DNA of 64,000 nt from NCBI GenBank assembly GCA_023255955.1, contig JAGDWD010000011.1, positions 1 to 64,000 on the forward strand, given 5' to 3'. Of the stretch, positions 1 to 64,000 are shown one piece after another. Position 1 is the stretch's first letter. Every line of letters starts with the position of its first letter. A program made the position numbers and the translations under genes. This DNA comes from Desulfurococcales archaeon (GTDB taxonomy: Archaea > Thermoproteota > Thermoprotei_A > Sulfolobales > NBVN01). The notes under the pieces were generated by a model. The model worked only from the letters and a program-made list of their open reading frames with translations. It made no database searches and had not been told where the DNA came from.

Positions 1-306
<306 letters not shown>

Positions 307-440
307 CGCGGCCGCAAGGCCGCGGGGTGTGCTAGCTGGTCTACTACGTGGTCTAGGTAGCCCCTGTCGGACCTGAATAGCCCGGGGTTAGTGCCCCGGT
401 TTATTCAGGCCCCCATTGTATGTCAGCGTAATTTTCTCTG
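307..440 (-). other. 16S rRNA 5' leader with two strong hairpins
   Basis: This is the transcribed spacer upstream of mature 16S. One hairpin sits against the mature end: 307-313 pairs with 318-324 (CGCGGCC arms, 7 bp, 4-nt loop). A second spans 372-409, with an 8-bp outer stem (CCTGAATA arm) and a 6-bp inner stem (CCGGGG arm) around a 6-nt loop. Such stems suit pre-16S processing structure, but the trailer partner lies outside the window, so the processing helix cannot be checked. No protein gene is apparent. Confidence 0.55.
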
Positions 441-520
441 TGGCCGCAACCGGAGGCGTCCTTTCATTCAGGGGGTTTCACCCCCCGTCCAGTCCAGCCG
501 CCGCCGGGAGGTTGCGGCCG
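438..520 (-). ncRNA. Structured RNA at rRNA transcript start (leader or H/ACA-like RNA)
   Basis: A perfect 10-bp terminal stem joins 442-451 and 510-519 (GGTTGCGGCC arms). Inside is a GC-rich domain capped by a G5/C5 hairpin (about 471-485). On the minus strand the stem is followed at once by ACA. The element begins about 25 nt below the rRNA TATA box, so it is the first thing transcribed. A terminal stem followed by ACA recalls archaeal H/ACA guides, but I cannot draw a convincing K-turn and pocket. It may simply be part of the pre-rRNA leader. Confidence 0.35.
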
Positions 521-540
521 TATACTTTCTTACTTAGTGA

Positions 541-550
541 GTTTATAAGC
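541..550 (-). promoter_or_regulatory. TATA box of the rRNA transcript
   Basis: The minus strand reads GCTTATAAAC, a good crenarchaeal box A. About 25 nt downstream, near 519-521, the structured element of the rRNA leader begins. The position and lack of a competing minus gene make it the likely 16S promoter. Confidence 0.55.
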
Positions 551-695
551 TATACGCTGGGATCTCGAAGGCTCTTCTCATGCTTTTTTGTATTATGATG
601 TCTCAGAAGTTTTGTATGAAGAATGTCTAATACCGACACCGAACTAATTTAGGCTGTGACATAGACTTACCTGATGAGCGGTGAAGTGCCTTAAG

Positions 696-1295
696 ATGCC
701 TGAATACTTGAGGAACTCGCTGGGGCGAGGATTTCTCGGTGTAGTAGTATGTGGAAGTGAAGAGTACGTAACGAAGAAGGTCCTCGAGCTTGTGGAGGAT
801 TGTAGTGGGGTGATAGTTGTTGGGGACTTCATATGTTCAAGGCTCCTCAAGTACGGATATACACCCAGGGTGTGCGTAGTCGACGGGTTAAGTAGGAGGA
901 CGCAAGCTGAGGCTATACCAATAACGTTCTTCAGTAAGATAGTGAAATGCTCTAACCCCAGATCCCATATATGTGCTGACCCTGCTGAGAAAATAGCTAG
1001 CGCCGTGATGGAGTCCGCGGAAGGAGAGAGAATACTGATATCCGTAGAGGGTGAAGAGGACCTCCTAGCCCTCACGTCCTTAGCTACGTCCTCACCAGGG
1101 TGGTGCGTAGTCTACGGCTTACCTGGCTGTGGTGCCGAGGTAGTCCACGTAGATAAGGAAACCGCTGAGACAGCTAGAAAAATACTTGAACTCTTTGAGG
1201 AGGTAGAAATACCTAGTGAGACCAGTCACACGACCCAGACTACAACACAAAAAACTCGGCACCTACCTTACCAGCCCCCAGCAGAGAGTAAGTAG
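696..1295 (+). CDS. GTP-dependent dephospho-CoA kinase (DUF359 family)
   Basis: This is the last step of coenzyme A synthesis in archaea, phosphorylation of dephospho-CoA with GTP. The family is recognised from its core: VVGD followed by a pattern ending in VVDG, an N-P motif before a DPAEK stretch, an ISVEGEEDLL segment and the YGLPG strand near the C-terminus. The last 25 or so residues are a Thr/Gln-rich tail outside the family core. I place the start at ATG 696, 11 nt after a GGTGA at 680-684; the GTG at 681 would sit inside that signal. The gene stands alone, facing away from the rRNA promoter. Confidence 0.85.
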   Translation: MPEYLRNSLGRGFLGVVVCGSEEYVTKKVLELVEDCSGVIVVGDFICSRLLKYGYTPRVCVVDGLSRRTQAEAIPITFFSKIVKCSNPRSHICADPAEKIASAVMESAEGERILISVEGEEDLLALTSLATSSPGWCVVYGLPGCGAEVVHVDKETAETARKILELFEEVEIPSETSHTTQTTTQKTRHLPYQPPAESK

Positions 1296-1334
1296 TATAA
1301 CAACACCTAGGAAACCTAGTACCCCATACTGTAG

Positions 1335-2321
1335 CTAAGCTATGTTACGAGCCTTAGCAGCTAGCAATAATAGTGAGAGCAAAAGTAATGGTATTCCAAC
1401 TACAAATGCCGAGAGAAAAACAGCTACTACTAATAGATTTGCTATCGATATGCTGAATTTACTGAATTCGAGCTTAACTACTCTGAGAGGTTTTCTTAGA
1501 AGTAGCGATATTACTAATGAGAGAACCCATGAGATCATAATAGCATCTGAAGGGTTGTGTAAGACCTCTAAAATATTAAAGAGAATTACCGCGACTAGTA
1601 CGAGTAATAATGTAATCCAGGATTTAACTCTACTAAAGTGCCCGAGAATTACAAGAGCTTGCGTAACTAGACCTAAACCTAGCAATACCAGGAACTCACC
1701 AGCTAAAATATAGAACCACGACCTAAGATCTCCGCAAATATAGAGAGCTCCACAAAGCCCCATAGGAACCGCAAGGAGACCTACCAAAACCATTAAAAAT
1801 CCTATCCGTAGTTTACTAACTAAGCTATTACCGCTCTTTGAAACTCTATAAAGATGAATGAAGTATGTTATTAGTCCACTAAACAGGATTACATCTAAGA
1901 GCACATAAATTCCGGAATACCCCACATAGAGCGGATTATATTGAATAGGTAGGAAGGGCTTTATATCAGTATAAACAAGTGAATCCATGAACACGTGGAG
2001 GGCCCAACCCCCTATACTACCCAAAATAGAATTCAGAGCTGTGGGCTCCTCATAAGCTAAGTAGAGCTCCCTGAAGAACGAGTGAGTGTAGGCTCTAGTT
2101 AGGTATATTAAGTAACCCATAAACGCACCTATTACTATAGATGCTAAGTATGTATGAAGATAACCGTGAGGTGAGTATCTCCAAAAAATAATGTTATAAA
2201 TTAGGAAGTCTATGTCGACAACAATAGTGGTAGCTATGAGGAAGCTGGGCCAGTAAACATATTTTCTAAGTAGGAACCCGATCAATAAACCAGATGCTAA
2301 GTGATATGTAGTGAAGGGCAC
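1335..2321 (-). CDS. Polytopic membrane protein, DUF457/YdjM-like putative metal hydrolase
   Basis: A 328-residue protein with about eight hydrophobic segments. The N-terminal half carries a His-rich pattern (TYHLASG, then PSF and a DIDF motif, then HGYLH), recalling the YdjM/DUF457 membrane-associated putative metal-dependent hydrolases. The C-terminal half is only hydrophobic helices. The start is a GTG preceded by a short purine run. It is transcribed divergently from the next gene across an AT-rich tandem repeat. Substrate and function are unknown; the family placement rests on motif resemblance. Confidence 0.6.
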   Translation of the reverse strand: MPFTTYHLASGLLIGFLLRKYVYWPSFLIATTIVVDIDFLIYNIIFWRYSPHGYLHTYLASIVIGAFMGYLIYLTRAYTHSFFRELYLAYEEPTALNSILGSIGGWALHVFMDSLVYTDIKPFLPIQYNPLYVGYSGIYVLLDVILFSGLITYFIHLYRVSKSGNSLVSKLRIGFLMVLVGLLAVPMGLCGALYICGDLRSWFYILAGEFLVLLGLGLVTQALVILGHFSRVKSWITLLLVLVAVILFNILEVLHNPSDAIMISWVLSLVISLLLRKPLRVVKLEFSKFSISIANLLVVAVFLSAFVVGIPLLLLSLLLLAAKARNIA

Positions 2322-2353
2322 AGCCTCTGTTCCCGGAAAAACGCTTTTCTAAC

Positions 2354-2403
2354 TTTAAAATTTTTAAAATTTAACTAGTTTAAAATTTTTAAAATTTAAC
2401 TAG
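2354..2403. repeat. 25-bp perfect tandem duplication, AT-rich
   Basis: Two identical 25-bp copies lie head to tail at 2354-2378 and 2379-2403, each of the form TTTAAAATTTTT...ACTAG. They fill the space between two divergent genes and contain TATA-like runs that could serve either one. Confidence 0.9.
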
Positions 2404-2433
2404 ATTGTAAATGTACTCATTATAGCAGCAAAT

Positions 2434-2441
2434 CCTATAAA
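2434..2441 (+). promoter_or_regulatory. TATA box for the SPOUT methyltransferase gene
   Basis: CCTATAAA lies here. A start of transcription about 25 nt downstream (about 2460) would leave the ATG at 2441 untranscribed, which supports the downstream start at 2480. Confidence 0.5.
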
Positions 2442-2479
2442 TGAGCTTCTCTATTAAGCTTAGTGGAGGAGAGTTTTTG

Positions 2480-3145
2480 GTGGGTAGTACGAAGGTAGTT
2501 GTAGAGCATCTTGAGGAATGCTTATCTCCCTGGCTATTGAGTGAGTATAAGTACGTAGTGAAGTTATTTGGGAAATCCACAGTATTCACTAACGTTAGAG
2601 ATCCGGTTACCAGAAATATTCTAAGAGGATTGAATGTTGAAGTAACTGAAAAGAGTATAGTTGAGTTAGTGACGGAGGGTGTTATAGGGCGCGTTATAGT
2701 TCTTGATCCGAGAGCTAGAGATGGTCTAAAGCCGGAGGATCTGAGAGAGGTTGATGTTGTTGTAATAGGGGGTATAATGGGGGAGCACCCACCTAAAGGA
2801 AGGACGTACGCTAGTATAACATCGAAGCTCCGCTTGAAATGCTTAGTTAGAAACTTAGGTAAGTTACAGCTAACGATAGCGGGGACAGCCTATGTATTAA
2901 GTAAAATAGCGGGGGGAGTATTACTTGAGGAACTAGACATTAAGTTCGGGTTGAGGCTCTCTGTCAATATCGGGAACTACGAGGTGTCGATAGAATTACC
3001 CTACGCATTCCCATACGAAAACGGGGTACCTGTCTTACCTGAAGACTACATGGAGGTAGTATCGAGGAGATCCACAGTCTTTGAAGCGCGGAGCGGGTGC
3101 CTCGAACAAAGCAATAATACCCCCAGTACCACATCATTGCGCTGA
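2480..3145 (+). CDS. SFM1-type SPOUT methyltransferase (DUF431/COG2428)
   Basis: A SAM-dependent methyltransferase of the SPOUT superfamily. The yeast relative Sfm1 methylates an arginine of ribosomal protein S3; the archaeal target is not settled. Diagnostic parts are an N-terminal VVEHLEECLSPW segment, an LDP strand, and the cofactor-loop motif IGGIMGEHPPKGRT. The C-terminus ends in a Ser/Thr/Asn tail. Family members begin just before the VEH motif, and a GGAGGA lies at 2465-2470, so GTG 2480 (or TTG 2477) is preferred to the ATG at 2441. Confidence 0.8.
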   Translation: MGSTKVVVEHLEECLSPWLLSEYKYVVKLFGKSTVFTNVRDPVTRNILRGLNVEVTEKSIVELVTEGVIGRVIVLDPRARDGLKPEDLREVDVVVIGGIMGEHPPKGRTYASITSKLRLKCLVRNLGKLQLTIAGTAYVLSKIAGGVLLEELDIKFGLRLSVNIGNYEVSIELPYAFPYENGVPVLPEDYMEVVSRRSTVFEARSGCLEQSNNTPSTTSLR

Positions 3146-3295
3146 TTTGGGTAGCCGATGACTATCTGAATTTCTCTAACCGCTTTTCTCAATCTTGTTG
3201 AGGTGGAAGTGTTTAATCCCGTTATATGTTTGTGGATCCAACGAAAGCGTTGGAATATCTCTCGGGGGTAGGGCTCTCCAGCTAATACTAGGTTT

Positions 3296-4234
3296 TTATG
3301 TGTCCGGCCTTATGAATCTAAATGACTGCGCGCTCCTCACAAACCTGTACCAGTTCTCTTCTGTGGTATCTATCTCAAGGAAGGCGCCAGTCGAGTTATA
3401 GTATGGTGGCCCGATCCTACTAAATAAGGTGATAACCCTATTCCCGTGGTTAAACTTATAGCCTCTGGCGCATGGTTCATGTCCTCTTACTATGAGCTTT
3501 ACGTTAAAGGTCTTAGTAACCCACTCAGTAATTGGACGTCCGAAAAGCATTCCAGCTCCTCGAGGAGATGGGTAAGCCTCGTCGTTAGACTCTATGGGAT
3601 CGTTCCACAGTACCTCTACTATGATATCCCTTAGCGGCTTGAACTGAGATCCTAGTAAGTAGCTCTTCAGATCCTGCGCCTTCCTGAATGTTGCGGTAGG
3701 TAGGCCTCCATGTAAAGCTAGGAAGTGATCCCTGAGGTATGCAGCCAGCGGTAACTTCTTGAAGACTTTGTCTACTATAGCCTCATATATCCTTAACCCC
3801 TCACTTATCAGGTACCTCGATATCAGTTCCTCCGGAAAATCGTGGGGTGATGGCTCAACCACATCTACCCCCTCATGGTTTCCCTTAAGTAGGATCACCG
3901 ACTCAGTGTACTCTACCTTAAGCTCTAGGAGAGTGATCAACACCTCCAGCTGGTTGTTCCCTCTATCTACGTAGTCTCCGAGGAAAACCAGCTTTAGATC
4001 ACCGCTCCTCAATCTATCCTCACTAAAGTGTCTAAGCACTTTCTTGAGATCATCGATGTTCCCATGTAAATCACCCACGAATATGTAGGTAACCTTATCG
4101 CTTAGCGGTACTACCTCACTATACTTCTTCAGTAAGTTCTCTAGTATATTCCCATATTCCTCGAGCCTGGACCTAAGTACAGCTGGGTCTGAAACTATCC
4201 TAGAAACTCTATCTACATAGCTACTTAGATCCAT
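3296..4234 (-). CDS. PPP-family serine/threonine protein phosphatase
   Basis: A metallophosphoesterase of the PPP class, expected to remove phosphate from Ser/Thr in proteins. All signature motifs are present: GDLHGN (54-59), GDYVDRG (86-92), GNHE (118-121), then LHGG and RGHEP further on, giving the two-metal centre. The 312-residue length fits a single catalytic domain with a short helical N-terminal extension. It overlaps the end of gatB by 14 nt, so it is probably the last gene of the gatCAB transcript. A GGTGGAG precedes the ATG. Confidence 0.9.
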   Translation of the reverse strand: MDLSSYVDRVSRIVSDPAVLRSRLEEYGNILENLLKKYSEVVPLSDKVTYIFVGDLHGNIDDLKKVLRHFSEDRLRSGDLKLVFLGDYVDRGNNQLEVLITLLELKVEYTESVILLKGNHEGVDVVEPSPHDFPEELISRYLISEGLRIYEAIVDKVFKKLPLAAYLRDHFLALHGGLPTATFRKAQDLKSYLLGSQFKPLRDIIVEVLWNDPIESNDEAYPSPRGAGMLFGRPITEWVTKTFNVKLIVRGHEPCARGYKFNHGNRVITLFSRIGPPYYNSTGAFLEIDTTEENWYRFVRSAQSFRFIRPDT

Positions 4235-5672
4235 ACTCCACCAGCCTCTTCCTTATTATCTCATTAACGATTTTAGGATCGGCTCTCCCCTTAGTCTTCC
4301 TCATGACTTGACCAACAAGGAAGTTAATAGCTTTCGGATCTCTTAACGCGTCTGAAACGGCTTTCGGGTTCTCTTCGAATACCTCAGTCACTATCCTCTC
4401 TAACTCCTCCTCCTCTCCGATGGTCGTAATACCCTGTCTGACCAAATCATCGGGATCCTTATCCTCAAGTACTGCTAACCTAACGTACTCCTTAAGGAGC
4501 TTTATACTCACAATACCTTTCTCGAAATACTGTACTAGCTTACATAGTCTATCCGCACTTAACCTGAGAATTCCGGTAGATAGAGGTATATCAGCTTCGT
4601 CCAACCACCTAAGAAACTCATTAACAAGTATCGAGGAAATAAGCTTCGGGTTCCCGCAAGTTCTAGCAGTATGTTCGAAGTGATCGCACAACCTCTTGTT
4701 AAGAACTAGTACCGAAGCCATGTAGTCACCGATACCGTATTCCTTAGCTATTCTCTTAGCCCTAGAATCAGGTAGCTCCGGTAAGGATGAGGCTACCCTC
4801 TCTATAAGCTCCTTCGATATCGGTATAGGAGGTAGATCAGGATCCGGGAAGTACCTGTACTCCCCCTCAAGCTCCTTCGCCCTAGAAGGTACCGTCATCC
4901 CCCGCTCTTTTATCCAGTGCCTAGTCTCCCTCTCGATAGTTCCCCCTGACTTCACTATGTTAAGTTGGCGAGTAATCTCGTAACTCAACGCCTTCTCGAG
5001 GTCCCTTGGGGAGCCTATATTCTTAATTTCTACCCTAGCCCTCCCACCTATCGATATGTTGGCGTCAGCTCTCATAGCCCCCTCCAGGGACGTATCCGCT
5101 ACATCAAGGTGTTCAAGTATTGATGCGAGCTTCTCTAGGAATATTCTAGCCTCTCTCGGGGATCTGAAGTCCGGTTCTGTCACTATCTCCAGTAGAGCTA
5201 CCCCGGCTCTGTTGTAGTCTATTAACGCATACTTACTGCCGAGAACTGTCTTCTCCGGGTATACTATCCTACCAGTATCTTCCTCAATATTTATTCTCCG
5301 TATCCTCACAGTCTTACTTAAACCACCTACATCGATGACAACTCTACCACCTGTAGCTACCGGTACTAGACCATACCTATCGTACTGAGATATTTGGTAG
5401 TTCTTAGGTAGGTCAGGATAGAAGTAATGCTTCCTCACAAAAACTATCTTTTCCGAGATCTTCGAGTTAAGTGCTAGTGCTACAGCTACAGCTTTCTCAA
5501 TAGCTTTCTCGTTTAGTACTGGTAAAACCCCGGGAAGCCCTAAACATACGGGGCACACATTAGTGTTGGGAGGCCTATCCCTATAATTACTAGAACAACC
5601 ACAGAATAGCTTCGTCCTTAAGGAGGTGATCTGCACATGTACCTCTAAGCCTATCACAACCTCGTCACTCAC
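4221..5672 (-). CDS. gatB: Asp/Glu-tRNA amidotransferase subunit B
   Basis: GatB phosphorylates Asp (or Glu) on mischarged tRNA and works with GatA, which supplies ammonia. The N-terminus shows IGLEVHVQ, and cysteine pairs (CGCS, then CPVCLGLPG) give the zinc site. The C-terminal 120 residues form the YqeY-like tail domain that grips tRNA. Its GTG start overlaps the gatA stop (GTGA), showing tight coupling. Archaea make Gln-tRNA through GatDE, so GatCAB here most likely makes Asn-tRNA, in keeping with the AspRS at 29834. Confidence 0.97.
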   Translation of the reverse strand: MSDEVVIGLEVHVQITSLRTKLFCGCSSNYRDRPPNTNVCPVCLGLPGVLPVLNEKAIEKAVAVALALNSKISEKIVFVRKHYFYPDLPKNYQISQYDRYGLVPVATGGRVVIDVGGLSKTVRIRRINIEEDTGRIVYPEKTVLGSKYALIDYNRAGVALLEIVTEPDFRSPREARIFLEKLASILEHLDVADTSLEGAMRADANISIGGRARVEIKNIGSPRDLEKALSYEITRQLNIVKSGGTIERETRHWIKERGMTVPSRAKELEGEYRYFPDPDLPPIPISKELIERVASSLPELPDSRAKRIAKEYGIGDYMASVLVLNKRLCDHFEHTARTCGNPKLISSILVNEFLRWLDEADIPLSTGILRLSADRLCKLVQYFEKGIVSIKLLKEYVRLAVLEDKDPDDLVRQGITTIGEEEELERIVTEVFEENPKAVSDALRDPKAINFLVGQVMRKTKGRADPKIVNEIIRKRLVEYGSK

Positions 5673-7126
5673 TTCCCAGCCACCTCTATTAAGCGAGCTA
5701 CATTAAGTAACCATCCCTCAGAGAAGTGCGGCCCGAATACCTGTATACCTACAGGCAACCCACGTATGAAACCTCCTGGAACACTCAGAGCTGGCAGGCC
5801 GGCTAGGTTTATTGGGACAGTATTCACATCTAGACTATAGAGTTTGAGTGGGTCGTCAATCACCTCACCAAGTCTTGGAGGTAGTATTGGAGAAGTCGGT
5901 GAGAGAGCTAAGTCAAACTCTTTAAAGAGCCTCATAAACTCCTCGTACAGGAGCCGCCTCACCTTAGCGGCCTTCAAGTAGTACCCCTCGTAGAGCCCCT
6001 CACTGAGGACGTAGGTACCGAGTAGGATCCGCCTCTTAACCTCCTTACCGAAACCCATAGACCTGACACGTTTATAGACCTCTGTCCAGAGCCTCCCCTC
6101 TACTTCCTGAGCTAGACCGTACCTCAACCCATCGTACCTAGCTAAGTTCGAGCTAGCCTCAGCCATAGCTATTATGTAGTAAACGGGGAGGGAGTAACGT
6201 ATTATCGGCATCTTCCTGAACTCGACAGAAAGCCCGTAACTCTCAAGTCTCTCCAAGGTCTTGTTAAATACCGCCATTACCTCTCTATCGACACCCTCTT
6301 CAACCATTTCCTCGATTACAGCTATCCTATACGTCTTTATGGGCCTGTCAACCACGTAGCTTCCGTAGTCTTTCGCAGCTACTTTCAAGCTTGTGGAGTC
6401 CTTAGGATCGTGGCCCGATATAACCTCTAGCATTATAGCCACATCCTCGACGTACCTCCCTATAGGGCCTATCTGATCGAGGCTACTAGCATAGGCCACT
6501 AACCCATATCTACTGACTAACCCGTAGGTAGGTTTAAGCCCTACTGTACCTGTGTAGGCAGCTGGTAACCGTATTGAGCCGCCGGTGTCCGAGCCTAGAG
6601 CTGCTGTAGCCTCACATGCGGCGACAGCGGCTGCGCTACCTCCTGATGACCCGCCGGGCACTCTCTCAAGGTCCCACGGATTGAGAGTTGGGTAAAAAGC
6701 GCTGTTCTCGGTTGTAGACCCCATTGCGAACTCGTCCATGTTGGTCTTACCTATGATTATGCCTCCAGCATTCTTTATCCGAGTTATTACGGTAGCATCA
6801 TATGGGGGAATGTAGCTCTCTAACATCCTAGAAGCACATGTCGTTCTAATCCCGGAAGTACTTATATTGTCCTTGACGGCGATTAGAGCTCCTGCGAGAG
6901 GTCCTAAATTATTTGATTTCAGTAGAGCCTCCGCATCTCTCAGTACTTCCTCCTTAGGTCTCACAGTTATGTAGGCCCGCAACTGATGTTCATGTTTTTC
7001 TATCACTTTATATATCTCCTCGATATAGCTGAAGAGGAAATCAGGGTCCTCCCTTACTTTCTCTCTTAGAGCTCTTATACTTAGCGAGGAAATTAGAGAG
7101 TTTTGTGAGCATTGTGGTGGGAACAT
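5669..7126 (-). CDS. gatA: Asp/Glu-tRNA amidotransferase subunit A
   Basis: Amidase-signature subunit that releases ammonia from glutamine for transamidation. The catalytic Lys lies in the ALIAVKDN region, and the Ser-rich loop GGSSGGSAAAVA holds the cis-Ser and nucleophile. The GSDTGGSIRLPA segment and the LDQIGPIGR stretch are also typical. The 485-residue length is normal. It is the middle gene of gatC-gatA-gatB, 4 nt after gatC. Confidence 0.97.
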   Translation of the reverse strand: MFPPQCSQNSLISSLSIRALREKVREDPDFLFSYIEEIYKVIEKHEHQLRAYITVRPKEEVLRDAEALLKSNNLGPLAGALIAVKDNISTSGIRTTCASRMLESYIPPYDATVITRIKNAGGIIIGKTNMDEFAMGSTTENSAFYPTLNPWDLERVPGGSSGGSAAAVAACEATAALGSDTGGSIRLPAAYTGTVGLKPTYGLVSRYGLVAYASSLDQIGPIGRYVEDVAIMLEVISGHDPKDSTSLKVAAKDYGSYVVDRPIKTYRIAVIEEMVEEGVDREVMAVFNKTLERLESYGLSVEFRKMPIIRYSLPVYYIIAMAEASSNLARYDGLRYGLAQEVEGRLWTEVYKRVRSMGFGKEVKRRILLGTYVLSEGLYEGYYLKAAKVRRLLYEEFMRLFKEFDLALSPTSPILPPRLGEVIDDPLKLYSLDVNTVPINLAGLPALSVPGGFIRGLPVGIQVFGPHFSEGWLLNVARLIEVAGK

Positions 7127-7130
7127 GTTC

Positions 7131-7430
7131 TCACAAGGTCCTCGGAGACTTCACATACCCGTTCTCGATCCTCTCTCTAACTGCACACACCTTCTCTATG
7201 TCGGTGGACTCGCCGACCTCGGCATCATCTCTTAAATTAACATCACCGAAGAACGTCGTATATAGAGGCTCTATATCTTCTGCAACCGTCAACTCGTTCA
7301 CAGCGTTTATCATCTTAATTATTTTCTCTAAGTCACGTAGTAACGGCTCAATCTCGTCTTCCTGCAGATCCACCAATGCTAGGTCACTCAAATGCTTCAC
7401 TAGCTTATTCCAGTCCATCTGAGCATCCAA
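7131..7430 (-). CDS. gatC: Asp/Glu-tRNA amidotransferase subunit C
   Basis: Small linker subunit that wraps around GatA and stabilises the GatAB complex. The conserved leucine pattern (HLSDLALVDLQEDE) and the central NAVNELTVAEDIEPL segment are present, and length matches the family. The reading frame opens at a TTG (7430); the ATG at 7418 (giving MDWNKLVK) is an equally good start. First gene of the gatCAB operon. Confidence 0.92.
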   Translation of the reverse strand: MDAQMDWNKLVKHLSDLALVDLQEDEIEPLLRDLEKIIKMINAVNELTVAEDIEPLYTTFFGDVNLRDDAEVGESTDIEKVCAVRERIENGYVKSPRTL

Positions 7431-7511
7431 TTACACAGCAAATTCGAGATATTAAATAGTGGATATGCCTACTTATAATCTAGGTCTGCAAACATTTACG
7501 GGGGGAGCGGG

Positions 7512-8267
7512 ATGTTTAACATAGATGAGATGTTTGAGGTGTCTTTAAGTCCCAGCGACATTGAGGCTATAGCTGAGGCACTGAAAGAAATGAAGGATCC
7601 TGTCACCCTCTACGTGTTCGTCGAGAAGGACAGGGGGAGATGTAGATACTGCGACAACACAATCAAACTCGTTGATGCCTTAGCGTCTGCTAGTGCTAAG
7701 ATATCCAACCCACCTCTACTCAACTATGTAGTTGCTGAGCGTGGAGTAAACGACGATCTTTTCGAAAAGTTTAAGATATCTAGGATCCCGTCCATAGCGA
7801 TGTTAGATGGTTACATAAGGTACACTGGAATGCCTGCTGGCGAGGAGCTTAGGGGACTTATCGAAACGATAATTAGATTAAGTACTGGTGATTCAGGTTT
7901 ATCGGAAAAATCCATAAGGAGAATATCTGAACTCAGAACACCTGTATACATAGATGTCATAGTAACACCTATGTGTCCTTACTGCCCATATGTGGCGCTA
8001 ATGGCTAACATGATAGCGTTCGAGGCTTATAAAGCCGGCAACAAAGCCGTGATATCGGACATAATCGAAGCATACGAAAATCCAGATATAGCGGACTCCT
8101 ACAACATAATGAGCGTCCCCGCAGTAGCCATCAACAAGCAGCTAGCTTTCGTAGGGGTACCTTACGAGGAGCAGTTCGTTGAGCTTGTTTATGAGGCTTC
8201 TATTAGGTCCTGGGTGCGAGAGCAGAGAAGGAAGCTCTTAGAGAAAATGCTTAAGGATAGCGAATAA
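7512..8267 (+). CDS. Protein disulfide oxidoreductase, two glutaredoxin-like domains (PDO)
   Basis: Fused tandem thioredoxin-fold protein of the type used by hyperthermophiles to form and shuffle disulfides in intracellular proteins. Both active sites are present: CRYC at residues 44-47 and CPYC at 155-158, each with a cis-Pro region downstream (RIPSIAML and SVPAVAIN). The length of 251 residues is slightly over the usual 225-230. A clear GGGGGAGCGGG signal precedes the ATG. Transcribed divergently from gatC. Confidence 0.9.
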   Translation: MFNIDEMFEVSLSPSDIEAIAEALKEMKDPVTLYVFVEKDRGRCRYCDNTIKLVDALASASAKISNPPLLNYVVAERGVNDDLFEKFKISRIPSIAMLDGYIRYTGMPAGEELRGLIETIIRLSTGDSGLSEKSIRRISELRTPVYIDVIVTPMCPYCPYVALMANMIAFEAYKAGNKAVISDIIEAYENPDIADSYNIMSVPAVAINKQLAFVGVPYEEQFVELVYEASIRSWVREQRRKLLEKMLKDSE

Positions 8268-8343
8268 TAATCCACAACCTACGTACTTCACTACTAAATA
8301 GTAGTTTTATGTTCTGCTCAAACCCCACCTAATCCTTAGTATT

Positions 8344-10851
8344 TTAGTACTCGCACGTGGGACACCCTCCTACCTCACCTTCCTTAAGGACATAGCCCGT
8401 CGTCTTGAGCCTCTCAGGTCTTATCTCGGCCCTCTCCTCCTTGAGAGCCTCCTTCTTCTCCTCTACAGATCTCTCAGATATCTTGACCCCGAAGTAGATT
8501 ACCTGCTTCGACTTAGACTTATCTCTGTACACTGTGATTCCCTTACAACCTAGTCTCCAAGCTAACATGAAGGCCTCCATTACATCTGCTGGGGTAGCCT
8601 CATAGACCATGTTGATGGTCTTGCTAACCCCCGCATCAACCCACTGTTGCCATGAGGCCTGGTGACACACGTGGAACTTAGGTGAAACATCGTGAGCTGT
8701 TCTGAATAGCTCCTTGAGTTTCCTGGGGAAGTAAGGACTGTGCGCTATACTCCCTGTCTCAGCAACTAGCTTTATGAGTTCCTGCTCGTCGAGCTCGTAC
8801 TCCCTCAATGCGTCGAGGAATAGCTTGTTTATCTCTATGAACGTACCCACCGTTACAACCCGTGTAAACGCTAAAGCGAAAATGGGTTCTATGGAGCTTG
8901 ACGTTCCAGCTATTATCGATAGAGTGCCTGTGGGTGCTATCGACAGTAAAGTAGCATTCCTCAGACCGTACCTCAACATAGAGCTCTCGATCGCTCCCCA
9001 ATCTACCGGAGGCCTACTCTGTACGATCCTCTTCACCTTCTCGGATACATCGCTCTGGGAGAGATTCGCCTCAGCGAATAACCTATCTATAGTTAGAGCT
9101 GTTTGCCAGATAGGTCTGTACAGTCTCGGATCCCAAGTTGGGAACGGGCCCCTCTCCTTAGCTAGCTCTACACTAGCCTCATAAGCACAGTACGCTATGA
9201 ACTCAGCAAGATGGTATGCTAGGTAAACTGCGTCGGGAGAGTCGTATCTTATACCTAATTTCACGAGCATGTGTGCCCAACCCATAACCCCAAGCCCTAT
9301 CTTCCTGGTCCTCAAAACAGCCTCCTGCAACTGCTTAAGGGGGTACTTAGCTACGGATATGACGTTATCCAGGAATCTCACAGCTATTTTAACATCCTCG
9401 GCTAGGGACCTCCAATCTATTGTTGGCTGCCCATTCTGATCCTTTACTACGTATTTCTCTAGATTAATACTCCCCAGGTTGCATGATTCCCACTCAAGGA
9501 GAGGTTGCTCACCGCATGGGTTGGTAGCGTTTATCTTACCTAGGTACCAGGTAGGGTGGCGCCTGTTGATGGTGTCTATAAACAACATGCCCGGATCTCC
9601 TGAGTCCCAAGCAGATTTAACTATTACATCGAAGAGCTCCCCAGCGTCAATCCATTTCGTTACAGCTTTCTCCGACTCAGCTATAGCCATGGCCTCATCA
9701 ATAGTCACCAAGCGAGACTTCTCGAGAGGTATGGACCAGCCAGACTCCTCCAACTCTCTGAGTATAACTTCCTGAACCCACTCCTCATCCATATAGTGTC
9801 TTGCCCTAACAATAGCGTAGTACCTTGAATCATTAACCCCTATCAGACTAGTTTTTCGCGGGTTTATCAAGGGGATTTTCTGACCTTTCAGTACAGCCTC
9901 CATGAAGTAGTCGTAAACCCCCACACTTATATTGAAATTCTGGAGATTGACGTCCTTCAGCTTACCAGACTTAGATAGAACGAACTTCTCGATATCTGGG
10001 TGCCAGACATGTAGGACACCCATGTTAGCACCTCTCCTCCTACCTCCCTGCTTAATTATCTCGGTATTGACATCGAACACCCTGATGAATGAGAGTGGTC
10101 CACTTGCTACACCAGCTGTTGAGGCGACTACATCACCTTCAGGTCTTAACTCACTGAAGTCGAAGCCGCAACCCCCTCCCTGCTGGAATATTAGGGCTTG
10201 AGCTCTAAGCGCATCGTAGATTCCGTCCCCTTCATCAGTTGCTATAGCATCGCGTACGGGTATAACGAAGCATGCCGATAATATCCCGAGCTTACTACCG
10301 GCATTCATTAGCGTGGGGGAGTTAGGTAGGAATCTTAATGTACTCATTAACTCATAGAACTTCCTCGCCCAATACTCTCTCTGATCAGGTTTCTCAGCGC
10401 TTGCTATGTACCTAGCAACTCTCCAGAAAAGCTGTGAAGGGGTCTCCCTAATTCTCAGGGTCACGGGGTCCTTATTGAGGTACCTAGAGACAAGAGTTCT
10501 TAAGGAGGAGTATGTTAGTGCTAAATCCTCAGATGCGAACTCACTCCACTGTCCTTTTCCGTATACGTGGTTGTATATTCTAGCTAACACATATCTTCTA
10601 GCTGCTAACTCGAACCTGTCGTCAACTATTATCCTCTCGACGAGAGCCCTCTCCACTCTGTCAGCCAGCTCGCTAGAGGTAACAACTTTCCTCTTTTCGC
10701 TAATACCAGAAAGAACGTCGTTCAATACCTCGTCCAGGTACTTCTCAAGTCCTACAGCCTTCAATGCTCTCTCTATAGACTTCTTCAGCTTCTCCGCAAT
10801 GAAAGGTTCCGTCCTACCATCAAATTTTGTGACCGAGACCTCCAGTTTCAT
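8344..10851 (-). CDS. nrdJ: Class II (adenosylcobalamin) ribonucleoside-diphosphate reductase
   Basis: Makes deoxyribonucleotides using a B12 cofactor radical. The first 90 residues form an ATP-cone regulatory domain. The catalytic barrel shows NSPTLMNAG then LSACFVIPV with the first active-site Cys, the NPCGEQPL motif with further active-site residues, and [10 protein letters not shown]. The C-terminus ends in CPTC, the swinging pair that re-reduces the active site. The 835-residue length fits. It stands alone upstream of the cdv operon, as expected of an anaerobe-compatible enzyme. Confidence 0.95.
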
Positions 10852-10932
10852 GATCCCACTTTAAGTGGTTGTACCACCTATAAAATTAGCTGAAACACGC
10901 TTTCTGGGGTCTTCCGGGCTTTTATAAACATA

Positions 10933-12078
10933 CTATAATGCCTTATACTTCTCAAACCACATCTCGTAAACTTTTACCATGTCTTTATTGACGCTGGGCT
11001 TTCTATTCTTAAGTACTTCGATGAAGTCTGACATGCTTATAGGCCTAGGCTCCCCCTTACCCCCACCGGACTCGAAGAGCTCTCTCACGGTCTTCATATG
11101 GGCTGCTGCAATTATCTCAACTATATCGCTCGAGGTATAACCCTCAAGCATGTCAGCGAGTTTCTCCACATCAACTGATGTATCTACCTTCAAGCTCTTA
11201 AAGTACATTCTTAACAGTGCCATCCTAGTTTCTTTCGGTGGTAGAGGTACATATATCCTTTTCTGGAATCTTCTTATGAAAGCTTCATCCAGTCTCCACG
11301 GTTTGTTTGTTGCGGCTACCACGAAAACGAGCTGCTTTGAGTTGACCTTACTCTCGATACCGTCCATCTCCTTCAAGAACTGGTTCCTCACTCGAACCTC
11401 GCCGCCTACCTCCGTGTCAAATGTTCCAAATAGAGAATCTACTTCATCTATGAATATCACCACGGGCCTCCCATTCTTTGCTAACTCCCTAGCCTTAGAG
11501 AAAAGCTTAGAAACCTTCTTCTCTGCCTCGCCAAGCCACTTAGACATTATCCCCGCTGCGTCAACACTAATAAAGTAGCCATCTATTTCACTTGCTACGG
11601 CAGCAGCTATATAGGTCTTACCACACCCTGGTGGACCAAAGAGTAGGATACCCTTCGGCCAGCCAAGGGGGAAGAGATCGGGCCTCTTTGAAGGATATAT
11701 TATAGCCTCCTTAATTGCCTCCTTAATCCCCTCCATATCAGCGACATCCTCAAATGTTACGCCAGTCCTGTCCATGACTCTGAAGAGCTCGTCTATATCC
11801 TCTTGCGGGGTGCTCTCACCTCCAGTAGCGGATAGCTTTACTTTCCCCAGCATGTTCTCTATTTCGGAGATTCTCCTCCTATACTGACCTATCCACTGCT
11901 TGTATATGTTGTTAAGGCTGTGATCGGGGTAGAGCTGGAGGATTTTCTCTAGAACCTCTATAGCCCTTCTATAGTAACTAACCGCGTCGGCGTAGTTACC
12001 CTCTTTATCGCTCATGACAGCTCTAACAGCATAGTTGCGCGCTAGACCTTCGAGGTATGTTAGAGATGTCGAGCTCAT
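10933..12078 (-). CDS. cdvC: CdvC, Vps4-like AAA+ ATPase of cell division
   Basis: Disassembles ESCRT-III (CdvB) polymers during division. An N-terminal MIT domain (about 5-75) is followed by a single AAA+ module: Walker A GPPGCGKT (148-155), Walker B VIFIDEVDSLF, and the Arg-finger region AFIRRFQKRIYV. The length of 381 residues is typical of Vps4. It is the third gene of cdvA-cdvB-cdvC, 17 nt after cdvB, with a GGGTGA signal before the ATG. Confidence 0.96.
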   Translation of the reverse strand: MSSTSLTYLEGLARNYAVRAVMSDKEGNYADAVSYYRRAIEVLEKILQLYPDHSLNNIYKQWIGQYRRRISEIENMLGKVKLSATGGESTPQEDIDELFRVMDRTGVTFEDVADMEGIKEAIKEAIIYPSKRPDLFPLGWPKGILLFGPPGCGKTYIAAAVASEIDGYFISVDAAGIMSKWLGEAEKKVSKLFSKARELAKNGRPVVIFIDEVDSLFGTFDTEVGGEVRVRNQFLKEMDGIESKVNSKQLVFVVAATNKPWRLDEAFIRRFQKRIYVPLPPKETRMALLRMYFKSLKVDTSVDVEKLADMLEGYTSSDIVEIIAAAHMKTVRELFESGGGKGEPRPISMSDFIEVLKNRKPSVNKDMVKVYEMWFEKYKAL

Positions 12079-12095
12079 TAGACGTCACCCGAAAA

Positions 12096-12983
12096 CTATG
12101 GCTTGTTGCGGTAAGTTATCGAGATCTTACCTTGCTTCTCTAATTCTAGCAGGGCCTGAACCACGTCATCTCTAGGTACTCCAAGTTTCTCTGCTATATA
12201 GCCTACCTCAATGAATCCTCCACGTTCTCTTGCCAGGTTTAGTACGAGCTCAGCTAAGTGCTCGCTACTTATCTTTACGTTCTTAGGCTTAGATTTTGCT
12301 GGAAGTGCTACGGCTTCTGCCGTACTGTTCTTACCACTGAGCATCTCCTCTATGAAGCTGATATTCTTCTCCCCACCTTTACTGACTATCAGGTCTGGAG
12401 GTATCTCCGGGAGCTGTGTAAGCTTCTCTTCGACGGACTTCTCTATTTTACTTAGAAGCTCCCTCGCGTCAGGTGACAGAACTAAAGCATCCTCCACCTT
12501 AACCGTTATCGTATCGGCAGTGCTCGTCATAAGCTCCCTGGTCTTACTTATCGTTAATTCGAGACCTACCGCTAAGTTAGGTGCTACATCGCTAACATAC
12601 TCCCGCGCTACCTGTAGCAGGGACGATATGCTTGCTAAGGCCCTGTTAATATCTGCTACCTCACCTAGGGTTTCCAACCTGAGCTTAACCTGCTCTACTA
12701 TCATCTCAGTAATCATCGACTTCTTTATGTACCTCGATACCTGAGCCGCCTCATTCGCGTAGACTAAGGCCCTCTCATTCTTCTTCTCGGACTTAGCAAC
12801 TAGGGCTTCGCGGACTAACTCCTTATATCTATTCATCAATCTCTCAGTGACCTCCTTAATTTCTTTAAGTATCATGTCTAACCTTACTACAAGCTCTGAG
12901 AGCTCCATACGAGCTTTCTTTCTCTCGCTCGAGGGCCTCCTAAACAGCGAACTCATAAAATTAAAAATACTCAACAATAGCAC
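12096..12983 (-). CDS. cdvB: CdvB, ESCRT-III-like division protein
   Basis: Forms the contractile division ring. The N-terminal 180 residues are the charged helical ESCRT-III core. A proline-rich MIM2 motif, LPEIPPDL (191-198), is the known docking site for the Vps4 MIT domain. The last 55 residues form a winged helix (HLAELVLNL to the C-terminus) of the kind that binds CdvA. The frame opens at GTG 12983, but a GGGGTG overlaps it; TTG 12974 or ATG 12956 may be the real start. Confidence 0.94.
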   Translation of the reverse strand: MLLLSIFNFMSSLFRRPSSERKKARMELSELVVRLDMILKEIKEVTERLMNRYKELVREALVAKSEKKNERALVYANEAAQVSRYIKKSMITEMIVEQVKLRLETLGEVADINRALASISSLLQVAREYVSDVAPNLAVGLELTISKTRELMTSTADTITVKVEDALVLSPDARELLSKIEKSVEEKLTQLPEIPPDLIVSKGGEKNISFIEEMLSGKNSTAEAVALPAKSKPKNVKISSEHLAELVLNLARERGGFIEVGYIAEKLGVPRDDVVQALLELEKQGKISITYRNKP

Positions 12984-12990
12984 CCCATAT

Positions 12991-13698
12991 CTAGTGCGGG
13001 GTGTCCTCGACTATGACGACAGGTATGGGAGCTTGCTGCTGTGTAGGTAGTTGTGGCTGGGTCACTGAGGTAGCTTTTATAGGCTCTGTCTGTTCTGCCT
13101 CTAACTTCGATAGCAGCTCTAAGTGCTTCTCAACGTCCTTCTTCTCATCTAGACACTTACTCTTGGCGTTCCTCATGAAGTCTATAGATGCTTTATAGGA
13201 CTGCTCACTAATCTCGTTGCTCATGTAAAGCATATACACACTCGCCATATCCCTCTCGAATCTGATGATCTGATCCTCGAGATCGTTGATCCTAGCCTTC
13301 AACATCTCCTTTACCTTGGCTGACTCCTCCTTCACCTTCCTAAACTCAGCGTCAAGTCTCTTCCTCATCTCCTCATAAGCATGGGAAGGAATCATGCTCT
13401 TCCTATTAAGTTCCTCAAGGGACCTTAACCTCCTCTTAACCCTATCAAGCCTGTTCTCAACGTCTATTACTGTCACCTTCCACTCAGGAAGCACTATCAA
13501 GGCGTCTGGAGCCTTCATGAGTCTCTCAGCCTCTACTTTAATGAGCTCATAATCATTTGTAGCTATCTCAACTGCCTCAACATTGCCGGAGACGTCAGCA
13601 AAAACCGCTATTAGTTTACCTAAATTCCTCCCGTACTCATCCCTAACCACTTGACCCAGGAACTTCTCTACTTGATCTAGAGTGACCATACGCCGCAC
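12991..13698 (-). CDS. cdvA: CdvA, membrane-recruiting cell division protein
   Basis: Crenarchaeal division protein that binds membrane and recruits CdvB. An N-terminal PRC-barrel-like domain (FLGQVVRDEYGRNLGKL onward, about 1-70) leads into a long coiled coil (about 75-190) and a Pro/Gln-rich tail ending in VVIVEDTPH, the segment that contacts the CdvB winged helix in related species. ATG 13689 is an alternative start, closer to the family N-terminus. First gene of the cdv operon. Confidence 0.92.
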   Translation of the reverse strand: MRRMVTLDQVEKFLGQVVRDEYGRNLGKLIAVFADVSGNVEAVEIATNDYELIKVEAERLMKAPDALIVLPEWKVTVIDVENRLDRVKRRLRSLEELNRKSMIPSHAYEEMRKRLDAEFRKVKEESAKVKEMLKARINDLEDQIIRFERDMASVYMLYMSNEISEQSYKASIDFMRNAKSKCLDEKKDVEKHLELLSKLEAEQTEPIKATSVTQPQLPTQQQAPIPVVIVEDTPH

Positions 13699-13767
13699 CG
13701 CGATGTTATTCTCAAGGGTTATGTTATTTAAAAAACTGATGCTTCTTGAAGTCCTATTAAGCAGAGA

Positions 13768-14955
13768 TTAAATTGCTTGAGGTTCGGGGACTTTCTCTAG
13801 TTGAGAAATGACGTAGTTACGTATATTATTCACACCTGGGTAGTCCCGAACTAACCTACCACCCTCCAACCACTTCACTAACACATCGTCGTAACATCTT
13901 GTCGGTTTCTCATCCCATAGAGTTACCTCATAGTCTAGTACATCACACATATACACTTTCTTAGCTCCCGGCATCTTACCCCTCTTAGCTATAGGTTTCC
14001 ACACCCCATCCCTAAACACCTCGACTATATCCATACTTATGTCAACCGGAGTAGCAACGGCAATGGATGTACCGACACCGAACATATCGACGAGGTCTCT
14101 AAGCTCTATTAAAGACTTCTCATTTATCCCCCCACTAACAACTATCTTTATGTTGGGGTAGCCCATAGCTTTAAGAGTCCACCTAATTTCCTCAACTATC
14201 TCCCTCATGTTACCGCGTCTACTTCTAGGTGTGTCAAGCCTAACTCCATATAGTTTATCCTTAAGAGCCTCTACGGCCTGCAACGTCTCCACCCTCTCGT
14301 CGTTGAAGGTGTCCACAAGAACTATCCGGGGAACCCCCGGCTCCACTACGTCGTTAAAAGCCTTCCACGCCTCGACATTATCTCCAAATACTACGATGAG
14401 GGCGTGCGGCATTGTGCCTACGGGTGTCACCCCCAGATACTCCTGACTAAAATATCCAGAAACAGCGTCAACACCCCCAATAAAAGCAGCCCTGTCTACT
14501 GATGGTGCTATAGCTGGGTGTAGCGCCCTTAACCCGAAGAACACGACTTTCCTATCTCGAGCTAGCTTTTTTATCCTAGCAGCTTTAGTCGCTATCGATG
14601 TTGCCTGCCTTAAAACCCCGAGAACAGCTGTCTCATAGAGACACATATCGGCGTAGGTACCCTCTATAAGCATCACTGGAGTACCTGACCTCACTAGGGT
14701 ACCTTCGGGCAGGGAGTAAACATCGAGGGGCTTACCCTCCAGAATCCTCAAAGCCTCCTCAAGACCTGCGTAGACAGCCCAGTCATACCCGCGCGGAAGA
14801 TCAGATACGTGTACCTCCATACGTACTCGAACTTTATCGAGACCCTTAGCCTCGAGGATCTTCCTAGTCCTGACGAAATAGACGTCTGTTATCTTACCGT
14901 TAATAATGTCCTCCTCACTTGCTATGTAAAGCCTTGGACTTCCCATACTGTCCAA
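13768..14955 (-). CDS. pncB: Nicotinate phosphoribosyltransferase
   Basis: Salvages nicotinate into the NAD pathway by joining it to PRPP. The archaeal form is recognised from DVYFVRT near the N-terminus, the [13 protein letters not shown] loop, the DTFNDE motif, and the SGGINE strand that binds phosphate late in the barrel. The final 60 residues hold a cysteine near [14 protein letters not shown] 14946 is probably the true start, since TTG 14955 adds only three residues. Single gene between cdvA and pyrD on the same strand. Confidence 0.9.
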
Positions 14956-15005
14956 CCGCTACTACCTGCAAAGCTTTGATTAAAAACTACCGGGGGTGTA
15001 CATGG

Positions 15006-15920
15006 TTAGTTCCTGTGAGCTGCTCCAACCAACTCGCTGAGGGATCCTGCTCCGACCTCCCTGAGCCATCGACGTAGTCCTGCCACAATATTCCTCACCA
15101 CGGTCGATCCTCTGTAAGCTAAGGCAGTCCCTACCTGCACTGCGCGGGCCCCGGCCAAGATGAGCTCAGCAGCATCTCTCCATGTAAATACCCCACCCAC
15201 ACCAATTATATCAGCTGAAGTCTCACGGAAGACTACGTAGGTAGCCCACACAGCTATCGGATGTATCGACCTACCGGAGAGTCCTCCAAAGACATTAGAG
15301 AGGTAGGGCTTGAATGAGAATACGTCTATTGACATAGCTCTGACGGTGTTTATTAATGTTAAGGCCTTGGAACCGGCCCCAAGAACTTTACTAGATACCT
15401 CTAACAGTTTATCGGACACCCCTAGCTTCACTATAACAGGTACCCTCACAACTGAGGCCACTTCCTTAACTAACTGGAAGGCGACCAATGGATCTCGACC
15501 AAACTCCATCCCCCCTCCCTTAACATGTGGGCAACTCATGTTTAGCTCGATAGCGTCCGCACCAGACTCCTCTGCTGCCACCGACACGTCAACATACTCC
15601 TGAATCGAGAAACCGCCTACACTGACTATTAGGGGCAGGCCCCGATTTTTCACAGCCTCAGCGAACGGCCTGATACCCTCAATCCCTGGATTTGAGAGGC
15701 CGACAGCATTAATTAGGCTCCCATATCCGAGCTTTACTATTATAGGAGGCTCGTACCCTTTCCTAGGTTCCTTCGTGAACGTTTTTGATACTATGGCTGA
15801 GACCTCCCACGAGACCATGGTGCCTACATGCTCCGGGAGGTAGCCAAGTATTCCACTAGCATTCATTACTGGGTGGGCTAACCTTAGACCAGCTACGCTA
15901 GTTCTGAGTCTCTCATCCAA
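15006..15920 (-). CDS. pyrD: Dihydroorotate dehydrogenase, class 1B catalytic subunit
   Basis: Oxidises dihydroorotate to orotate with FMN, passing electrons to PyrK. Visible family parts are VMNASG, the FTKEPRKGYEPP loop, the ELNMSCPHVKGGG motif with the catalytic-loop Cys, and IGVGGVFTWRDA, which binds the FMN phosphate. The frame is open up to 15977, but homologues start near LDERL; a TTG at 15920-15918, 9 nt inside pyrK and preceded by GGGGTGCGAG, fits best. Confidence 0.93.
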   Translation of the reverse strand: MDERLRTSVAGLRLAHPVMNASGILGYLPEHVGTMVSWEVSAIVSKTFTKEPRKGYEPPIIVKLGYGSLINAVGLSNPGIEGIRPFAEAVKNRGLPLIVSVGGFSIQEYVDVSVAAEESGADAIELNMSCPHVKGGGMEFGRDPLVAFQLVKEVASVVRVPVIVKLGVSDKLLEVSSKVLGAGSKALTLINTVRAMSIDVFSFKPYLSNVFGGLSGRSIHPIAVWATYVVFRETSADIIGVGGVFTWRDAAELILAGARAVQVGTALAYRGSTVVRNIVAGLRRWLREVGAGSLSELVGAAHRN

Positions 15921-16632
15921 AGTGCTCGCACCCCACGATAGGGCCGTCTCTACATAGTAGTATACCGTCAATAACACAACTACCGCAAATACCTATACCA
16001 CATTTAACTAAGGTCTCGGCAATCACGTAGACAGGGCCCTGATGAGAAGCTCTGAACTCTCTACAGACTTGTCTCACCATCTCTATGGGTCCAGCAACAA
16101 ACACTACATCACCTCTACTTAGACTTATCTTATCTAAAACATCTGTAAGCTTACCGCAGAGACCGTAAGTACAGTCCTCACTAGCTATTGTTAGGAGCTT
16201 AAGTTTGGGGAATTTCTCTATGAGTCTAACAGCTAGCTCTCCATATCTAACTCCCCAGATACCTCTAAACCTATTTAAGTACTTCGTATAGTGAAGTACT
16301 GGAGCTATACCTGAGCCTCCCACCAAGAACACCGGATCATGTTCCGGGATGAAGCTCCTCCCTATAGGATGTGATAAGGCTATAATGTCTCCAGGTTTTT
16401 TAAGGGAGAGGGCCTTGGTACCTTCTCCTACAACCTTATAGAGGAACCATACGGTATCATTATCATAGTACGCGTAGCTAAGTGGTATTAAATCCACTCC
16501 CGGAACCCAAACCATCGCGAACTGAGGTGGTAGAGGACTCTTCCTAGGCTTCCTAAGTATTCTTCCCGCAAGCATGAAGTAGTTTCCATGGATTTGTTCG
16601 TTGGAGATCACTCTTGATGGTATGTAGCTCAA
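15913..16632 (-). CDS. pyrK: Dihydroorotate dehydrogenase electron-transfer subunit
   Basis: FAD and [2Fe-2S] subunit passing electrons from PyrD to NAD. It has a flavin domain (GRSFIPEHD, then FLVGGSGIAPVLHY) and a C-terminal cluster motif with cysteines in KCGIGICGSC and, 8 residues later, LLC and VGCEHF. Its TTG start overlaps the pyrE stop (TTGA). Third gene of pyrF-pyrE-pyrK-pyrD. Confidence 0.92.
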   Translation of the reverse strand: MSYIPSRVISNEQIHGNYFMLAGRILRKPRKSPLPPQFAMVWVPGVDLIPLSYAYYDNDTVWFLYKVVGEGTKALSLKKPGDIIALSHPIGRSFIPEHDPVFLVGGSGIAPVLHYTKYLNRFRGIWGVRYGELAVRLIEKFPKLKLLTIASEDCTYGLCGKLTDVLDKISLSRGDVVFVAGPIEMVRQVCREFRASHQGPVYVIAETLVKCGIGICGSCVIDGILLCRDGPIVGCEHFG

Positions 16633-17216
16633 TCCTCAACTACCTGCGACATTATTAACTCGTACTGCTCCCTGCTTATCAGCCCCCTAATTAAAGCCTC
16701 ACTAGCTAAGCTCTTAATGTCGCAGAGAGATACTAGTTTCAGGCCTAGATCCATCACTGTTTTCCTACCACCTTGCTGTCTATTAAAGACTACGGCCGCT
16801 ACTTGCGGGAACGCACCGAAGTTCTTTAGTGCTTCATAAGCTCTCTTTATTGTACCGCCCGTAGTGAGTACGTCATCAACTATAGCGACCCTCATACCCC
16901 TCACATCCCCCTCAACCTCCCTACCTAAACCATGATCCTTAGGCTCGCTTCTCACAAAGGTAACCGGTAACTCGAACATCGCTCCCATATATGACGCTAC
17001 TAACGCCCCGGCGACAGCTACCCCGACCAGAGCCTCAACCCCCTCCCTCAGCAGAATAGAACCTAACTCATATGCTACCTTCTTCATATACCTAGGTATC
17101 ATAGTAGCCTCCTTGAAGTTTATGTAGTAATACGACTCCAAACCTGAAGATAGCTTAAACCTCCCGAACTTGACTAAGCCTAAGCTAACAGCCTCTAAGC
17201 AGAGCTCGTGCGGCAT
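16629..17216 (-). CDS. pyrE: Orotate phosphoribosyltransferase
   Basis: Converts orotate and PRPP to orotidine monophosphate. The PRPP-binding signature VAIVDDVLTTGGT is intact, along with FVRSEPKDHG carrying the catalytic Lys and the GVAVAGALVASYMG loop. The 195-residue length is normal. AGGAGGTGGTGAG lies just before the ATG. It overlaps pyrF by 22 nt, so translation is likely coupled. Confidence 0.95.
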   Translation of the reverse strand: MPHELCLEAVSLGLVKFGRFKLSSGLESYYYINFKEATMIPRYMKKVAYELGSILLREGVEALVGVAVAGALVASYMGAMFELPVTFVRSEPKDHGLGREVEGDVRGMRVAIVDDVLTTGGTIKRAYEALKNFGAFPQVAAVVFNRQQGGRKTVMDLGLKLVSLCDIKSLASEALIRGLISREQYELIMSQVVED

Positions 17217-17839
17217 GTGCTCACCACCTCCTTTATTTCACTAAGAATTCTCTCCGCAGTTTCAACCGGCCTATCAGATCTGAGTACGGATCTACCGACG
17301 ATTTCGTAGTCAGCTCCACTACACAGTGCCGATCCGAAACCGGCACCTTGGACACCCACCCCTGGAGATAAGATCCGGAGATTACTGCCCAGGACAGACC
17401 TAGCCTCAGATACCAACTGAGGTCTCGTCGCGGGTACCACCACACCCCAAACTTCAAGCTCTTTAGCTAACTCAAGGAATTCCCTGAAATGCCTATCGTA
17501 GAATTCCCTAGAACCTTCATGACTCATCGACGTCACTAGAATTACCTTAACATCTAATTCCCTTGCTTTTGATCTCAGCACCTCTAACCCGCCACGCTTA
17601 CCGGTAAATGCGTGTGCTATTACAGCATCATACCCTAAAGCCTTTATAGCTTCCAAGGAACTCGCCATTACGTCACCTATATCAGCAAGCTTAAAGTCAG
17701 CTATCCTTAGACGTTCTCCAGCAGTCTCAGCTACTTTCCTCAGAAGATCCGGACCTTCTCTGAGGAGGAGTGGTAGACCTACTTTAACTCCGTCGAACCT
17801 CGAGATTAACTCCTTCAAACATTCTGTGCTCCGGCACAC
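17195..17839 (-). CDS. pyrF: Orotidine 5'-phosphate decarboxylase, apparent 5' start problem
   Basis: Last step of UMP synthesis. The catalytic DFKLADIGD cluster and the phosphate-binding SPGVG and GRSV loops are present. The frame beginning at GTG 17839 lacks the N-terminal strand VVLALDF, which carries a substrate-contacting Asp, yet that strand is encoded in frame just upstream (17843-17869), with an open frame back to a TAG at 17915-17917 and no ATG, GTG, TTG or CTG before it. A TTG at 17883 would join if the G run at 17871-17873 had one more G. Function is clear; the start is not. Confidence 0.85.
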   Translation of the reverse strand: MCRSTECLKELISRFDGVKVGLPLLLREGPDLLRKVAETAGERLRIADFKLADIGDVMASSLEAIKALGYDAVIAHAFTGKRGGLEVLRSKARELDVKVILVTSMSHEGSREFYDRHFREFLELAKELEVWGVVVPATRPQLVSEARSVLGSNLRILSPGVGVQGAGFGSALCSGADYEIVGRSVLRSDRPVETAERILSEIKEVVSTCRTSSA

Positions 17840-17946
17840 CCCAGGTACGAAATCTAGGGCGAGTACTACTCCCGTATGCCCAACCTTTATACTATTGCCA
17901 AGCTTAAAAGCATCCTACCTAGGGACCTGCAAGAATAGTAAGAAAC

Positions 17947-18023
<77 letters not shown>

Positions 18024-18240
18024 CCCTAACTCTTCTATATCCTAGCTTTAAATTTTGATTAGTTGGCCGTAACTAATTAGCTGATAGGGTCGGTTTGGTG
18101 AGGAGTAGTCAGTAACTCCTACTACGAGGAGTTCCTTAAATAATCCTTAGATATTATGATTAATGCACAGATATCTGTTCCCGCAACGAATTCTTCAGCT
18201 TCCCTGAGCTTAGTTTTAATATCTGCTAGCCTATATTTGA

Positions 18241-19872
18241 TTGATGTACTTATCCGATATGGTTGCGGCAATCGTCGTTGCCGGGTTGAACATAGTTATA
18301 GGACTCTCTACGCGCAGTATAGCCAGCCCACAGATCTCTCTACTTTTCCTACAGCCATTAATAGCTACTATATGCGGCTTCCTAGTGTCTAGATTTGGTA
18401 AGCTGATCACTATCTTAGCTGAACTCCTGTGCTTGACGTCCATAATCCTAGCCCACTCAGATTTGAACTCCATTGTAGCAATAGGCTTCGCATACATGCT
18501 CGGTGTCGTTGCTGGCTTAGTGAAGAGAAGAGATTTCTCCGAGCTAAAGCTTGAATCCCCTGTTAGCTACCATTACGCACTAATATCTCTCGGCTGCTCA
18601 GTAGTGGGTTCAGGAATCCTGGGACTCGTAAAAGCTCCGCTAGCTACTCCACTAGCTATTGCCGTAAGTAGGGGAGCGGTCTCGACCGAGCTCTTGATAT
18701 CTATACTTTCCTCTTACGGGGTGCAGATATATATATCTTCCCTCTACTTTGACGTTAACGTTGTTATGCTAGCCCTCATCTCACTTCTCACGCCGTATAC
18801 CCTACCCCTCTTCCCTGTACTTGTAACAGGTGGTTATGGTGGTGCCTACATCACCCGACAATACCTAAGGCTGGGTAGAGTTGTTGAAACCATCAAAGGT
18901 GCTAAAGCCCGTGATCTCGTGATCCCATATGAGAGAGGTCTGAACCGCAACATAGTGATCACCGGAGCTACTGGAACCGGGAAGTCTACCTTAGCTAAAC
19001 ACCTAGTGCGGCAACTAAGGGAGTTAAGCATCCCAGTAGTGGTACTGGACCCCCACGGAGAGTACTGCCACGAGGTCGGTGCTAGTGACTGTGTTGATGC
19101 TTCTGAACTAGCAGTGGACCTATTTAAAGCCTACGAGGACGACCCCCAAACCCGCTCTGAGTTCATAGCAGATGCGGTCTCGGAGGTATACCCCTTAGGT
19201 AGTCTCCAAAGAATTGCCCTAGTGAAAGCATTATCACACCTTTATAGCAGCTCCTACGGGCAGGTCGGTTTTGATCACCTACTTGAGTACCTGTGGAGAG
19301 CTGTGGATGGTGACGTAGACCTCGGTATCCCGCAGACAGTTATCCGATCATTAATACCCTACATAGAGTCGTTGAAGTCCACATTTAAGAGGCATGGCAG
19401 GAGAATTAGCGATATAGTGGACTTAATAACCGTAGTAGATCTCTCAAAGCTGAGTACCGGGGTATCGAGAATAGTAGCTGAGTTAGTGATAGACGAGCTT
19501 TACCATAGCTTCAGAGAGTTAAATAAAGAGATGGTTCTAGTTATAGATGAGGCACACAGATTCTTAAGACGGGATGTCTCGATTACGAGAGTCTTCAGAG
19601 AGGGGAGGAAATACGGTATATCAGCTATACTCATCACTCAGGACATTAATAGTATACCAAGAGATATACTACTCAACTCCGCTACCATAATCTCATTTTC
19701 AGTACCTGAGGTCTCAGTAGCTCGGTACATAGCTAAAGTTGTATCATCAGATGACCAGTCATCCTATGAAAAAGTGCTGAGAAAGCTGATGTCACTACCA
19801 CAGTTTCATGCCCTAGCACATGTAGTGGGGAAGGGCTCATACGTTATTAAGCTTGAATCAAGAAGACCTTAA
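18241..19872 (+). CDS. Membrane-anchored HerA/VirB4-like ATPase, CedB-like candidate
   Basis: The first 205 or so residues form five or six membrane segments. A RecA-fold ATPase of the HerA/DUF87 class follows: Walker A GATGTGKST (about 242-250), then VVVLDPHGEY, and Walker B VLVIDEAHRFLRR, with a late FREGRKYG segment. Polytopic N-terminus plus HerA-type motor recalls CedB or TedB of the crenarchaeal DNA-import systems. No CedA-like partner is adjacent, so the role is inferred only. Start is TTG 18241 or ATG 18244. Confidence 0.7.
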   Translation: MMYLSDMVAAIVVAGLNIVIGLSTRSIASPQISLLFLQPLIATICGFLVSRFGKLITILAELLCLTSIILAHSDLNSIVAIGFAYMLGVVAGLVKRRDFSELKLESPVSYHYALISLGCSVVGSGILGLVKAPLATPLAIAVSRGAVSTELLISILSSYGVQIYISSLYFDVNVVMLALISLLTPYTLPLFPVLVTGGYGGAYITRQYLRLGRVVETIKGAKARDLVIPYERGLNRNIVITGATGTGKSTLAKHLVRQLRELSIPVVVLDPHGEYCHEVGASDCVDASELAVDLFKAYEDDPQTRSEFIADAVSEVYPLGSLQRIALVKALSHLYSSSYGQVGFDHLLEYLWRAVDGDVDLGIPQTVIRSLIPYIESLKSTFKRHGRRISDIVDLITVVDLSKLSTGVSRIVAELVIDELYHSFRELNKEMVLVIDEAHRFLRRDVSITRVFREGRKYGISAILITQDINSIPRDILLNSATIISFSVPEVSVARYIAKVVSSDDQSSYEKVLRKLMSLPQFHALAHVVGKGSYVIKLESRRP

Positions 19873-20416
19873 CGTATTATCTCAGCCTCAAATTTTATAA
19901 GTTCTTAGTATTTTGATGTAGTCTGTCTCGGAGTTGATAGTTGAAGCTGATTATATCCTGCTAAGGTACTGACTTAACTAGCAGAAACAAAACTATCCAC
20001 AACTAACTGTGAAACTGCTAGCCGGGGCTCTGCTATTAGAATGTGGAGGTCGGTATCGAGCTCGCACGGCAGCTAGTATTCTCATCTCCTCCCAGCCTTA
20101 AAGGACAGAGTTTATACTGAGCGAGGAGGCTTATGGCCCCCTCCTAGTAGTTTAATCCCGAATCCGGTCGTCGGACCTCCTATTCCTACTCTATAAGGAA
20201 CTCGAGGTTGTAGTACCTCAGGCATCACCACTTCCAACTAAAACACGCCCCTCTAAGCTCGTCAACGATGTAGCTGTTAATACTGAGGTGGAATGAGCTG
20301 TGTAGCTGAACCTCTCTAGGTTACTGATTCATTACGAAACCGACATATACTTAAATATACCGGAGAGCTTTGCTTTATATTACTCTATGTAGTGTGAACA
20401 AGAAGTTGGGGTTTGA
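19873..20416. other. Non-coding stretch between HerA-like ATPase and trmI
   Basis: I see no credible gene. It contains a palindromic relic resembling an IS200/IS605-type element end (20081-20113) and, near 20347-20358, a TATA-like TACTTAAATATA that could drive trmI. The rest shows scattered stops in all frames. Confidence 0.5.
20081..20113 (+). repeat. Dispersed palindromic relic, copy 1
   Basis: Core TCCCAGCCTTAAAGGACAGAG resembles the motifs at 27152, 38137, 45635 and 60976: a CTCC/CCCT run, a short palindrome around TTAAAGG, then a G-rich arm. This form recalls ends of TnpB-carrying elements in crenarchaea, but no transposase is attached. Confidence 0.4.
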
Positions 20417-21199
20417 GTGAGCCTAGATGTGATTAGCGAAGGAGACTACGTACTGGTTTACATAGATAGTAGAAGAAGCCGTGTTGTAAGAGTTACTAGA
20501 GAAGGTAGGTTCGAGAGCGATAAGGGTGTCCTAAGCCTAGAGAAAATTATAGGTCTGCCCTACGGCTCTCAAGTTTCGTTAAGTACCGGTGTAAAGGCTT
20601 ACCTGCTTAGACCTCTCTCTATAGATCTAGCAACTAAGTTTAGAAGAGTTACGCAGGTTATTTACCCTAAGGACGCAGGGTTCATGATCTTACTATCAGG
20701 GATCGGGCCAGGAAGCTATGTACTTGAAGTAGGTGTGGGATCAGGGTATCTGACATCATTCCTAGCTAACGTAGTTAGACCTGATGGCCTCGTCGTAGGC
20801 TATGAAATGCGGCAGGAGTATGCTAGAGCAGCTTTAGAGAACCTCTCAAAGATAGGGCTGGATAGGTACGTAACCATAAAGGTAGCTGATGCGAGGCGGC
20901 AACTAGAAAAACCTGGAGAGAGGGCCTTCGACGCGGTCTTCATAGATGTTCCAGATCCTTGGAACATTTACCCGAGGCTTAGGGAGGTAGCCCGTCCGTC
21001 TTCCCCCGTGATAACGTTTCTTCCTACAGTAAACCAGGTCATTAAGACAATAGAATTTGTAGAGTCCGCAAAGTGTGGTATCGATCTCAGAGTCTACGAA
21101 ACCATTACCAGAGAATTCGAGCCCGATTCTACAGCCTTAAGGCCTAAGACCCTCTACGTAGCCCATACAGGATATATAGTGTTTTTTAGGTTGCTCTAA
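20417..21199 (+). CDS. trmI: tRNA (adenine-57/58-N1)-methyltransferase TrmI
   Basis: Makes m1A in the T-loop of tRNA, a modification linked to heat stability. An N-terminal beta domain (VISEGDYVLVYID) precedes the SAM-binding Rossmann domain with VLEVGVGSGYLTSFLA, the acidic end of the next strand (VVGYEMRQEYA), and the FDAVFIDVPDPW catalytic-region motif. The 260-residue length is normal. It starts with GTG. A TATA-like run lies about 65 nt upstream. Confidence 0.92.
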   Translation: MSLDVISEGDYVLVYIDSRRSRVVRVTREGRFESDKGVLSLEKIIGLPYGSQVSLSTGVKAYLLRPLSIDLATKFRRVTQVIYPKDAGFMILLSGIGPGSYVLEVGVGSGYLTSFLANVVRPDGLVVGYEMRQEYARAALENLSKIGLDRYVTIKVADARRQLEKPGERAFDAVFIDVPDPWNIYPRLREVARPSSPVITFLPTVNQVIKTIEFVESAKCGIDLRVYETITREFEPDSTALRPKTLYVAHTGYIVFFRLL

Positions 21200-21412
21200 C
21201 CTCGAATTCCTGTTTATCCCTAGATACCCTCTCATCGGTTTACATACATTCATTATATCCAAGGACTTCCTCTCTTTATTTACTCCCCACCAGTAACACA
21301 GCTACGTCTGATGTACATTCACTGAGCATTTTATAACAATACATGATCTGAGGAGCCGGTTCATATATATACTGACCAGCATCAACGATTATCGATAAAT
21401 TTTATGGCTAAA

Positions 21413-21943
21413 TCATATAAGATTTCTCGATTTTAGGAATTCTAACTGAATATTGACGATCTCATCTAGAGATCTCGCATTCCTATACGATTCAAGTAAA
21501 TCTTTGTTAAGAGCTAGAAATGTGTTCCCCCATTTAAATAGAGAAAGTACTTTAAGAGCTTCATCGATGAAGCCTGCTATGTAGAGAGCCGCAGCGACTG
21601 CCTCTGCTGAACTTAGGAGAGATACGTATCCGTAATTAATTGGGTTACCTGCTATCAAGGCAGGAAGTATTCTTTTCGGGCCTCTCCAGGTATTACTAAT
21701 GTCCTCTATTACCTTAATATCCCTCTTCCAGGAGGAGTCGACGACGGCTAGTCCGCACTTCTCTATAAGCTCCCTATCTAAGGGAGAAAATATAGTGTTA
21801 GAGAAAACTGTCAGTAAGACGCAACATCTAGGTACTTCATTTATGGATGCTTTGATAGCCAGCCCCTTCCTTACGAGTTTAAGAGCTGTCGACTTTCCCG
21901 GATCATCCGATCCGAATCTAAGTACGTAAACCTTGACGCACAT
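21413..21943 (-). CDS. tsr3: rRNA aminocarboxypropyltransferase Tsr3
   Basis: Transfers the aminocarboxypropyl group of SAM to a modified uridine in small-subunit rRNA helix 31. The family pattern is complete: DDPGKSTALKL, VDSSW, RILPALIAGNPINYG, SSAEAVAAALYIAG and FKWGNTFLALN. The 176-residue length is that of archaeal members. Start is ATG, with ATGTGC following. Flanking spacers are non-coding. Confidence 0.93.
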   Translation of the reverse strand: MCVKVYVLRFGSDDPGKSTALKLVRKGLAIKASINEVPRCCVLLTVFSNTIFSPLDRELIEKCGLAVVDSSWKRDIKVIEDISNTWRGPKRILPALIAGNPINYGYVSLLSSAEAVAAALYIAGFIDEALKVLSLFKWGNTFLALNKDLLESYRNARSLDEIVNIQLEFLKSRNLI

Positions 21944-22070
21944 TCATGTTCTTCTACTATAGAGTAGTTACAGTACTTAAATCTAGACATTAAACCATTA
22001 GATGTTTTCCACCTGAACCCGCAAAGAAAAATTCTTAAGTTTGGATAGTTGCACGCTCTAGGGCATAGGT

Positions 22071-22379
22071 TTGAGTGAGGAGGAGAAAAAAGAGGATATA
22101 GAAGAAACTGAGGAGGTTACTGAAGCTCTGGAGGAAGCACCGGCAGAATATGTAGTAGATATTAACGGTCTTGAAGTTATGATTAAAGTCAGTGACCTAC
22201 TCTATGAAGCCGCACGTGCTCCTGATCCGACGAAATATATTGAGGAAATAACAAAAATCATCAGCACCTCAATACCTAAAGAGGAGAGGAAAAGTAGGAA
22301 GAAGGTAAGTAAGAAAACCGAGGTTAGTAAGGAGAAGAAAAGCAGTAAAAAACAGAAGAAAGGGAGTAAGAGTCGTTAA
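22071..22379 (+). CDS. Small charged protein of unknown function
   Basis: A 102-residue protein with three zones: a Glu-rich N-terminus (1-25), a short central part (AEYVVDINGLEVMIKVSDLL) that looks folded, and a Lys/Ser-rich basic tail (about 73-102). The tail suggests nucleic acid or ribosome contact, by inference only. It starts with TTG. The codon bias towards AAG/AAA in the tail is ordinary for such a stretch. I do not recognise a family. Confidence 0.6.
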   Translation: MSEEEKKEDIEETEEVTEALEEAPAEYVVDINGLEVMIKVSDLLYEAARAPDPTKYIEEITKIISTSIPKEERKSRKKVSKKTEVSKEKKSSKKQKKGSKSR

Positions 22380-22486
22380 GTAGCTTTCATTACTGCGACA
22401 TACTATGTTGTGCATAAGCTTAGGGTAAAAGGATATTGAGACCGAGAACTTAGATATAGATCCTGAGAGAGTGTCGAGTTAAGTGC

Positions 22487-23158
22487 CTAGGTTATTGGAG
22501 GTACTTTCTCTATTTTATACCAGGTAATCTCATCTCGCTTAAGCATACTTTCAGCGTCGTTTACATCTACTTCTCCCTCTATTAGAACGTAGTAGAATCC
22601 GTCAACTACAGAGCTCTCAGCTATCTTTATCACTTCATATTTTTCTTTAAACTTATTTATTACGTCCTGAGCTAGGTCCTTGTAGTATGTGGTAAAGTAT
22701 ATAGCTGTTTTCGAGGTGTTCTTAGACACGACGTATACCCACTCTACAACCTCTCTAAGAGCTTTAAATTCTTCATGGAACACTTCTTCAATATCCTCCA
22801 ACGTCATACCTTTAGATATCTTCGTGAAGTTCTCGCGGACCCATGGACATATAAGGGATACTGTTAATTCTAGTGAAGATATGCTCACCAAGAGCGGGAA
22901 CATCTTACACGCTAAAGGTTTCTCTCTCTGTATTCTGCATGCCCGATTACTCACATCATAAAAAGGGCAGAACCCGTTGAAAACTAACCTATAGAATCCT
23001 TGACCTAGACTCTTGAAGTCGAGTTTCAGACCTAGAAGCTCTCCAAGCCTACTTAGATAGAGCATTTCATGCCATAGAAGTACGGGGCTCTCCTTCTCCT
23101 CACTAAAGAAACAGCAGTGAACGCATCTATAGCATGTAAATCTACTACTCATAAACAC
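22487..23158 (-). CDS. YkgJ-type cysteine-cluster protein
   Basis: Carries the UPF0153/YkgJ pattern: CYRCVHCC near the N-terminus, CPFYD, CRIQREKPLACKMFP, and CPWV. These cysteines probably bind Zn or an Fe-S cluster. The C-terminal 90 residues are an unrelated alpha/beta region. Biochemical role of the family is unknown. It overlaps ribK by 10 nt and so joins the string psmB, nfi, ribK. Confidence 0.8.
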   Translation of the reverse strand: MFMSSRFTCYRCVHCCFFSEEKESPVLLWHEMLYLSRLGELLGLKLDFKSLGQGFYRLVFNGFCPFYDVSNRACRIQREKPLACKMFPLLVSISSLELTVSLICPWVRENFTKISKGMTLEDIEEVFHEEFKALREVVEWVYVVSKNTSKTAIYFTTYYKDLAQDVINKFKEKYEVIKIAESSVVDGFYYVLIEGEVDVNDAESMLKRDEITWYKIEKVPPIT

Positions 23159-23547
23159 TTCAACTCGACTTCTACATAGTCTCCGTCTCCGACTCCAAGA
23201 TACTCCCTGAGGTATTTAGAGGATATTACCTCAATTATGTTACTACCGTGTTTTGAGAGATCGGGTTTGACTATTAAGGCATCAACCACACGATCAGGGT
23301 TTTTAGCCACTTTACCTAGCCAGTATCTGAAACCCCCGAATATGCTACCGTTGGATATAACGGTCTTTACGTGTTGAGGAGCACACCGCCTCTCTATTTC
23401 CTCCACAGGCACCTCCACTCTAACATTTAATGTGCCTAGATAGGGTTCCTCACCTAGTATCTCAGTTAGTATAACATAGTATATGTGCCTACCTACGAAC
23501 TGCCTCCCAACTCCGATACCTCTAGTTACCTCACCTCTTAACCTCAC
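23149..23547 (-). CDS. ribK: CTP-dependent riboflavin kinase (RibK, DUF120)
   Basis: Makes FMN from riboflavin with CTP, a kinase found only in archaea. The single barrel domain shows GEVTRGIGVGRQFV, then YLGTLNVRV, the FGGFRYW segment and the GDYVEVEL end strand. The 132-residue length is usual. It starts with GTG and overlaps the end of nfi by 17 nt. Confidence 0.92.
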   Translation of the reverse strand: MRLRGEVTRGIGVGRQFVGRHIYYVILTEILGEEPYLGTLNVRVEVPVEEIERRCAPQHVKTVISNGSIFGGFRYWLGKVAKNPDRVVDALIVKPDLSKHGSNIIEVISSKYLREYLGVGDGDYVEVELKCL

Positions 23548-24169
23548 GGCTCCTCACCTGCTTGGATATCATATCCGCGTAGTAGGTAGGTTCCGGTAGG
23601 TCGTGATTTCTAAAAAGGGTTTTTGATAATGTCCTTAAATTATCGAGGCTTACTTTATGGCCTATACTGAAGTAAAGATGTTTCCTACCTCTACTAACCA
23701 CGAACCCCCCAATAAAGTCCCCGACTAATACAAGGTTCTCAGAGCCTGAGTCTACGATCTTACCGTAAAGTAAGCTCTTAGCTACACCTATTGAAGCTGT
23801 GTCCAGTACCACACCTATGTGCGAAGCTATACCGAACCTCCTCGGGTGTGTCACACCATGGCCGTCAACAACCAGGAGATCCGGCTTGGTGCTGAGTAAT
23901 TCACATGCCTTAATGAGTAGGGGTGCCTCCCTAAAAGCTAGAAGTCCTGGGATGTATGGTATCCCAACCTCACCTTTAACTACTACATACTCGATGAGGT
24001 CTAGCTGGGGGTAACTCAACAATGCTGCTACAGCCAAACCGCTACTCCCTCTATAGCTCACATCAAGTCCTGCTACGTACCTCACGCTACCTACATCTAT
24101 ACCGGAAGTACTTACGTGCGAGGATAGAGCTACCTGTAGCTTCTTAGCTATCTCCGGGTTAAACTCCAT
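23531..24169 (-). CDS. nfi: Endonuclease V
   Basis: Cleaves near deaminated bases, mainly inosine, in DNA or RNA. Diagnostic segments are VAGLDVSYR with a metal Asp, YIPGLLAFREAP with the family PYIPG-type wedge, and LLVVDGHGVTHPRRFGIASH with the second catalytic Asp. The 212-residue length is normal. It sits 3 nt after psmB on the same strand, a DNA-maintenance gene in a mixed operon. Confidence 0.93.
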   Translation of the reverse strand: MEFNPEIAKKLQVALSSHVSTSGIDVGSVRYVAGLDVSYRGSSGLAVAALLSYPQLDLIEYVVVKGEVGIPYIPGLLAFREAPLLIKACELLSTKPDLLVVDGHGVTHPRRFGIASHIGVVLDTASIGVAKSLLYGKIVDSGSENLVLVGDFIGGFVVSRGRKHLYFSIGHKVSLDNLRTLSKTLFRNHDLPEPTYYADMISKQVRSREVKR

Positions 24170-24172
24170 AAA

Positions 24173-24790
24173 CTATGCTACCGGATAGAACTTTTCGTAG
24201 GATCTACCTCGAGTTATTACAGCTACGTCGATACCGTCACCTGACACAGCATCCCTACTAATAGCTGCCTTCACTGCGTTTACGGCAAGTTTTACTGCTT
24301 CTTCCTCACTTAGGTCCTCCCTGTAGCCTCCCTCTATAATCCCTATAGCTATAGGTGCTCCTGTCCCGATAGCCGCGTAGTTATCTTCTATTAGAGAGCC
24401 CAGAGGATCCATAACGAAGAGATGTGCTCCTGTCTCGTCTATCCCACCAAAAATTATCTCAGATAGGAATGGGTAGTACTTGTACTGATACAGAAGAGTT
24501 GAGAGAAGCTTAGCAGCACCTCTCACGCTGAGTGGATAACCTACTTGGATCTCATAGGACCTTATTTCAACAGATAGCCAGCGACTTATGGTTTGTATGT
24601 CCGCGAAGAGGCCGGCAAGAGCTATCCCGAACCTATCAGCTAGTAGATAGACTTTCTTACCGGACTTACTGACAACGAAACCCCCGTAGGAGACTCTCTT
24701 CTCAGCTGCTAATACGATAGTGTCCCGCAATTTTAACCCTACAGCCGTAGCACCCGTTCCTATACGCTCATAGCCCACATACCTCCCCAT
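24173..24790 (-). CDS. psmB: Proteasome beta subunit, catalytic Thr1 replaced by Ala
   Basis: Ring subunit of the 20S proteasome. Active beta subunits mature to expose Thr1 in the TTTVG motif; here the aligned stretch is GTGATAVGL, with Ala14 at the Thr1 position. Glu17, Lys33 (KSGKK) and the SGDGIDVAVITR region are otherwise conserved. Crenarchaea often have two beta subunits, one inactive, and this looks like the structural one. A TATA-like TTTATAA centred about 24813 lies only 23 nt before the ATG, suggesting a leaderless message. Confidence 0.93.
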   Translation of the reverse strand: MGRYVGYERIGTGATAVGLKLRDTIVLAAEKRVSYGGFVVSKSGKKVYLLADRFGIALAGLFADIQTISRWLSVEIRSYEIQVGYPLSVRGAAKLLSTLLYQYKYYPFLSEIIFGGIDETGAHLFVMDPLGSLIEDNYAAIGTGAPIAIGIIEGGYREDLSEEEAVKLAVNAVKAAISRDAVSGDGIDVAVITRGRSYEKFYPVA

Positions 24791-24824
24791 GAAGTAGAGA
24801 GCTAGAAATTATAAATCGAAATAC

Positions 24825-24917
24825 TGGTGGGCCCGCGGGGATTTGAACCCCGGACCACCCGGTATCCCATATAACCTATTATGAGCCGGGCGCTCTGCCT
24901 GGCTGAGCTACGGGCCC
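24825..24917 (-). tRNA. tRNA with CAT anticodon (Met or Ile2), 16-nt intron
   Basis: Acceptor GGGCCCG/CGGGCCC, D-arm GCTC/GAGC, anticodon stem CCCGG/CCGGG and loop CTCATAA after splicing. A 16-nt intron lies at 24879-24864 between positions 37 and 38, the canonical site. CCA is encoded. CAT may be elongator Met, or Ile2 whose wobble C is changed by TiaS (42801); I cannot decide from the sequence alone. Confidence 0.9.
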
Positions 24918-24998
24918 ACCATAAAACATTTACCGACTAGAAGTTTTTAAGCGTTATTACTTTACTACCACACCCGGTTAGAAGATCCTAGTTTGATG

Positions 24999-25075
<77 letters not shown>

Positions 25076-25227
25076 ACCGAGATTTTTATGCAGGAGTGGT
25101 AGAAAAAGCTTTAAGTAATACCTCTACCCTTACTAACACGGAGGTTAGATACCTAAATAGTGCGTGCCCTGGTGCCATCTCTAAAATGCTTTTAAAGTTC
25201 CACACTATCTGCTAGTAGGTGCGTCTC

Positions 25228-25515
25228 TTGCCAAAGAAACGTGAGAGTAGGGGTAGGCGGAAAGGATCGAAAGGATCTGTCGAGACTGTGCAGTGTGATC
25301 AGTGTGGTAGGCTCGTACCTGAGGATAAAGCTATCTGTGTGACTAAGTGGTATTCCCCGGTAGATCCTCAGCTAGCTGATGAGTTGGAGAAGAAAGGTGC
25401 TATAATAGCTAAATACCCTGTCACTAGATGTTACTGCGTTAGCTGTGCTGTATTCCTCGGGATAATTAAGGTGAGATCCGAGGAAGAGAGAAAGAAGAAG
25501 GAGGTCTTAAAGTAG
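25228..25515 (+). CDS. rps26e: 30S ribosomal protein S26e
   Basis: Small-subunit protein at the mRNA exit region. The basic N-terminus PKKRESRGRRKG and the zinc motif (VQCDQCG, later CYCVSC) identify it. Homologues begin at the PKKR segment, and an AGGTG at 25216-25220 sits 7-8 nt before the TTG at 25228, so that start is preferred to GTG 25219. A TATA-like GCTTTTAAAG lies at 25189-25198. Confidence 0.93.
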   Translation: MPKKRESRGRRKGSKGSVETVQCDQCGRLVPEDKAICVTKWYSPVDPQLADELEKKGAIIAKYPVTRCYCVSCAVFLGIIKVRSEEERKKKEVLK

Positions 25516-25536
25516 TTATTGGGAGACGAGAACGGA

Positions 25537-25590
25537 ACGTGATGATGGTCGGTATTTCTGAGTAGTGATGTGTGACACCAGAACTGACAA
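25537..25590 (+). ncRNA. Box C/D sRNA (unidentified targets)
   Basis: Box C GTGATGA (25539-25545), 12-nt guide, box D' CTGA (25558-25561), 3-nt spacer, box C' GTGATGT (25565-25571), 12-nt guide, box D CTGA (25584-25587). This is complete archaeal C/D architecture guiding 2'-O-methylation. Guides are TGGTCGGTATTT and GTGACACCAGAA. The fifth nucleotide rule would modify an A (D' guide) and a G (D guide). It starts 22 nt after the S26e stop and may be processed from that transcript. Confidence 0.85.
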
Positions 25591-25758
25591 TCTTATCAGT
25601 AGATAACATGCTTTCACATCTACAGCTTCAGAATTCCCGGTTCGGACACGATTAGTAGCAAAATCACGTCTACATGCTTAGGTACTCTCCCTAAGATAGT
25701 TGAGACCTACTAGATGCTCTTTAATAATTATACAGCACAGAGTTAGCTTGGGAAGTAT

Positions 25759-27153
25759 ATGAACGTTAAGGTGATAGCGTCTCTTGGGCCAGCATCCGGT
25801 AATCCCGACATAATCCATAAGATGATCTCCCTTGGGGTAAGTGGTTTTAGGGTGAATTTCGCTCATGGGAACCCGGACTTGTGGTCTAGCTATGCTGGGG
25901 CCGTTAGGGATGTTGAGAAGCATGTGGGTAGATATGTATCTCTAATAGGGGATATAGTTGGCCCTTCCTTAAGATTAGGAGAGTTGAGGAACCCGATAGT
26001 AGTTAAGAAAGGGTCTCTCGTCAGGTTTTCTCTGGTTCAAGGCCCTCCCCAATTAAGCGAAGAAATTACCGCCATCCCTGTAGACGTACCTCGAAGAGTT
26101 TTTGAGAGTATATCGGAGGGGGATGTTGTGGTTATGGATGACGGTAAACTAACATTTAGTGTAGTTGAGGTGGGTGAAACCTATTTTGATGCTACAGCTC
26201 AGGTAGATTCCATAATCTCGTCCAGGAAAACCTTCGTAGTTAGAGGGAAGGAATTCGATCTACCGATAGTTGGTAAGAAGGACCTTGACGACCTTAAGTT
26301 TGCTTGCGCAAATGGCTTCGATTACTTAGGGTTAAGCTATGTGAGGAGTCCGGAGGATGTAGCTTATGTAAGGAAAATACTGGAGAAGCTCGGCTGCGGA
26401 TTGAGTCTCCTAGCTAAGATAGAAACCCTGAGCGCGCTGAGGAATCTGGACGGCATTATAGAGGCATCTGATGGTGTCGTGGTCGCTCGAGGAGATCTCG
26501 GTATGAATTTAGGTCTCGAGGAGATACCCATCCTCCAGAAGAAAATAATAAAGAAGAGTAGGGAATATGGAAAGCCTGTCATAGTAGCAACACAACTACT
26601 GGAGTCCATGATAGGGAACCCTATACCTACTAGAGCCGAGGTCGTGGATGTTTATGAGGCTGTCGAGAACGGTGTGGACGCATTAATGGTTACAGGAGAG
26701 ACCGCGGTGGGTAAGTACCCCCTCGAGGTAGTAAAATGGTTGACTAAGATAATTAAAGTAGCTGAATCCCACACGTCACAGCTACAGGAAAGATCTGCTA
26801 GGGATATGAGAACAAGGTTTGTGAAAGGTGTAGTGGAACTTGCTGAAGACCTGAACGCCACTCTAATTATCTACAGTATGAGAGGCAACACAGCCAGGAG
26901 AGCTTCGGCAATGCGGCCGAAGGTACCTGTATATGTGGGCGTGCCAAGCCCGGAGGTAGCGAGGAAGTTATCAATACTCTGGGGAATCACAGCCCGTGTT
27001 GTAGAGGCACCTACATATATGGAAGGCCTCGAAAAACTCTATACCTCAGTAGTGTCCGATGGCTACCTTAAAGCAGGTGATATAGCCGTCCTTAGTTACG
27101 GTCTAGTAGAGGAGTATGAAGAGGTTATTAAAATTAGGAGAGTTTCCCTCTAA
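25759..27153 (+). CDS. pyk: Pyruvate kinase
   Basis: Converts phosphoenolpyruvate and ADP to pyruvate and ATP. Recognised from VIASLGP, FRVNFAHG, the metal-binding segment around LLAKIETLSALRNLDGI, VVARGDLGMNLGLEEIP, and the VMVTGETAVGKYP-like region (LMVTGETAVGKYP). The 464-residue length is usual for archaeal enzymes without an extra C-terminal domain. It stands alone on the plus strand. Confidence 0.96.
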   Translation: MNVKVIASLGPASGNPDIIHKMISLGVSGFRVNFAHGNPDLWSSYAGAVRDVEKHVGRYVSLIGDIVGPSLRLGELRNPIVVKKGSLVRFSLVQGPPQLSEEITAIPVDVPRRVFESISEGDVVVMDDGKLTFSVVEVGETYFDATAQVDSIISSRKTFVVRGKEFDLPIVGKKDLDDLKFACANGFDYLGLSYVRSPEDVAYVRKILEKLGCGLSLLAKIETLSALRNLDGIIEASDGVVVARGDLGMNLGLEEIPILQKKIIKKSREYGKPVIVATQLLESMIGNPIPTRAEVVDVYEAVENGVDALMVTGETAVGKYPLEVVKWLTKIIKVAESHTSQLQERSARDMRTRFVKGVVELAEDLNATLIIYSMRGNTARRASAMRPKVPVYVGVPSPEVARKLSILWGITARVVEAPTYMEGLEKLYTSVVSDGYLKAGDIAVLSYGLVEEYEEVIKIRRVSL

Positions 27154-27186
27154 CCTCCTCCTCACCCTCCAGGGCAGGGCTTCCAG
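27152..27186 (+). repeat. Dispersed palindromic relic, copy 2
   Basis: Directly after the pyk stop: CCTCCTCACCCTCCAGGGCA then GGGCTTCC. Same build as the copies at 20081, 38137, 45635 and 60976, with the centre CCCTCCAGGG in place of CCCTTAAGGG. Confidence 0.4.
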
Positions 27187-27311
27187 CTACTATCTGCTCC
27201 TAGTTCCAGGTCAGCCCATCTACGTCCTTCTAGGGGGAGGACATTATCATGATTACCTCACATCCAAAAGCCTTAGACCTAGTTACCTATTTCCTGAAAA
27301 TCGTGAATCGG

Positions 27312-28202
27312 TTAGATTAATGTGAGTGAGTAGCTCAGTATCATCGAGATAAGAAAAGGTAGTATGTAGGATCCGATAAGGTATCTAATTATTCTCTTTC
27401 TATGAAATAGTTTGAGCCTGGATGTTAACCCTATGCCTATTGTAGAGGAAAACATTACTAAAGAAAGAACCAGGGGTAGCCCAAGACGGTTCGCAAGCTG
27501 TGTTAATATTATAGCAGTAGTGTAGGGGATCAGTGAAGTAAGGTATTTAGTAGGAAAGAGTACCTTAGCTAACCCTAGCGATATGCTTGCTCTTAGAGAT
27601 ATCGGTATTGCTATAATGACTGAAACACAGACTAGTATCAGACTTTCTAGGTCGTTTCCGAGTCCTAGTAACGAAGTGATTGTACTGAGTAGATTTCCTC
27701 CCAAAACATATGAGAGTAGAAATATGTAGGAAGCAGAAATGAATTTGAGGATTATCAGAGCCTTCTCTATATTAGTAGGCCTAACAAACGTTACTAAAGC
27801 CTCCTTGATAAGTACTGAGATGATTAGACCAGCAGCAAATGAGATCAGCCATGATATTACTATCAGGCTAGTAGATGTGACGCCCTGAGTAAAGTTTGAT
27901 GCTAGGGAGTAGCCTAGTAAGACCGATATGTAGAGCTGACTTATAGATGTAGGATACCCTACAGCTGTTAATACGGAAATCACTGCTATGGGAATAACAT
28001 ATATCACAACACTATCTACCTGAGGTAGATTGAAGTTGCTTCTTTCAAGTAAGTAACCGAAGACCCACCCAGCACCACTTATTAATGCGAGGTAAGCTCT
28101 GTTCCTATATCTAAAGCAGTTAGTTAGGTTAAGTACGAGTCCCATACTGTTGATTACTGCTAGAACCATGCTAACAAGTACTAGTGATTTTAGCATTAGC
28201 AT
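27312..28202 (-). CDS. Membrane protein, probable PiT-like phosphate permease
   Basis: 296 residues with about eight to nine hydrophobic helices. A GYPTSISQLYISVLLGYSLA segment recalls the repeated PiT motif (P-x-S-x-x-x in a re-entrant loop), and an N-terminal INSMGLVLNLTN may be a worn first repeat. The classical GAND signature is not visible. Its partner, 19 nt upstream, is a DUF47 protein, the usual companion of PiT transporters. I infer phosphate transport from context; the protein is short and divergent. Confidence 0.55.
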   Translation of the reverse strand: MLMLKSLVLVSMVLAVINSMGLVLNLTNCFRYRNRAYLALISGAGWVFGYLLERSNFNLPQVDSVVIYVIPIAVISVLTAVGYPTSISQLYISVLLGYSLASNFTQGVTSTSLIVISWLISFAAGLIISVLIKEALVTFVRPTNIEKALIILKFISASYIFLLSYVLGGNLLSTITSLLGLGNDLESLILVCVSVIIAIPISLRASISLGLAKVLFPTKYLTSLIPYTTAIILTQLANRLGLPLVLSLVMFSSTIGIGLTSRLKLFHRKRIIRYLIGSYILPFLISMILSYSLTLI

Positions 28203-28221
28203 GGTATATCCTCTTAGTATG

Positions 28222-28914
28222 TCAGTATATTAAAGCGGAGAATATTCTAATCAGCTCTTGAGATACGTCCTGAATTTTATCTACTATAGTATCTACAGCC
28301 CTAACTATTTCCAGTAAGTGCGTAAATTCTAGAACCCCTAACTCCCTTGACTTAGAGTACAACTTTTCAAGAGCCTCGTTCTTGAGTTCATCTACAACAT
28401 CCTCGATGAGATCTATATTGGAAACCTCAACCGAGGTTCTAGGTAAATCCTTCAGTACGTTTTCCAGCACCTTACTCAGCGAGTCAAGGGCTTTCACAGC
28501 TTCTCTAAGCATTTTAAGAACTATACTGTATATTTCCAGTACGGTGAGGTTCTTAGGAACCCCGATCCCAATACCGCGACCGAGCTCCATACCAAGAAAA
28601 TATATCAAGTCAAGGATATCGTCAAAGTCATCTAGCAAGACATTTAAGTCAGCAGCTATAAACAGTGGATAAGCACCTTTTAAGGCTGAGGATACTAATG
28701 AATCATATAGTTTATCCCCCTCTTTCTCTAACTCGATTATTTTTGTCTTGAAGAAATCAAGCTGCGATGAACTAAGATCCAGCGGTGACGAGAGCATCTC
28801 AAGTACGTAATCTATGGCACGTTGTGAAAGAGATAGATGCTTCTTCAACTCCTCTATAAGTTCTTTCTCCCCGCTTCTAAAGATGTTTAGCTTTCTTAAC
28901 ATGCGAGACCTCAT
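28222..28914 (-). CDS. DUF47/PhoU-like protein
   Basis: An all-helical 230-residue protein of the TIGR00153/DUF47 group related to PhoU. Acidic metal-binding-type repeats are seen in DLNVLLDDFDDILDLIYFLG and in EIVRAVDTIVDKIQDVSQ. Such proteins are nearly always paired with PiT transporters and are thought to control phosphate uptake. It is the first gene of a two-gene operon with the membrane protein at 27312. Confidence 0.8.
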   Translation of the reverse strand: MRSRMLRKLNIFRSGEKELIEELKKHLSLSQRAIDYVLEMLSSPLDLSSSQLDFFKTKIIELEKEGDKLYDSLVSSALKGAYPLFIAADLNVLLDDFDDILDLIYFLGMELGRGIGIGVPKNLTVLEIYSIVLKMLREAVKALDSLSKVLENVLKDLPRTSVEVSNIDLIEDVVDELKNEALEKLYSKSRELGVLEFTHLLEIVRAVDTIVDKIQDVSQELIRIFSALIY

Positions 28915-29062
28915 AATTGCTAATAAACGAGCTTATAAGCTCTGAGATGCGGAGACGATCGGCCCCTAGATGCCCACTTGGTTAGTAATAGAGACCTCCA
29001 CCTAGTCCATAGAGAGACCGTAGAACTCTCAAGGGCTCTATCGTCAACAGTCCTAACTAGAG

Positions 29063-29230
29063 TTACTTCTTAACTCCTATCTTCTTCTTCTTAGGTCTGA
29101 GATTGCGGCTCTTACACCTCCTACACTTAGTTGCTCCCGGCGGGTTTCTAGCACCACACTTCCTACATATCAATTTATCCAGTACTCTGTTTTCCACTAT
29201 CTTTAGGAGGGTCGGATCTGTCACTGGCAT
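29063..29230 (-). CDS. rpl40e: 50S ribosomal protein L40e
   Basis: A 55-residue protein beginning [13 protein letters not shown] with a four-cysteine zinc ribbon ([19 protein letters not shown]) and a Lys-rich end ([11 protein letters not shown]). This matches archaeal L40e over its whole length. ATG at 29230-29228, stop TAA at 29065-29063. It is transcribed divergently from the KH-protein gene. Confidence 0.95.
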
Positions 29231-29315
29231 TCTCAGCACCAAGGTAGTTGAGGGCTTAGACTTAAAAGTTTAAATCTAGATATGTCTACGGATCAAACCA
29301 CGGAGATGGTAGAAA

Positions 29316-29837
29316 TTGAAGATACCTCTAGACCAGCTGTGTGTGAGGTCTGGAGTGCTGTGTCCTAGGTGTGAAGCACTAGTTAGGAGCGGTACTGTCA
29401 CCGAGTTAGATCTAGAGATAATGAGGCTTCTTCTCAAAGCTGAGACAACCCACGACTTTAGGTTTCTGCGGGACTCTGAGTACGTAAAGTCTGTCAATGT
29501 CGGAAACGTGGTAGTTATTCAACTAAGTGTTCCTCAGCAGTGGGCAGATCAAAGAACACTCACAAAGCTTGCTAAGTACCTAGAGAGTCAGCTAAAGACG
29601 CATGTGAGGATCGTAGACTCTAAGAGTACTAGTACCAAGGAGCTTGTAAGAAGCATTATACAGCCGGCGAGGGTTTTAGGTGTAAACACTCTCTGGCTCC
29701 CGGACGGGTCTGTAGAGTACGTAGTTAGAATACCTAGATCAGATCTGAGGCACTTACCAGCACCTCAGGAGGATGTCGAACACCTTCTTTCCCAGATGGT
29801 CGGAGCAAATGTGAGGATTAGGGTGATCGAGGGCTGA
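29316..29837 (+). CDS. NusA-like KH-domain RNA-binding protein with Cys motif
   Basis: A 173-residue protein. The N-terminus holds [11 protein letters not shown], a probable metal site, followed by [15 protein letters not shown], as in archaeal NusA-like KH proteins. A KH-type region spans about 55-170 ([20 protein letters not shown], later [12 protein letters not shown]). Role in transcription or RNA handling is inferred from the family. Its stop TGA overlaps the presumed CTG start of aspS (CTGA), and the AspRS ribosome-binding site lies inside its last codons. Confidence 0.75.
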
Positions 29838-31129
29838 GCAGGTATAGAACTCACCTCTCTTCTGAGTTAGGACCTCAACTAGATGGAGCTAAGGTAGTTA
29901 TAGCAGGCTGGGTTCACTCTAAGAGAGATCTAGGTGGGAAGAAGTTTCTCCTAGTTAGAGATAAAGACGGAGTGATTCAAGTAGTGATAAGTAAGGAGCA
30001 GAAAGATCTAGTAGAACTCTTCTACAACTTAACGCAGGAGTCTACAGTTTCTGTCGTAGGGACAGTGAAGGCTGATGCTAGAGCGCCGGGAGGGTTTGAG
30101 ATAGTACCGAGTGAGATAGTAGTGCATAGCCTAGCTAAAGCACCTCTCCCACTAGATGTGAGTGGTAAAGTACCAGCTGACTTCGATACAAGGTTTAGAG
30201 AAAGAATCCTCGACCTGAGAAGGGAGGAGAGTAGAGCCATATTCAAGATAATCTCAGTAGCACTTAGAGCCATAAGAGAAGAACTTTATGAGATGGGGTT
30301 CATCGAGGTATTCACACCGAAAATAGTTGCGGCAGCAACAGAGGGAGGGGCGGCACTCTTCCCGGTAGCGTACTTCGGGCGGGAAGCCTATCTAGCTCAG
30401 AGTCCTCAGCTATATAAGGAGCTACTAGCTGGAGCTTTCGAGAGGGTCTTCGAGATAGCACCCGCGTGGAGAGCTGAGGAGTCGGACACTCCATACCACC
30501 TCTCGGAGTTTATATCTGTAGACGTTGAGATGGCTTTCACTAACTACGAAGGCGTGATGAACGTCCTGGAAAGAGTTATAAAAAGAGTCGTCAAGGACGT
30601 GAAGGAGGTTGCCTCTAAGGAGTTACAGATATTGAAATATGAGCCTCCAGATGTGAGAATACCTGTGAAGAGAATTACCTATGCTGAAGCAGTACGATTG
30701 CTGAATGAGAGTGGTGAGAAGATCGAGCTAGGGGAAGACATCTCCACACCCCACTTGAGGAGACTCTCAGAACTTATAGATGAGGAAGTGTACTTCATAG
30801 TGGACTGGCCGGATAAAGCAAGACCTTTCTATACAATGCCTAAGGATGACGGGGTGTTCAGCGAATCCTTCGATTTCGTGTGGAGGAACCTTGAGATAGC
30901 TTCCGGAAGTACTAGAGTCCACAGCAAGGACCTGCTGATTAAGAGGCTAACTGAGAGAGGGTTAAACCCAGATAACTTCAGCTTCTTCCTTAAGTGGTTT
31001 GACTACGGCATGCCTCCACATGCTGGATGGGGTATGGGACTAGCTAGACTGGGACTCATGCTAACAGGTGTTAAAAACGTTAGGGAGGTTACCACGTTCC
31101 CCCGAGATAAGAAGAGGTTATTCCCGTAG
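29834..31129 (+). CDS. aspS: Aspartyl-tRNA synthetase, non-discriminating type, CTG start
   Basis: Class II synthetase of 431 residues: N-terminal OB fold, then motif 2 region around [11 protein letters not shown] and motif 3 [11 protein letters not shown]. The conserved N-terminus (SRYRTH...VVIAGWVH) lies upstream of the first usual start codon, GTG 29972. Between the upstream in-frame TAG (29819-29821) and that point there is no ATG, GTG or TTG; CTG 29834 fits exactly, 5 nt after a perfect GGTGATC (29822-29828), overlapping the upstream stop. His28 and Pro (APGGFEI) replace the Trp and Lys of Asp-only enzymes, so it should also charge tRNA-Asn for GatCAB. Confidence 0.9.
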
Positions 31130-31231
31130 TTAACTACGTGACGTACACCCTCACAATCTAAAGGGGGCACCGAGGCTCTCAATAATAACTTAGAGCACAC
31201 TTTAATTCACTGAAAGCGTTTACCGCTCGGC

Positions 31232-34048
31232 ATGCCGGAGACATTAACACCTAGGAGAGAAGGTGAAGCAGCGGGAGCTATGGAGCTACTCAATGATGTA
31301 GTTAGAAGAGAGATAGTGAAGGAGGGTTACACAGCTCTAACTAAGGTTCAGGAACTTTCTATTCCGAAGGTACTCTCAGGTAAGCACACATTAATAGTTG
31401 CTCCAACAGGATCAGGGAAAACTGAGGCTGCTATATTCCCGATACTCTCGGAGATGTTACGGCTTAATTACCTTAAAAGAATTTCTGTAATTTACATTAC
31501 CCCGCTTAGAGCCCTTAATCGAGACATAATGAGGAGGGTGGAGACCATATCTAGTAGGTTAGGTATTGAGGTAGCTGTAAGACACGGTGATACGCCGGCT
31601 TCTCTAAGGAGGGCATCGAGCTTGAGACCTCCTCACATATTGATAACTACCCCCGAAACCTTCGCGTACATATTGGTTAGCCCTAAGCTGAGAGAAGCAT
31701 TAAAGAACGTTAGGTGGGTAATAGTAGATGAGCTACATGAACTTCTAGAAAGTAAGAGAGGGTCTCAGGTAGCAGTTAACCTAGAAAGACTTGTAGAAAT
31801 AGCTGGTAGTTTCCAGAGGATAGGCCTCTCGGCTAGCATAGGTAATGTAGAGACAGCTAAGAGGTTCCTAGCCTACGGACGTCACGTTGAGGAGGTGGTG
31901 GTTGAGGGTGTGAGAGACATGGAGATACATCTAATAGCAAACTATAATGCTCTAGACCCGTCGAAGAAGATTGAGACTGTGGCGGAGCTAGTGAGAAGAC
32001 ATGGGAGTTCTATTGTCTTCACGAACACCCGGGACGAGGCCGAGCTCATCGGTAGAAAACTTGCTGAACTAGGCTTAAGTGTTAGGGTACATCACGGTAG
32101 CTTATCGAGAGATGAGCGTGAGGAAGCTGAGAAACTACTTAAAGAGGGGAGCCTCTCATGTGTTGTAGCTACTTCAAGTCTCGAGCTCGGAATAGACATA
32201 GGTCATGTAGATGCTGTAATTCAGATATCATCACCTAGACAGGTCTCTAAACTTGTGCAGAGAGTTGGAAGAGCGCGCCACGGTCCTGGGAGGAAAGCAC
32301 TTGGTTATATTGTCTGCGATGCCTCCCTAGATGACATAGTTGAGTCAGCTGTCATAATTAGGAGAGCTACTACCGGACTCATAGAGAGGGCTAAACCATA
32401 TAAGAACCCCTACGACGTATTGATTCATACCCTAGTGGGGATGGCCCTGGAAGGTGAGTACGACTTAGAGAAGGCATATAGAGTTGTCTCTAGGTCCTAC
32501 CCCTTCGCAGAGCTATCACCTGAGGAATTCAACAAGTTAGTGAATAAAGCCGTTGAGTTCGGGTATGTTAAGGTCTACGGAGGCGGTAAGCTGAGGAGTA
32601 CCCCGAAAGGAAGGATATACTACATGACTACTACAACCATAGTTGATACGGCGTCATATGATGTTGTCGATACATTAACTAGGAGAACTATCGGGAGCCT
32701 CGACGAGGAATTCGTTGCTGAGTTAGAGGAAGGTGCTAAACTGGTACTAGGTGGGAGGCTGTGGAAGGTGGTTAGTGTAGATCCGGATAACAGCAACGTA
32801 TATGTTGAAGAGCTAACTGAGGGTGAGGCCCTCATCCCTTCATGGATTGGTGAAACTATCCCTGTAGATTATAAGGTCTCCAGAGAGGTGTGCGGTACTC
32901 TTCGAGCTGTAAGTATTATCGGTAAAGTACCTCCCCAATACGCTTCGTTTATGAGTGAGGAGGCCAGAGACTATGTGGAGAAGGTGGTAGCGGAACATAA
33001 ACGTGGTGGCTACCCAATACCTTCAGACAGTCTCATAGTTGTTGAGTATGTGGATGGTGATAGACCCTTACTTATCTTATCGAGTTGCTTAGGTACGAAG
33101 GGCAATAGAGGTCTAGCACTTCTACTACTACACCGGCTAAGCATGAGGTACGGAATAAACCCCGCCTATAAGGCAGACCCGTACAGGGTCATTATCGAGA
33201 TACCGTATAGATTACCTCCATACGAGGTCCTAGAGGAGGTCTCCAATATCTTTAGGAGTGCGAACCCCCTGGAGGATCTTGCGGATGGTATGAAGAGGTC
33301 TAGACTCTTCGACTTACTTCTATTTAACGTAGGTAGGAGATTGGGGATAATACCTAGGGAAGTAGAACCCAGAGTAGTTAAAACGATCATACTTGGGATA
33401 CGTAATGATGAGATAGTTGTTGAGGAAGCTATAAAGGAGGGCTTTACCCGCTATGTAGACCCTGACGTGGTTGCTGATCTTGTGAGGAGGGTTAGGGAAG
33501 GTAGGACTAGGATAGTTTCAGTGATTGGAATTAAGCCGTCACCCATAGCTATTGAGGGACTTAAAGATGTTAGGGTATATGAGAGGGTTAAAGGAGGTAC
33601 TATACCGAGGAGCTTAGTTGCTGAGATAGTGCGTAGGAGGATACTTGAAAAGGAGGTTCTCTTAATATGTCTTCACTGCGGACATAGCTGGGTTTCGAAA
33701 GTCAGAGAACTTGAGGATAGGATAAACTGCAAACGTTGTGGATATGGTCTAGTCGGGGTAAGTAAGGTAGTTAGTGATGAGATAGTTAAGATAGCTAGGA
33801 AGGCCATAAGACTAGGGAAGAACTATAAGTTCAGACTTAACAACGACGAGCTAGAGGTTTTTGAGAAGTTGATGGATAGTGCTGTACTGGTCCTGGATTA
33901 CGGTAGGAAAGCTGTTGAAGCTCTCACAGCCTACGGTGTCGGACCTGAGACAGCTAAGAAGGCTCTTCGATATGATGGTGAGGACTTCTACTTAAAGCTC
34001 TACGAGCTCGAGAAGCAGTTCGTTAAGACTAGGAAGTTCTGGGACTGA
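31232..34048 (+). CDS. Lhr-type superfamily 2 ATP-dependent helicase
   Basis: A 938-residue Lhr-family helicase implicated in RNA or DNA processing. Motif I is APTGSGKTEAA (about 57-67), motif II DELHE, then LSASIGN, and motif VI QRVGRARHGPG. The middle holds the Lhr-core winged helix and the beta-barrel domain. A C-terminal zinc motif is CLHCGHSW with INCKRCGYG, which not all relatives have. The 3' end overlaps a convergent gene by 20 nt. Confidence 0.92.
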   Translation: MPETLTPRREGEAAGAMELLNDVVRREIVKEGYTALTKVQELSIPKVLSGKHTLIVAPTGSGKTEAAIFPILSEMLRLNYLKRISVIYITPLRALNRDIMRRVETISSRLGIEVAVRHGDTPASLRRASSLRPPHILITTPETFAYILVSPKLREALKNVRWVIVDELHELLESKRGSQVAVNLERLVEIAGSFQRIGLSASIGNVETAKRFLAYGRHVEEVVVEGVRDMEIHLIANYNALDPSKKIETVAELVRRHGSSIVFTNTRDEAELIGRKLAELGLSVRVHHGSLSRDEREEAEKLLKEGSLSCVVATSSLELGIDIGHVDAVIQISSPRQVSKLVQRVGRARHGPGRKALGYIVCDASLDDIVESAVIIRRATTGLIERAKPYKNPYDVLIHTLVGMALEGEYDLEKAYRVVSRSYPFAELSPEEFNKLVNKAVEFGYVKVYGGGKLRSTPKGRIYYMTTTTIVDTASYDVVDTLTRRTIGSLDEEFVAELEEGAKLVLGGRLWKVVSVDPDNSNVYVEELTEGEALIPSWIGETIPVDYKVSREVCGTLRAVSIIGKVPPQYASFMSEEARDYVEKVVAEHKRGGYPIPSDSLIVVEYVDGDRPLLILSSCLGTKGNRGLALLLLHRLSMRYGINPAYKADPYRVIIEIPYRLPPYEVLEEVSNIFRSANPLEDLADGMKRSRLFDLLLFNVGRRLGIIPREVEPRVVKTIILGIRNDEIVVEEAIKEGFTRYVDPDVVADLVRRVREGRTRIVSVIGIKPSPIAIEGLKDVRVYERVKGGTIPRSLVAEIVRRRILEKEVLLICLHCGHSWVSKVRELEDRINCKRCGYGLVGVSKVVSDEIVKIARKAIRLGKNYKFRLNNDELEVFEKLMDSAVLVLDYGRKAVEALTAYGVGPETAKKALRYDGEDFYLKLYELEKQFVKTRKFWD

Positions 34049-34754
34049 CCTCTAGTTCGGCACAGTAAACTTTACTCAGCCCCGGTACGTAGAGTGACGT
34101 ACTCTCACCGCAAGGTACCTTCAACCCGTAAACAGAGTGCCATAACCCGTTAACAAACCTCACTATCTGTCTAATAGTTCCCACATCACCTTCTGTGATG
34201 GCCCTCGCTAGTAATACTGAGGATCTTCCTGCTAGGTGTGATATAGCTTCTTTACTAACATCCAGAAATGGTTGATCCAGCTCGCCAACAGCTTTGAAGG
34301 ACCTTAACTTGAAAACTGTTTCTAGACCGAGGTCTACGAGAGGCTCCCCATACCTCCACGCATAGTGTGATGCTAGTACTGGAGAGTACCTAGATGCTGA
34401 TACATAACCCGGAAGACCCATCTCTAAATCTATTGACGAAGCTATTCGTAACTCATCCTCAGATAAGGAACCTGAAAGCTCCTTCAAGATCTTGTTTGTG
34501 GCTACAGTATATGCGAGGACATCGTAGTCTGAGCTACCGTAACATATCAATGAAAAACTTCGTGCAAGGAGCTTCTCCAGGGACTTCTTAAACATTAGCA
34601 GGTACTCACCTAGAACCCCTGGGACTTCAATCCGGTCTCTCCCACCTAGTAGGACTACCTCCACATACACATCCACTCTTATTTCATCCACGTTAACCAT
34701 GACTACCGGGTTGTTGACTCCGGGTATCGGTAGGTGTGCTACAGGTATATGCAT
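34029..34754 (-). CDS. Unknown protein, possibly GHMP-kinase-like
   Basis: A 241-residue protein I cannot place securely. A V-G-x-GE-Y type segment (VPGVLGEY), the YGSSDYDVLAYTVATNKIL helix and a long C-terminal helical part give a loose resemblance to GHMP-fold proteins, but the ATP-binding PxxxGLGSS motif is absent. ATG start follows GGTGTAGG. It ends inside the last 20 nt of the helicase gene on the other strand. Confidence 0.6.
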   Translation of the reverse strand: MHIPVAHLPIPGVNNPVVMVNVDEIRVDVYVEVVLLGGRDRIEVPGVLGEYLLMFKKSLEKLLARSFSLICYGSSDYDVLAYTVATNKILKELSGSLSEDELRIASSIDLEMGLPGYVSASRYSPVLASHYAWRYGEPLVDLGLETVFKLRSFKAVGELDQPFLDVSKEAISHLAGRSSVLLARAITEGDVGTIRQIVRFVNGLWHSVYGLKVPCGESTSLYVPGLSKVYCAELEVSPRTS

Positions 34755-34779
34755 AGATACCTACACCTACACCCTAACA

Positions 34780-35286
34780 TCATGATTTATGTCTAACCTG
34801 ATTATAGTAGCCTAACACAAGCAATATAACACATATCACTAGAACCACCCTCATATCAAGACCTAGTGATGTTAAGCCCTTAAATACCATAGTCGAGCCC
34901 GCTAACGCGAAGAACAGTGAGATGAAGTGCCTACTTAAAACATAAATTATTGCGGTGAATATTATGAAGAGAAGTAAGAAGAGAGCCTCCCACCTCCCAG
35001 GACTAAGTAAGCCAGCTATTAAGTAAGCAGAGACCATCGAGATAGCTAATCTAAACAAAATAAAACCCGTAGCTAAGCCTATAATTACAGCTACAAACAT
35101 TAGTAGAGCTGATAAAGCCGTACTCCTCCACAAACCATAGCTATAAACCCATAAAGTATATCCCAGGAAGGAAGCAAACGTTATCGATGATAGAAACCTC
35201 GCGATCTGCGACCCCCAAAAGCTCATCACCAATCCAAGAACAGTGAGAACTATGTAGGCAGGAACGTCAGCAACCTCTGTAGCCAT
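34780..35286 (-). CDS. Small polytopic membrane protein
   Basis: 168 residues, nearly all hydrophobic, with about six short membrane segments and no charged domain. Nothing in it marks a transporter or enzyme family that I recognise. It begins 25 nt before the unknown gene at 34029 on the same strand and could share its transcript. Confidence 0.6.
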   Translation of the reverse strand: MATEVADVPAYIVLTVLGLVMSFWGSQIARFLSSITFASFLGYTLWVYSYGLWRSTALSALLMFVAVIIGLATGFILFRLAISMVSAYLIAGLLSPGRWEALFLLLFIIFTAIIYVLSRHFISLFFALAGSTMVFKGLTSLGLDMRVVLVICVILLVLGYYNQVRHKS

Positions 35287-35355
35287 GCCTCGATCACACT
35301 ATTAACTTTAGTTAAAACCATAAATACAAACCACAGTTCTAACCCTCCCTACTAG

Positions 35356-35432
35356 TGGTGGGGCCGCGGGGATTTGAACCCCGGACCACGGGGGCCCAAG
35401 CCCCGCATTCTACCAAGCTAAACTACGGCCCC
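35356..35432 (-). tRNA. tRNA-Pro (TGG)
   Basis: Acceptor GGGGCCG/CGGCCCC, anticodon stem CGGGG/CCCCG around loop CTTGGGC (anticodon TGG), T-arm CGGGG/CCCCG. No intron. CCA is encoded at 35358-35356. Confidence 0.95.
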
Positions 35433-35574
35433 CATATATCTTACTAGCTAAAATGGCTTTAAAAGCGGTATATGAGAGTAGTATCGACTTCTCCCACCCT
35501 TATGAGAGGACATTCGGTTACTGAGCTCTTTAATACTTTATTTAGTCGTAACCCCTATCCTCTCAGGTGATTTT

Positions 35575-36942
35575 ATGGATGTGGTTGCTGGGTCTAAAGC
35601 TGAGCTTAACCTAGTTAGGAGCTTACGTGATTATTTAAGTAGCTTAGGCTTCACTGTTAAGCTACATCCAGTTGAAGTTGTCTCGTGGAATGAGGTTGAG
35701 TGTTTAATAAACGGATCGATACCGTGTACAGCACAACCACCTCAAAGGTCGGCCTATGTGAGTGGGATTTTAGGTAGAGAATTTTTACTGACCCCTACTA
35801 CAGGAGACCCTGACAACATGTGGATAGTCCACGGAAAAGCAGGTAGAGAAGGATATAAAGCAGTTATTTTCTATGATAGCTACCCTGACGTTAAGAAGAG
35901 AAGAATCGTATTAACTGGTGAGTTAAGTTACTCCATGAAGTCTAGAGTTAAAGATGATGTCTTAGGTGTTCACGTACCCCTAGACGTAGGGTTGAAGCTT
36001 AAGGAACTGCAGGGGAAGTTAATAGATATTGAAGTGAAAACTAACAAAACCTTAAGCGTAGGTTACAACCTTGAAGCAACATGTGGAGAAAACCCTAAGA
36101 TTACTCTAGCTGCTCATCATGACAGGTGGTTAAATGGGTTTAGAGACGATGTTAATGGGCTTCTAGTCCTATTGAAGCTAGCTAAAAGATTGAGTGAGAA
36201 GAGCTCGTATTCTGTTAGGATAATGAGTTTTACAGCTGAAGAATATGGTGACCCGGAGGAACCTATGCTTTACTGGGCTTATGGGTCGAGAACATATTTT
36301 AGTAGGTATAAGGAAGTCTTTGACGATAATCTTCTATTCGTAGTTATAGACACAGCTTTTACGGAACCTGTTGAGTTGAGCTATATCGGGTTAGACGAAA
36401 GAATAGGGAGTTATATAGCTCTTAGCACCGTAGAGTCAGATACCGGTATAGCTTACACAGACGCTCTTTCGGTTTTAGAGGTAGCCGTACCCACAATAGT
36501 CTTACATAACTTACATGCCATTAAGCCCGTGTATCATTCAGATAAAGACGTCTTTATTCCTACTGTTAATCAGTTCAACGAGAAAATAGTTAACTCCTTA
36601 ATGAAGCTTGTTGAGCTAGCAAACTTGAAGAAGCAGGAGGTAATCAACATGACCAGCAACTACATATTGAAACACGTAAAACATGTGGAGACAGCTGATC
36701 CTCTTAGAACGTTTAAGTGCTTCGTTAAACATATGCTACTAGTAGTCAACAAAGGATCTTACGATGAGCTTAACTCGGAGTTAGCTGTAATGGCTTGCGA
36801 CGACTTGAAGAATAGAGCAGGTCAGGTGTTTACATTACTTAAGGATGATACTAAAATTACTACAAATTCAACACAATTCAAAGAGTTTTACTCACATATA
36901 ATAAGAGAATTTGTGGAATGTCTGGCTTCAGATAAACGTTAA
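35575..36942 (+). CDS. M28-type zinc aminopeptidase-like protein
   Basis: A 455-residue protein with the five metal ligands of co-catalytic zinc peptidases in order: His in LAAHHDRW, Asp in FRDDVNG, the Glu pair in FTAEEYG, Asp in VVIDTAF, and His in VYHSDKD. A domain resembling a protease-associated insert lies at about 60-170. No signal peptide is present, so it is intracellular. An AGGTGATTTT precedes the ATG. The C-terminal 120 residues are a helical extension of unknown use. A GNAT gene follows 40 nt on. Confidence 0.75.
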   Translation: MDVVAGSKAELNLVRSLRDYLSSLGFTVKLHPVEVVSWNEVECLINGSIPCTAQPPQRSAYVSGILGREFLLTPTTGDPDNMWIVHGKAGREGYKAVIFYDSYPDVKKRRIVLTGELSYSMKSRVKDDVLGVHVPLDVGLKLKELQGKLIDIEVKTNKTLSVGYNLEATCGENPKITLAAHHDRWLNGFRDDVNGLLVLLKLAKRLSEKSSYSVRIMSFTAEEYGDPEEPMLYWAYGSRTYFSRYKEVFDDNLLFVVIDTAFTEPVELSYIGLDERIGSYIALSTVESDTGIAYTDALSVLEVAVPTIVLHNLHAIKPVYHSDKDVFIPTVNQFNEKIVNSLMKLVELANLKKQEVINMTSNYILKHVKHVETADPLRTFKCFVKHMLLVVNKGSYDELNSELAVMACDDLKNRAGQVFTLLKDDTKITTNSTQFKEFYSHIIREFVECLASDKR

Positions 36943-36982
36943 ATTAGATGATATCTCTAACCAACCTAGTGGAGTAAGCATC

Positions 36983-37594
36983 ATGACGATAGTAGTTGAG
37001 ACTTGTGGTGTGGAATGTGTAACAACCGTAGAAGAATTAGTTTCTTTAAGTATGTCTTGGTTTCATGGGTACTACGCTAGATCTTGCCTAGAGGCTGGTA
37101 TATGTAAAGCCGTTATAGTCAAGGTAGGTGAAGAAAGTGTTGGTTCCGGGTTATACTATAAGGTCACAATCGAACCTCAACCCCTAGGCGTCATATACTA
37201 CGTAGTTGTGAAGGATGTTTTTAGGGGGTTAGGCTACGGTAAAGTTATAGTTTCTTCTATTGAAGAATTATTGAGCCAGGATGGTGTTAGATACTTCATA
37301 GCGACAACTAGAAAGGCAAATAACCCATCTATCAACATGTTTAGGAGCTTAGGCTACCTAGCTGTAGAGCTAAGCACATTAGGAGACCTCCTGGAGGTTA
37401 TCAGATACATTACATGTGGATACGATGATGACGTCCTCTTAATTAAAGGGGAGCTGGTCGAGAATGTTGAAGACGTTAAACTTGTTATAAGGCAATTAAT
37501 TAAGTCGAGGCGAAACATGAGTATAGTAAAAAACCTATGGGAGAGGATCTGCCACGAACCCTGGGTAAACCTACGTAAAAGAACCGCACCATAA
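36983..37594 (+). CDS. GNAT-family N-acetyltransferase
   Basis: Acetyl-CoA-dependent transferase. The cofactor motif is FRGLGYGKVIVSSIEELL, followed by the ARKANNPSINMFRSLGY-type segment (TTRKANNPSINMFRSLGY), typical of GNAT motif B. The 60-residue C-terminal tail is outside the core. The frame extends back to 36911 over the end of the peptidase gene, but ATG 36983 gives a normal N-terminus and avoids the overlap. Substrate unknown. Confidence 0.78.
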   Translation: MTIVVETCGVECVTTVEELVSLSMSWFHGYYARSCLEAGICKAVIVKVGEESVGSGLYYKVTIEPQPLGVIYYVVVKDVFRGLGYGKVIVSSIEELLSQDGVRYFIATTRKANNPSINMFRSLGYLAVELSTLGDLLEVIRYITCGYDDDVLLIKGELVENVEDVKLVIRQLIKSRRNMSIVKNLWERICHEPWVNLRKRTAP

Positions 37595-37727
37595 ACACCT
37601 CTAGCTTACATACTTACATACTGAAAGCTTCACTTGAGGATTAGGTTAATTAGGTGAAGGAATTTATGAATAGTATTTTATGAAGTACGTACACCCCTAC
37701 ACCCCGTTACACCTTAATGAAGTTGGT

Positions 37728-38047
37728 GGTCGGTGCCGGCTATAACCCGCCTTCTGTACTACGGCGGCATTAGACTGTGCGGCCTACCCGCACCTCACAC
37801 GGCTACTCATCGGTGCTGCTCGGCCTTGCTCCCGGAGGGACGGCCGTTTCATCGCATCCACCCCCATACTCCGCGGGTTACTGACCCCCCGTTACCGGGG
37901 AGTCCTCACCGCATCATCGACATCTAGGGGTGGCCGTGTCGTTTCTGTGCCGTTGCCGCGGGTCTCCCCGCGCTCCTTGCGGAGCCTCCGTGCCGTGTGG
38001 AGGGCGGTGTTTCCTCAGCTCTCCGTAGCCGCCAGCCGGCTCCGACC
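37728..38047 (-). ncRNA. rnpB: RNase P RNA
   Basis: GC-rich 320-nt RNA. Helix P1 is formed by the two ends (GGTCGG-A-GCCGGCT with AGCCGGC-A-CCGACC). Conserved region marks appear in order on the minus strand: GAGGAAAC near the 5' end, ACAGAAAC in the middle, GATGAAACGG, and near the 3' end AGTCTAATGCC then ACAGAAGGCGGGTTAT. These are the universal RNase P core segments. Ends were set by P1 and may be off by a few bases. Confidence 0.95.
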
Positions 38048-38136
38048 ACCGACGCTGAAGTGTTTCTGAAGATAATAATGTTTTAGCTGTTCTAAGCTAC
38101 TAATAAAGCTAACAGCGGACCTCCTTATCTTGAGCT

Positions 38137-38172
38137 GACCTCCTCCCTGCCCTAAAGGACGAGACTTTCAGT
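38137..38172 (+). repeat. Dispersed palindromic relic, copy 3
   Basis: TCCCTGCCCTAAAGGACGAG is the clearest copy after that at 60976. It lies between RNase P RNA and the ASCH gene without any transposase. Confidence 0.45.
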
Positions 38173-38219
38173 TGTAATGCTTAACTACCGTAATTAAATT
38201 GATTTCATGGGGTGGGTTG

Positions 38220-38813
38220 ATGACTAGAGGTAAGGTATTTCTTAGGAGACATCTAATGCTGAGTAAAAAGTATGCTGAGCTATTGCTAAACGGTGTGAAG
38301 AAGGCAACTATAAGGTTAGGTTATGTAATCCCTAAACATGATGAAGTAATAATACATAGTGGTGGTAAGCCTATAGCTAAGGCTAAGATAGTTGGTGTTG
38401 AGTATAAGAAGGTGAGGGAGTTAACTGATGATGATGCTAAGCTTGACGGCTTCAATAACGTCAGTGAACTCCTCAAAGAGTTGAGGAGGGTATATAATGG
38501 GCTACGCCAGGATGATGTCGTATCAATAATAAAACTTGAGGTAACTCAAAGATTTGATAAGCTTAGGAGTGATGATATGTATTACGGGATAGCTCCATCC
38601 GATATAGCTAGGATAGGGCTGAGATATATAAGAGACAGATTAAACGAAGAGGATCTCAAAATACTTGAACTCCTGGGGAGAGGGTACTCCATTAGAGAGG
38701 TTGCGAACATGTTGTATGGCTCACCACTAAAGAGATTGAAGGTGCGGAGAGCTCTCAGGAAAGCTCTCAGGGAGTTAATTAAGGAGGGAATCATAAAACC
38801 ACAAAATGATTAA
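38220..38813 (+). CDS. ASCH-domain protein with C-terminal HTH
   Basis: The N-terminal 110 residues form a PUA-like ASCH domain (KYAELLLNGVKKATIRLGY is the opening pattern, later AKIVGVEYKKVRELTDDDA), thought to bind RNA or a modified base. The C-terminal 60 residues are a winged or HTH region (LKILELLGRGYSIREVANML). A regulator or RNA-handling protein is likely. ATG 38220, 7 nt after GGGGTGG, is preferred to TTG 38199. Confidence 0.75.
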   Translation: MTRGKVFLRRHLMLSKKYAELLLNGVKKATIRLGYVIPKHDEVIIHSGGKPIAKAKIVGVEYKKVRELTDDDAKLDGFNNVSELLKELRRVYNGLRQDDVVSIIKLEVTQRFDKLRSDDMYYGIAPSDIARIGLRYIRDRLNEEDLKILELLGRGYSIREVANMLYGSPLKRLKVRRALRKALRELIKEGIIKPQND

Positions 38814-39256
38814 ACATATAGAGTCCACAGAAACCCGAGGAACATGTTAGACCTGGATTTCACTTACTTCCCACTATTGAAGATAAGCTTCCAACTGTGA
38901 AGGAATACAATTAATCTCTCAGCTTGACTAGTTAATGGAATCCCTTCTTTGCGAGTCGAGCCCACTACATTCCCACTTAAACTCATGACAGCGGAGACCC
39001 CTCCTTTTCCATTCTAGATTCTTGCAGACATTATGTTTCCGTAAGATCATATTTAAGTTGATGACCAGTAACGTACTTTATACAAACTAGTTTATAATAC
39101 TTTCTAAAGCATTATATTAAGAGTAATATCCCATATTGCAGTCTCAATCAATTACTTAAATCACATATAAGTTAACAGAAAGATGCTGTCATTATTCAGA
39201 GGAAAAATAAGGGTGTCCTACAGATGTGTGAGCTCTGACCCCTTCTTTGCGTGTGG
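38814..39256. other. AT-rich non-coding stretch
   Basis: No credible gene. A 12-nt word, CCCTTCTTTGCG, occurs at 38942-38953 and again at 39240-39251, the second close to the MazG terminator hairpin. A GGAGACCCCTCC run at 38994-39005 mildly recalls the palindromic relics. Confidence 0.45.
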
Positions 39257-39276
39257 AGTGGGAATAGTATCCCACT
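39257..39276 (-). terminator. Hairpin just past the MazG stop
   Basis: Perfect 7-bp inverted repeat AGTGGGA/TCCCACT with a 6-nt loop, 3 nt beyond the MazG stop codon on the minus strand. Archaeal terminators usually rely on T runs, so its role is a guess. Confidence 0.35.
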
Positions 39277-39279
39277 AGT

Positions 39280-39534
39280 TTAAACATCACCATATTTCTT
39301 TCTAAAAGCTTTTTCAGCATCTATACCTAGTAGGTTAGCTAGTGATAATGTCCATGCTATAACATCGGCTATCTCTTCTTCAATGTTTTCTGTGTCGTTA
39401 TTGAGTATGGCGTTAGCAAGTTCACCTACTTCTTCGACTAGCCAGGTAAACGTTGCGTAAACACCTCTCTCTGAGTCTCTCTTAAAGAACATCTGATGCA
39501 TCAGTTTCTGAGCTTCTTTTATTGTCAGCATCAC
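39280..39534 (-). CDS. MazG-like nucleotide pyrophosphohydrolase
   Basis: A minimal 84-residue all-alpha NTP pyrophosphohydrolase. The metal-binding pattern is complete: WLVEEVGELANAI then EEEIADVIAW. Such small MazG proteins clean up unwanted nucleotides; the exact substrate cannot be read. Start is GTG 39534 or ATG 39531. Single gene. Confidence 0.88.
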   Translation of the reverse strand: MMLTIKEAQKLMHQMFFKRDSERGVYATFTWLVEEVGELANAILNNDTENIEEEIADVIAWTLSLANLLGIDAEKAFRKKYGDV

Positions 39535-39604
39535 GTTCCCGAGTGTTAGCTGTGGGAGTATGTATTTATATTTAAGTAAAGCTGAGATGTGTTGGTGTTA
39601 GACG

Positions 39605-39775
39605 CTGTCTAGTAGGAGTAGGAAAAGAAAAGAAGCTCCGATATCTCCTGCTGCAGGGCTTGTGCGGTTCTTTGAGGAAGCAGAGTCAGTACTTGAAATA
39701 ACTCCTAAGCAGTTGGTGATAGTATCCATCATATTCATAATGTCTATCGCGTTGCTGAATCTACTAGCTAGATAG
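39605..39775 (+). CDS. secG: Preprotein translocase SecG/Sec61-beta, CTG start
   Basis: A 56-residue protein: basic N-terminus (SSRSRKRKEAP), the archaeal motif AAGLVRFFEE, and one membrane helix (LVIVSIIFIMSIALLNLL). This is the full Sec61-beta pattern. The frame opens after a TAG at 39599-39601; no ATG, GTG or TTG exists before the conserved motif, so CTG 39605 is the only near-standard start. GGTG at 39594-39597 gives a 7-nt spacing. The 3' end overlaps porB (minus) by 12 nt. Confidence 0.88.
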   Translation: MSSRSRKRKEAPISPAAGLVRFFEEAESVLEITPKQLVIVSIIFIMSIALLNLLAR

Positions 39776-40654
39776 TTTCAATATCGTTGACCAGTACTCA
39801 TCCACCTCCTTCTCTATTTCCCTAACTAGTTCCTCAGATATCTCTCTGAAACGTCCCTGCCTCTTTAGATACTCAACTATAGGCTTCCTCCTACTCTTAT
39901 CAATGTATGGTCTACTAGGTGGGGATATAGTGATCTTGCCTTTCTCAGCCTCCAGTAGAACCCACATCCCCGTCTCAATAGCTAACCTAGCCATCTCAAC
40001 AGTTTCTGACGGGTCGAACCTCCATCCAACTGGACACGGGGCATGTAGATGTATGTATTTGAACCCCCTCATAGAGGCTGCTTTACGTAATTTCTCTATG
40101 AAGTCTAGTGGATATGCTACACTAGCTGTAGCAACATATGGAATACCGTGGGACATCATTATTAACGGCATATTCTTCTTAGACTCAGTCTTCCCCCTCC
40201 ACGTAGTTGTGGTCCAAGCTCCTTTAGGTGTTAGGGATGATCTCTGTATTCCCGTATTCATGTAGGCCTCGTTATCTACACATACATGGATTATGTTACC
40301 ATTCCTCTCCGCTGCCCCGGAGAGAGTTGCGAAACCTATGTCAGCCGTAGCACCATCCCCAGCCCAGACAACTACAACCCCGTCCTCACCCAGCAACTCC
40401 TTCGCTACAGCAACCCCCTCAGCAACAGCATCGGAGGACGCGAAGGCCACGTTTATTATCGGGAACGAGAGTCCTGAGCCGGGATGCAGACCTTGAATTA
40501 TAGATGTACAGCCAGCAGGTATAACTAATATGGCCCTCCTACCCAAGGCCATACCAACATATCTCAAACCCATAGTCTCTGGACAGCCCGGGCAGGCAGC
40601 ATTACCTGGTAGGACATACTTCTCTCTAGGTAGATCCCTTATAGTCAACGGCAT
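39764..40654 (-). CDS. porB: 2-oxoacid:ferredoxin oxidoreductase beta subunit (PorB)
   Basis: TPP-binding catalytic subunit. It shows GNAACPGCPETMGLR with cluster-binding cysteines, VVWAGDGATADIGF (the GDG of the TPP site) and a later Cys in HAPCPVGW. With PorA, C and D it oxidises pyruvate or a branched 2-oxoacid to acyl-CoA and reduced ferredoxin. The frame reaches back to 40699, but ATG 40654, after AAGGTGATGG, avoids the porA overlap. Confidence 0.92.
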   Translation of the reverse strand: MPLTIRDLPREKYVLPGNAACPGCPETMGLRYVGMALGRRAILVIPAGCTSIIQGLHPGSGLSFPIINVAFASSDAVAEGVAVAKELLGEDGVVVVWAGDGATADIGFATLSGAAERNGNIIHVCVDNEAYMNTGIQRSSLTPKGAWTTTTWRGKTESKKNMPLIMMSHGIPYVATASVAYPLDFIEKLRKAASMRGFKYIHLHAPCPVGWRFDPSETVEMARLAIETGMWVLLEAEKGKITISPPSRPYIDKSRRKPIVEYLKRQGRFREISEELVREIEKEVDEYWSTILKLSS

Positions 40655-40659
40655 CACCA

Positions 40660-41838
40660 TCACCTTAACGGGTAAAACTCTAGATGGTTCTCCACCCAAC
40701 CCACCTCCGATACCTCATTCACGAACCTCTCACCTATCTTAACGAAATCCTCGTAATTCACGTCGAAGCCTGCTAACCCAGCTACCACATTCTTAATCGG
40801 GATAGTGACGTTCTTTCCTTGGAAGTATGCTGCTAGGTCTAGGAAGATAGGTCCCGCAGACCCAGCGGAGATAGATCTGTCTAGAACTACCACACCCTTC
40901 TTTCCTCTAGCTATCTCCAGTATCCTAGCTCCTGGGAACGGTCTTATGTACCTAACCTTAAGAACCCCGAACCTGTAGCCCATGTCCCGAAGTTTATCTA
41001 TAGCTAGCCTCATATCACCGACCCACGCACCTGCCCCAATAAACAGGAAGTCAGCGTCCTCACATCTATAACACTCAACTAACCCCCCATAATACCTACC
41101 GGTGAGCTTCCCCCACTCGCGGTCAACTTCATCGATGACCTGGGTAGACCTCCCCAAAGCTTCGTGAACATCCCAACGCATCTTAGCATTTAGTAGTAGG
41201 TCCGACGGGATGTTACCCATGATTAGCGGGTCCCCGAACCTTATGGTGTAGGGTTGTCTCCTCTCAGGTAAGAACGAGTCGACCACCTCCTGCTCCGGCA
41301 CCTCCACAGGTTCGACGGTGTGACTAAGAATGAACGCGTCGAGCCCCACCATCCCAGGTAGGAAGACCCTGGGGTCCTCAGTTATTCTGAAGAGCTTTAT
41401 GGTCTCATCTAATACCTCCTGATTGGTCTCCGCCATAACTATCAACCACCCAGTATCTCTCTGACCCATTATGTCGTGATGATCCGTCCATATATTCCAC
41501 GGAGGACCTATAGTCCTCGTGACTACAGCCATAACTAGGGGTACCCTGGCCTGGGCCGTCCACCAAACCATCTCATGCATATATAGAAGACCGTGTGATG
41601 ATGTAGCTGTGAACGCTCTCACCCCTGCTGTCGCAGCTCCGTAGACAGCTGAGAGGGCTGAGTGCTCAGACTCTACTCTTATCATCTTAATATCAGCATC
41701 CCCCGAATCAACCATCTCAGAGAGTTTCTCGACTATGGTTGTTTGAGGAGTTATCGGGTATGCTGAGACTACCTTCACCCTGGAGAGCTTAACTGCGTAA
41801 GCTACGCAGTGGTTACCTGTTAAGGTAAGCTTTACCAT
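40660..41838 (-). CDS. porA: 2-oxoacid:ferredoxin oxidoreductase alpha subunit (PorA)
   Basis: Holds the pyrimidine domain and the domain that swings over TPP. Visible parts are NHCVAYAVKLSRVKVVSAYPITPQTT and the ESEHSALSAVYGAATAGVR segment with the catalytic Glu, and the GAGAWVGD turn. The 2-oxoacid preference (pyruvate or isovalerate type) cannot be told here. A GAGGTGTG in the porD end places the start at ATG 41838. Confidence 0.93.
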   Translation of the reverse strand: MVKLTLTGNHCVAYAVKLSRVKVVSAYPITPQTTIVEKLSEMVDSGDADIKMIRVESEHSALSAVYGAATAGVRAFTATSSHGLLYMHEMVWWTAQARVPLVMAVVTRTIGPPWNIWTDHHDIMGQRDTGWLIVMAETNQEVLDETIKLFRITEDPRVFLPGMVGLDAFILSHTVEPVEVPEQEVVDSFLPERRQPYTIRFGDPLIMGNIPSDLLLNAKMRWDVHEALGRSTQVIDEVDREWGKLTGRYYGGLVECYRCEDADFLFIGAGAWVGDMRLAIDKLRDMGYRFGVLKVRYIRPFPGARILEIARGKKGVVVLDRSISAGSAGPIFLDLAAYFQGKNVTIPIKNVVAGLAGFDVNYEDFVKIGERFVNEVSEVGWVENHLEFYPLR

Positions 41839-41840
41839 AA

Positions 41841-42119
41841 TCACACCTCACTAACCATCCTGATAGCTTTAGTTGGACAGACTGAGGCACATACACCACA
41901 ACCCTTACAGTATACGTAGTCTACTCTCACCTTGAACCTACCACCCACATCTTCAACATCGATAACGCTATCCGGGCAGTAGAGCCAGCAGATTCCACAC
42001 CCAATACATTTTCCTTGATCTATCTCAGGTTTTCTAAATCTCCAGCTACCTGTAGCTCCCTGAACCCCGATCTTAGGTCTAGAGAGAGGTAGGAGGGGGT
42101 TACCCACCTCCAATCTCAC
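41841..42119 (-). CDS. porD: 2-oxoacid:ferredoxin oxidoreductase delta subunit (PorD)
   Basis: Ferredoxin-like subunit with two [4Fe-4S] motifs: CIGCGICWLYCP and CKGCGVCASVCP, carrying electrons away from the PorB cluster. The N-terminal SRPKIGVQGATGSWRF is typical. It overlaps the porC end by 20 nt. GTG start is taken; TTG 42113 is also possible. Confidence 0.93.
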   Translation of the reverse strand: MRLEVGNPLLPLSRPKIGVQGATGSWRFRKPEIDQGKCIGCGICWLYCPDSVIDVEDVGGRFKVRVDYVYCKGCGVCASVCPTKAIRMVSEV

Positions 42120-42675
42120 TCACCTCATGGTATGCTCTCTCCGCTGCTGTAACATTAAGCTCTGCCATACGTCCTGACAGCATATTTCTAATGGACTCCA
42201 AGACGCTGTCGAGCCTTATACCTAAAACCCGGGACAGTGCGCCGACCATTGCTATGTTAACTAGGGGCCATCCTGCGAGGACCAGCCCCAGGTCTAGGGC
42301 AATCCTAGTAGCGTTTACTGTGTACAGCTTCACCTCCCTAGAGATGTTAGGTCTCGTAGGAGAGTTTATCACTACAATACCACGATCTTTTAAGCCATCA
42401 AACACATTAACGTAGCTCATTATCGATGGATCTAGAACAACTACCACGTCAGGATTTCGAACCATAGACCTAGTCATAACCCTACCACGACTCAACCTAG
42501 CGAAAGCAGCGACAGGCGCACCACGTCTTTCAGCTCCAAAGAAAGGGAAAGCCGTCCCCCAGAAGCCGTCCCTGACTGCGGAGTCTACAGTAATGTGTGC
42601 GGCGGTGACGGCTCCCTGCCCTCCCCTACCATGGAATCTTAACTCAATCAAACTACGCTCAGCAATTAAACCCAC
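42100..42675 (-). CDS. porC: 2-oxoacid:ferredoxin oxidoreductase gamma subunit (PorC)
   Basis: First gene of porC-porD-porA-porB. The family opening FHGRGGQGAVTAAHI and FFGAERRGAPVAAFAR are present, with VVVLDPSIM and a late NVAMVGALSR-like strand (VNIAMVGALSRVLG). The 191-residue length is normal. An AT-rich spacer (42700-42800) lies upstream and probably holds the operon promoter. Confidence 0.92.
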   Translation of the reverse strand: MGLIAERSLIELRFHGRGGQGAVTAAHITVDSAVRDGFWGTAFPFFGAERRGAPVAAFARLSRGRVMTRSMVRNPDVVVVLDPSIMSYVNVFDGLKDRGIVVINSPTRPNISREVKLYTVNATRIALDLGLVLAGWPLVNIAMVGALSRVLGIRLDSVLESIRNMLSGRMAELNVTAAERAYHEVSEIGGG

Positions 42676-42800
42676 TTACTACCCACGCAAAGCTTGGACT
42701 GAGTATTTAAAATTGTTATTATTTCTAACTAATTTTACTTATACAGTTAATATAATGTTAGTTACCTATAAGTAACCCACGTCGATAGCTACCTCCAACT

Positions 42801-44132
42801 CTAAAGACCATAAAAATCTGATACGTGCCTCGGTTCCCTAAATACGCAGTCAACCCCAGCTATAGGTAGCTGCTCCGGAATACTTAAGTGCTTTGCTGAC
42901 CCGCAGCTAGGTAGGTAAACGCCTGGAGACAGCTCCCGCGGTAGGATCCGGGTCTCCGGGGTTAGATTCGAGGATCTGAAACCACATGAAGGGCATTTAT
43001 ATCCCTTCCCCTTACCAGCAGACTTCATTCTCTTACCACACTTAGGGCACTTAGGGTTCATCCTTAAGTAGCTGGTTGCTAGATCCAATATCTCAATATA
43101 CTCGACGTGAAGGACCGGTTCCAGGCTACTCCAAGCTTTCACCACACCACAAAATCTAACTACATCACCTCGCCTCAGTAAACTAGCATACCGAGTTAGC
43201 CCAGTCTCTTTAAATACTACTACTCTAAGCCTCCCATAACCATCATCAACTGAGAGCAGGACATCCCCACCAACCATCACTGAGACTTCCTCAACCCTCC
43301 CAGCGACACAACCAGTTCTAAAAGGCTTGAGCTCTACGGACGCTCTCGGAATCATGTGGTCTCCTGTTGCTTGATTCGTTTTAAAAATAATCCAACCCTC
43401 TATAGGCTCCTTAAAACGTAGGTAGCTTAATGTACCCACAAGCTTCTCGGGGTCGAGGCCGCGTATGCCTAGTAGTATGGGGTCAGGTCCTTTAGGGACA
43501 GATACATCCCTCTCATTCTCATGATCATAACTACAGAAAGTAGTGTACTCGGGTATTAGGTCGAGGGATCTTAACCTCTCAACATCCACGGATCTCTCAG
43601 TCTTCCCGGCATTGAGAGGGTGTCTATACACTAACAACTCATACGTACATCTCGTACCACGCCATCCTATTGCCGCTAAAGCTCCCACACATCCTCTACT
43701 CAACCCTAACGGTAGCATCACACCCTTGACACGGTCTATGACGGCCTTCACATAATCTAAGTGGACGAAGTCCGTCAACGCCTTAAGGTATATATCGTAG
43801 AGTATGTTATCGGGATCCCCGAAAACTATCGCTACACCGACCTTAGAAACATCACCCAAAGCTCTGGAGACATAGCTCGTAACTTCATCCGTAACCTCCT
43901 CGATTAGGAGGTCCGGGGCTACATTCTCACTGACCTCCAGCTTTAACGCTACTGCACCGTTACCCCGTGTCTTACCTGGTACGGCCGGGTTTAGTCTAAT
44001 AAGTAGTGGATAATCCAGGAGCCTATCTATAAAGCCCTTCACATATAACCTCTTAAATATCCTGTACAACGCGTGTGTTGTGCAGCCACCGTAGAGGGAG
44101 TCCGCACTATCTATACCTATAGCAACCTTCAA
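42801..44132 (-). CDS. tiaS: tRNA-Ile2 2-agmatinylcytidine synthetase TiaS
   Basis: Attaches agmatine to C34 of tRNA-Ile2 (CAU) so it reads AUA only. N-terminal KVAIGIDSADSLYGGCTTH (kinase-like), GKTRGNGAVALKL, a central SRGCVGALAAIGW and an OB-fold part lead to a C-terminal zinc ribbon (CPKCGKRM, CPSCGFR). Homologues begin at the KVAIGID strand, so TTG 44132, 2 nt after the upstream gene's stop, is chosen; the frame reaches 44165. Confidence 0.92.
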   Translation of the reverse strand: MKVAIGIDSADSLYGGCTTHALYRIFKRLYVKGFIDRLLDYPLLIRLNPAVPGKTRGNGAVALKLEVSENVAPDLLIEEVTDEVTSYVSRALGDVSKVGVAIVFGDPDNILYDIYLKALTDFVHLDYVKAVIDRVKGVMLPLGLSRGCVGALAAIGWRGTRCTYELLVYRHPLNAGKTERSVDVERLRSLDLIPEYTTFCSYDHENERDVSVPKGPDPILLGIRGLDPEKLVGTLSYLRFKEPIEGWIIFKTNQATGDHMIPRASVELKPFRTGCVAGRVEEVSVMVGGDVLLSVDDGYGRLRVVVFKETGLTRYASLLRRGDVVRFCGVVKAWSSLEPVLHVEYIEILDLATSYLRMNPKCPKCGKRMKSAGKGKGYKCPSCGFRSSNLTPETRILPRELSPGVYLPSCGSAKHLSIPEQLPIAGVDCVFREPRHVSDFYGL

Positions 44133-44133
44133 A

Positions 44134-44403
44134 CTATTTCCTTTCGAATGTCTTACCTTCAACAACCACCATTGTGAGGGTAGACTTAACCTTAGGTAGC
44201 TTCCTAATCTTATTAGTTATCACGTCCTTTAATTCCTCGATAGTTCTTGCTCTAACTTTAACCACTATATCGTAGACACCGTACACTACACTCGCTTCAA
44301 CAACTCCATCTATTGTGGAGAGCTGTTCCAGGACCTCGTCCTCCGCTCCTATATCCGTATTCAGTAACACTATAGCTGTAGCCAGACTTTCAGGCATTCT
44401 CAC
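44134..44403 (-). CDS. Stand-alone Lrp/AsnC ligand-binding domain (RAM) protein
   Basis: 89 residues with the RAM fold pattern: ATAIVLLNTDIGAEDEVLEQL, then VYGVYDIVVKVRA and KLPKVKSTLTMVVV. It has no HTH, so it is a free effector-binding domain, perhaps sensing an amino acid and pairing with a full Lrp regulator elsewhere. ATG 44397 is the more usual start. It is directly upstream of tiaS and likely in the same transcript. Confidence 0.8.
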   Translation of the reverse strand: MRMPESLATAIVLLNTDIGAEDEVLEQLSTIDGVVEASVVYGVYDIVVKVRARTIEELKDVITNKIRKLPKVKSTLTMVVVEGKTFERK

Positions 44404-44436
44404 ACCAAGATATACTCAAGCAATAGACATTTAAAT

Positions 44437-44676
44437 CTATATCTCGGTTGCTGACCGCAAGTCTATTTCCTTGACGGAATCCCTACCCGCCTCAGCTCTA
44501 GCTGGCTCTACCTTTATATATGGTAGCTCATCACTTACATCGTCAGGTACGTAAACTAAGGATATCTCATAGTACTTCTTCATCTTCTCTATCAATAAAC
44601 TAAGCCTCCCCAGGTTCTGGTACGACCTAGGGTTGAACCCTATAAACACAACTAACCTGTCCTTATCCATCACCAC
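44437..44676 (-). CDS. Small protein of unknown function
   Basis: 79 residues: a hydrophobic strand (RLVVFIGFNP), a helix with SLLIEKMKKYYEISLVY, then a polar acidic end (YIKVEPARAEAG onward). A GTGTGGTG precedes ATG 44670. The alpha/beta order and the VYVPDD turn suggest a small folded protein, but I recognise no family. It may lead the Lrp-like/tiaS string. Confidence 0.55.
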   Translation of the reverse strand: MVMDKDRLVVFIGFNPRSYQNLGRLSLLIEKMKKYYEISLVYVPDDVSDELPYIKVEPARAEAGRDSVKEIDLRSATEI

Positions 44677-44898
44677 ACCAGAACAGGTCTCAATACAGAA
44701 CCCTTATAAAATCTAGAGCAAATGACCTCAACACTTAAAGAATTACGGCTCTACCTGTAGAGTACATAAACTTCGGTTCCACACTCACAGAGCGGCTCAC
44801 CTAGGAACCCGTAAATTAAAACATGGTGAGAGATTGCGAGGTACTACCCTTTAGTAACATGCTTGAGCTTATTTTTTCTAATAAGCATGTAGCTTGGT

Positions 44899-45276
44899 GT
44901 GAATGTGCAGAGGTTACCTCCTGAAGTAGAGAAAGCTTTGGCGAAGTACCAGGAAGTAGAAACCCAGCTAGCGTCAGTAATGACTCAGAAAGGGACGGTG
45001 ATATCCTATATAAGGGAGATGGAGAGAGCCCTAGGAATACTTAAAGAACTTCCAGGAGACGCTACAGTCTACAGAAGTACTGGCCACGTACTCGTTCGCG
45101 TAGCTAGAGATGAAGCCATCAAGGACCTCGAGAATAAGAAGGAGGAGCTTGAGATAAGATTAACAAGCTTAGAGAAGATGGAGGAGATACTTAAGAAGCA
45201 GCTTGAGGAGCTGAGAAACACCCTCAGTAAATACATGAAGCAGGCCCCATCAACTAAAGAAGAGAAAGAGGAGTAG
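44899..45276 (+). CDS. pfdB: Prefoldin beta subunit
   Basis: Hexameric chaperone subunit that holds unfolded proteins. Two coiled-coil arms (about 10-50 and 85-118) flank the short beta hairpin region (ATVYRSTGHVLVRV). The opening QRLPPEVEKALAKYQ and length of about 125 are standard. GTG 44905 (giving MQRLPP) fits family starts slightly better than 44899. Confidence 0.92.
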   Translation: MNVQRLPPEVEKALAKYQEVETQLASVMTQKGTVISYIREMERALGILKELPGDATVYRSTGHVLVRVARDEAIKDLENKKEELEIRLTSLEKMEEILKKQLEELRNTLSKYMKQAPSTKEEKEE

Positions 45277-45449
45277 CTATCCAGACACGCATTTCACGAT
45301 GTTTGAAACTCTCCCAGGAGCTTCACCACCCAACCCCTCGCTACCCTAGAAGATAGAGCTTTTAATCGCGGGAGTATCAACGCTATATGCTGTAGCTAAC
45401 ACATCCTAACTCACGCTTAAAAACTTCTAGTCGGTAAGTGTTTTATGGA

Positions 45450-45574
45450 GGGCCCGTAGCTCAGCCAGGCAGAGCGGCGGATGAAGGCCGAAGCTCCAGT
45501 CCGGGTCTTAGGACCTTTCGGGATGACTTGGAGAGACCCGTAGGTCGGGGGTTCAAGTCCCCCCGGGCCCACCA
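45450..45574 (+). tRNA. tRNA-Lys (CTT) with two apparent introns
   Basis: Acceptor GGGCCCG/CGGGCCC, D-arm GCTC/GAGC, T-arm GGGGG/CCCCC, encoded CCA. Between D- and T-arms there are 48 extra nt. Removing 45481-45503 (23 nt) and 45511-45535 (25 nt) gives a 74-nt tRNA with anticodon arm GCGGG/CCCGT and anticodon CTT. Exon ends match lysine tRNAs (GAGCGGCGG ... CCGTAGGTC). A TATA-like CTTAAAAAC lies at 45416-45424. Intron borders may be a base or two off, and G32 would be unusual. Confidence 0.75.
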
Positions 45575-46025
45575 CATAGAGGGTGAAGGGCTCCTAAGCT
45601 CAAAGTATGCTTCTTTATTTAATCCACAACCGAGAGTCTCACTTCCCAGGAAGGGGAGGAGATCAGCTAGCACGCGAGGTTCTACTCAGCTATATAAGGA
45701 CCTCTAGGGCCCAGCAATATCTATATCAAGCTCTGCGAGTCTCTAGGTATCCATACTGAGGGTTAGGGTGAAGATTAAACAAATAGGATATATCTAGAGA
45801 TGCATGTCTTCTCGATTTCTCAGGTAGTCCAGATAGTTGTTGCTACGGTAGAGTATATGGTGGAGGTATTCTGGGTAGGTGTGTAGGTAGTGGGGGATTG
45901 TAGATGTCGGCTATACCTCATACTTGTGTGATCTTCCTGGGTGTGAGTTCTTGAAAGTGGAATCATGGAGATAAAATAAGCCGAAAGTAAAAGAATGTTT
46001 TTGAACTAGTCTTAACTTTCTTTAA
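45575..46025. other. Non-coding stretch after tRNA-Lys
   Basis: No credible gene. It holds a palindromic relic (45635-45668) near its start, then mixed-composition sequence up to the end of the AT-rich exported-protein gene. The neighbourhood (tRNA, relic, foreign-looking gene) looks like an insertion-prone site. Confidence 0.5.
45635..45668 (+). repeat. Dispersed palindromic relic, copy 4
   Basis: GTCTCACTTCCCAGGAAGGG followed by GAGGAGATCAG. The centre TTCCCAGGAAGG departs from the CCCTTAAGGG copies, but the C-rich arm, palindrome and GGAGGA arm are in the same order. Confidence 0.35.
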
Positions 46026-47816
46026 CTACTTCTTCCAAAGGTAAATTTCAGTCTTTCTTATGACATCGTATATCACAAAGCCAGAATCCTTCTCCACACC
46101 ATCAATAGCTGACAACAGAGATATTCCATTTCCATAGCCAACTGCTATTCTACCCAAATTCTTTTGAGATAGCAGTGAGTCTATCACTTCTTGTGGTATT
46201 CCACGAATTACGTATTCTGCTGCTGTGGGGTTTCCGGGCCCACCAAAATTTCGACTTGTTCCGGTGGCATACATCATACCAAAAGGTATTCCAACCGATT
46301 TATATGCCAACGGCAGTTCATATCTATACATGTCCCATTCTCCATAAGTAGGTATTGATCCATCCGCCCAATAAGCTCTGCCACGCAAATAAGCATAAGG
46401 AAACTTCGCAAACTTCCATGCAAAGAAGTTTTTGTTCAAGAAATCATCTATTGTTCCCTCTTCCTCAAAAGGCCAAACTCCTGAGAACTGCTCAACCACA
46501 TTACTAAGACCATTAGCACGTCTATCCTGCAACCACATTTTATATGCTACCATAGCATAATAATACTCTTCCGAATCTCTATTCTTCCATGCACTTACTA
46601 CCCAATCATACATTTCAGGCAATCTTCTTACAAAAAGCTTGTATGCATTCATTCCTTCTATGATTTCATACTTATCTCTATCAAAAGCACCATATGGAAA
46701 ACTTGCTAAATAAAACAGTGCCATGGTTCTATTTAACTTATCAGGTATTTCATTTTTAAGCAAATCAGAATCCCAATAATGGAAGAATACAGGCAAATTA
46801 TCCCTTTCCATCTTTGATGGCAATTTATCCATATAATCATAGAATCCCAATATAACTTCCCAAACATCACTATCAGTGGGATAGTAATTCTTATTATCAT
46901 AGTGCGAAGGTCTAAATGGATCATTAAACATTTGAAAAGCTATTTGCTGAATCATCCTATTTACCCACTCAAATTTCTTAGGCTGCTCTATTATATCTGG
47001 CCTTTGCTTTATTAAGTAGGCAATCATCCATGTATCTCTTGCCCTATCATAGCTTTCTATTACAATAATTTTATCATAAGCATCCCTTATTACAATAGGC
47101 TCAAAATCAACCAAATTGTTACCATATTTCTCTATTTGAGTGCCCCTAGTCAACAAATAAACAGCTTCTATATCCTCCGGCAAATCACCCTTCTTTACCG
47201 CAATTCCATAGTAAGCTATTGCCCTTACTGTTGAATTGCTAGCTATTTCCCTATCAAAATTTAACCTCAATCCTAAACTAGAGGCATAATCAATAACATC
47301 AGTTTTATAATTAATGTAGATTTTATGGCCATACATATTAGTGAAATAAAAGTTGGATATCTCATCATAAAGTCCCTTAACTAATTTGGCAAAGTTATTC
47401 GAATAAACTAATTCATCATTGGTTATTTTACCATCAATAGCTTTTTCTTTCAAATAATTGATAAAAGTATTGACATCTAAAATATCCTTGCTCTTTTTCA
47501 TAAGCTCTATAAATTGCTTTTCATTAATATCCTGAATTCCATCTTCATCCAGAGGCTTGACAACATCAATATATTTTTCCAAATTTAGATCAACAGCATT
47601 CTTAACATTGGGGTTTGGCTTTAGAGGATTTGTATGGTATTTCTCTATCTCATCTATATCCTTAATTCCATCCCTGTCACTATCCCTATTCCTCCTCCAG
47701 TAATCATAGTAAGCAACCATAGCGATAACACTAACCATCACCAAACCCAACACCAAAACACCGAAATACCTCCGCGACACCACCCCAAACACCCCAACAA
47801 CTATAAACAACCTCAA
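46026..47816 (-). CDS. AT-rich exported protein with Ca-binding-type DxDxDG repeats
   Basis: 596 residues. An N-terminal membrane anchor or signal (about 15-36, RRYFGVLVLGLVMVSVIAM) is followed by DSDRDGIKDIDE and PLDEDGIQDINE, both EF-hand or thrombospondin-3 type calcium loops. The rest is rich in Tyr, Asp and Asn and lacks recognised catalytic motifs. Base composition is visibly AT-richer than all neighbours, with AAA/AAT/ATA codons favoured, a mark of transfer. GTG 47780 (MSRRYFG) is an alternative start after GGGGTG. Function unknown; probably cell-surface. Confidence 0.7.
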   Translation of the reverse strand: MRLFIVVGVFGVVSRRYFGVLVLGLVMVSVIAMVAYYDYWRRNRDSDRDGIKDIDEIEKYHTNPLKPNPNVKNAVDLNLEKYIDVVKPLDEDGIQDINEKQFIELMKKSKDILDVNTFINYLKEKAIDGKITNDELVYSNNFAKLVKGLYDEISNFYFTNMYGHKIYINYKTDVIDYASSLGLRLNFDREIASNSTVRAIAYYGIAVKKGDLPEDIEAVYLLTRGTQIEKYGNNLVDFEPIVIRDAYDKIIVIESYDRARDTWMIAYLIKQRPDIIEQPKKFEWVNRMIQQIAFQMFNDPFRPSHYDNKNYYPTDSDVWEVILGFYDYMDKLPSKMERDNLPVFFHYWDSDLLKNEIPDKLNRTMALFYLASFPYGAFDRDKYEIIEGMNAYKLFVRRLPEMYDWVVSAWKNRDSEEYYYAMVAYKMWLQDRRANGLSNVVEQFSGVWPFEEEGTIDDFLNKNFFAWKFAKFPYAYLRGRAYWADGSIPTYGEWDMYRYELPLAYKSVGIPFGMMYATGTSRNFGGPGNPTAAEYVIRGIPQEVIDSLLSQKNLGRIAVGYGNGISLLSAIDGVEKDSGFVIYDVIRKTEIYLWKK

Positions 47817-47932
47817 AAAATACTATACTAAACAATATTTATCTACATCTACGAAGCTCCTCCAGATCTAGATGTGAACATCGCGAGAACAGCTTAATTT
47901 CCTGGAAGCTTAGTTGTATTGAGGGTTCAGCA

Positions 47933-48121
47933 GTGAGAGGAGAGTATGAAGAGGTCCTGAGGAAGGTAGGTATTAGGGTGTTAGATGTCTACAGGTTCAA
48001 GGATAAGGATGTCGTGCGATTCCTCTACAAAGGGAAAGTATACGTAGCTGACCTCAAGAGGTATTATGATAGTATGAAACCGGAGGATCTAGTAAACACA
48101 CTCCTTTCACAAATAACCTGA
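47933..48121 (+). CDS. Small conserved-looking protein, unknown
   Basis: 62 residues, alternating charge (EEVLRKVGIRVLDVYRFKDKD) with a FLYKGKVYVADLKRYY centre suggesting a small beta hairpin fold. The codon pattern is that of a real gene and the stop is followed by a spacer. I do not recognise it. Confidence 0.5.
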   Translation: MRGEYEEVLRKVGIRVLDVYRFKDKDVVRFLYKGKVYVADLKRYYDSMKPEDLVNTLLSQIT

Positions 48122-48171
48122 GCTCCAGTGGAGCTAGAGGTTATTTAATGTGAGGGATAACATGCCTTATC

Positions 48172-48495
48172 CTACTGCTTAGTTAACGAGCTCTTCAAGC
48201 TTTGTGTCTGCTGACTCCTTAACTCAACGAGTTTCTTCCCTATCTGCTTGACTATCTCGTACTTACTGATAATGTCTGAAGTTTTCACTATTACTATAGC
48301 TGAAGGTTTGTACCAGGTTCTAGGGTACTTCTTTTCCTCAACTTCACACTCGTACTTCAATGCTTCACAAGCTCTCAATACCTCAGCTATCTTTGGGTCA
48401 GGGACAGTAAGCTTCTTTGGTAGTTTCCTACCGTACTTCCGGCTTATGCTTTGGTCGAAATAGTTCAACCACACTCTGACTTCTTTAGCTGACAT
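48172..48495 (-). CDS. srp19: Signal recognition particle 19 kDa protein
   Basis: Binds SRP RNA helices 6 and 8 to prepare for Srp54. The family segments VWLNYFDQSISRKYGRKLPK and EKKYPRTWYKPSAIVI are intact. The 107-residue length is a little longer than usual because of a polar tail (LRSQQTQSLKSSLTKQ). It follows S8e by 5 nt. Confidence 0.93.
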   Translation of the reverse strand: MSAKEVRVWLNYFDQSISRKYGRKLPKKLTVPDPKIAEVLRACEALKYECEVEEKKYPRTWYKPSAIVIVKTSDIISKYEIVKQIGKKLVELRSQQTQSLKSSLTKQ

Positions 48496-48500
48496 TAAGT

Positions 48501-48890
48501 TTACCCACTACCGATGAGGACCGCGTTAACTACCCCGTCTCTAGATGGTCTCGACGTTACACGTGCTAACCCGAGTTCGGTCTCTATGATAGCACCTTTC
48601 GTGATTATCCCAAGCCTTACGTACTCCCTGTTAGCGCTGTTTTCAACTATGCGGGAGATCTTCACCTTTCTGTAGGTTTTAGATCCAGGATCGTAGATGT
48701 TGGCGTAAGCAACTGCCTTAGCACGAACGATTATGTTGCCACCCCTCACCCTCTCCTTTATTCTCAGATCTTTTTCTCCGATCTTAGTTAGAGTTGGATA
48801 GCCTCCCAGCTCGTACTTCCTTTTCTTTCTATTAGCCCTCCTCACACCACCAGTTATCTTCTTCGAGTCATTCCCCTGGTAGATGACCAC
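48501..48890 (-). CDS. rps8e: 30S ribosomal protein S8e
   Basis: Small-subunit protein. Recognised from YQGNDSKKITGG at the N-terminus, the ELGGYPTLTKIG strand, NPANREYVRLGIITKGAIIET-type region (ENSANREYVRLGIITKGA) and SRPSRDGVVNAVL. The start is GTG. It heads the S8e-srp19 pair. Confidence 0.95.
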   Translation of the reverse strand: MVIYQGNDSKKITGGVRRANRKKRKYELGGYPTLTKIGEKDLRIKERVRGGNIIVRAKAVAYANIYDPGSKTYRKVKISRIVENSANREYVRLGIITKGAIIETELGLARVTSRPSRDGVVNAVLIGSG

Positions 48891-49126
48891 GTACCCTTAC
48901 CCACTAATCGAAGATAGGTACTGCTTATTAAGCTTGCATGGGAGGTAGTTCTTAAGTACGGTCGGGGACTGTAGGTCACTACCGTTCCCAGCAACCAAGA
49001 TTAGTAGTTATTGTGGGAGAGCGCTACGTCCAGCCTAGGAACACCGAGGCATCTAGACACGCTGTGTGTTACGTGCCATATCTAGGGAAACGTAAAGCTT
49101 TTAGGTTCCTGATTTCTTGGTAGTGG

Positions 49127-49405
49127 GTGAGGTCTCTGGTAAGACCAGCACTTAGATCGAGATCTCAGAGGAGGGTCCATAAGAGAGTGCCTAGTGGTGA
49201 GTCGAGAGTATTCTATGATAGGAGTTACTCATACGTGGCTCACTGCTCGATCTGCGGTAAACCCCTGGGAGGAGTCCCCAGAGACCTTAGGTTGATAAGG
49301 CACGGCGCTAAGACGGAGAAGAGACCTGAGAGGCCATATGGTGGGACTCTCTGCCCATCATGTCTTGTTCTAGCATATAAGGTAGTCCTACGTGGAATAG
49401 GGTGA
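49127..49405 (+). CDS. rpl34e: 50S ribosomal protein L34e
   Basis: RPALRSRSQRRVHKRVPSG at the N-terminus, zinc-site cysteines CSICGKPL and LCPSC, and PYGGTLC identify L34e. The frame starts with GTG 49127, which lies inside GGTGAGG (49126-49132), a perfect ribosome-binding site. CTG 49136 (giving MVRPALRSRS) would match family N-termini and sit correctly behind it. A leaderless GTG start is also possible from a TATA-like CTTTTA at 49098. It leads cytidylate kinase. Confidence 0.92.
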   Translation: MRSLVRPALRSRSQRRVHKRVPSGESRVFYDRSYSYVAHCSICGKPLGGVPRDLRLIRHGAKTEKRPERPYGGTLCPSCLVLAYKVVLRGIG

Positions 49406-49415
49406 TTAAGTAGTC

Positions 49416-49994
49416 TTGGAGAATTTTTGTGAGCTCGGTCTCGTAGTAGCTGTGAGTGGTAAGCCGGGTAGTGGGAAGACTTCTCTAGCTAGAAGACTTG
49501 CTGAAACCCTTAACTTGAGATACGTATCTATGGGGCAGATATTCAGGGACTTAGCTAGGTCGAGGAACCTAAGCCTGGAGGAGTTCAGTAGGGTAGCTGA
49601 GGAAGATCCGAGCATTGACCGACTGATAGATGCGGCTGCTATAGAGGAAGCTAAGAAAGGTTGTGTAGTTCTCGACGGCCACATAACAGCGTGGATAGTG
49701 AAAGACCTAGCACACGTGAAGATCCTAACATACGCACCTCTAGAAGTTAGAGCAGATAGGGTAGCGAGAAGAGATCGAAAAAGCTTTGAGGAGTCTCTAC
49801 ATGAGATTAAAGTGAGGGAGGAGTCCGAGAAGATAAGATATATGAGGTATTACTCGATAGACGTAGATAAATTAGATGTATTTGATGTAATTATAAACAC
49901 CTCCCTCCTCGGAGAGGAGGAGGTAGCTAGGGTAGCTACCGAGATCGTTAAGATTCTAGCTCAAGCTAAGCTTAAGAAATTTAAGAGGAGTTAG
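49416..49994 (+). CDS. cmk: Cytidylate kinase (archaeal type)
   Basis: Phosphorylates CMP and dCMP. P-loop GKPGSGKTSLARRL, the YVSMGQIFRDLAR and LDGHITAWIV substrate segments, and RRDRKSFEESL lid region are present. TTG start. It follows L34e by 10 nt, the order found in many archaea. Confidence 0.93.
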   Translation: MENFCELGLVVAVSGKPGSGKTSLARRLAETLNLRYVSMGQIFRDLARSRNLSLEEFSRVAEEDPSIDRLIDAAAIEEAKKGCVVLDGHITAWIVKDLAHVKILTYAPLEVRADRVARRDRKSFEESLHEIKVREESEKIRYMRYYSIDVDKLDVFDVIINTSLLGEEEVARVATEIVKILAQAKLKKFKRS

Positions 49995-50013
49995 GGAAGA
50001 ATAACTAGGAGGT

Positions 50014-50098
50014 GCCGGGGTGCCCGAGCGGTCTAAGGGGCCGGCCTTGAGAGCCGGTGGGTGAACAACCCGCGCGGGTTCGAATCCCGCCCCCGGCG
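50014..50098 (+). tRNA. tRNA-Ser (TGA)
   Basis: Class II tRNA: acceptor GCCGGGG/CCCCGGC, discriminator G, anticodon stem CCGGC/GCCGG around CTTGAGA (anticodon TGA), an extra arm (GGGT/ACCC type), T-arm GCGGG/CCCGC. CCA is not encoded, unlike the other tRNAs here. Confidence 0.95.
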
Positions 50099-50264
50099 CT
50101 ACCCCCTAAGCTGGTAGCTTCATATCGACACGATGTATCTTCCTACTACCAGGCTCTTCAGGTTATCGTCCATGTAGAATGTAGAATATTACATTAGTAA
50201 TTTAGGGTAGTAGAAGATCAATGGATTTAAATTATAGCAACAACTATTCCTCCGGGTGATAACG

Positions 50265-51128
50265 TTGAGCTTAGCCGACGTTATGAACGCTTTGTTCTTT
50301 ATATTGCTACTCTACATGGTTATACATCCACAACTGCAGCATAGATATCTAGTAAGTACTAGAATATCTTTGATTAGGAGTATTGAACGTAAGTATGGGT
50401 GGAGAGTTATTACGATGATTCATAGGCAGGAGCGTATGGGATTTCTAGGATTCCCGGTTTATAGATATATTGATATAGAGGACTCCGAGACCGTGTTGAG
50501 AGCTATAAGAACGACACCACCGGATCAGCCCATAGCTTTAGTATTACACACACCCGGAGGTCTGGTCCTAGCAGCTTCTCAGATAGCTTTAGCATTGAAG
50601 AGACATCCAGCAAAAAAGATTGTTGTAGTACCTCACTACGCGATGAGTGGTGGTACACTAATAGCTCTAGCTGCTGACGAGATAGTGATGGATCCGGACG
50701 CGGTCTTAGGGCCTCTAGATCCTCAAATACAGGTAGGTAACGCAGTTTTCCCGGCTCCTAGCTTAATTAAGGTAGCTAAGATAAAGGGTAACTCAGCAGA
50801 TGATCAGACCTTAGTGCTAGCTGATGTAGCTGAGAAGGCTATTAAGGAAGTCCAGGAACTCATTGTTTACCTCCTCGAAGATAAGGTGGGTAGAGAGAAG
50901 GCTACTGAGATTGCTAGGAAGCTTACAGAAGGTTACTACACCCATGACTACCCAATAACAGCCGATGAAGCTCGGAAACTCGGTCTAAACATTAATACTA
51001 ACGTACCTCCAGAGATATATGCACTTATGGAACTCTACCCACAGGCATTACAGCAAAGACCTGGAGTAGAGTATCTTCCTAGACCTCAAGTACCATACTA
51101 CCAACGGGGAGCTTCAGGTAGAGAGTAG
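50265..51128 (+). CDS. Membrane-bound SDH/ClpP-class serine protease
   Basis: Single N-terminal membrane helix (about 3-20), then a ClpP/crotonase-fold domain: VLHTPGGLVLAASQIALAL forms the oxyanion side and YAMSGGTLIALAADEIVMDP carries the catalytic Ser. These are marks of the SDH/DUF114 family in archaea. It probably degrades membrane-linked proteins. A GGGTGAT at 50254-50260 points to TTG 50265 rather than GTG 50256, which lies inside it. Confidence 0.85.
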   Translation: MSLADVMNALFFILLLYMVIHPQLQHRYLVSTRISLIRSIERKYGWRVITMIHRQERMGFLGFPVYRYIDIEDSETVLRAIRTTPPDQPIALVLHTPGGLVLAASQIALALKRHPAKKIVVVPHYAMSGGTLIALAADEIVMDPDAVLGPLDPQIQVGNAVFPAPSLIKVAKIKGNSADDQTLVLADVAEKAIKEVQELIVYLLEDKVGREKATEIARKLTEGYYTHDYPITADEARKLGLNINTNVPPEIYALMELYPQALQQRPGVEYLPRPQVPYYQRGASGRE

Positions 51129-51300
51129 GAGGGATTTCAGCTGGGGCTTCATCCTCAGAACGAGGAGGATGTTAGCTAAACCGAAACTGAAGCTTTTCTA
51201 TGGTTACGTCTACATCTACTCGTAACGTATGTTAAGCAGAGCGAGTAATTGTAATTTAAGGTACTTATTTGTTATTTACTAAGCTAGACTGGGTGTTTCA

Positions 51301-52020
51301 TTGAGTCGGAGTAGTAGAAAGCAGGTAGGTAAGCAAATAACAAGGAGGAGATATAGGAGGATTAGGTACGACCTACTGATTGTGGGTGTGGTTCTAATTA
51401 TTGTGGGTGTTTTAGTTTACAACATTATATTAGCGATACAACCCCCCAACGTAGGTAGTAGCACCAGTGAAAACCCTGTTGATTTATTGAAGAAGTTCAT
51501 ATCTACTCAAGATCTTAATAACAGAAGTGTTGTGTTGTTGTATAAGGTTCGTGGGGATGTCCCAGCTAGCTCATTTACCTTAGGGACACTTGATTACGTG
51601 TATATCTATATAAATAAGGAGGTGGTCTTAGGAGGGAATACAACCAACACTACGATCACATACAGGTCGATAATGTATTCCGTTCAAGAACCACTGTACA
51701 TACTAGCAGAAGTACTGGGAATAGCTTTCAGATCCAGTAATTTCTCGGAAATCTTCTTCAACCCATCGATAGTATCCACATGGACCAATCTTACAGTGGA
51801 GAGATATGGAGAGGAAAAATACAGCTCGAAGGTTCTTGGAGATATATCAGTCATACCCGAGCTATTCAAGTACTATAAATCCATAAACGGAAAGCTCATG
51901 CTCATTGAAGTGAGGTCCTTGAGGGCTGCTGAGTTCGGGCTTTTACCAACTAGAGTCACAGTATCTATTGATGGAAATAAGCTTGAGTTAGAGCTGGTTA
52001 ACATCAACAAAGTAAGCTAA
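51301..52020 (+). CDS. Exported or anchored protein of unknown function
   Basis: A basic cytoplasmic head (RRRYRRIR) precedes one membrane helix (about 25-47, LLIVGVVLIIVGVLVYNIIL). The remaining 190 residues face outwards, with several N-x-S/T sites (NTTNTT, NFS, NLT) suited to N-glycosylation. I recognise no domain. TTG start with GGTG upstream. Nothing nearby points to a pathway. Confidence 0.65.
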   Translation: MSRSSRKQVGKQITRRRYRRIRYDLLIVGVVLIIVGVLVYNIILAIQPPNVGSSTSENPVDLLKKFISTQDLNNRSVVLLYKVRGDVPASSFTLGTLDYVYIYINKEVVLGGNTTNTTITYRSIMYSVQEPLYILAEVLGIAFRSSNFSEIFFNPSIVSTWTNLTVERYGEEKYSSKVLGDISVIPELFKYYKSINGKLMLIEVRSLRAAEFGLLPTRVTVSIDGNKLELELVNINKVS

Positions 52021-52415
52021 AGCCTGGATCTATCTAGAGGCTCTACCCCACCTAGCAGTGTGCTCCTTAGTAGGTAGTGTAGGAGTAGAGCTCAAAGTAT
52101 GGGAGCGTTCCCCGCATTCTGTGTTAGTTACAGCGATTACGTTGCTCGATTAGCACACCCAATTAATCTAAAGTCTTGCCTCCCAACTCCTACTCTTCTA
52201 ACTCTACCTGATCTACCCCACCTAGTTATTTCCACCCTAAGGGGTCTAACTCTATGTTCTTAGAAAGCTCCACTTAGGAGCTATCTCTAGTGTTGCTATG
52301 TAGTTAGTTTAAGCTTATGGATCTAGGCTTGGACTCACCCATCGACTTGAGTAGCTCTCTTGGATTTAAAATAGGATGTACTTAGGATATGTCCGCCTCA
52401 GTTTTTCAGTAGCAA
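52021..52415. other. Non-coding stretch upstream of TnpB relic
   Basis: No credible gene. A word CCACCCTAAGGGGTC at 52233-52247 faintly recalls the palindromic relics. It may hold the worn 5' part of the transposase gene, but I cannot see a translated match. Confidence 0.4.
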
Positions 52416-52874
52416 ATGGGGCTGTTTTATTTTTGGTTGGTGTTTTCGGGGAGGTTGTTGAGGTCTGGGGAGGTCTGTGTGGGGCTTGGTATTAGCTACC
52501 AAGCGTGTTTTAGAGGTATTCAGCTAGCTATTGAGGAGAAAGCTAGGGAGTTTGGTGTACCCGTAATCTACGTAGACCCTAGGAACACATCTAAGGTATG
52601 CCCAGTACATAAAGCTGAGATAACCTACAACTCCAGGGTAGGTGTAGCGTTAGTGGTGAGCTATGGCATAGAGACGTAGTTGCCTGCTGGAACATACCTG
52701 GGAGGTGGTGGGAGCAACGCTCCAAGCCCCTCAGGGCTAGACATAGATGTGCCCCACATACCGTTCGGGACGAACACCACCCATGACCCCACAGGTATAC
52801 CCAAAACCCTGTGGGCGAGGTGGAAGTCTCTAGACACAATAAACAAACATAAACTCATATCAACGAGCATCTAG
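52416..52874 (+). pseudogene. Decayed TnpB (OrfB) C-terminus, with frameshifts and a stop
   Basis: The frame from 52416 encodes EEKAREFGVPVIYVDPRNTSKVCPVHKA-type sequence, the RuvC-like and zinc-ribbon part of TnpB. At about 52650 the WHRDVVACWN segment is in another frame, then the first frame resumes with SNAPSPSGLDIDVPHIPFG to a stop at 52872-52874; a TAG lies in frame at 52677. The N-terminal three quarters are missing. A dead IS200/IS605-group remnant. Confidence 0.85.
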
Positions 52875-52989
52875 GGACAAACGGGAGGTCGGAGGGTGAT
52901 CCTAGTTGGTAATAGTGCTACATAAGTGCTGAGCTAGGTGTGGAGTTTCTGCGCTTTTATGTCTGTTCTCCAAGTACCAACCGGTCTGT

Positions 52990-53724
52990 ATGAGCGAGCC
53001 AGCTGAGCATGTTCACCCGTTAAGGCGGGATGTGAAGGTACTTACTATGAGGCTTCTCTCCGCGCTTAAGGACTTCTACACGTTTAAAGAGCTTGAAGAG
53101 GTTTTAGGTATACCTTATCAAGCACTCTGGAGGTACACGAACTTCCTGACAACACCGGAGGAGGGTACGGCTAGAAAGCTAGTGCAGGTTATAAGGGAGA
53201 AGAAGTTAATTGAGAACGCATTTGAGAGGAGCTTCGCTAGAGTAAAAAGCCTGAGCGATATTTGGGATGTAGTCAAGAACATAGGCTTCCTCGATCTAGT
53301 TGCTTTCGAAACACTGGAGCTCTTAAACGGGGAGGAAGTGGATGGAGTGCTAGCTTTCCCAGAGGAAGCAGGGGTTCTGGGCGCTATAATCGCTCACTGG
53401 GTTAGAGGTAACGTGTGCGTAACAACAAGGTCAGTATCTCTTGGGGATGTCGTCATCGAACCCTTCAGAGAAGACTCGTTACTACTAAACTTCATATCTA
53501 TAAGCAGGGGGTGTATCCCGAAGAAAGGTAAGGTCGTGTTAGCGACTATAATACTGTATAATCGCGAACTACTAGAAGCAGCTGTATCAATAGTTAAGAA
53601 AAGCGGTGCTCAACCATCAGCTCTGATATCTATATTTGCTACAGGTAGTGGGTGGGAAAAGGTCGTAGAGGATCTAGGTATTTATAGATATAAGATATTC
53701 AGATATGTGTCCCTCACCCGATAA
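52990..53724 (+). CDS. HTH plus PRTase-like protein (GfcR-type regulator)
   Basis: An N-terminal HTH-like region (about 15-70, FKELEEVLGIPYQALWRYTNFL) is joined to a type I phosphoribosyltransferase-like domain (LDLVAFETLELLNGEEVDGVLAFPEEAGVLGAIIA). The usual PRPP motif (DDVxTTG) is replaced by ATIILYNRELLE, so it is probably not an enzyme. Haloarchaeal GfcR has this plan and regulates sugar genes. A PHP gene follows 37 nt on. Confidence 0.7.
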   Translation: MSEPAEHVHPLRRDVKVLTMRLLSALKDFYTFKELEEVLGIPYQALWRYTNFLTTPEEGTARKLVQVIREKKLIENAFERSFARVKSLSDIWDVVKNIGFLDLVAFETLELLNGEEVDGVLAFPEEAGVLGAIIAHWVRGNVCVTTRSVSLGDVVIEPFREDSLLLNFISISRGCIPKKGKVVLATIILYNRELLEAAVSIVKKSGAQPSALISIFATGSGWEKVVEDLGIYRYKIFRYVSLTR

Positions 53725-53761
53725 GCCCGTTACTACCTTGTGAGGTAGTAAGTGGTGCTAG

Positions 53762-54505
53762 ATGAGTAAGATAAAACTCGATCCACATGTTCACAGCTAC
53801 GTAAGTGATGGGGAGGTAAGCCCAGAGGAGGTGGTAAGATATGCTGAACTCAATAATCTAGAAGCTATATCGGTGACAGACCATAACACCTTTCTCGGTT
53901 CGTACATAGCGCTGAGGAGAGCCTCTACCGTAGGGAGTAAATCAGTCTTAGTGCCCGGTGCTGAATTTAGGACTGAGTTCGGTGATGTACTGGTTCTCTG
54001 TGAAGATATCCCAATGACGTATGTGAATAGACTTAAAGGAGGCTCTAAGAAATGTGTCGATTTCTTCCGGCTAGTGGAGTTAGCACATGTAGAGAACTGT
54101 GTTTTGATAGCGGCACACCCATTCGCTCTAATTAGGGAGGGAGGTGGTAGAATATTTGAGTTAAGACACCTGGATTGTGTTGAAGTGTTTAACTCGTCAT
54201 CAGACATATTCACAAACATCTACACCATTTACGCAACCCGTAGTAAGAAGTGTAAAGTAGCTGGGAGTGACGCTCATATACTAGAGTTAATTGGTTCCTC
54301 ATACACTGTGGTGGAGGTGAGTGACCTAAGTAGGGAAGAAATTATCGAGAGCTTGAGGAAGGCTAGGGTCGAACCCTACTATGATCTTCTGAGATGGATC
54401 GTTAAAATGTCTACCTCTATAACGAAGAGATTAGAGCACTCACTGAGGTTAGCCGTAGGTGGTTATAGAGATCCTTGGGAGAGGGTATATCACCTCCCTT
54501 TCTAG
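53762..54505 (+). CDS. PHP-domain metal phosphoesterase
   Basis: Metal-dependent hydrolase of the PHP family. Ligands occur in DPHVHSYVSDG, AISVTDHNTFLG, AAHPFAL and GSDAHILELIG. Relatives act on nucleotides or small phosphates; the substrate cannot be predicted. It is likely cotranscribed with the preceding regulator-like gene. Confidence 0.85.
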   Translation: MSKIKLDPHVHSYVSDGEVSPEEVVRYAELNNLEAISVTDHNTFLGSYIALRRASTVGSKSVLVPGAEFRTEFGDVLVLCEDIPMTYVNRLKGGSKKCVDFFRLVELAHVENCVLIAAHPFALIREGGGRIFELRHLDCVEVFNSSSDIFTNIYTIYATRSKKCKVAGSDAHILELIGSSYTVVEVSDLSREEIIESLRKARVEPYYDLLRWIVKMSTSITKRLEHSLRLAVGGYRDPWERVYHLPF

Positions 54506-54524
54506 GAATACGTCCACTGAGAGA

Positions 54525-54839
54525 TCATCTACTCCCTAAAATCTCCACCATAGACTGCAGAATCCTCAGACCCTTCTCGGTAACTTCGTATACCTCAAAT
54601 CCATCCTCACTTTTACCTACCTTGATTAGATCAAGCCTTTTAAGGTTGTTGAGGACCTCCTCCAAGTCCTTACTGTAGTAGCCGAAGCTGTACTTAATGA
54701 AGCTGAAGTTAGTTCGTAGGACACCCTTTCTCTGCAGTTCATGAACTATGTTGTGCAGGCTGATTACGCCCTTAACTGATCTGTAGTTAGCTATGACCTT
54801 GAGGACCTCCATCTCGAGGGGGAACCTGAACTTTACCAC
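54525..54839 (-). CDS. Small winged-helix protein
   Basis: 104 residues with a helix-rich start and a winged end: KDLEEVLNNLKRLDLIKVGKSE then GFEVYEVTEKGLRIL. A DNA-binding regulator is probable; it resembles archaeal PadR-like or MarR-like small proteins only in general plan. It converges on the PHP gene. Confidence 0.7.
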   Translation of the reverse strand: MVKFRFPLEMEVLKVIANYRSVKGVISLHNIVHELQRKGVLRTNFSFIKYSFGYYSKDLEEVLNNLKRLDLIKVGKSEDGFEVYEVTEKGLRILQSMVEILGSR

Positions 54840-54933
54840 CCCCTAGAGTCTCGCAAAGTAAAGCTCTTTTAAACACATCGGAACGTTAGTTATAAGATCG
54901 TTCGTGTAGAAATCTAAGAAGAGGTGGCGTGAT

Positions 54934-55674
54934 CTGGCGTATTACTACAGTAGGAAAATGATGTTGAGGTCTCTCATGATAAGTCAGGGTATAATATCTC
55001 TATTCATCGTAATAAACCTCTTCGTACCTCAAGAATACTACAACATAATTATGCCGGCTTACTTCATAGTTTTCATGGCGTTCGTTTTCCTCTCTACTAT
55101 GAAGAGATATAGAGGGGGTAGTGATACTAAGGAGGTAGTCTCAGGTAAGAAGATCCTAACCATAAAACAGGAAGAAGCAACGAGCCTCCAGATGAAGGAC
55201 CAGGAACTGATAAGTGAGTTGAAGCCATTGCTTAAGGTATCTATGACCTCCATAATCTCGCTAGTATTCGTGCTCATATGGTTCTATGCTGTATACCCGG
55301 GACTAATACAGCCGTATTTCAACGCGAGTGGTGATATGATGGCACGTGTATTAGGTCTTCTCTTACTCTACGAGATTCCAGCGGTTATGTCATTCACAAT
55401 GCAGATCGGGAGTCGTAAGCTGATCAAGAAGTACGTCAATGTTCTTAGAACTATGGAGGTCTACACTACGGGAGTCATAGGTAATCCAGGCTTCACACTG
55501 AAGTTCCCTATCCAAGGATACTCCGTAAGGTTCTGCCCTAGTAGAAGTTTCGTGGAGTTCGTTAAACTTGAGGGCGGGGTCGAAATTATCTTCAGGATAT
55601 ATGCTTCTGATGCTGAGAGACTGGCTGAAGTAATTTCAAGATACGGTAAGGTCAAAGTAGATAAAATAGCATAG
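54934..55674 (+). CDS. Membrane protein, DUF2208-like, possible CTG start
   Basis: Four or five membrane helices (two near the N-terminus, two or three in the middle) with a cytoplasmic charged loop and a C-terminal soluble part (GFTLKFPIQGYSVRFCPS). I assign it to the crenarchaeal DUF2208 type with moderate confidence. ATG 54958 has no ribosome-binding site nearby, whereas GAGGTGG at 54921-54927 lies 6 nt before CTG 54934, which adds MAYYYSRK. Function unknown. Confidence 0.65.
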   Translation: MAYYYSRKMMLRSLMISQGIISLFIVINLFVPQEYYNIIMPAYFIVFMAFVFLSTMKRYRGGSDTKEVVSGKKILTIKQEEATSLQMKDQELISELKPLLKVSMTSIISLVFVLIWFYAVYPGLIQPYFNASGDMMARVLGLLLLYEIPAVMSFTMQIGSRKLIKKYVNVLRTMEVYTTGVIGNPGFTLKFPIQGYSVRFCPSRSFVEFVKLEGGVEIIFRIYASDAERLAEVISRYGKVKVDKIA

Positions 55675-55898
55675 ATGTGAAGTTCAAGTACCTCACCGCT
55701 CAACTCTAGAGGTTTGCCTAGTTGCTAACAAGGACTTCACCGGTTTGTAGGATTCTTAGATTCCCCACAGGTGGTAGTTAGATCCGTTAGCGCTGGTATT
55801 CAGGGTAGTCACCAAGGTTATCATTCTAACCTTCAGGTTCGCGCTATCTCAGCTCTTATTTTACTTCATAGCTGTATCTCTTAGGGTGAGTAGAAACG

Positions 55899-56411
55899 TT
55901 GATTAATGGCTTGAGGGATGTCTTAAGAGGTTTGCCGGTGGACTTTCGAGAAGTTGAGGAGGTTTTTAAGAAGTTATCTAGTAGGGTTCCCGACTCTAAG
56001 CTTTTGAAAGCCCTCACCGAATCGACAAACTACCTAGCACTTAAACTTGATGATGAGGTCCTAGCAGATCTTAGGGTCAGTACGGCGGTGGTGGAGTTAT
56101 TTATCTCCGGGAGGTCTCTTGATTTTCTGGTTGACTTAGGTTTTACTGATCTTTATGATGTCCTAGCTAGGAATGCTCCCTCCATAAAATCCGTCGCTAT
56201 AAGTAAGGCTATCCCTTCCAGCACTCTCTACCTGGTTATCCAAGGAGATGGAGTTACCACACCAAATGTTCGCTTGATGATATCTAAAGAGCTTTACGAC
56301 CTATCCTCAAGTTTCTGCAGGATATCACCGACAGAGAACACCTATAGTTTCCTGACCAGCATCTTGGAGCTGGGGAAGAAATACTTTGATGAATTCTTTA
56401 GGTCGACCTGA
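55899..56411 (+). CDS. Unknown helical protein
   Basis: 170 residues with mixed helix and strand, no membrane part and no motif I recognise. GGGTGAG precedes the TTG at a good distance. Its last 14 nt overlap the convergent GT-C-like gene. Confidence 0.55.
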   Translation: MINGLRDVLRGLPVDFREVEEVFKKLSSRVPDSKLLKALTESTNYLALKLDDEVLADLRVSTAVVELFISGRSLDFLVDLGFTDLYDVLARNAPSIKSVAISKAIPSSTLYLVIQGDGVTTPNVRLMISKELYDLSSSFCRISPTENTYSFLTSILELGKKYFDEFFRST

Positions 56412-57795
56412 CACCTCTCTCAGTGTTTCGGCACGATCTCAATAACGTTATTGCTAGATAGAGCATAACAAAACTATAAGCTGAAATTATTATGGCTCCA
56501 AGAATGTTAGTATGTGTTTCTAATACCTTAACATAGTTGTGGTACTCCTCACTGATCCTTATCAAGCCCTGGACTGTCTCGTTTAGGGGGCTATCTAGAG
56601 ATTTCCAGATTATCTCCCTAGCTGGGATGAACTCACCTGTTTCCTCGATAACAACAACGTCATTTACTAGTGCAGGGATGAGCATGTAGAGCCCGCTCCA
56701 GAGAGTAGCTAGAATAGCCGCTACGTTGTACATTACTAGAGCACCCTTAAACTTGAACCGTTGGTTGAGTGCTAGATATATTACTAGAGGATAAGCCCAT
56801 AGAAGGTAGTTAGGGTTCACTACCTTGTTGAAGGTAAGTATCGTAAGCATGATGATCAGGCTTGCTATTACTACACTATCTTTATCTCCGAAGTCAAGGC
56901 TCCTCCGAAGAATGAGGAAGACTATCAATATAATTATTAGGAGAGTTGGAAGCCACACAATATTGACTATCTTCACTACCTCCTGGTTCCTATTTGAGAG
57001 AAGTACGAAAATATTCCAGAGAGATACATACTGAGGAGGTCTCTCACTATGGAATGAGAATACGTTATATATGAAGGCATATGGGTTAGCTAAGAAGAAA
57101 GGTAGGACCACGATCGCGGTAATCGCAGATGAGATTATTAGGTACTTTGCTAAGGAGTCTGCTCCCTCCTTCCTAAAGATATAGTAAACTAAAGGCAGTA
57201 ACGCAACGACTGCTAAGGGTTTTGTTAAAACCGTTAACGCCGTAGCTAATGAGGTGACGTAAAGTCCGATGCGAGGTATATCCAGGCCTACTATAGCTAG
57301 GTAGAGAAAGAAAGCAACAAGTGGATCGAATTGATATGTAGCTAGGGTAACAATCGTAGGTATACCTGCTAGAGCCCAGTAAAGAGCTTCTGACCCAAGC
57401 TTCTTCCGGAGCAGAATAGCTAAACCTACAGTAAATATTAGTAATGGTAGCTTCAGGGTAATCCTGAGAAAGTAGTCTACTGCCGCTCCTAAAGCACCCC
57501 CTATAGCGGGTATTGCCCGACCAGCAGAGACTATCGCATTAATAGCTAAATCAACTAAGTAGCGAGTAGCTATATAGATGAGTGGAGGTATCGGAGGGTA
57601 AACTACTCGGTAGCTAAGGTTCTCTAGGAGTAGAGGTACTTCATAGATCCTGTATAACTTAGTGTATCCTGAAGCTTTGACCCAGTTCTCGAATATGCTC
57701 ACATCATACCAGTTCCACATACAAGCACTAAAGAATGCGAGGATCAGCATCAGGATAAGGACCCTTAGTTTAGTAGAGTTCAGCATTTTTAGCAT
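56398..57795 (-). CDS. GT-C-like integral membrane glycosyltransferase
   Basis: 465 residues, about ten to eleven membrane helices. The first outer loop has YDVSIFENWVKASGYTKLYRIYE, with acidic residues as in the GT-C fold, and VYPPIPPLIYIATRY follows, a pattern of dolichol-phosphate-mannose-type transferases. It probably adds a sugar to a lipid-linked or surface glycan. Donor and acceptor unknown. Compare the protein at 61171. Confidence 0.75.
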   Translation of the reverse strand: MLKMLNSTKLRVLILMLILAFFSACMWNWYDVSIFENWVKASGYTKLYRIYEVPLLLENLSYRVVYPPIPPLIYIATRYLVDLAINAIVSAGRAIPAIGGALGAAVDYFLRITLKLPLLIFTVGLAILLRKKLGSEALYWALAGIPTIVTLATYQFDPLVAFFLYLAIVGLDIPRIGLYVTSLATALTVLTKPLAVVALLPLVYYIFRKEGADSLAKYLIISSAITAIVVLPFFLANPYAFIYNVFSFHSERPPQYVSLWNIFVLLSNRNQEVVKIVNIVWLPTLLIIILIVFLILRRSLDFGDKDSVVIASLIIMLTILTFNKVVNPNYLLWAYPLVIYLALNQRFKFKGALVMYNVAAILATLWSGLYMLIPALVNDVVVIEETGEFIPAREIIWKSLDSPLNETVQGLIRISEEYHNYVKVLETHTNILGAIIISAYSFVMLYLAITLLRSCRNTERGVRST

Positions 57796-57959
57796 CCTCC
57801 TCTCCAGAATAGTGGTTCTCTAGTTGTTATATGTGTTTATGTAGGGAGCGTGATCATAAGAAACCTTAAACTACGGGAAGAATGATCTGAAGATCAGCTA
57901 TTCAAATATTACTAAACCATGCTTTAAAGAACTAGCATAAAAATTCCTAGGGGCGTTAC

Positions 57960-58559
57960 CTGAGTAGATGGATACTAGAAGTAACAGATGGTAAGGTAAC
58001 ATCTATATATGGTAGTGCTGGTAGTGGTAAGACGAATCTATGTCTCTGGATTCTCTCATCTGTGCCAGCCCCAAATCTCTACATAAGTACTGAAGGTTCT
58101 ATACCAACCTCTTTACTAGATAGATACTCACTTACCACGAAGGATTTTCACTTTACGGAGTCTCTGAGCCTTGAAGATCTGGCCACCCGGGTAGTAGATA
58201 TGTTCCTAGGTGGAGAGCTCTCAAAGTACAAGAACATCTGCATAGATTCTATAAATGCTCACTATAGGTATGAAGTAGTAGAAAGACCTGATGCTAATAA
58301 GCTCCTCAACACTACCCTAGCTATCCTATCATATGTATCAGATAGATATGGGAGTAGAGTATTACTCACAGCACAGGTTAGAGAAGAAGAGAGGGAGGTT
58401 ATTCCAAGCGGCTATGAGGTTCTTGAATTCTGGTCAGACCTGGTATTAGAGGTAAGGAAGTCAGGAATACGTAGGGTTGTCTCCGCGATCAAGCCTGCCG
58501 AGCTGAGAGGGAGGAGAGTAGAATTCTCGATAAGCGAGCGGGGGATAGTGTTTGAGTGA
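57960..58559 (+). CDS. Compact RecA-fold ATPase (RadB/aRadC-like), CTG start
   Basis: 199 residues with just the RecA core: Walker A IYGSAGSGKTNLCL, Walker B KNICIDSINAHYR, and LLTAQVREEE in place of the L1 region. No N-terminal HhH domain, so it is a RadA paralogue rather than RadA. The first usual start, GTG 58062, would remove Walker A. Between the TAG at 57948-57950 and Walker A the only near-standard start is CTG 57960. A TATA-like CATAAAAA about 25 nt upstream suggests a leaderless message. It overlaps carS by 8 nt. Confidence 0.85.
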   Translation: MSRWILEVTDGKVTSIYGSAGSGKTNLCLWILSSVPAPNLYISTEGSIPTSLLDRYSLTTKDFHFTESLSLEDLATRVVDMFLGGELSKYKNICIDSINAHYRYEVVERPDANKLLNTTLAILSYVSDRYGSRVLLTAQVREEEREVIPSGYEVLEFWSDLVLEVRKSGIRRVVSAIKPAELRGRRVEFSISERGIVFE

Positions 58560-59094
58560 CCTAGTAGAGACTATACTCGACATACTCTTCTTCGCCCCAG
58601 CCTTCGTAGCGAACGCAGCTCCACTGATTACGAAGAACTTTTTTAAGAGAAGACATCCCATAGATTTCGGGAAACACTTCATCGATGGGAGAAGAGTTTT
58701 TGGGGATAATAAGAGTTGGGAAGGCTTCGTAAGCGGGCTCTTATTCGGGATCTTAACAAGTCTTGCTTTAACACCTCTCTACCCGCAAGCACACTACATG
58801 GAGTTAGCCTTAGTTGGATTTATCGAGGGTCTAGGCGCTATGGTTGGAGACCTAATAAACTCATTCTTGAAGAGGCGGTTAGGGCTAAGACCGGGCGCTC
58901 CTCTTCCTGTATTAGATCAGATATCGTTCATTGTAGTAGCTATAATCCTAGTTAAGACTTTCAAAATAGATAGCTTCATCTATGTAGAGCTAAGTACTCT
59001 TAGATTGGTAATCGTAGCGCTAGTAGCCCTAGTCTTACACCCTCTAACTAATTTCATAGCTTACTTACTGAAGCTAAAGGAGGTTCCTTACTGA
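58552..59094 (+). CDS. carS: CDP-archaeol synthase
   Basis: Activates archaeal lipid precursors with CTP. Membrane protein of 180 residues with four or five helices. The family motif GDLINSFLKRRLGLRPGAPL then PVLDQISF is complete, as is DNKSWEGFVSG. TTG start overlaps the RecA-like gene (TTTGAGTGA), so the two are translationally coupled. Confidence 0.95.
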   Translation: MSDLVETILDILFFAPAFVANAAPLITKNFFKRRHPIDFGKHFIDGRRVFGDNKSWEGFVSGLLFGILTSLALTPLYPQAHYMELALVGFIEGLGAMVGDLINSFLKRRLGLRPGAPLPVLDQISFIVVAIILVKTFKIDSFIYVELSTLRLVIVALVALVLHPLTNFIAYLLKLKEVPY

Positions 59095-59356
59095 CGATAT
59101 TCCCGGCAAGTACATGCTGCTACAAGTATTGAATAACTTACCGCGCATCTCTTTCCGTTCTCTAAGGTGGGGATTTTAGGTCTCACTCTCCCCTTGAGGA
59201 TCTAGCTCCAGACCAGATCACCTTTATTACTCCCACCAGCTCCCAGGAATTCGAGGAACTACATCAGATATTATTCCTAGGGGAGGAAGTAGACCAGAGA
59301 GTACCCATTAAAATCCTTATATACTTACCCTTTCTCATAGATTTAAGGTGTGATGT

Positions 59357-59638
59357 GTGAGTACGTCGACACCGGTCAAAGTGGTAGGTATAATCCTAGG
59401 TTACAGGAGAGGGTCGGGCAGGCAGTACGTGGACCAGGTTTACGTAAAAGTAGTTACGTCAGCCGAGGATATACACTCATTAGTAGGTCGTAAGGTTGAG
59501 GTAAGTGACACCTACGGAAATAGGTACCTAGGTAAAGTAATAAAGGTTCACGGTTCCGGAAAGAACGGTGTAGTTATTGTAACATTCAATACGAACATTC
59601 CTGGGCAGTTAATAGGGAGTGAGGTAACTATTTTCTAG
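59357..59638 (+). CDS. rpl35ae: 50S ribosomal protein L35Ae
   Basis: VKVVGIILGYRRG near the N-terminus, VGRKVEVSDTYGNRYLGKV and RVHGKNG-type end (VHGSGKNGVVIVTF) mark L35Ae. GTG start. Its end overlaps the convergent unknown gene by 4 nt. Confidence 0.93.
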   Translation: MSTSTPVKVVGIILGYRRGSGRQYVDQVYVKVVTSAEDIHSLVGRKVEVSDTYGNRYLGKVIKVHGSGKNGVVIVTFNTNIPGQLIGSEVTIF

Positions 59639-60354
59639 CAAGAGTATATAACTGCCCTGACAGCAAGCTCTAGTAGCTGCCTATCGTAACCAGTAAATAT
59701 TATGGAACTTGAGTAGGGGATCTCATACAATAATTCTCCATCACCTATATATGCTATGGTTTTTATGTAATGCTTTAAGACGGTGTTACGAACATCAGCT
59801 ACGTTAAGACAGAGATGTTTAGTCATGTCGAGGCCGTAGAGAACTGGATGACTTCTCCATAGGGTACGTAAGGTCCCGCATACCTCCACCTTCTTCACAT
59901 TCTCGAACGTGCTTAGGTCAACTACCATAGGGTTTAGAGAGTTCTTAATGACCTCATCGAGACTTCCTCCACAGAGAGCGAGGCAGCGACCTGACGCACC
60001 TAATTCACCAAAAACTTCTTCTAGTGACTTCACCATAGGGCAGTCCCCACCTCTTGACGTGAGAGAGTCCTTTGAAGGCATGGTTTTTCCATCTACCCAA
60101 GCGTCCTCAGCCACGGTAAAGCCCCGCTCTTCAAGACCGCAAAATTCTGATATCTCTGAATCGAGGATTATGGAAGACGGAGGAATAGCTAACTGCACGG
60201 ACCTCCTGTTAGACCCCCACACAGTAACTATAGCTGGTTTCGTCACGAATATTGCCCTATCTAGAGCATCACATTTGAGAAGCTTCATCACAGCTTCTGT
60301 GACACTCCATCCTGGTCTTGCCGGGTACACCACAAAACCGACTCTAATCCTCAG
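59635..60354 (-). CDS. Unknown protein, probable CTG start
   Basis: Frames starting at GTG 60333 begin at VVYPARPGW; seven further residues in frame (MRIRVGF) complete a likely first beta strand. They begin with CTG 60354, preceded by AGGTGGTGAAAC, a good ribosome-binding site. The protein (239 residues) has alpha/beta features with eight cysteines, including CALCGG-like CLALCGG. I recognise no family; roles from a nucleotide-binding enzyme to a tRNA-related one are all guesses. Confidence 0.65.
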   Translation of the reverse strand: MRIRVGFVVYPARPGWSVTEAVMKLLKCDALDRAIFVTKPAIVTVWGSNRRSVQLAIPPSSIILDSEISEFCGLEERGFTVAEDAWVDGKTMPSKDSLTSRGGDCPMVKSLEEVFGELGASGRCLALCGGSLDEVIKNSLNPMVVDLSTFENVKKVEVCGTLRTLWRSHPVLYGLDMTKHLCLNVADVRNTVLKHYIKTIAYIGDGELLYEIPYSSSIIFTGYDRQLLELAVRAVIYSC

Positions 60355-60440
60355 GTTTCACCACCTAGCGTACAGGGTCTGAAGGGAAAGAACATGTCAG
60401 CCCCCATATTAAAACACTGAAAATCCTTAGGGAAGTAGTA

Positions 60441-60824
60441 CTACCTAACTATAAATACTGAAATTGGTACATTGACTGCTACCGAGAGAGCTACCGAGCC
60501 TATGAGTAGATCTGGATTCACGGTCCGACCCCTAGCTGATATCACCACGAGATCGTAACCCCCTTTCGCTACCTCCTCCACTATCGTCGTAGCGGTCGAA
60601 GTGGTAGGGCTAACCTTACTTACTTTAACTTCGATATTTACTCCAGACTTCTTAGAGATTGATGTCAATACCTCAAATACTTTCTCTAGGGAGGCTATGG
60701 TCCCGTCATCCACTATTAAAGCTACTATAGAAGAACCATACCTTTTCGCGAAATCTATCGCAACGCTGAGAGCTTTAACACTATGGCTTGAGCCGTCAAA
60801 TGGAACCATGATTCTCCTAAACAT
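60441..60824 (-). CDS. Universal stress protein A family protein
   Basis: One USP domain: FRRIMVPFDGSSHSVKAL at the N-terminus, YDLVVISARGRTVNP and the C-terminal LIGSVALSVAVNVPISVFIV. The ATP-binding G-x2-G-x9-G-S set is only partly kept, so ATP binding is uncertain. The frame reaches 60869, but ATG 60824 gives a normal family N-terminus. Confidence 0.88.
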   Translation of the reverse strand: MFRRIMVPFDGSSHSVKALSVAIDFAKRYGSSIVALIVDDGTIASLEKVFEVLTSISKKSGVNIEVKVSKVSPTTSTATTIVEEVAKGGYDLVVISARGRTVNPDLLIGSVALSVAVNVPISVFIVR

Positions 60825-60975
60825 GAAACTTACTTCATAAGTTGGTTCCCTCACATACATCGGATTCACCCAGCAGTATTTGAATCAGCGATAAAAAGCT
60901 AGCCCTCTATAACTGGAATTCAACGTCCCGCATTGTTCAGAGAGAGTATGGAAATATAAGAATTGGATTATGGAC

Positions 60976-61015
60976 TTCACCCAAAAATCCCTACCCTTAA
61001 GGGCGGAGAGGGACC
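60976..61015 (+). repeat. Dispersed palindromic relic, copy 5
   Basis: ATCCCTACCCTTAAGGGCGG then AGAGGGACC. Centre CCCTTAAGGG is a perfect 10-bp palindrome. Same family as the copies at 20081, 27152, 38137 and 45635. Confidence 0.45.
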
Positions 61016-61072
61016 GGTTACAGAACACCTTTTGTACTTAACTTAGTTTTTAATCTGTGAATAGCTGTTATC

Positions 61073-61127
61073 TGTGATGATGTATCCGGAAGGAACTGAC
61101 CGGTGATGCTACTCCCATGGACTGAGA
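61073..61127 (+). ncRNA. Box C/D sRNA guiding 16S U52 methylation (sR1-like)
   Basis: Box C GTGATGA (61074-61080), 15-nt guide, box D' CTGA (61096-61099), 3-nt spacer, box C' GTGATGC (61103-61109), 12-nt guide, box D CTGA (61122-61125). The D guide holds ACTCCCATGG (61111-61120), perfectly complementary to 16S rRNA encoded at 249-258. The fifth nucleotide before box D (A61117) pairs with U at 255, which is U52 counting from 306. Sulfolobus sR1 is known to guide 16S U52. The D' guide target is not identified. Confidence 0.9.
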
Positions 61128-61170
61128 GATACTTGGCTATACGTTCATCTTGAGGACTACCCGCAGAAAC

Positions 61171-62511
61171 CTACTTCACGGGATGCCTGATAAGTCTTAA
61201 TGTACGTGCTAGTCCTACAGTTAGTACTACTAAGAGCAGTATGTTTCTTATGGTAGCTATCCACTGAACAGGTGAGTCTATTCCCCAAGGATTGAACTTG
61301 ACCTCTAGTGGAATCCCGATACTATTCAAGAAAGCTCTCAGATCCTCATCTAAGAAGAAAAAGAACATTATAAAGAAGCTAGCTATATCAGCTATAACAT
61401 ACATCTTCAGACTTAACCTAGAGCTGAGAAAAGCAACCACAAATGGTGAGATTAGTAAAATCATCTGAGGTGAGAAGACATAGTTGAGGGCCACAGCTCC
61501 GATTATGGAGTATGTAGATAGCTCGCAGATCTCAACCTTACTGCTCTTGCTCGTACCATAGTAGACAGCCATAGCTAAAACTACCGCCAGTAACGAGGTT
61601 GCTAGGACAGCTAGCAGTCGATGCGCTGGGTCGAAGACGTTATGTATGAGAATCAGGTAAAGACAGTTCTCACAGTACCAACTAGAGTGATGAGATATGA
61701 AGTCCCAGAATCCTCTCGGAGCCGTAATTAAGACTATGATGTATGGGAGAGCTCCAGTTAGGAAAAGAGATGATAGAAAACTAAGCAGTTCCCTACCTCT
61801 TTTACCACCCAGTAAGTTAAGTAGCAGATACACAAATAACACGTAAGCTATCGAAACGGTCATGATCTTCGTGGCTATGGAGAGTCCAAGTAGTAACCCT
61901 GAAATGAGGTACCTTCTTTTCTGGAACATGAGTAGGGAGGCGAGAGCTAGAGATGCGCAGATAATGTCCCAGTTATATGTAGAATAAAGAATTGTTGACG
62001 GAAGTAGGAGCCAGATAATAGCTGCTTCTACAGACTTTACTGAATATATGAGTAGGGAGGTCACTAGAAGAGAAGTTATTAGAGGGATCACGCTTATAAT
62101 GTAATGAATCTTAGCTACATCGATAAAAAACGTTGTAGGGTCGAATTCCCCAGGGTCCGAACCATACGGTGAGATCTTTATAGAAATACATGTGGAGATA
62201 TACCATAGCAGCGCTATTAAAGGTGGATACTCAAACATGTAGTCAACATATGGAAGTGGGCATACCTTCTCCCCTCTCGATATGGAATATATCGGTTCTA
62301 CATTATACCAATATCTACTATTTGGACTCCCCAAGAACCTCGGATAAAAAACCCCGTATACTATATCATTATACTTCAACCCCGGGTTTCCTACAGGTAA
62401 CGAAACTTGAGGTAAGTGCATGTATGCAGATAAAGTACCGACTATCAAGGAAACTAATATGAGTGTACACACATCTCTACATCCCAGTTTACGCATCAGA
62501 GAGGTCATCAA
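61171..62511 (-). CDS. GT87/DUF2029-like membrane glycosyltransferase
   Basis: 446 residues, ten or more membrane helices. EYPPLIALLWY in the first part and NWDIICASLALASLLM with GLLLGLSIATKIM match the mannosyltransferase-type DUF2029/GT87 family, which uses lipid-linked sugar donors. It probably builds surface glycans, like the GT-C protein at 56398. It lies downstream of the permease genes on the same strand. Confidence 0.78.
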   Translation of the reverse strand: MMTSLMRKLGCRDVCTLILVSLIVGTLSAYMHLPQVSLPVGNPGLKYNDIVYGVFYPRFLGSPNSRYWYNVEPIYSISRGEKVCPLPYVDYMFEYPPLIALLWYISTCISIKISPYGSDPGEFDPTTFFIDVAKIHYIISVIPLITSLLVTSLLIYSVKSVEAAIIWLLLPSTILYSTYNWDIICASLALASLLMFQKRRYLISGLLLGLSIATKIMTVSIAYVLFVYLLLNLLGGKRGRELLSFLSSLFLTGALPYIIVLITAPRGFWDFISHHSSWYCENCLYLILIHNVFDPAHRLLAVLATSLLAVVLAMAVYYGTSKSSKVEICELSTYSIIGAVALNYVFSPQMILLISPFVVAFLSSRLSLKMYVIADIASFFIMFFFFLDEDLRAFLNSIGIPLEVKFNPWGIDSPVQWIATIRNILLLVVLTVGLARTLRLIRHPVK

Positions 62512-62582
62512 GTTTCATTCGGGAATTAAGTGGGAACCACATTAATAAATGTTTGCTCCCTGGCCATCAAAGAAAAGCTATG

Positions 62583-63509
62583 TCAAGCTCTTTCTTCGCG
62601 GAAGAACTCCCTCCCCAAAGCTTTAGGATCAGTAAAGACTCTACTTCTTTTAGGGATAGCAGATACAAGAGCCATTATAGTTATAGACGTGATGTACGGC
62701 ACAATCGTCGATACCTCCACAGGTAAGCCTATGCTCTGCAGATGCGGTGAGAGTACATATAACGATGAAAAGAATGCGGAGATAGGTGCTACAAGTAGTG
62801 GAAATCTCCACCCAGCTATTGATATAGCGTAGGCAAACCAACCGTGGTTCAGTCCCTGACCTTGGGACCACCCACCAATCCTCCACAACGTAAATAGAGC
62901 TCCTCCCAGACCTATAAGTGACCCTCCCAACAGTCCTGAGAGGAACCTAATGTACGTTACGTTCACACCGACTTGGCTAGCTACTCTAGGATCCTCCCCA
63001 ACAGCTCTAATGAATACCCCTAGCTTAAGCCTGTAGAGTAGTACATGTATAAAAGTAACCACGATCGCTATAAATATATACGCTAAGACCGAGCTCTCGA
63101 TGGTCATGCCTATGTAGTCTACCCTAACTCTATGGATACTGAACACTAACCTCCCAATATTACCTACTATAGCTCCCAATCCGTAACCTGCGAACATGAA
63201 TGAGAGACCTATAGCTCCCTGACTCACAGGTAGGACCGTGATCAAAGACGTAAAGATAGAGTACATTAAGGCTATAGATAGTACTGTAAGAGCTATGGAT
63301 AGGAACGTGGGAAGCTCTCCCGGGCCTAGGTACTGGGAAATGAGTATAGCGTATGTGTATGACATAGCGGAGCTTAAGACGAAGAATCCGTCAATAGCTA
63401 TATTTAGGATGCCCGACCTCTCAATCAGTAAGTTCCCTAGGGAGGTTAGAGTGTAGACAATGTATGCCGGTGCTAATGCCGTAATAAACCAGCTTAGGAT
63501 TTCCATCAT
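62583..63509 (-). CDS. ABC transporter permease, nucleoside/branched-chain (BPD_transp_2) type
   Basis: 308 residues, about eight helices. NLLIERSGILNIAIDGFF and GAIGLSFMFAGYGLGAIVG-type stretches, and GEDPRVASQVGVNVTYIRFLSGLLGGSLIGLGGAL are the hallmark of the YufQ/NupQ side of nucleoside (BmpA-type) importers. It overlaps the upstream permease by 4 nt and would pair with it in the membrane. ATPase and binding protein are outside the window. Confidence 0.9.
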   Translation of the reverse strand: MMEILSWFITALAPAYIVYTLTSLGNLLIERSGILNIAIDGFFVLSSAMSYTYAILISQYLGPGELPTFLSIALTVLSIALMYSIFTSLITVLPVSQGAIGLSFMFAGYGLGAIVGNIGRLVFSIHRVRVDYIGMTIESSVLAYIFIAIVVTFIHVLLYRLKLGVFIRAVGEDPRVASQVGVNVTYIRFLSGLLGGSLIGLGGALFTLWRIGGWSQGQGLNHGWFAYAISIAGWRFPLLVAPISAFFSSLYVLSPHLQSIGLPVEVSTIVPYITSITIMALVSAIPKRSRVFTDPKALGREFFREERA

Positions 63510-64000
63510 GTTTTTATCACCAGCTTAATGGAGTATTCTTTTAGAACCCTAACTATTGTGTAAACTACGAGGGTAACCCCGATAAGGACTAATGAGATAG
63601 CGTAAGCAGACAGCCCTGGTGGTAGTAACCCTTTTAAAAGCATCTGCATCCGGTAGCCGAAACTATTTAATGATGCCACGATTAGAGCTGAAATTAGGAC
63701 ATACCGTATATTTCTGAAGGACAGCCAAGCAACTAGGATCGCAGTATAGCCGTAGAAGCCTGTCTTCCCGTCACCTATATTGTACGGTAACCGAAAATCA
63801 TAGCCTAAAAGCCTCAACGACCCTGCTAACCCTGCTATGAAGCCGCTGAGGGTAGCTGTTAGGAGCGTTACGACCTTATCGTCGTAACCAGAGGACTTGA
63901 GCGCTACAGGGTTAGTACCCAAAAACTTTATCTTAAGCCCGAGCGTTGTATGCTCTAGGAGTACGTACGCGAAGACCGTAATAAGAACTATTGCGGCAAG
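63506..64000 (-). CDS. ABC transporter permease, YufP-type, cut by window end
   Basis: The second permease of the pair. The frame stays open to the window edge, so only the C-terminal part is seen (ATG 63922 is internal). FLGTNPVALKSSGYD and AGLAGSLRLLGYDFRLPYNIGDGKTGFYGYTAIL-type sequence are typical of the larger nucleoside permease. The gene continues past 64000. Confidence 0.88.
   Translation of the reverse strand, partial: LAAIVLITVFAYVLLEHTTLGLKIKFLGTNPVALKSSGYDDKVVTLLTATLSGFIAGLAGSLRLLGYDFRLPYNIGDGKTGFYGYTAILVAWLSFRNIRYVLISALIVASLNSFGYRMQMLLKGLLPPGLSAYAISLVLIGVTLVVYTIVRVLKEYSIKLVIKT

Follow-up and report, generated by a model that had tools for sequence, protein, structure and literature searches.

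How translation of a recombination-type ATPase could begin in a frame that offers no ATG, GTG or TTG ahead of its nucleotide-binding loop is the question raised by one locus in the window (the whole stretch of 64,000 nucleotides that was analysed), which comes from a hot-spring archaeon, a Sulfolobales relative. On the plus strand the frame reads TAG (57948-57950), then GGG CGT TAC CTG (57960) AGT AGA TGG ATA CTA GAA, and is uninterrupted as far as TGA at 58557-58559. Its first ATG, GTG or TTG is GTG 58062, and since the Walker A motif precedes that codon, the ORF found by the standard rule (58062-58559) loses the nucleotide-binding loop. The preliminary description held that only CTG 57960 can start the frame, and the frame reading agrees, this CTG being the sole NTG codon between TAG 57948 and GTG 58062.

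57960-58559, plus strand: ATPase with a RecA core, 199 aa, best described as RadB-like (TIGR02237, Pfam Rad51, AlphaFold2/Foldseek)
57960-57962, plus strand: CTG, very probably the start codon and the only possible NTG
58011-58034, plus strand: Walker A motif GSAGSGKT (from the translation and an alignment of 14 homologues)

The ATPase and its start codon

The RecA-core fold, the GSAGSGKT Walker A and a Walker B with an invariant D96 place the product in the RecA/RadA/Rad51 superfamily, with G18, A20, G21, G23, K24, T25 and N26 invariant among the 14 homologues. Pfam Rad51 is matched (E=4e-7, 30 bits against a cut-off of 22), as is the sequence of RadB in PDB 2cvf over nearly the full length, and in Foldseek the AlphaFold2 model (pLDDT 90, pTM 0.89) matches Rad51/RadA at a TM of about 0.8. 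Like RadB, the archaeal RadA paralogue (TIGR02237; PDB 2cvf/2cvh), it consists of a RecA core only, with a Walker A and, as the frame opens just 9 nt before the CTG, no N-terminal helix-hairpin-helix domain in front of that core, and the lengths are similar (220 aa for RadB); it differs in that the TIGR02237 RadB match (71.6 bits, E=7.9e-20) falls below the NCBIfam equivalog cut-off of 172.4 bits. The RecA-like ATPase of the preliminary description is thereby borne out in a more specific form, the product being best called a RadB-like RadA paralogue at a score where true RadB and another RadA paralogue are not to be told apart. Its role would probably be that of an accessory in recombination.

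The gene also occurs in six further species of the genus, with identities of 56-64%. The codon aligned to CTG 57960 is CTG in four of these congeners and TTG in one (G006, L004), and in G003 (L007) the start has apparently shifted to a GTG two codons later. At L002 a single codon (CAC) separates the stop from the CTG, so that no upstream start is possible there. Counting against the CTG reading, a TTG 19 codons upstream at L005, and upstream ATG, GTG or TTG codons at L006, would permit longer products. These start assignments compare uncultivated draft genomes; a contig search returned two named relatives, both uncultivated Sulfolobales metagenome-assembled genomes, and one distant unrelated match. 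In the AlphaFold2 model, built from the CTG, the first ten residues are confident (mean pLDDT 90) and the first helix begins one residue after that encoded by the CTG. Chance does not account for the frame: congeners keep it, together with its Walker A and with CTG or TTG at that codon, and the N-terminus of the model is confident. With no in-frame ATG, GTG or TTG before the conserved domain and an NTG kept at the start codon, the gene very probably starts with the rare codon CTG; the proposal that it does so draws strong support from the conserved CTG/TTG, from a conserved SD-like AGGG and from the same exchange in other genes (the last two dealt with below).

Downstream lies a gene whose TTG start overlaps the end of the ATPase gene, and the two may form an operon.

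58552-59094, plus strand: carS, CDP-archaeol synthase (PF01864, E=1.2e-36; NF003114 above cut-off)

CTG in other genes of the lineage

CUG accounts for 0.024% of bacterial starts and yields about 1% of the AUG level in E. coli (PMC11497404), and a survey of prokaryotes found one switch to CUG among 2,468 ancestral UUG starts (PMC5622118). CUG is not among the starts that a review of archaeal initiation names, which are AUG, GUG and UUG (PMC7531240).

Stop-to-stop ORFs were compared in stretches of four genomes of the genus, three of sister genera and two of another family, the genus counts referring to three congeners plus this contig with conserved ORFs counted per genome. Closely related species share conserved DNA ahead of their genes, which made the initial search for missing starts noisy, and the criteria were then tightened. 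Of 892 conserved genus ORFs, 54 offer no ATG, GTG or TTG before a point 12 or more codons beyond the start of conservation at the N-terminus; some of the 54 are noise, namely conserved DNA ahead of genes, or ORFs that are shadows or broken. Near the starts of these 54, an SD-like motif precedes CTG in 14 of 18 instances, the figure for other codons being 122 of 484 (Fisher p=7e-6); CTG had also come out as the most enriched codon when looser criteria were used earlier. In the control family, 8 of 252 ORFs were without a canonical start and no CTG, SD-led or otherwise, was found near their starts. On this contig three of the 73 ORFs tested need CTG, namely those for the ATPase, for aspS and for a KaiC-like protein.

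29834-31129, plus strand: aspS, aspartate--tRNA(Asn) ligase (NF003483 and TIGR00458 above cut-off), apparently the second CTG-started gene in the window
55911-56411, plus strand: conserved gene with no Pfam match, TTG here and CTG at the aligned codon in G001 and G004

The first 50 codons of the aspS frame hold no ATG, GTG or TTG, and the same codon is CTG in the source genome (G000), G002 and G006 and TTG in G001, G003 and G004. In G001 and G004 the aIF5A frame has its CTG immediately after a TAG, with GAGGTG upstream; TTG is present in G000, G002, G003, G005, G006 and the sister genus G009, and ATG in G019, G012, G031 and G041. In the KaiC-like gene G000 has CTG where G001, G002, G004 and G006 have an aligned TTG, and further exchange pairs are CTG/TTG or CTG/GTG. 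As with the rare prokaryotic CUG starts, CUG exchanges with UUG; the difference is that CTG is found here in roughly 2-4% of the conserved ORFs that could be tested (a genus-wide rate estimated from the sampled genome stretches), aIF5A and aspS among them. CTG seems, then, to be a recurrent minority start codon of the genus, seemingly a regular fourth one, and what the preliminary description treated as the oddity of one gene recurs genus-wide. The open literature that was searched held no previous account of CTG starts in this lineage, though one may have escaped the search.

A different view is that the CTG is a weak start specially selected to keep this recombinase scarce. In bacteria, infC has an AUU start, a near-cognate kept across species for one gene, and the conservation of a near-cognate start at the ATPase gene is a likeness to it; the apparent ATT, ATC or ATA behind GGTGG for this ATPase gene in other genera of the family means that near-cognates recur there, as selection for weakness would have it. 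Here, however, several genes are involved with no sign of initiation-factor feedback, aIF5A and aspS, whose products are expected to be well expressed, also use CTG in the genus, and the ATPase gene of the related genus g5 has ATG, all of which makes such selection unlikely. A relaxed start selection throughout the lineage is the probable broader reading, with CUG a regular fourth NUG start that swaps with UUG even in aIF5A and aspS, and with AUA, AUC, AUU and possibly ACG acting as near-cognate starts behind SD motifs here and in sister genera.

Initiator tRNA is ordinary in all seven genomes of the genus, with A1-U72, a CAU anticodon and a GGG/CCC anticodon stem; alteration of it is ruled out as the cause by the intact anticodon and stem. 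Loss of aIF1 is ruled out likewise, SUI1 being found in six of the seven genus genomes and in 11 of the 12 tested overall (the one genome with no match is 79%-complete). Neither therefore explains the relaxed start choice. Since its initiator tRNA is ordinary, a lineage with CUG starts in aIF5A or aspS would be a natural system for the study of archaeal start-codon stringency, as set by aIF1, aIF2, SD strength and rRNA. A practical consequence is that, with gene finders such as Prodigal ignoring CTG, ATA and ATT starts (PMC2848648), genes of the lineage are truncated (with loss of the Walker A in the present case) or missed.

Several observations bear on neighbouring subjects. An intron interrupts the anticodon loop of the initiator tRNA gene in each of the seven genus genomes and also in G041, but not in G031 (L189-L197). 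At L008, L012, L013 and L014, loci from other genera in the family, the ATPase gene is without ATG, GTG or TTG before the Walker A; the in-frame codons behind GGTGG there are ATT, ATC, ATA and ATT, and these near-cognates seem to be used as its starts. A gene that by eye is RIO-type kinase-like has an apparent ATA start behind GGTGG in three genera (G009:C22:83284-84090, plus strand; G019:C11:32801-33634, plus strand; G004:C19:257301-258182, minus strand). A methionyl-tRNA synthetase-like ORF, also judged by eye (G004:C19:225088-226824, minus strand), is without NTG starts, and its GGGTGTGA AGT ACG suggests a start at ACG.

Predicted transcript 5' end and proposed decoding of the CUG

57923-57928, plus strand: TTTAAA, TATA-like, at -37 from the CTG, the putative true promoter element (from the TATA pattern of congeners and genus)
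57936-57943, plus strand: CATAAAAA, the TATA of the preliminary description, 24-17 nt before the CTG
57948-57959, plus strand: predicted 5' leader of about 12 nt, from the TATA spacing
57949-57953, plus strand: SD-like AGGGG (16S pairing)

In archaea SD-led and leaderless initiation coexist, and the distance from TATA to start separates short-leader from leaderless messages (PMC7531240), as it does here. The genes of the genus that have a divergent neighbour upstream fall into two groups: the SD-led ones have a TATA-like peak at -37/-38, and the ones lacking an SD have peaks at -37 and at -25/-26. Counterparts of the TTTAAA are present at -37 in L002, L003 and L004 (ATTAAG, ATTAAA and CTTAAG) and at -36 in L006 (CTTAAG), and each of the six loci whose start codon is an NTG (L001-L006) carries AGGG at -10 to -12. 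A duplex of the ATPase leader with the 16S 3' region GGAUCACCUCCUAGUC is calculated at -11.1 kcal/mol, provided that the mature 16S end reaches that far (the 3' end, read from congener G002, is GGATCACCTCCTAG). That AGGGG differs from the consensus GGTG counts against reading it as an SD. From the TATA at -37, the conserved AGGG and the pattern of SD-led genes in the genus, we infer that the mRNA has an SD-containing leader of about 12 nt and is not leaderless.

The preliminary description had instead proposed that the CUG message is possibly leaderless, with CATAAAAA setting the transcription start at or near the CTG. The octamer is AT-rich and lies 17-24 nt upstream, and SD-less genes of the genus do have their second peak nearby. 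However, CATAAAAA is absent from congeners at the corresponding position, its hexamer, at -23, misses the leaderless peak by 2-3 nt, and a conserved SD-like motif would be left without a role. A leaderless start would go with a TATA some 25-26 nt upstream and no SD; the conserved elements are the TATA at -37 and the AGGG, on which leaderless initiation from CATAAAAA is rejected as unsupported. This octamer is probably not the promoter, and a leaderless message is decidedly improbable.

Taken as a whole, the best explanation, and one in which considerable confidence seems warranted, is that CTG 57960 is decoded by Met-tRNAi on a short SD-led mRNA as one case of a habit of the genus. Transcription driven by TTTAAA (57923) would begin about 12 nt upstream of the CTG, UAGGGG in the leader would pair with the 16S 3' end, and ordinary Met-tRNAi would initiate, the C-U mismatch in the first position of the codon being tolerated by the ribosome. 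Such starts would arise mainly by exchange with TTG. The preponderance of TTG as exchange partner is also what C-to-U editing of the mRNA, converting CUG to UUG before translation, would lead one to expect; TTG to CTG is, however, a simple transition, CTG swaps with GTG as well, and editing of this kind is to our knowledge not known in archaea, leaving it a very slight chance. A sequencing or assembly error concealing a canonical start, for which the draft state of the assembly might be invoked, is excluded for practical purposes by CTG at the same codon in independent genomes of other species.

Two RNA genes in the window are of separate interest. The 5' part of a 16S rRNA gene (window 1-306, minus strand) is cut by the contig end, a whole-genome family search of G000 having reported no 16S match. 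A tRNA recognized by Rfam, spanning 122 nt (window 45450-45571, plus strand) and not called by ARAGORN, probably contains an intron.
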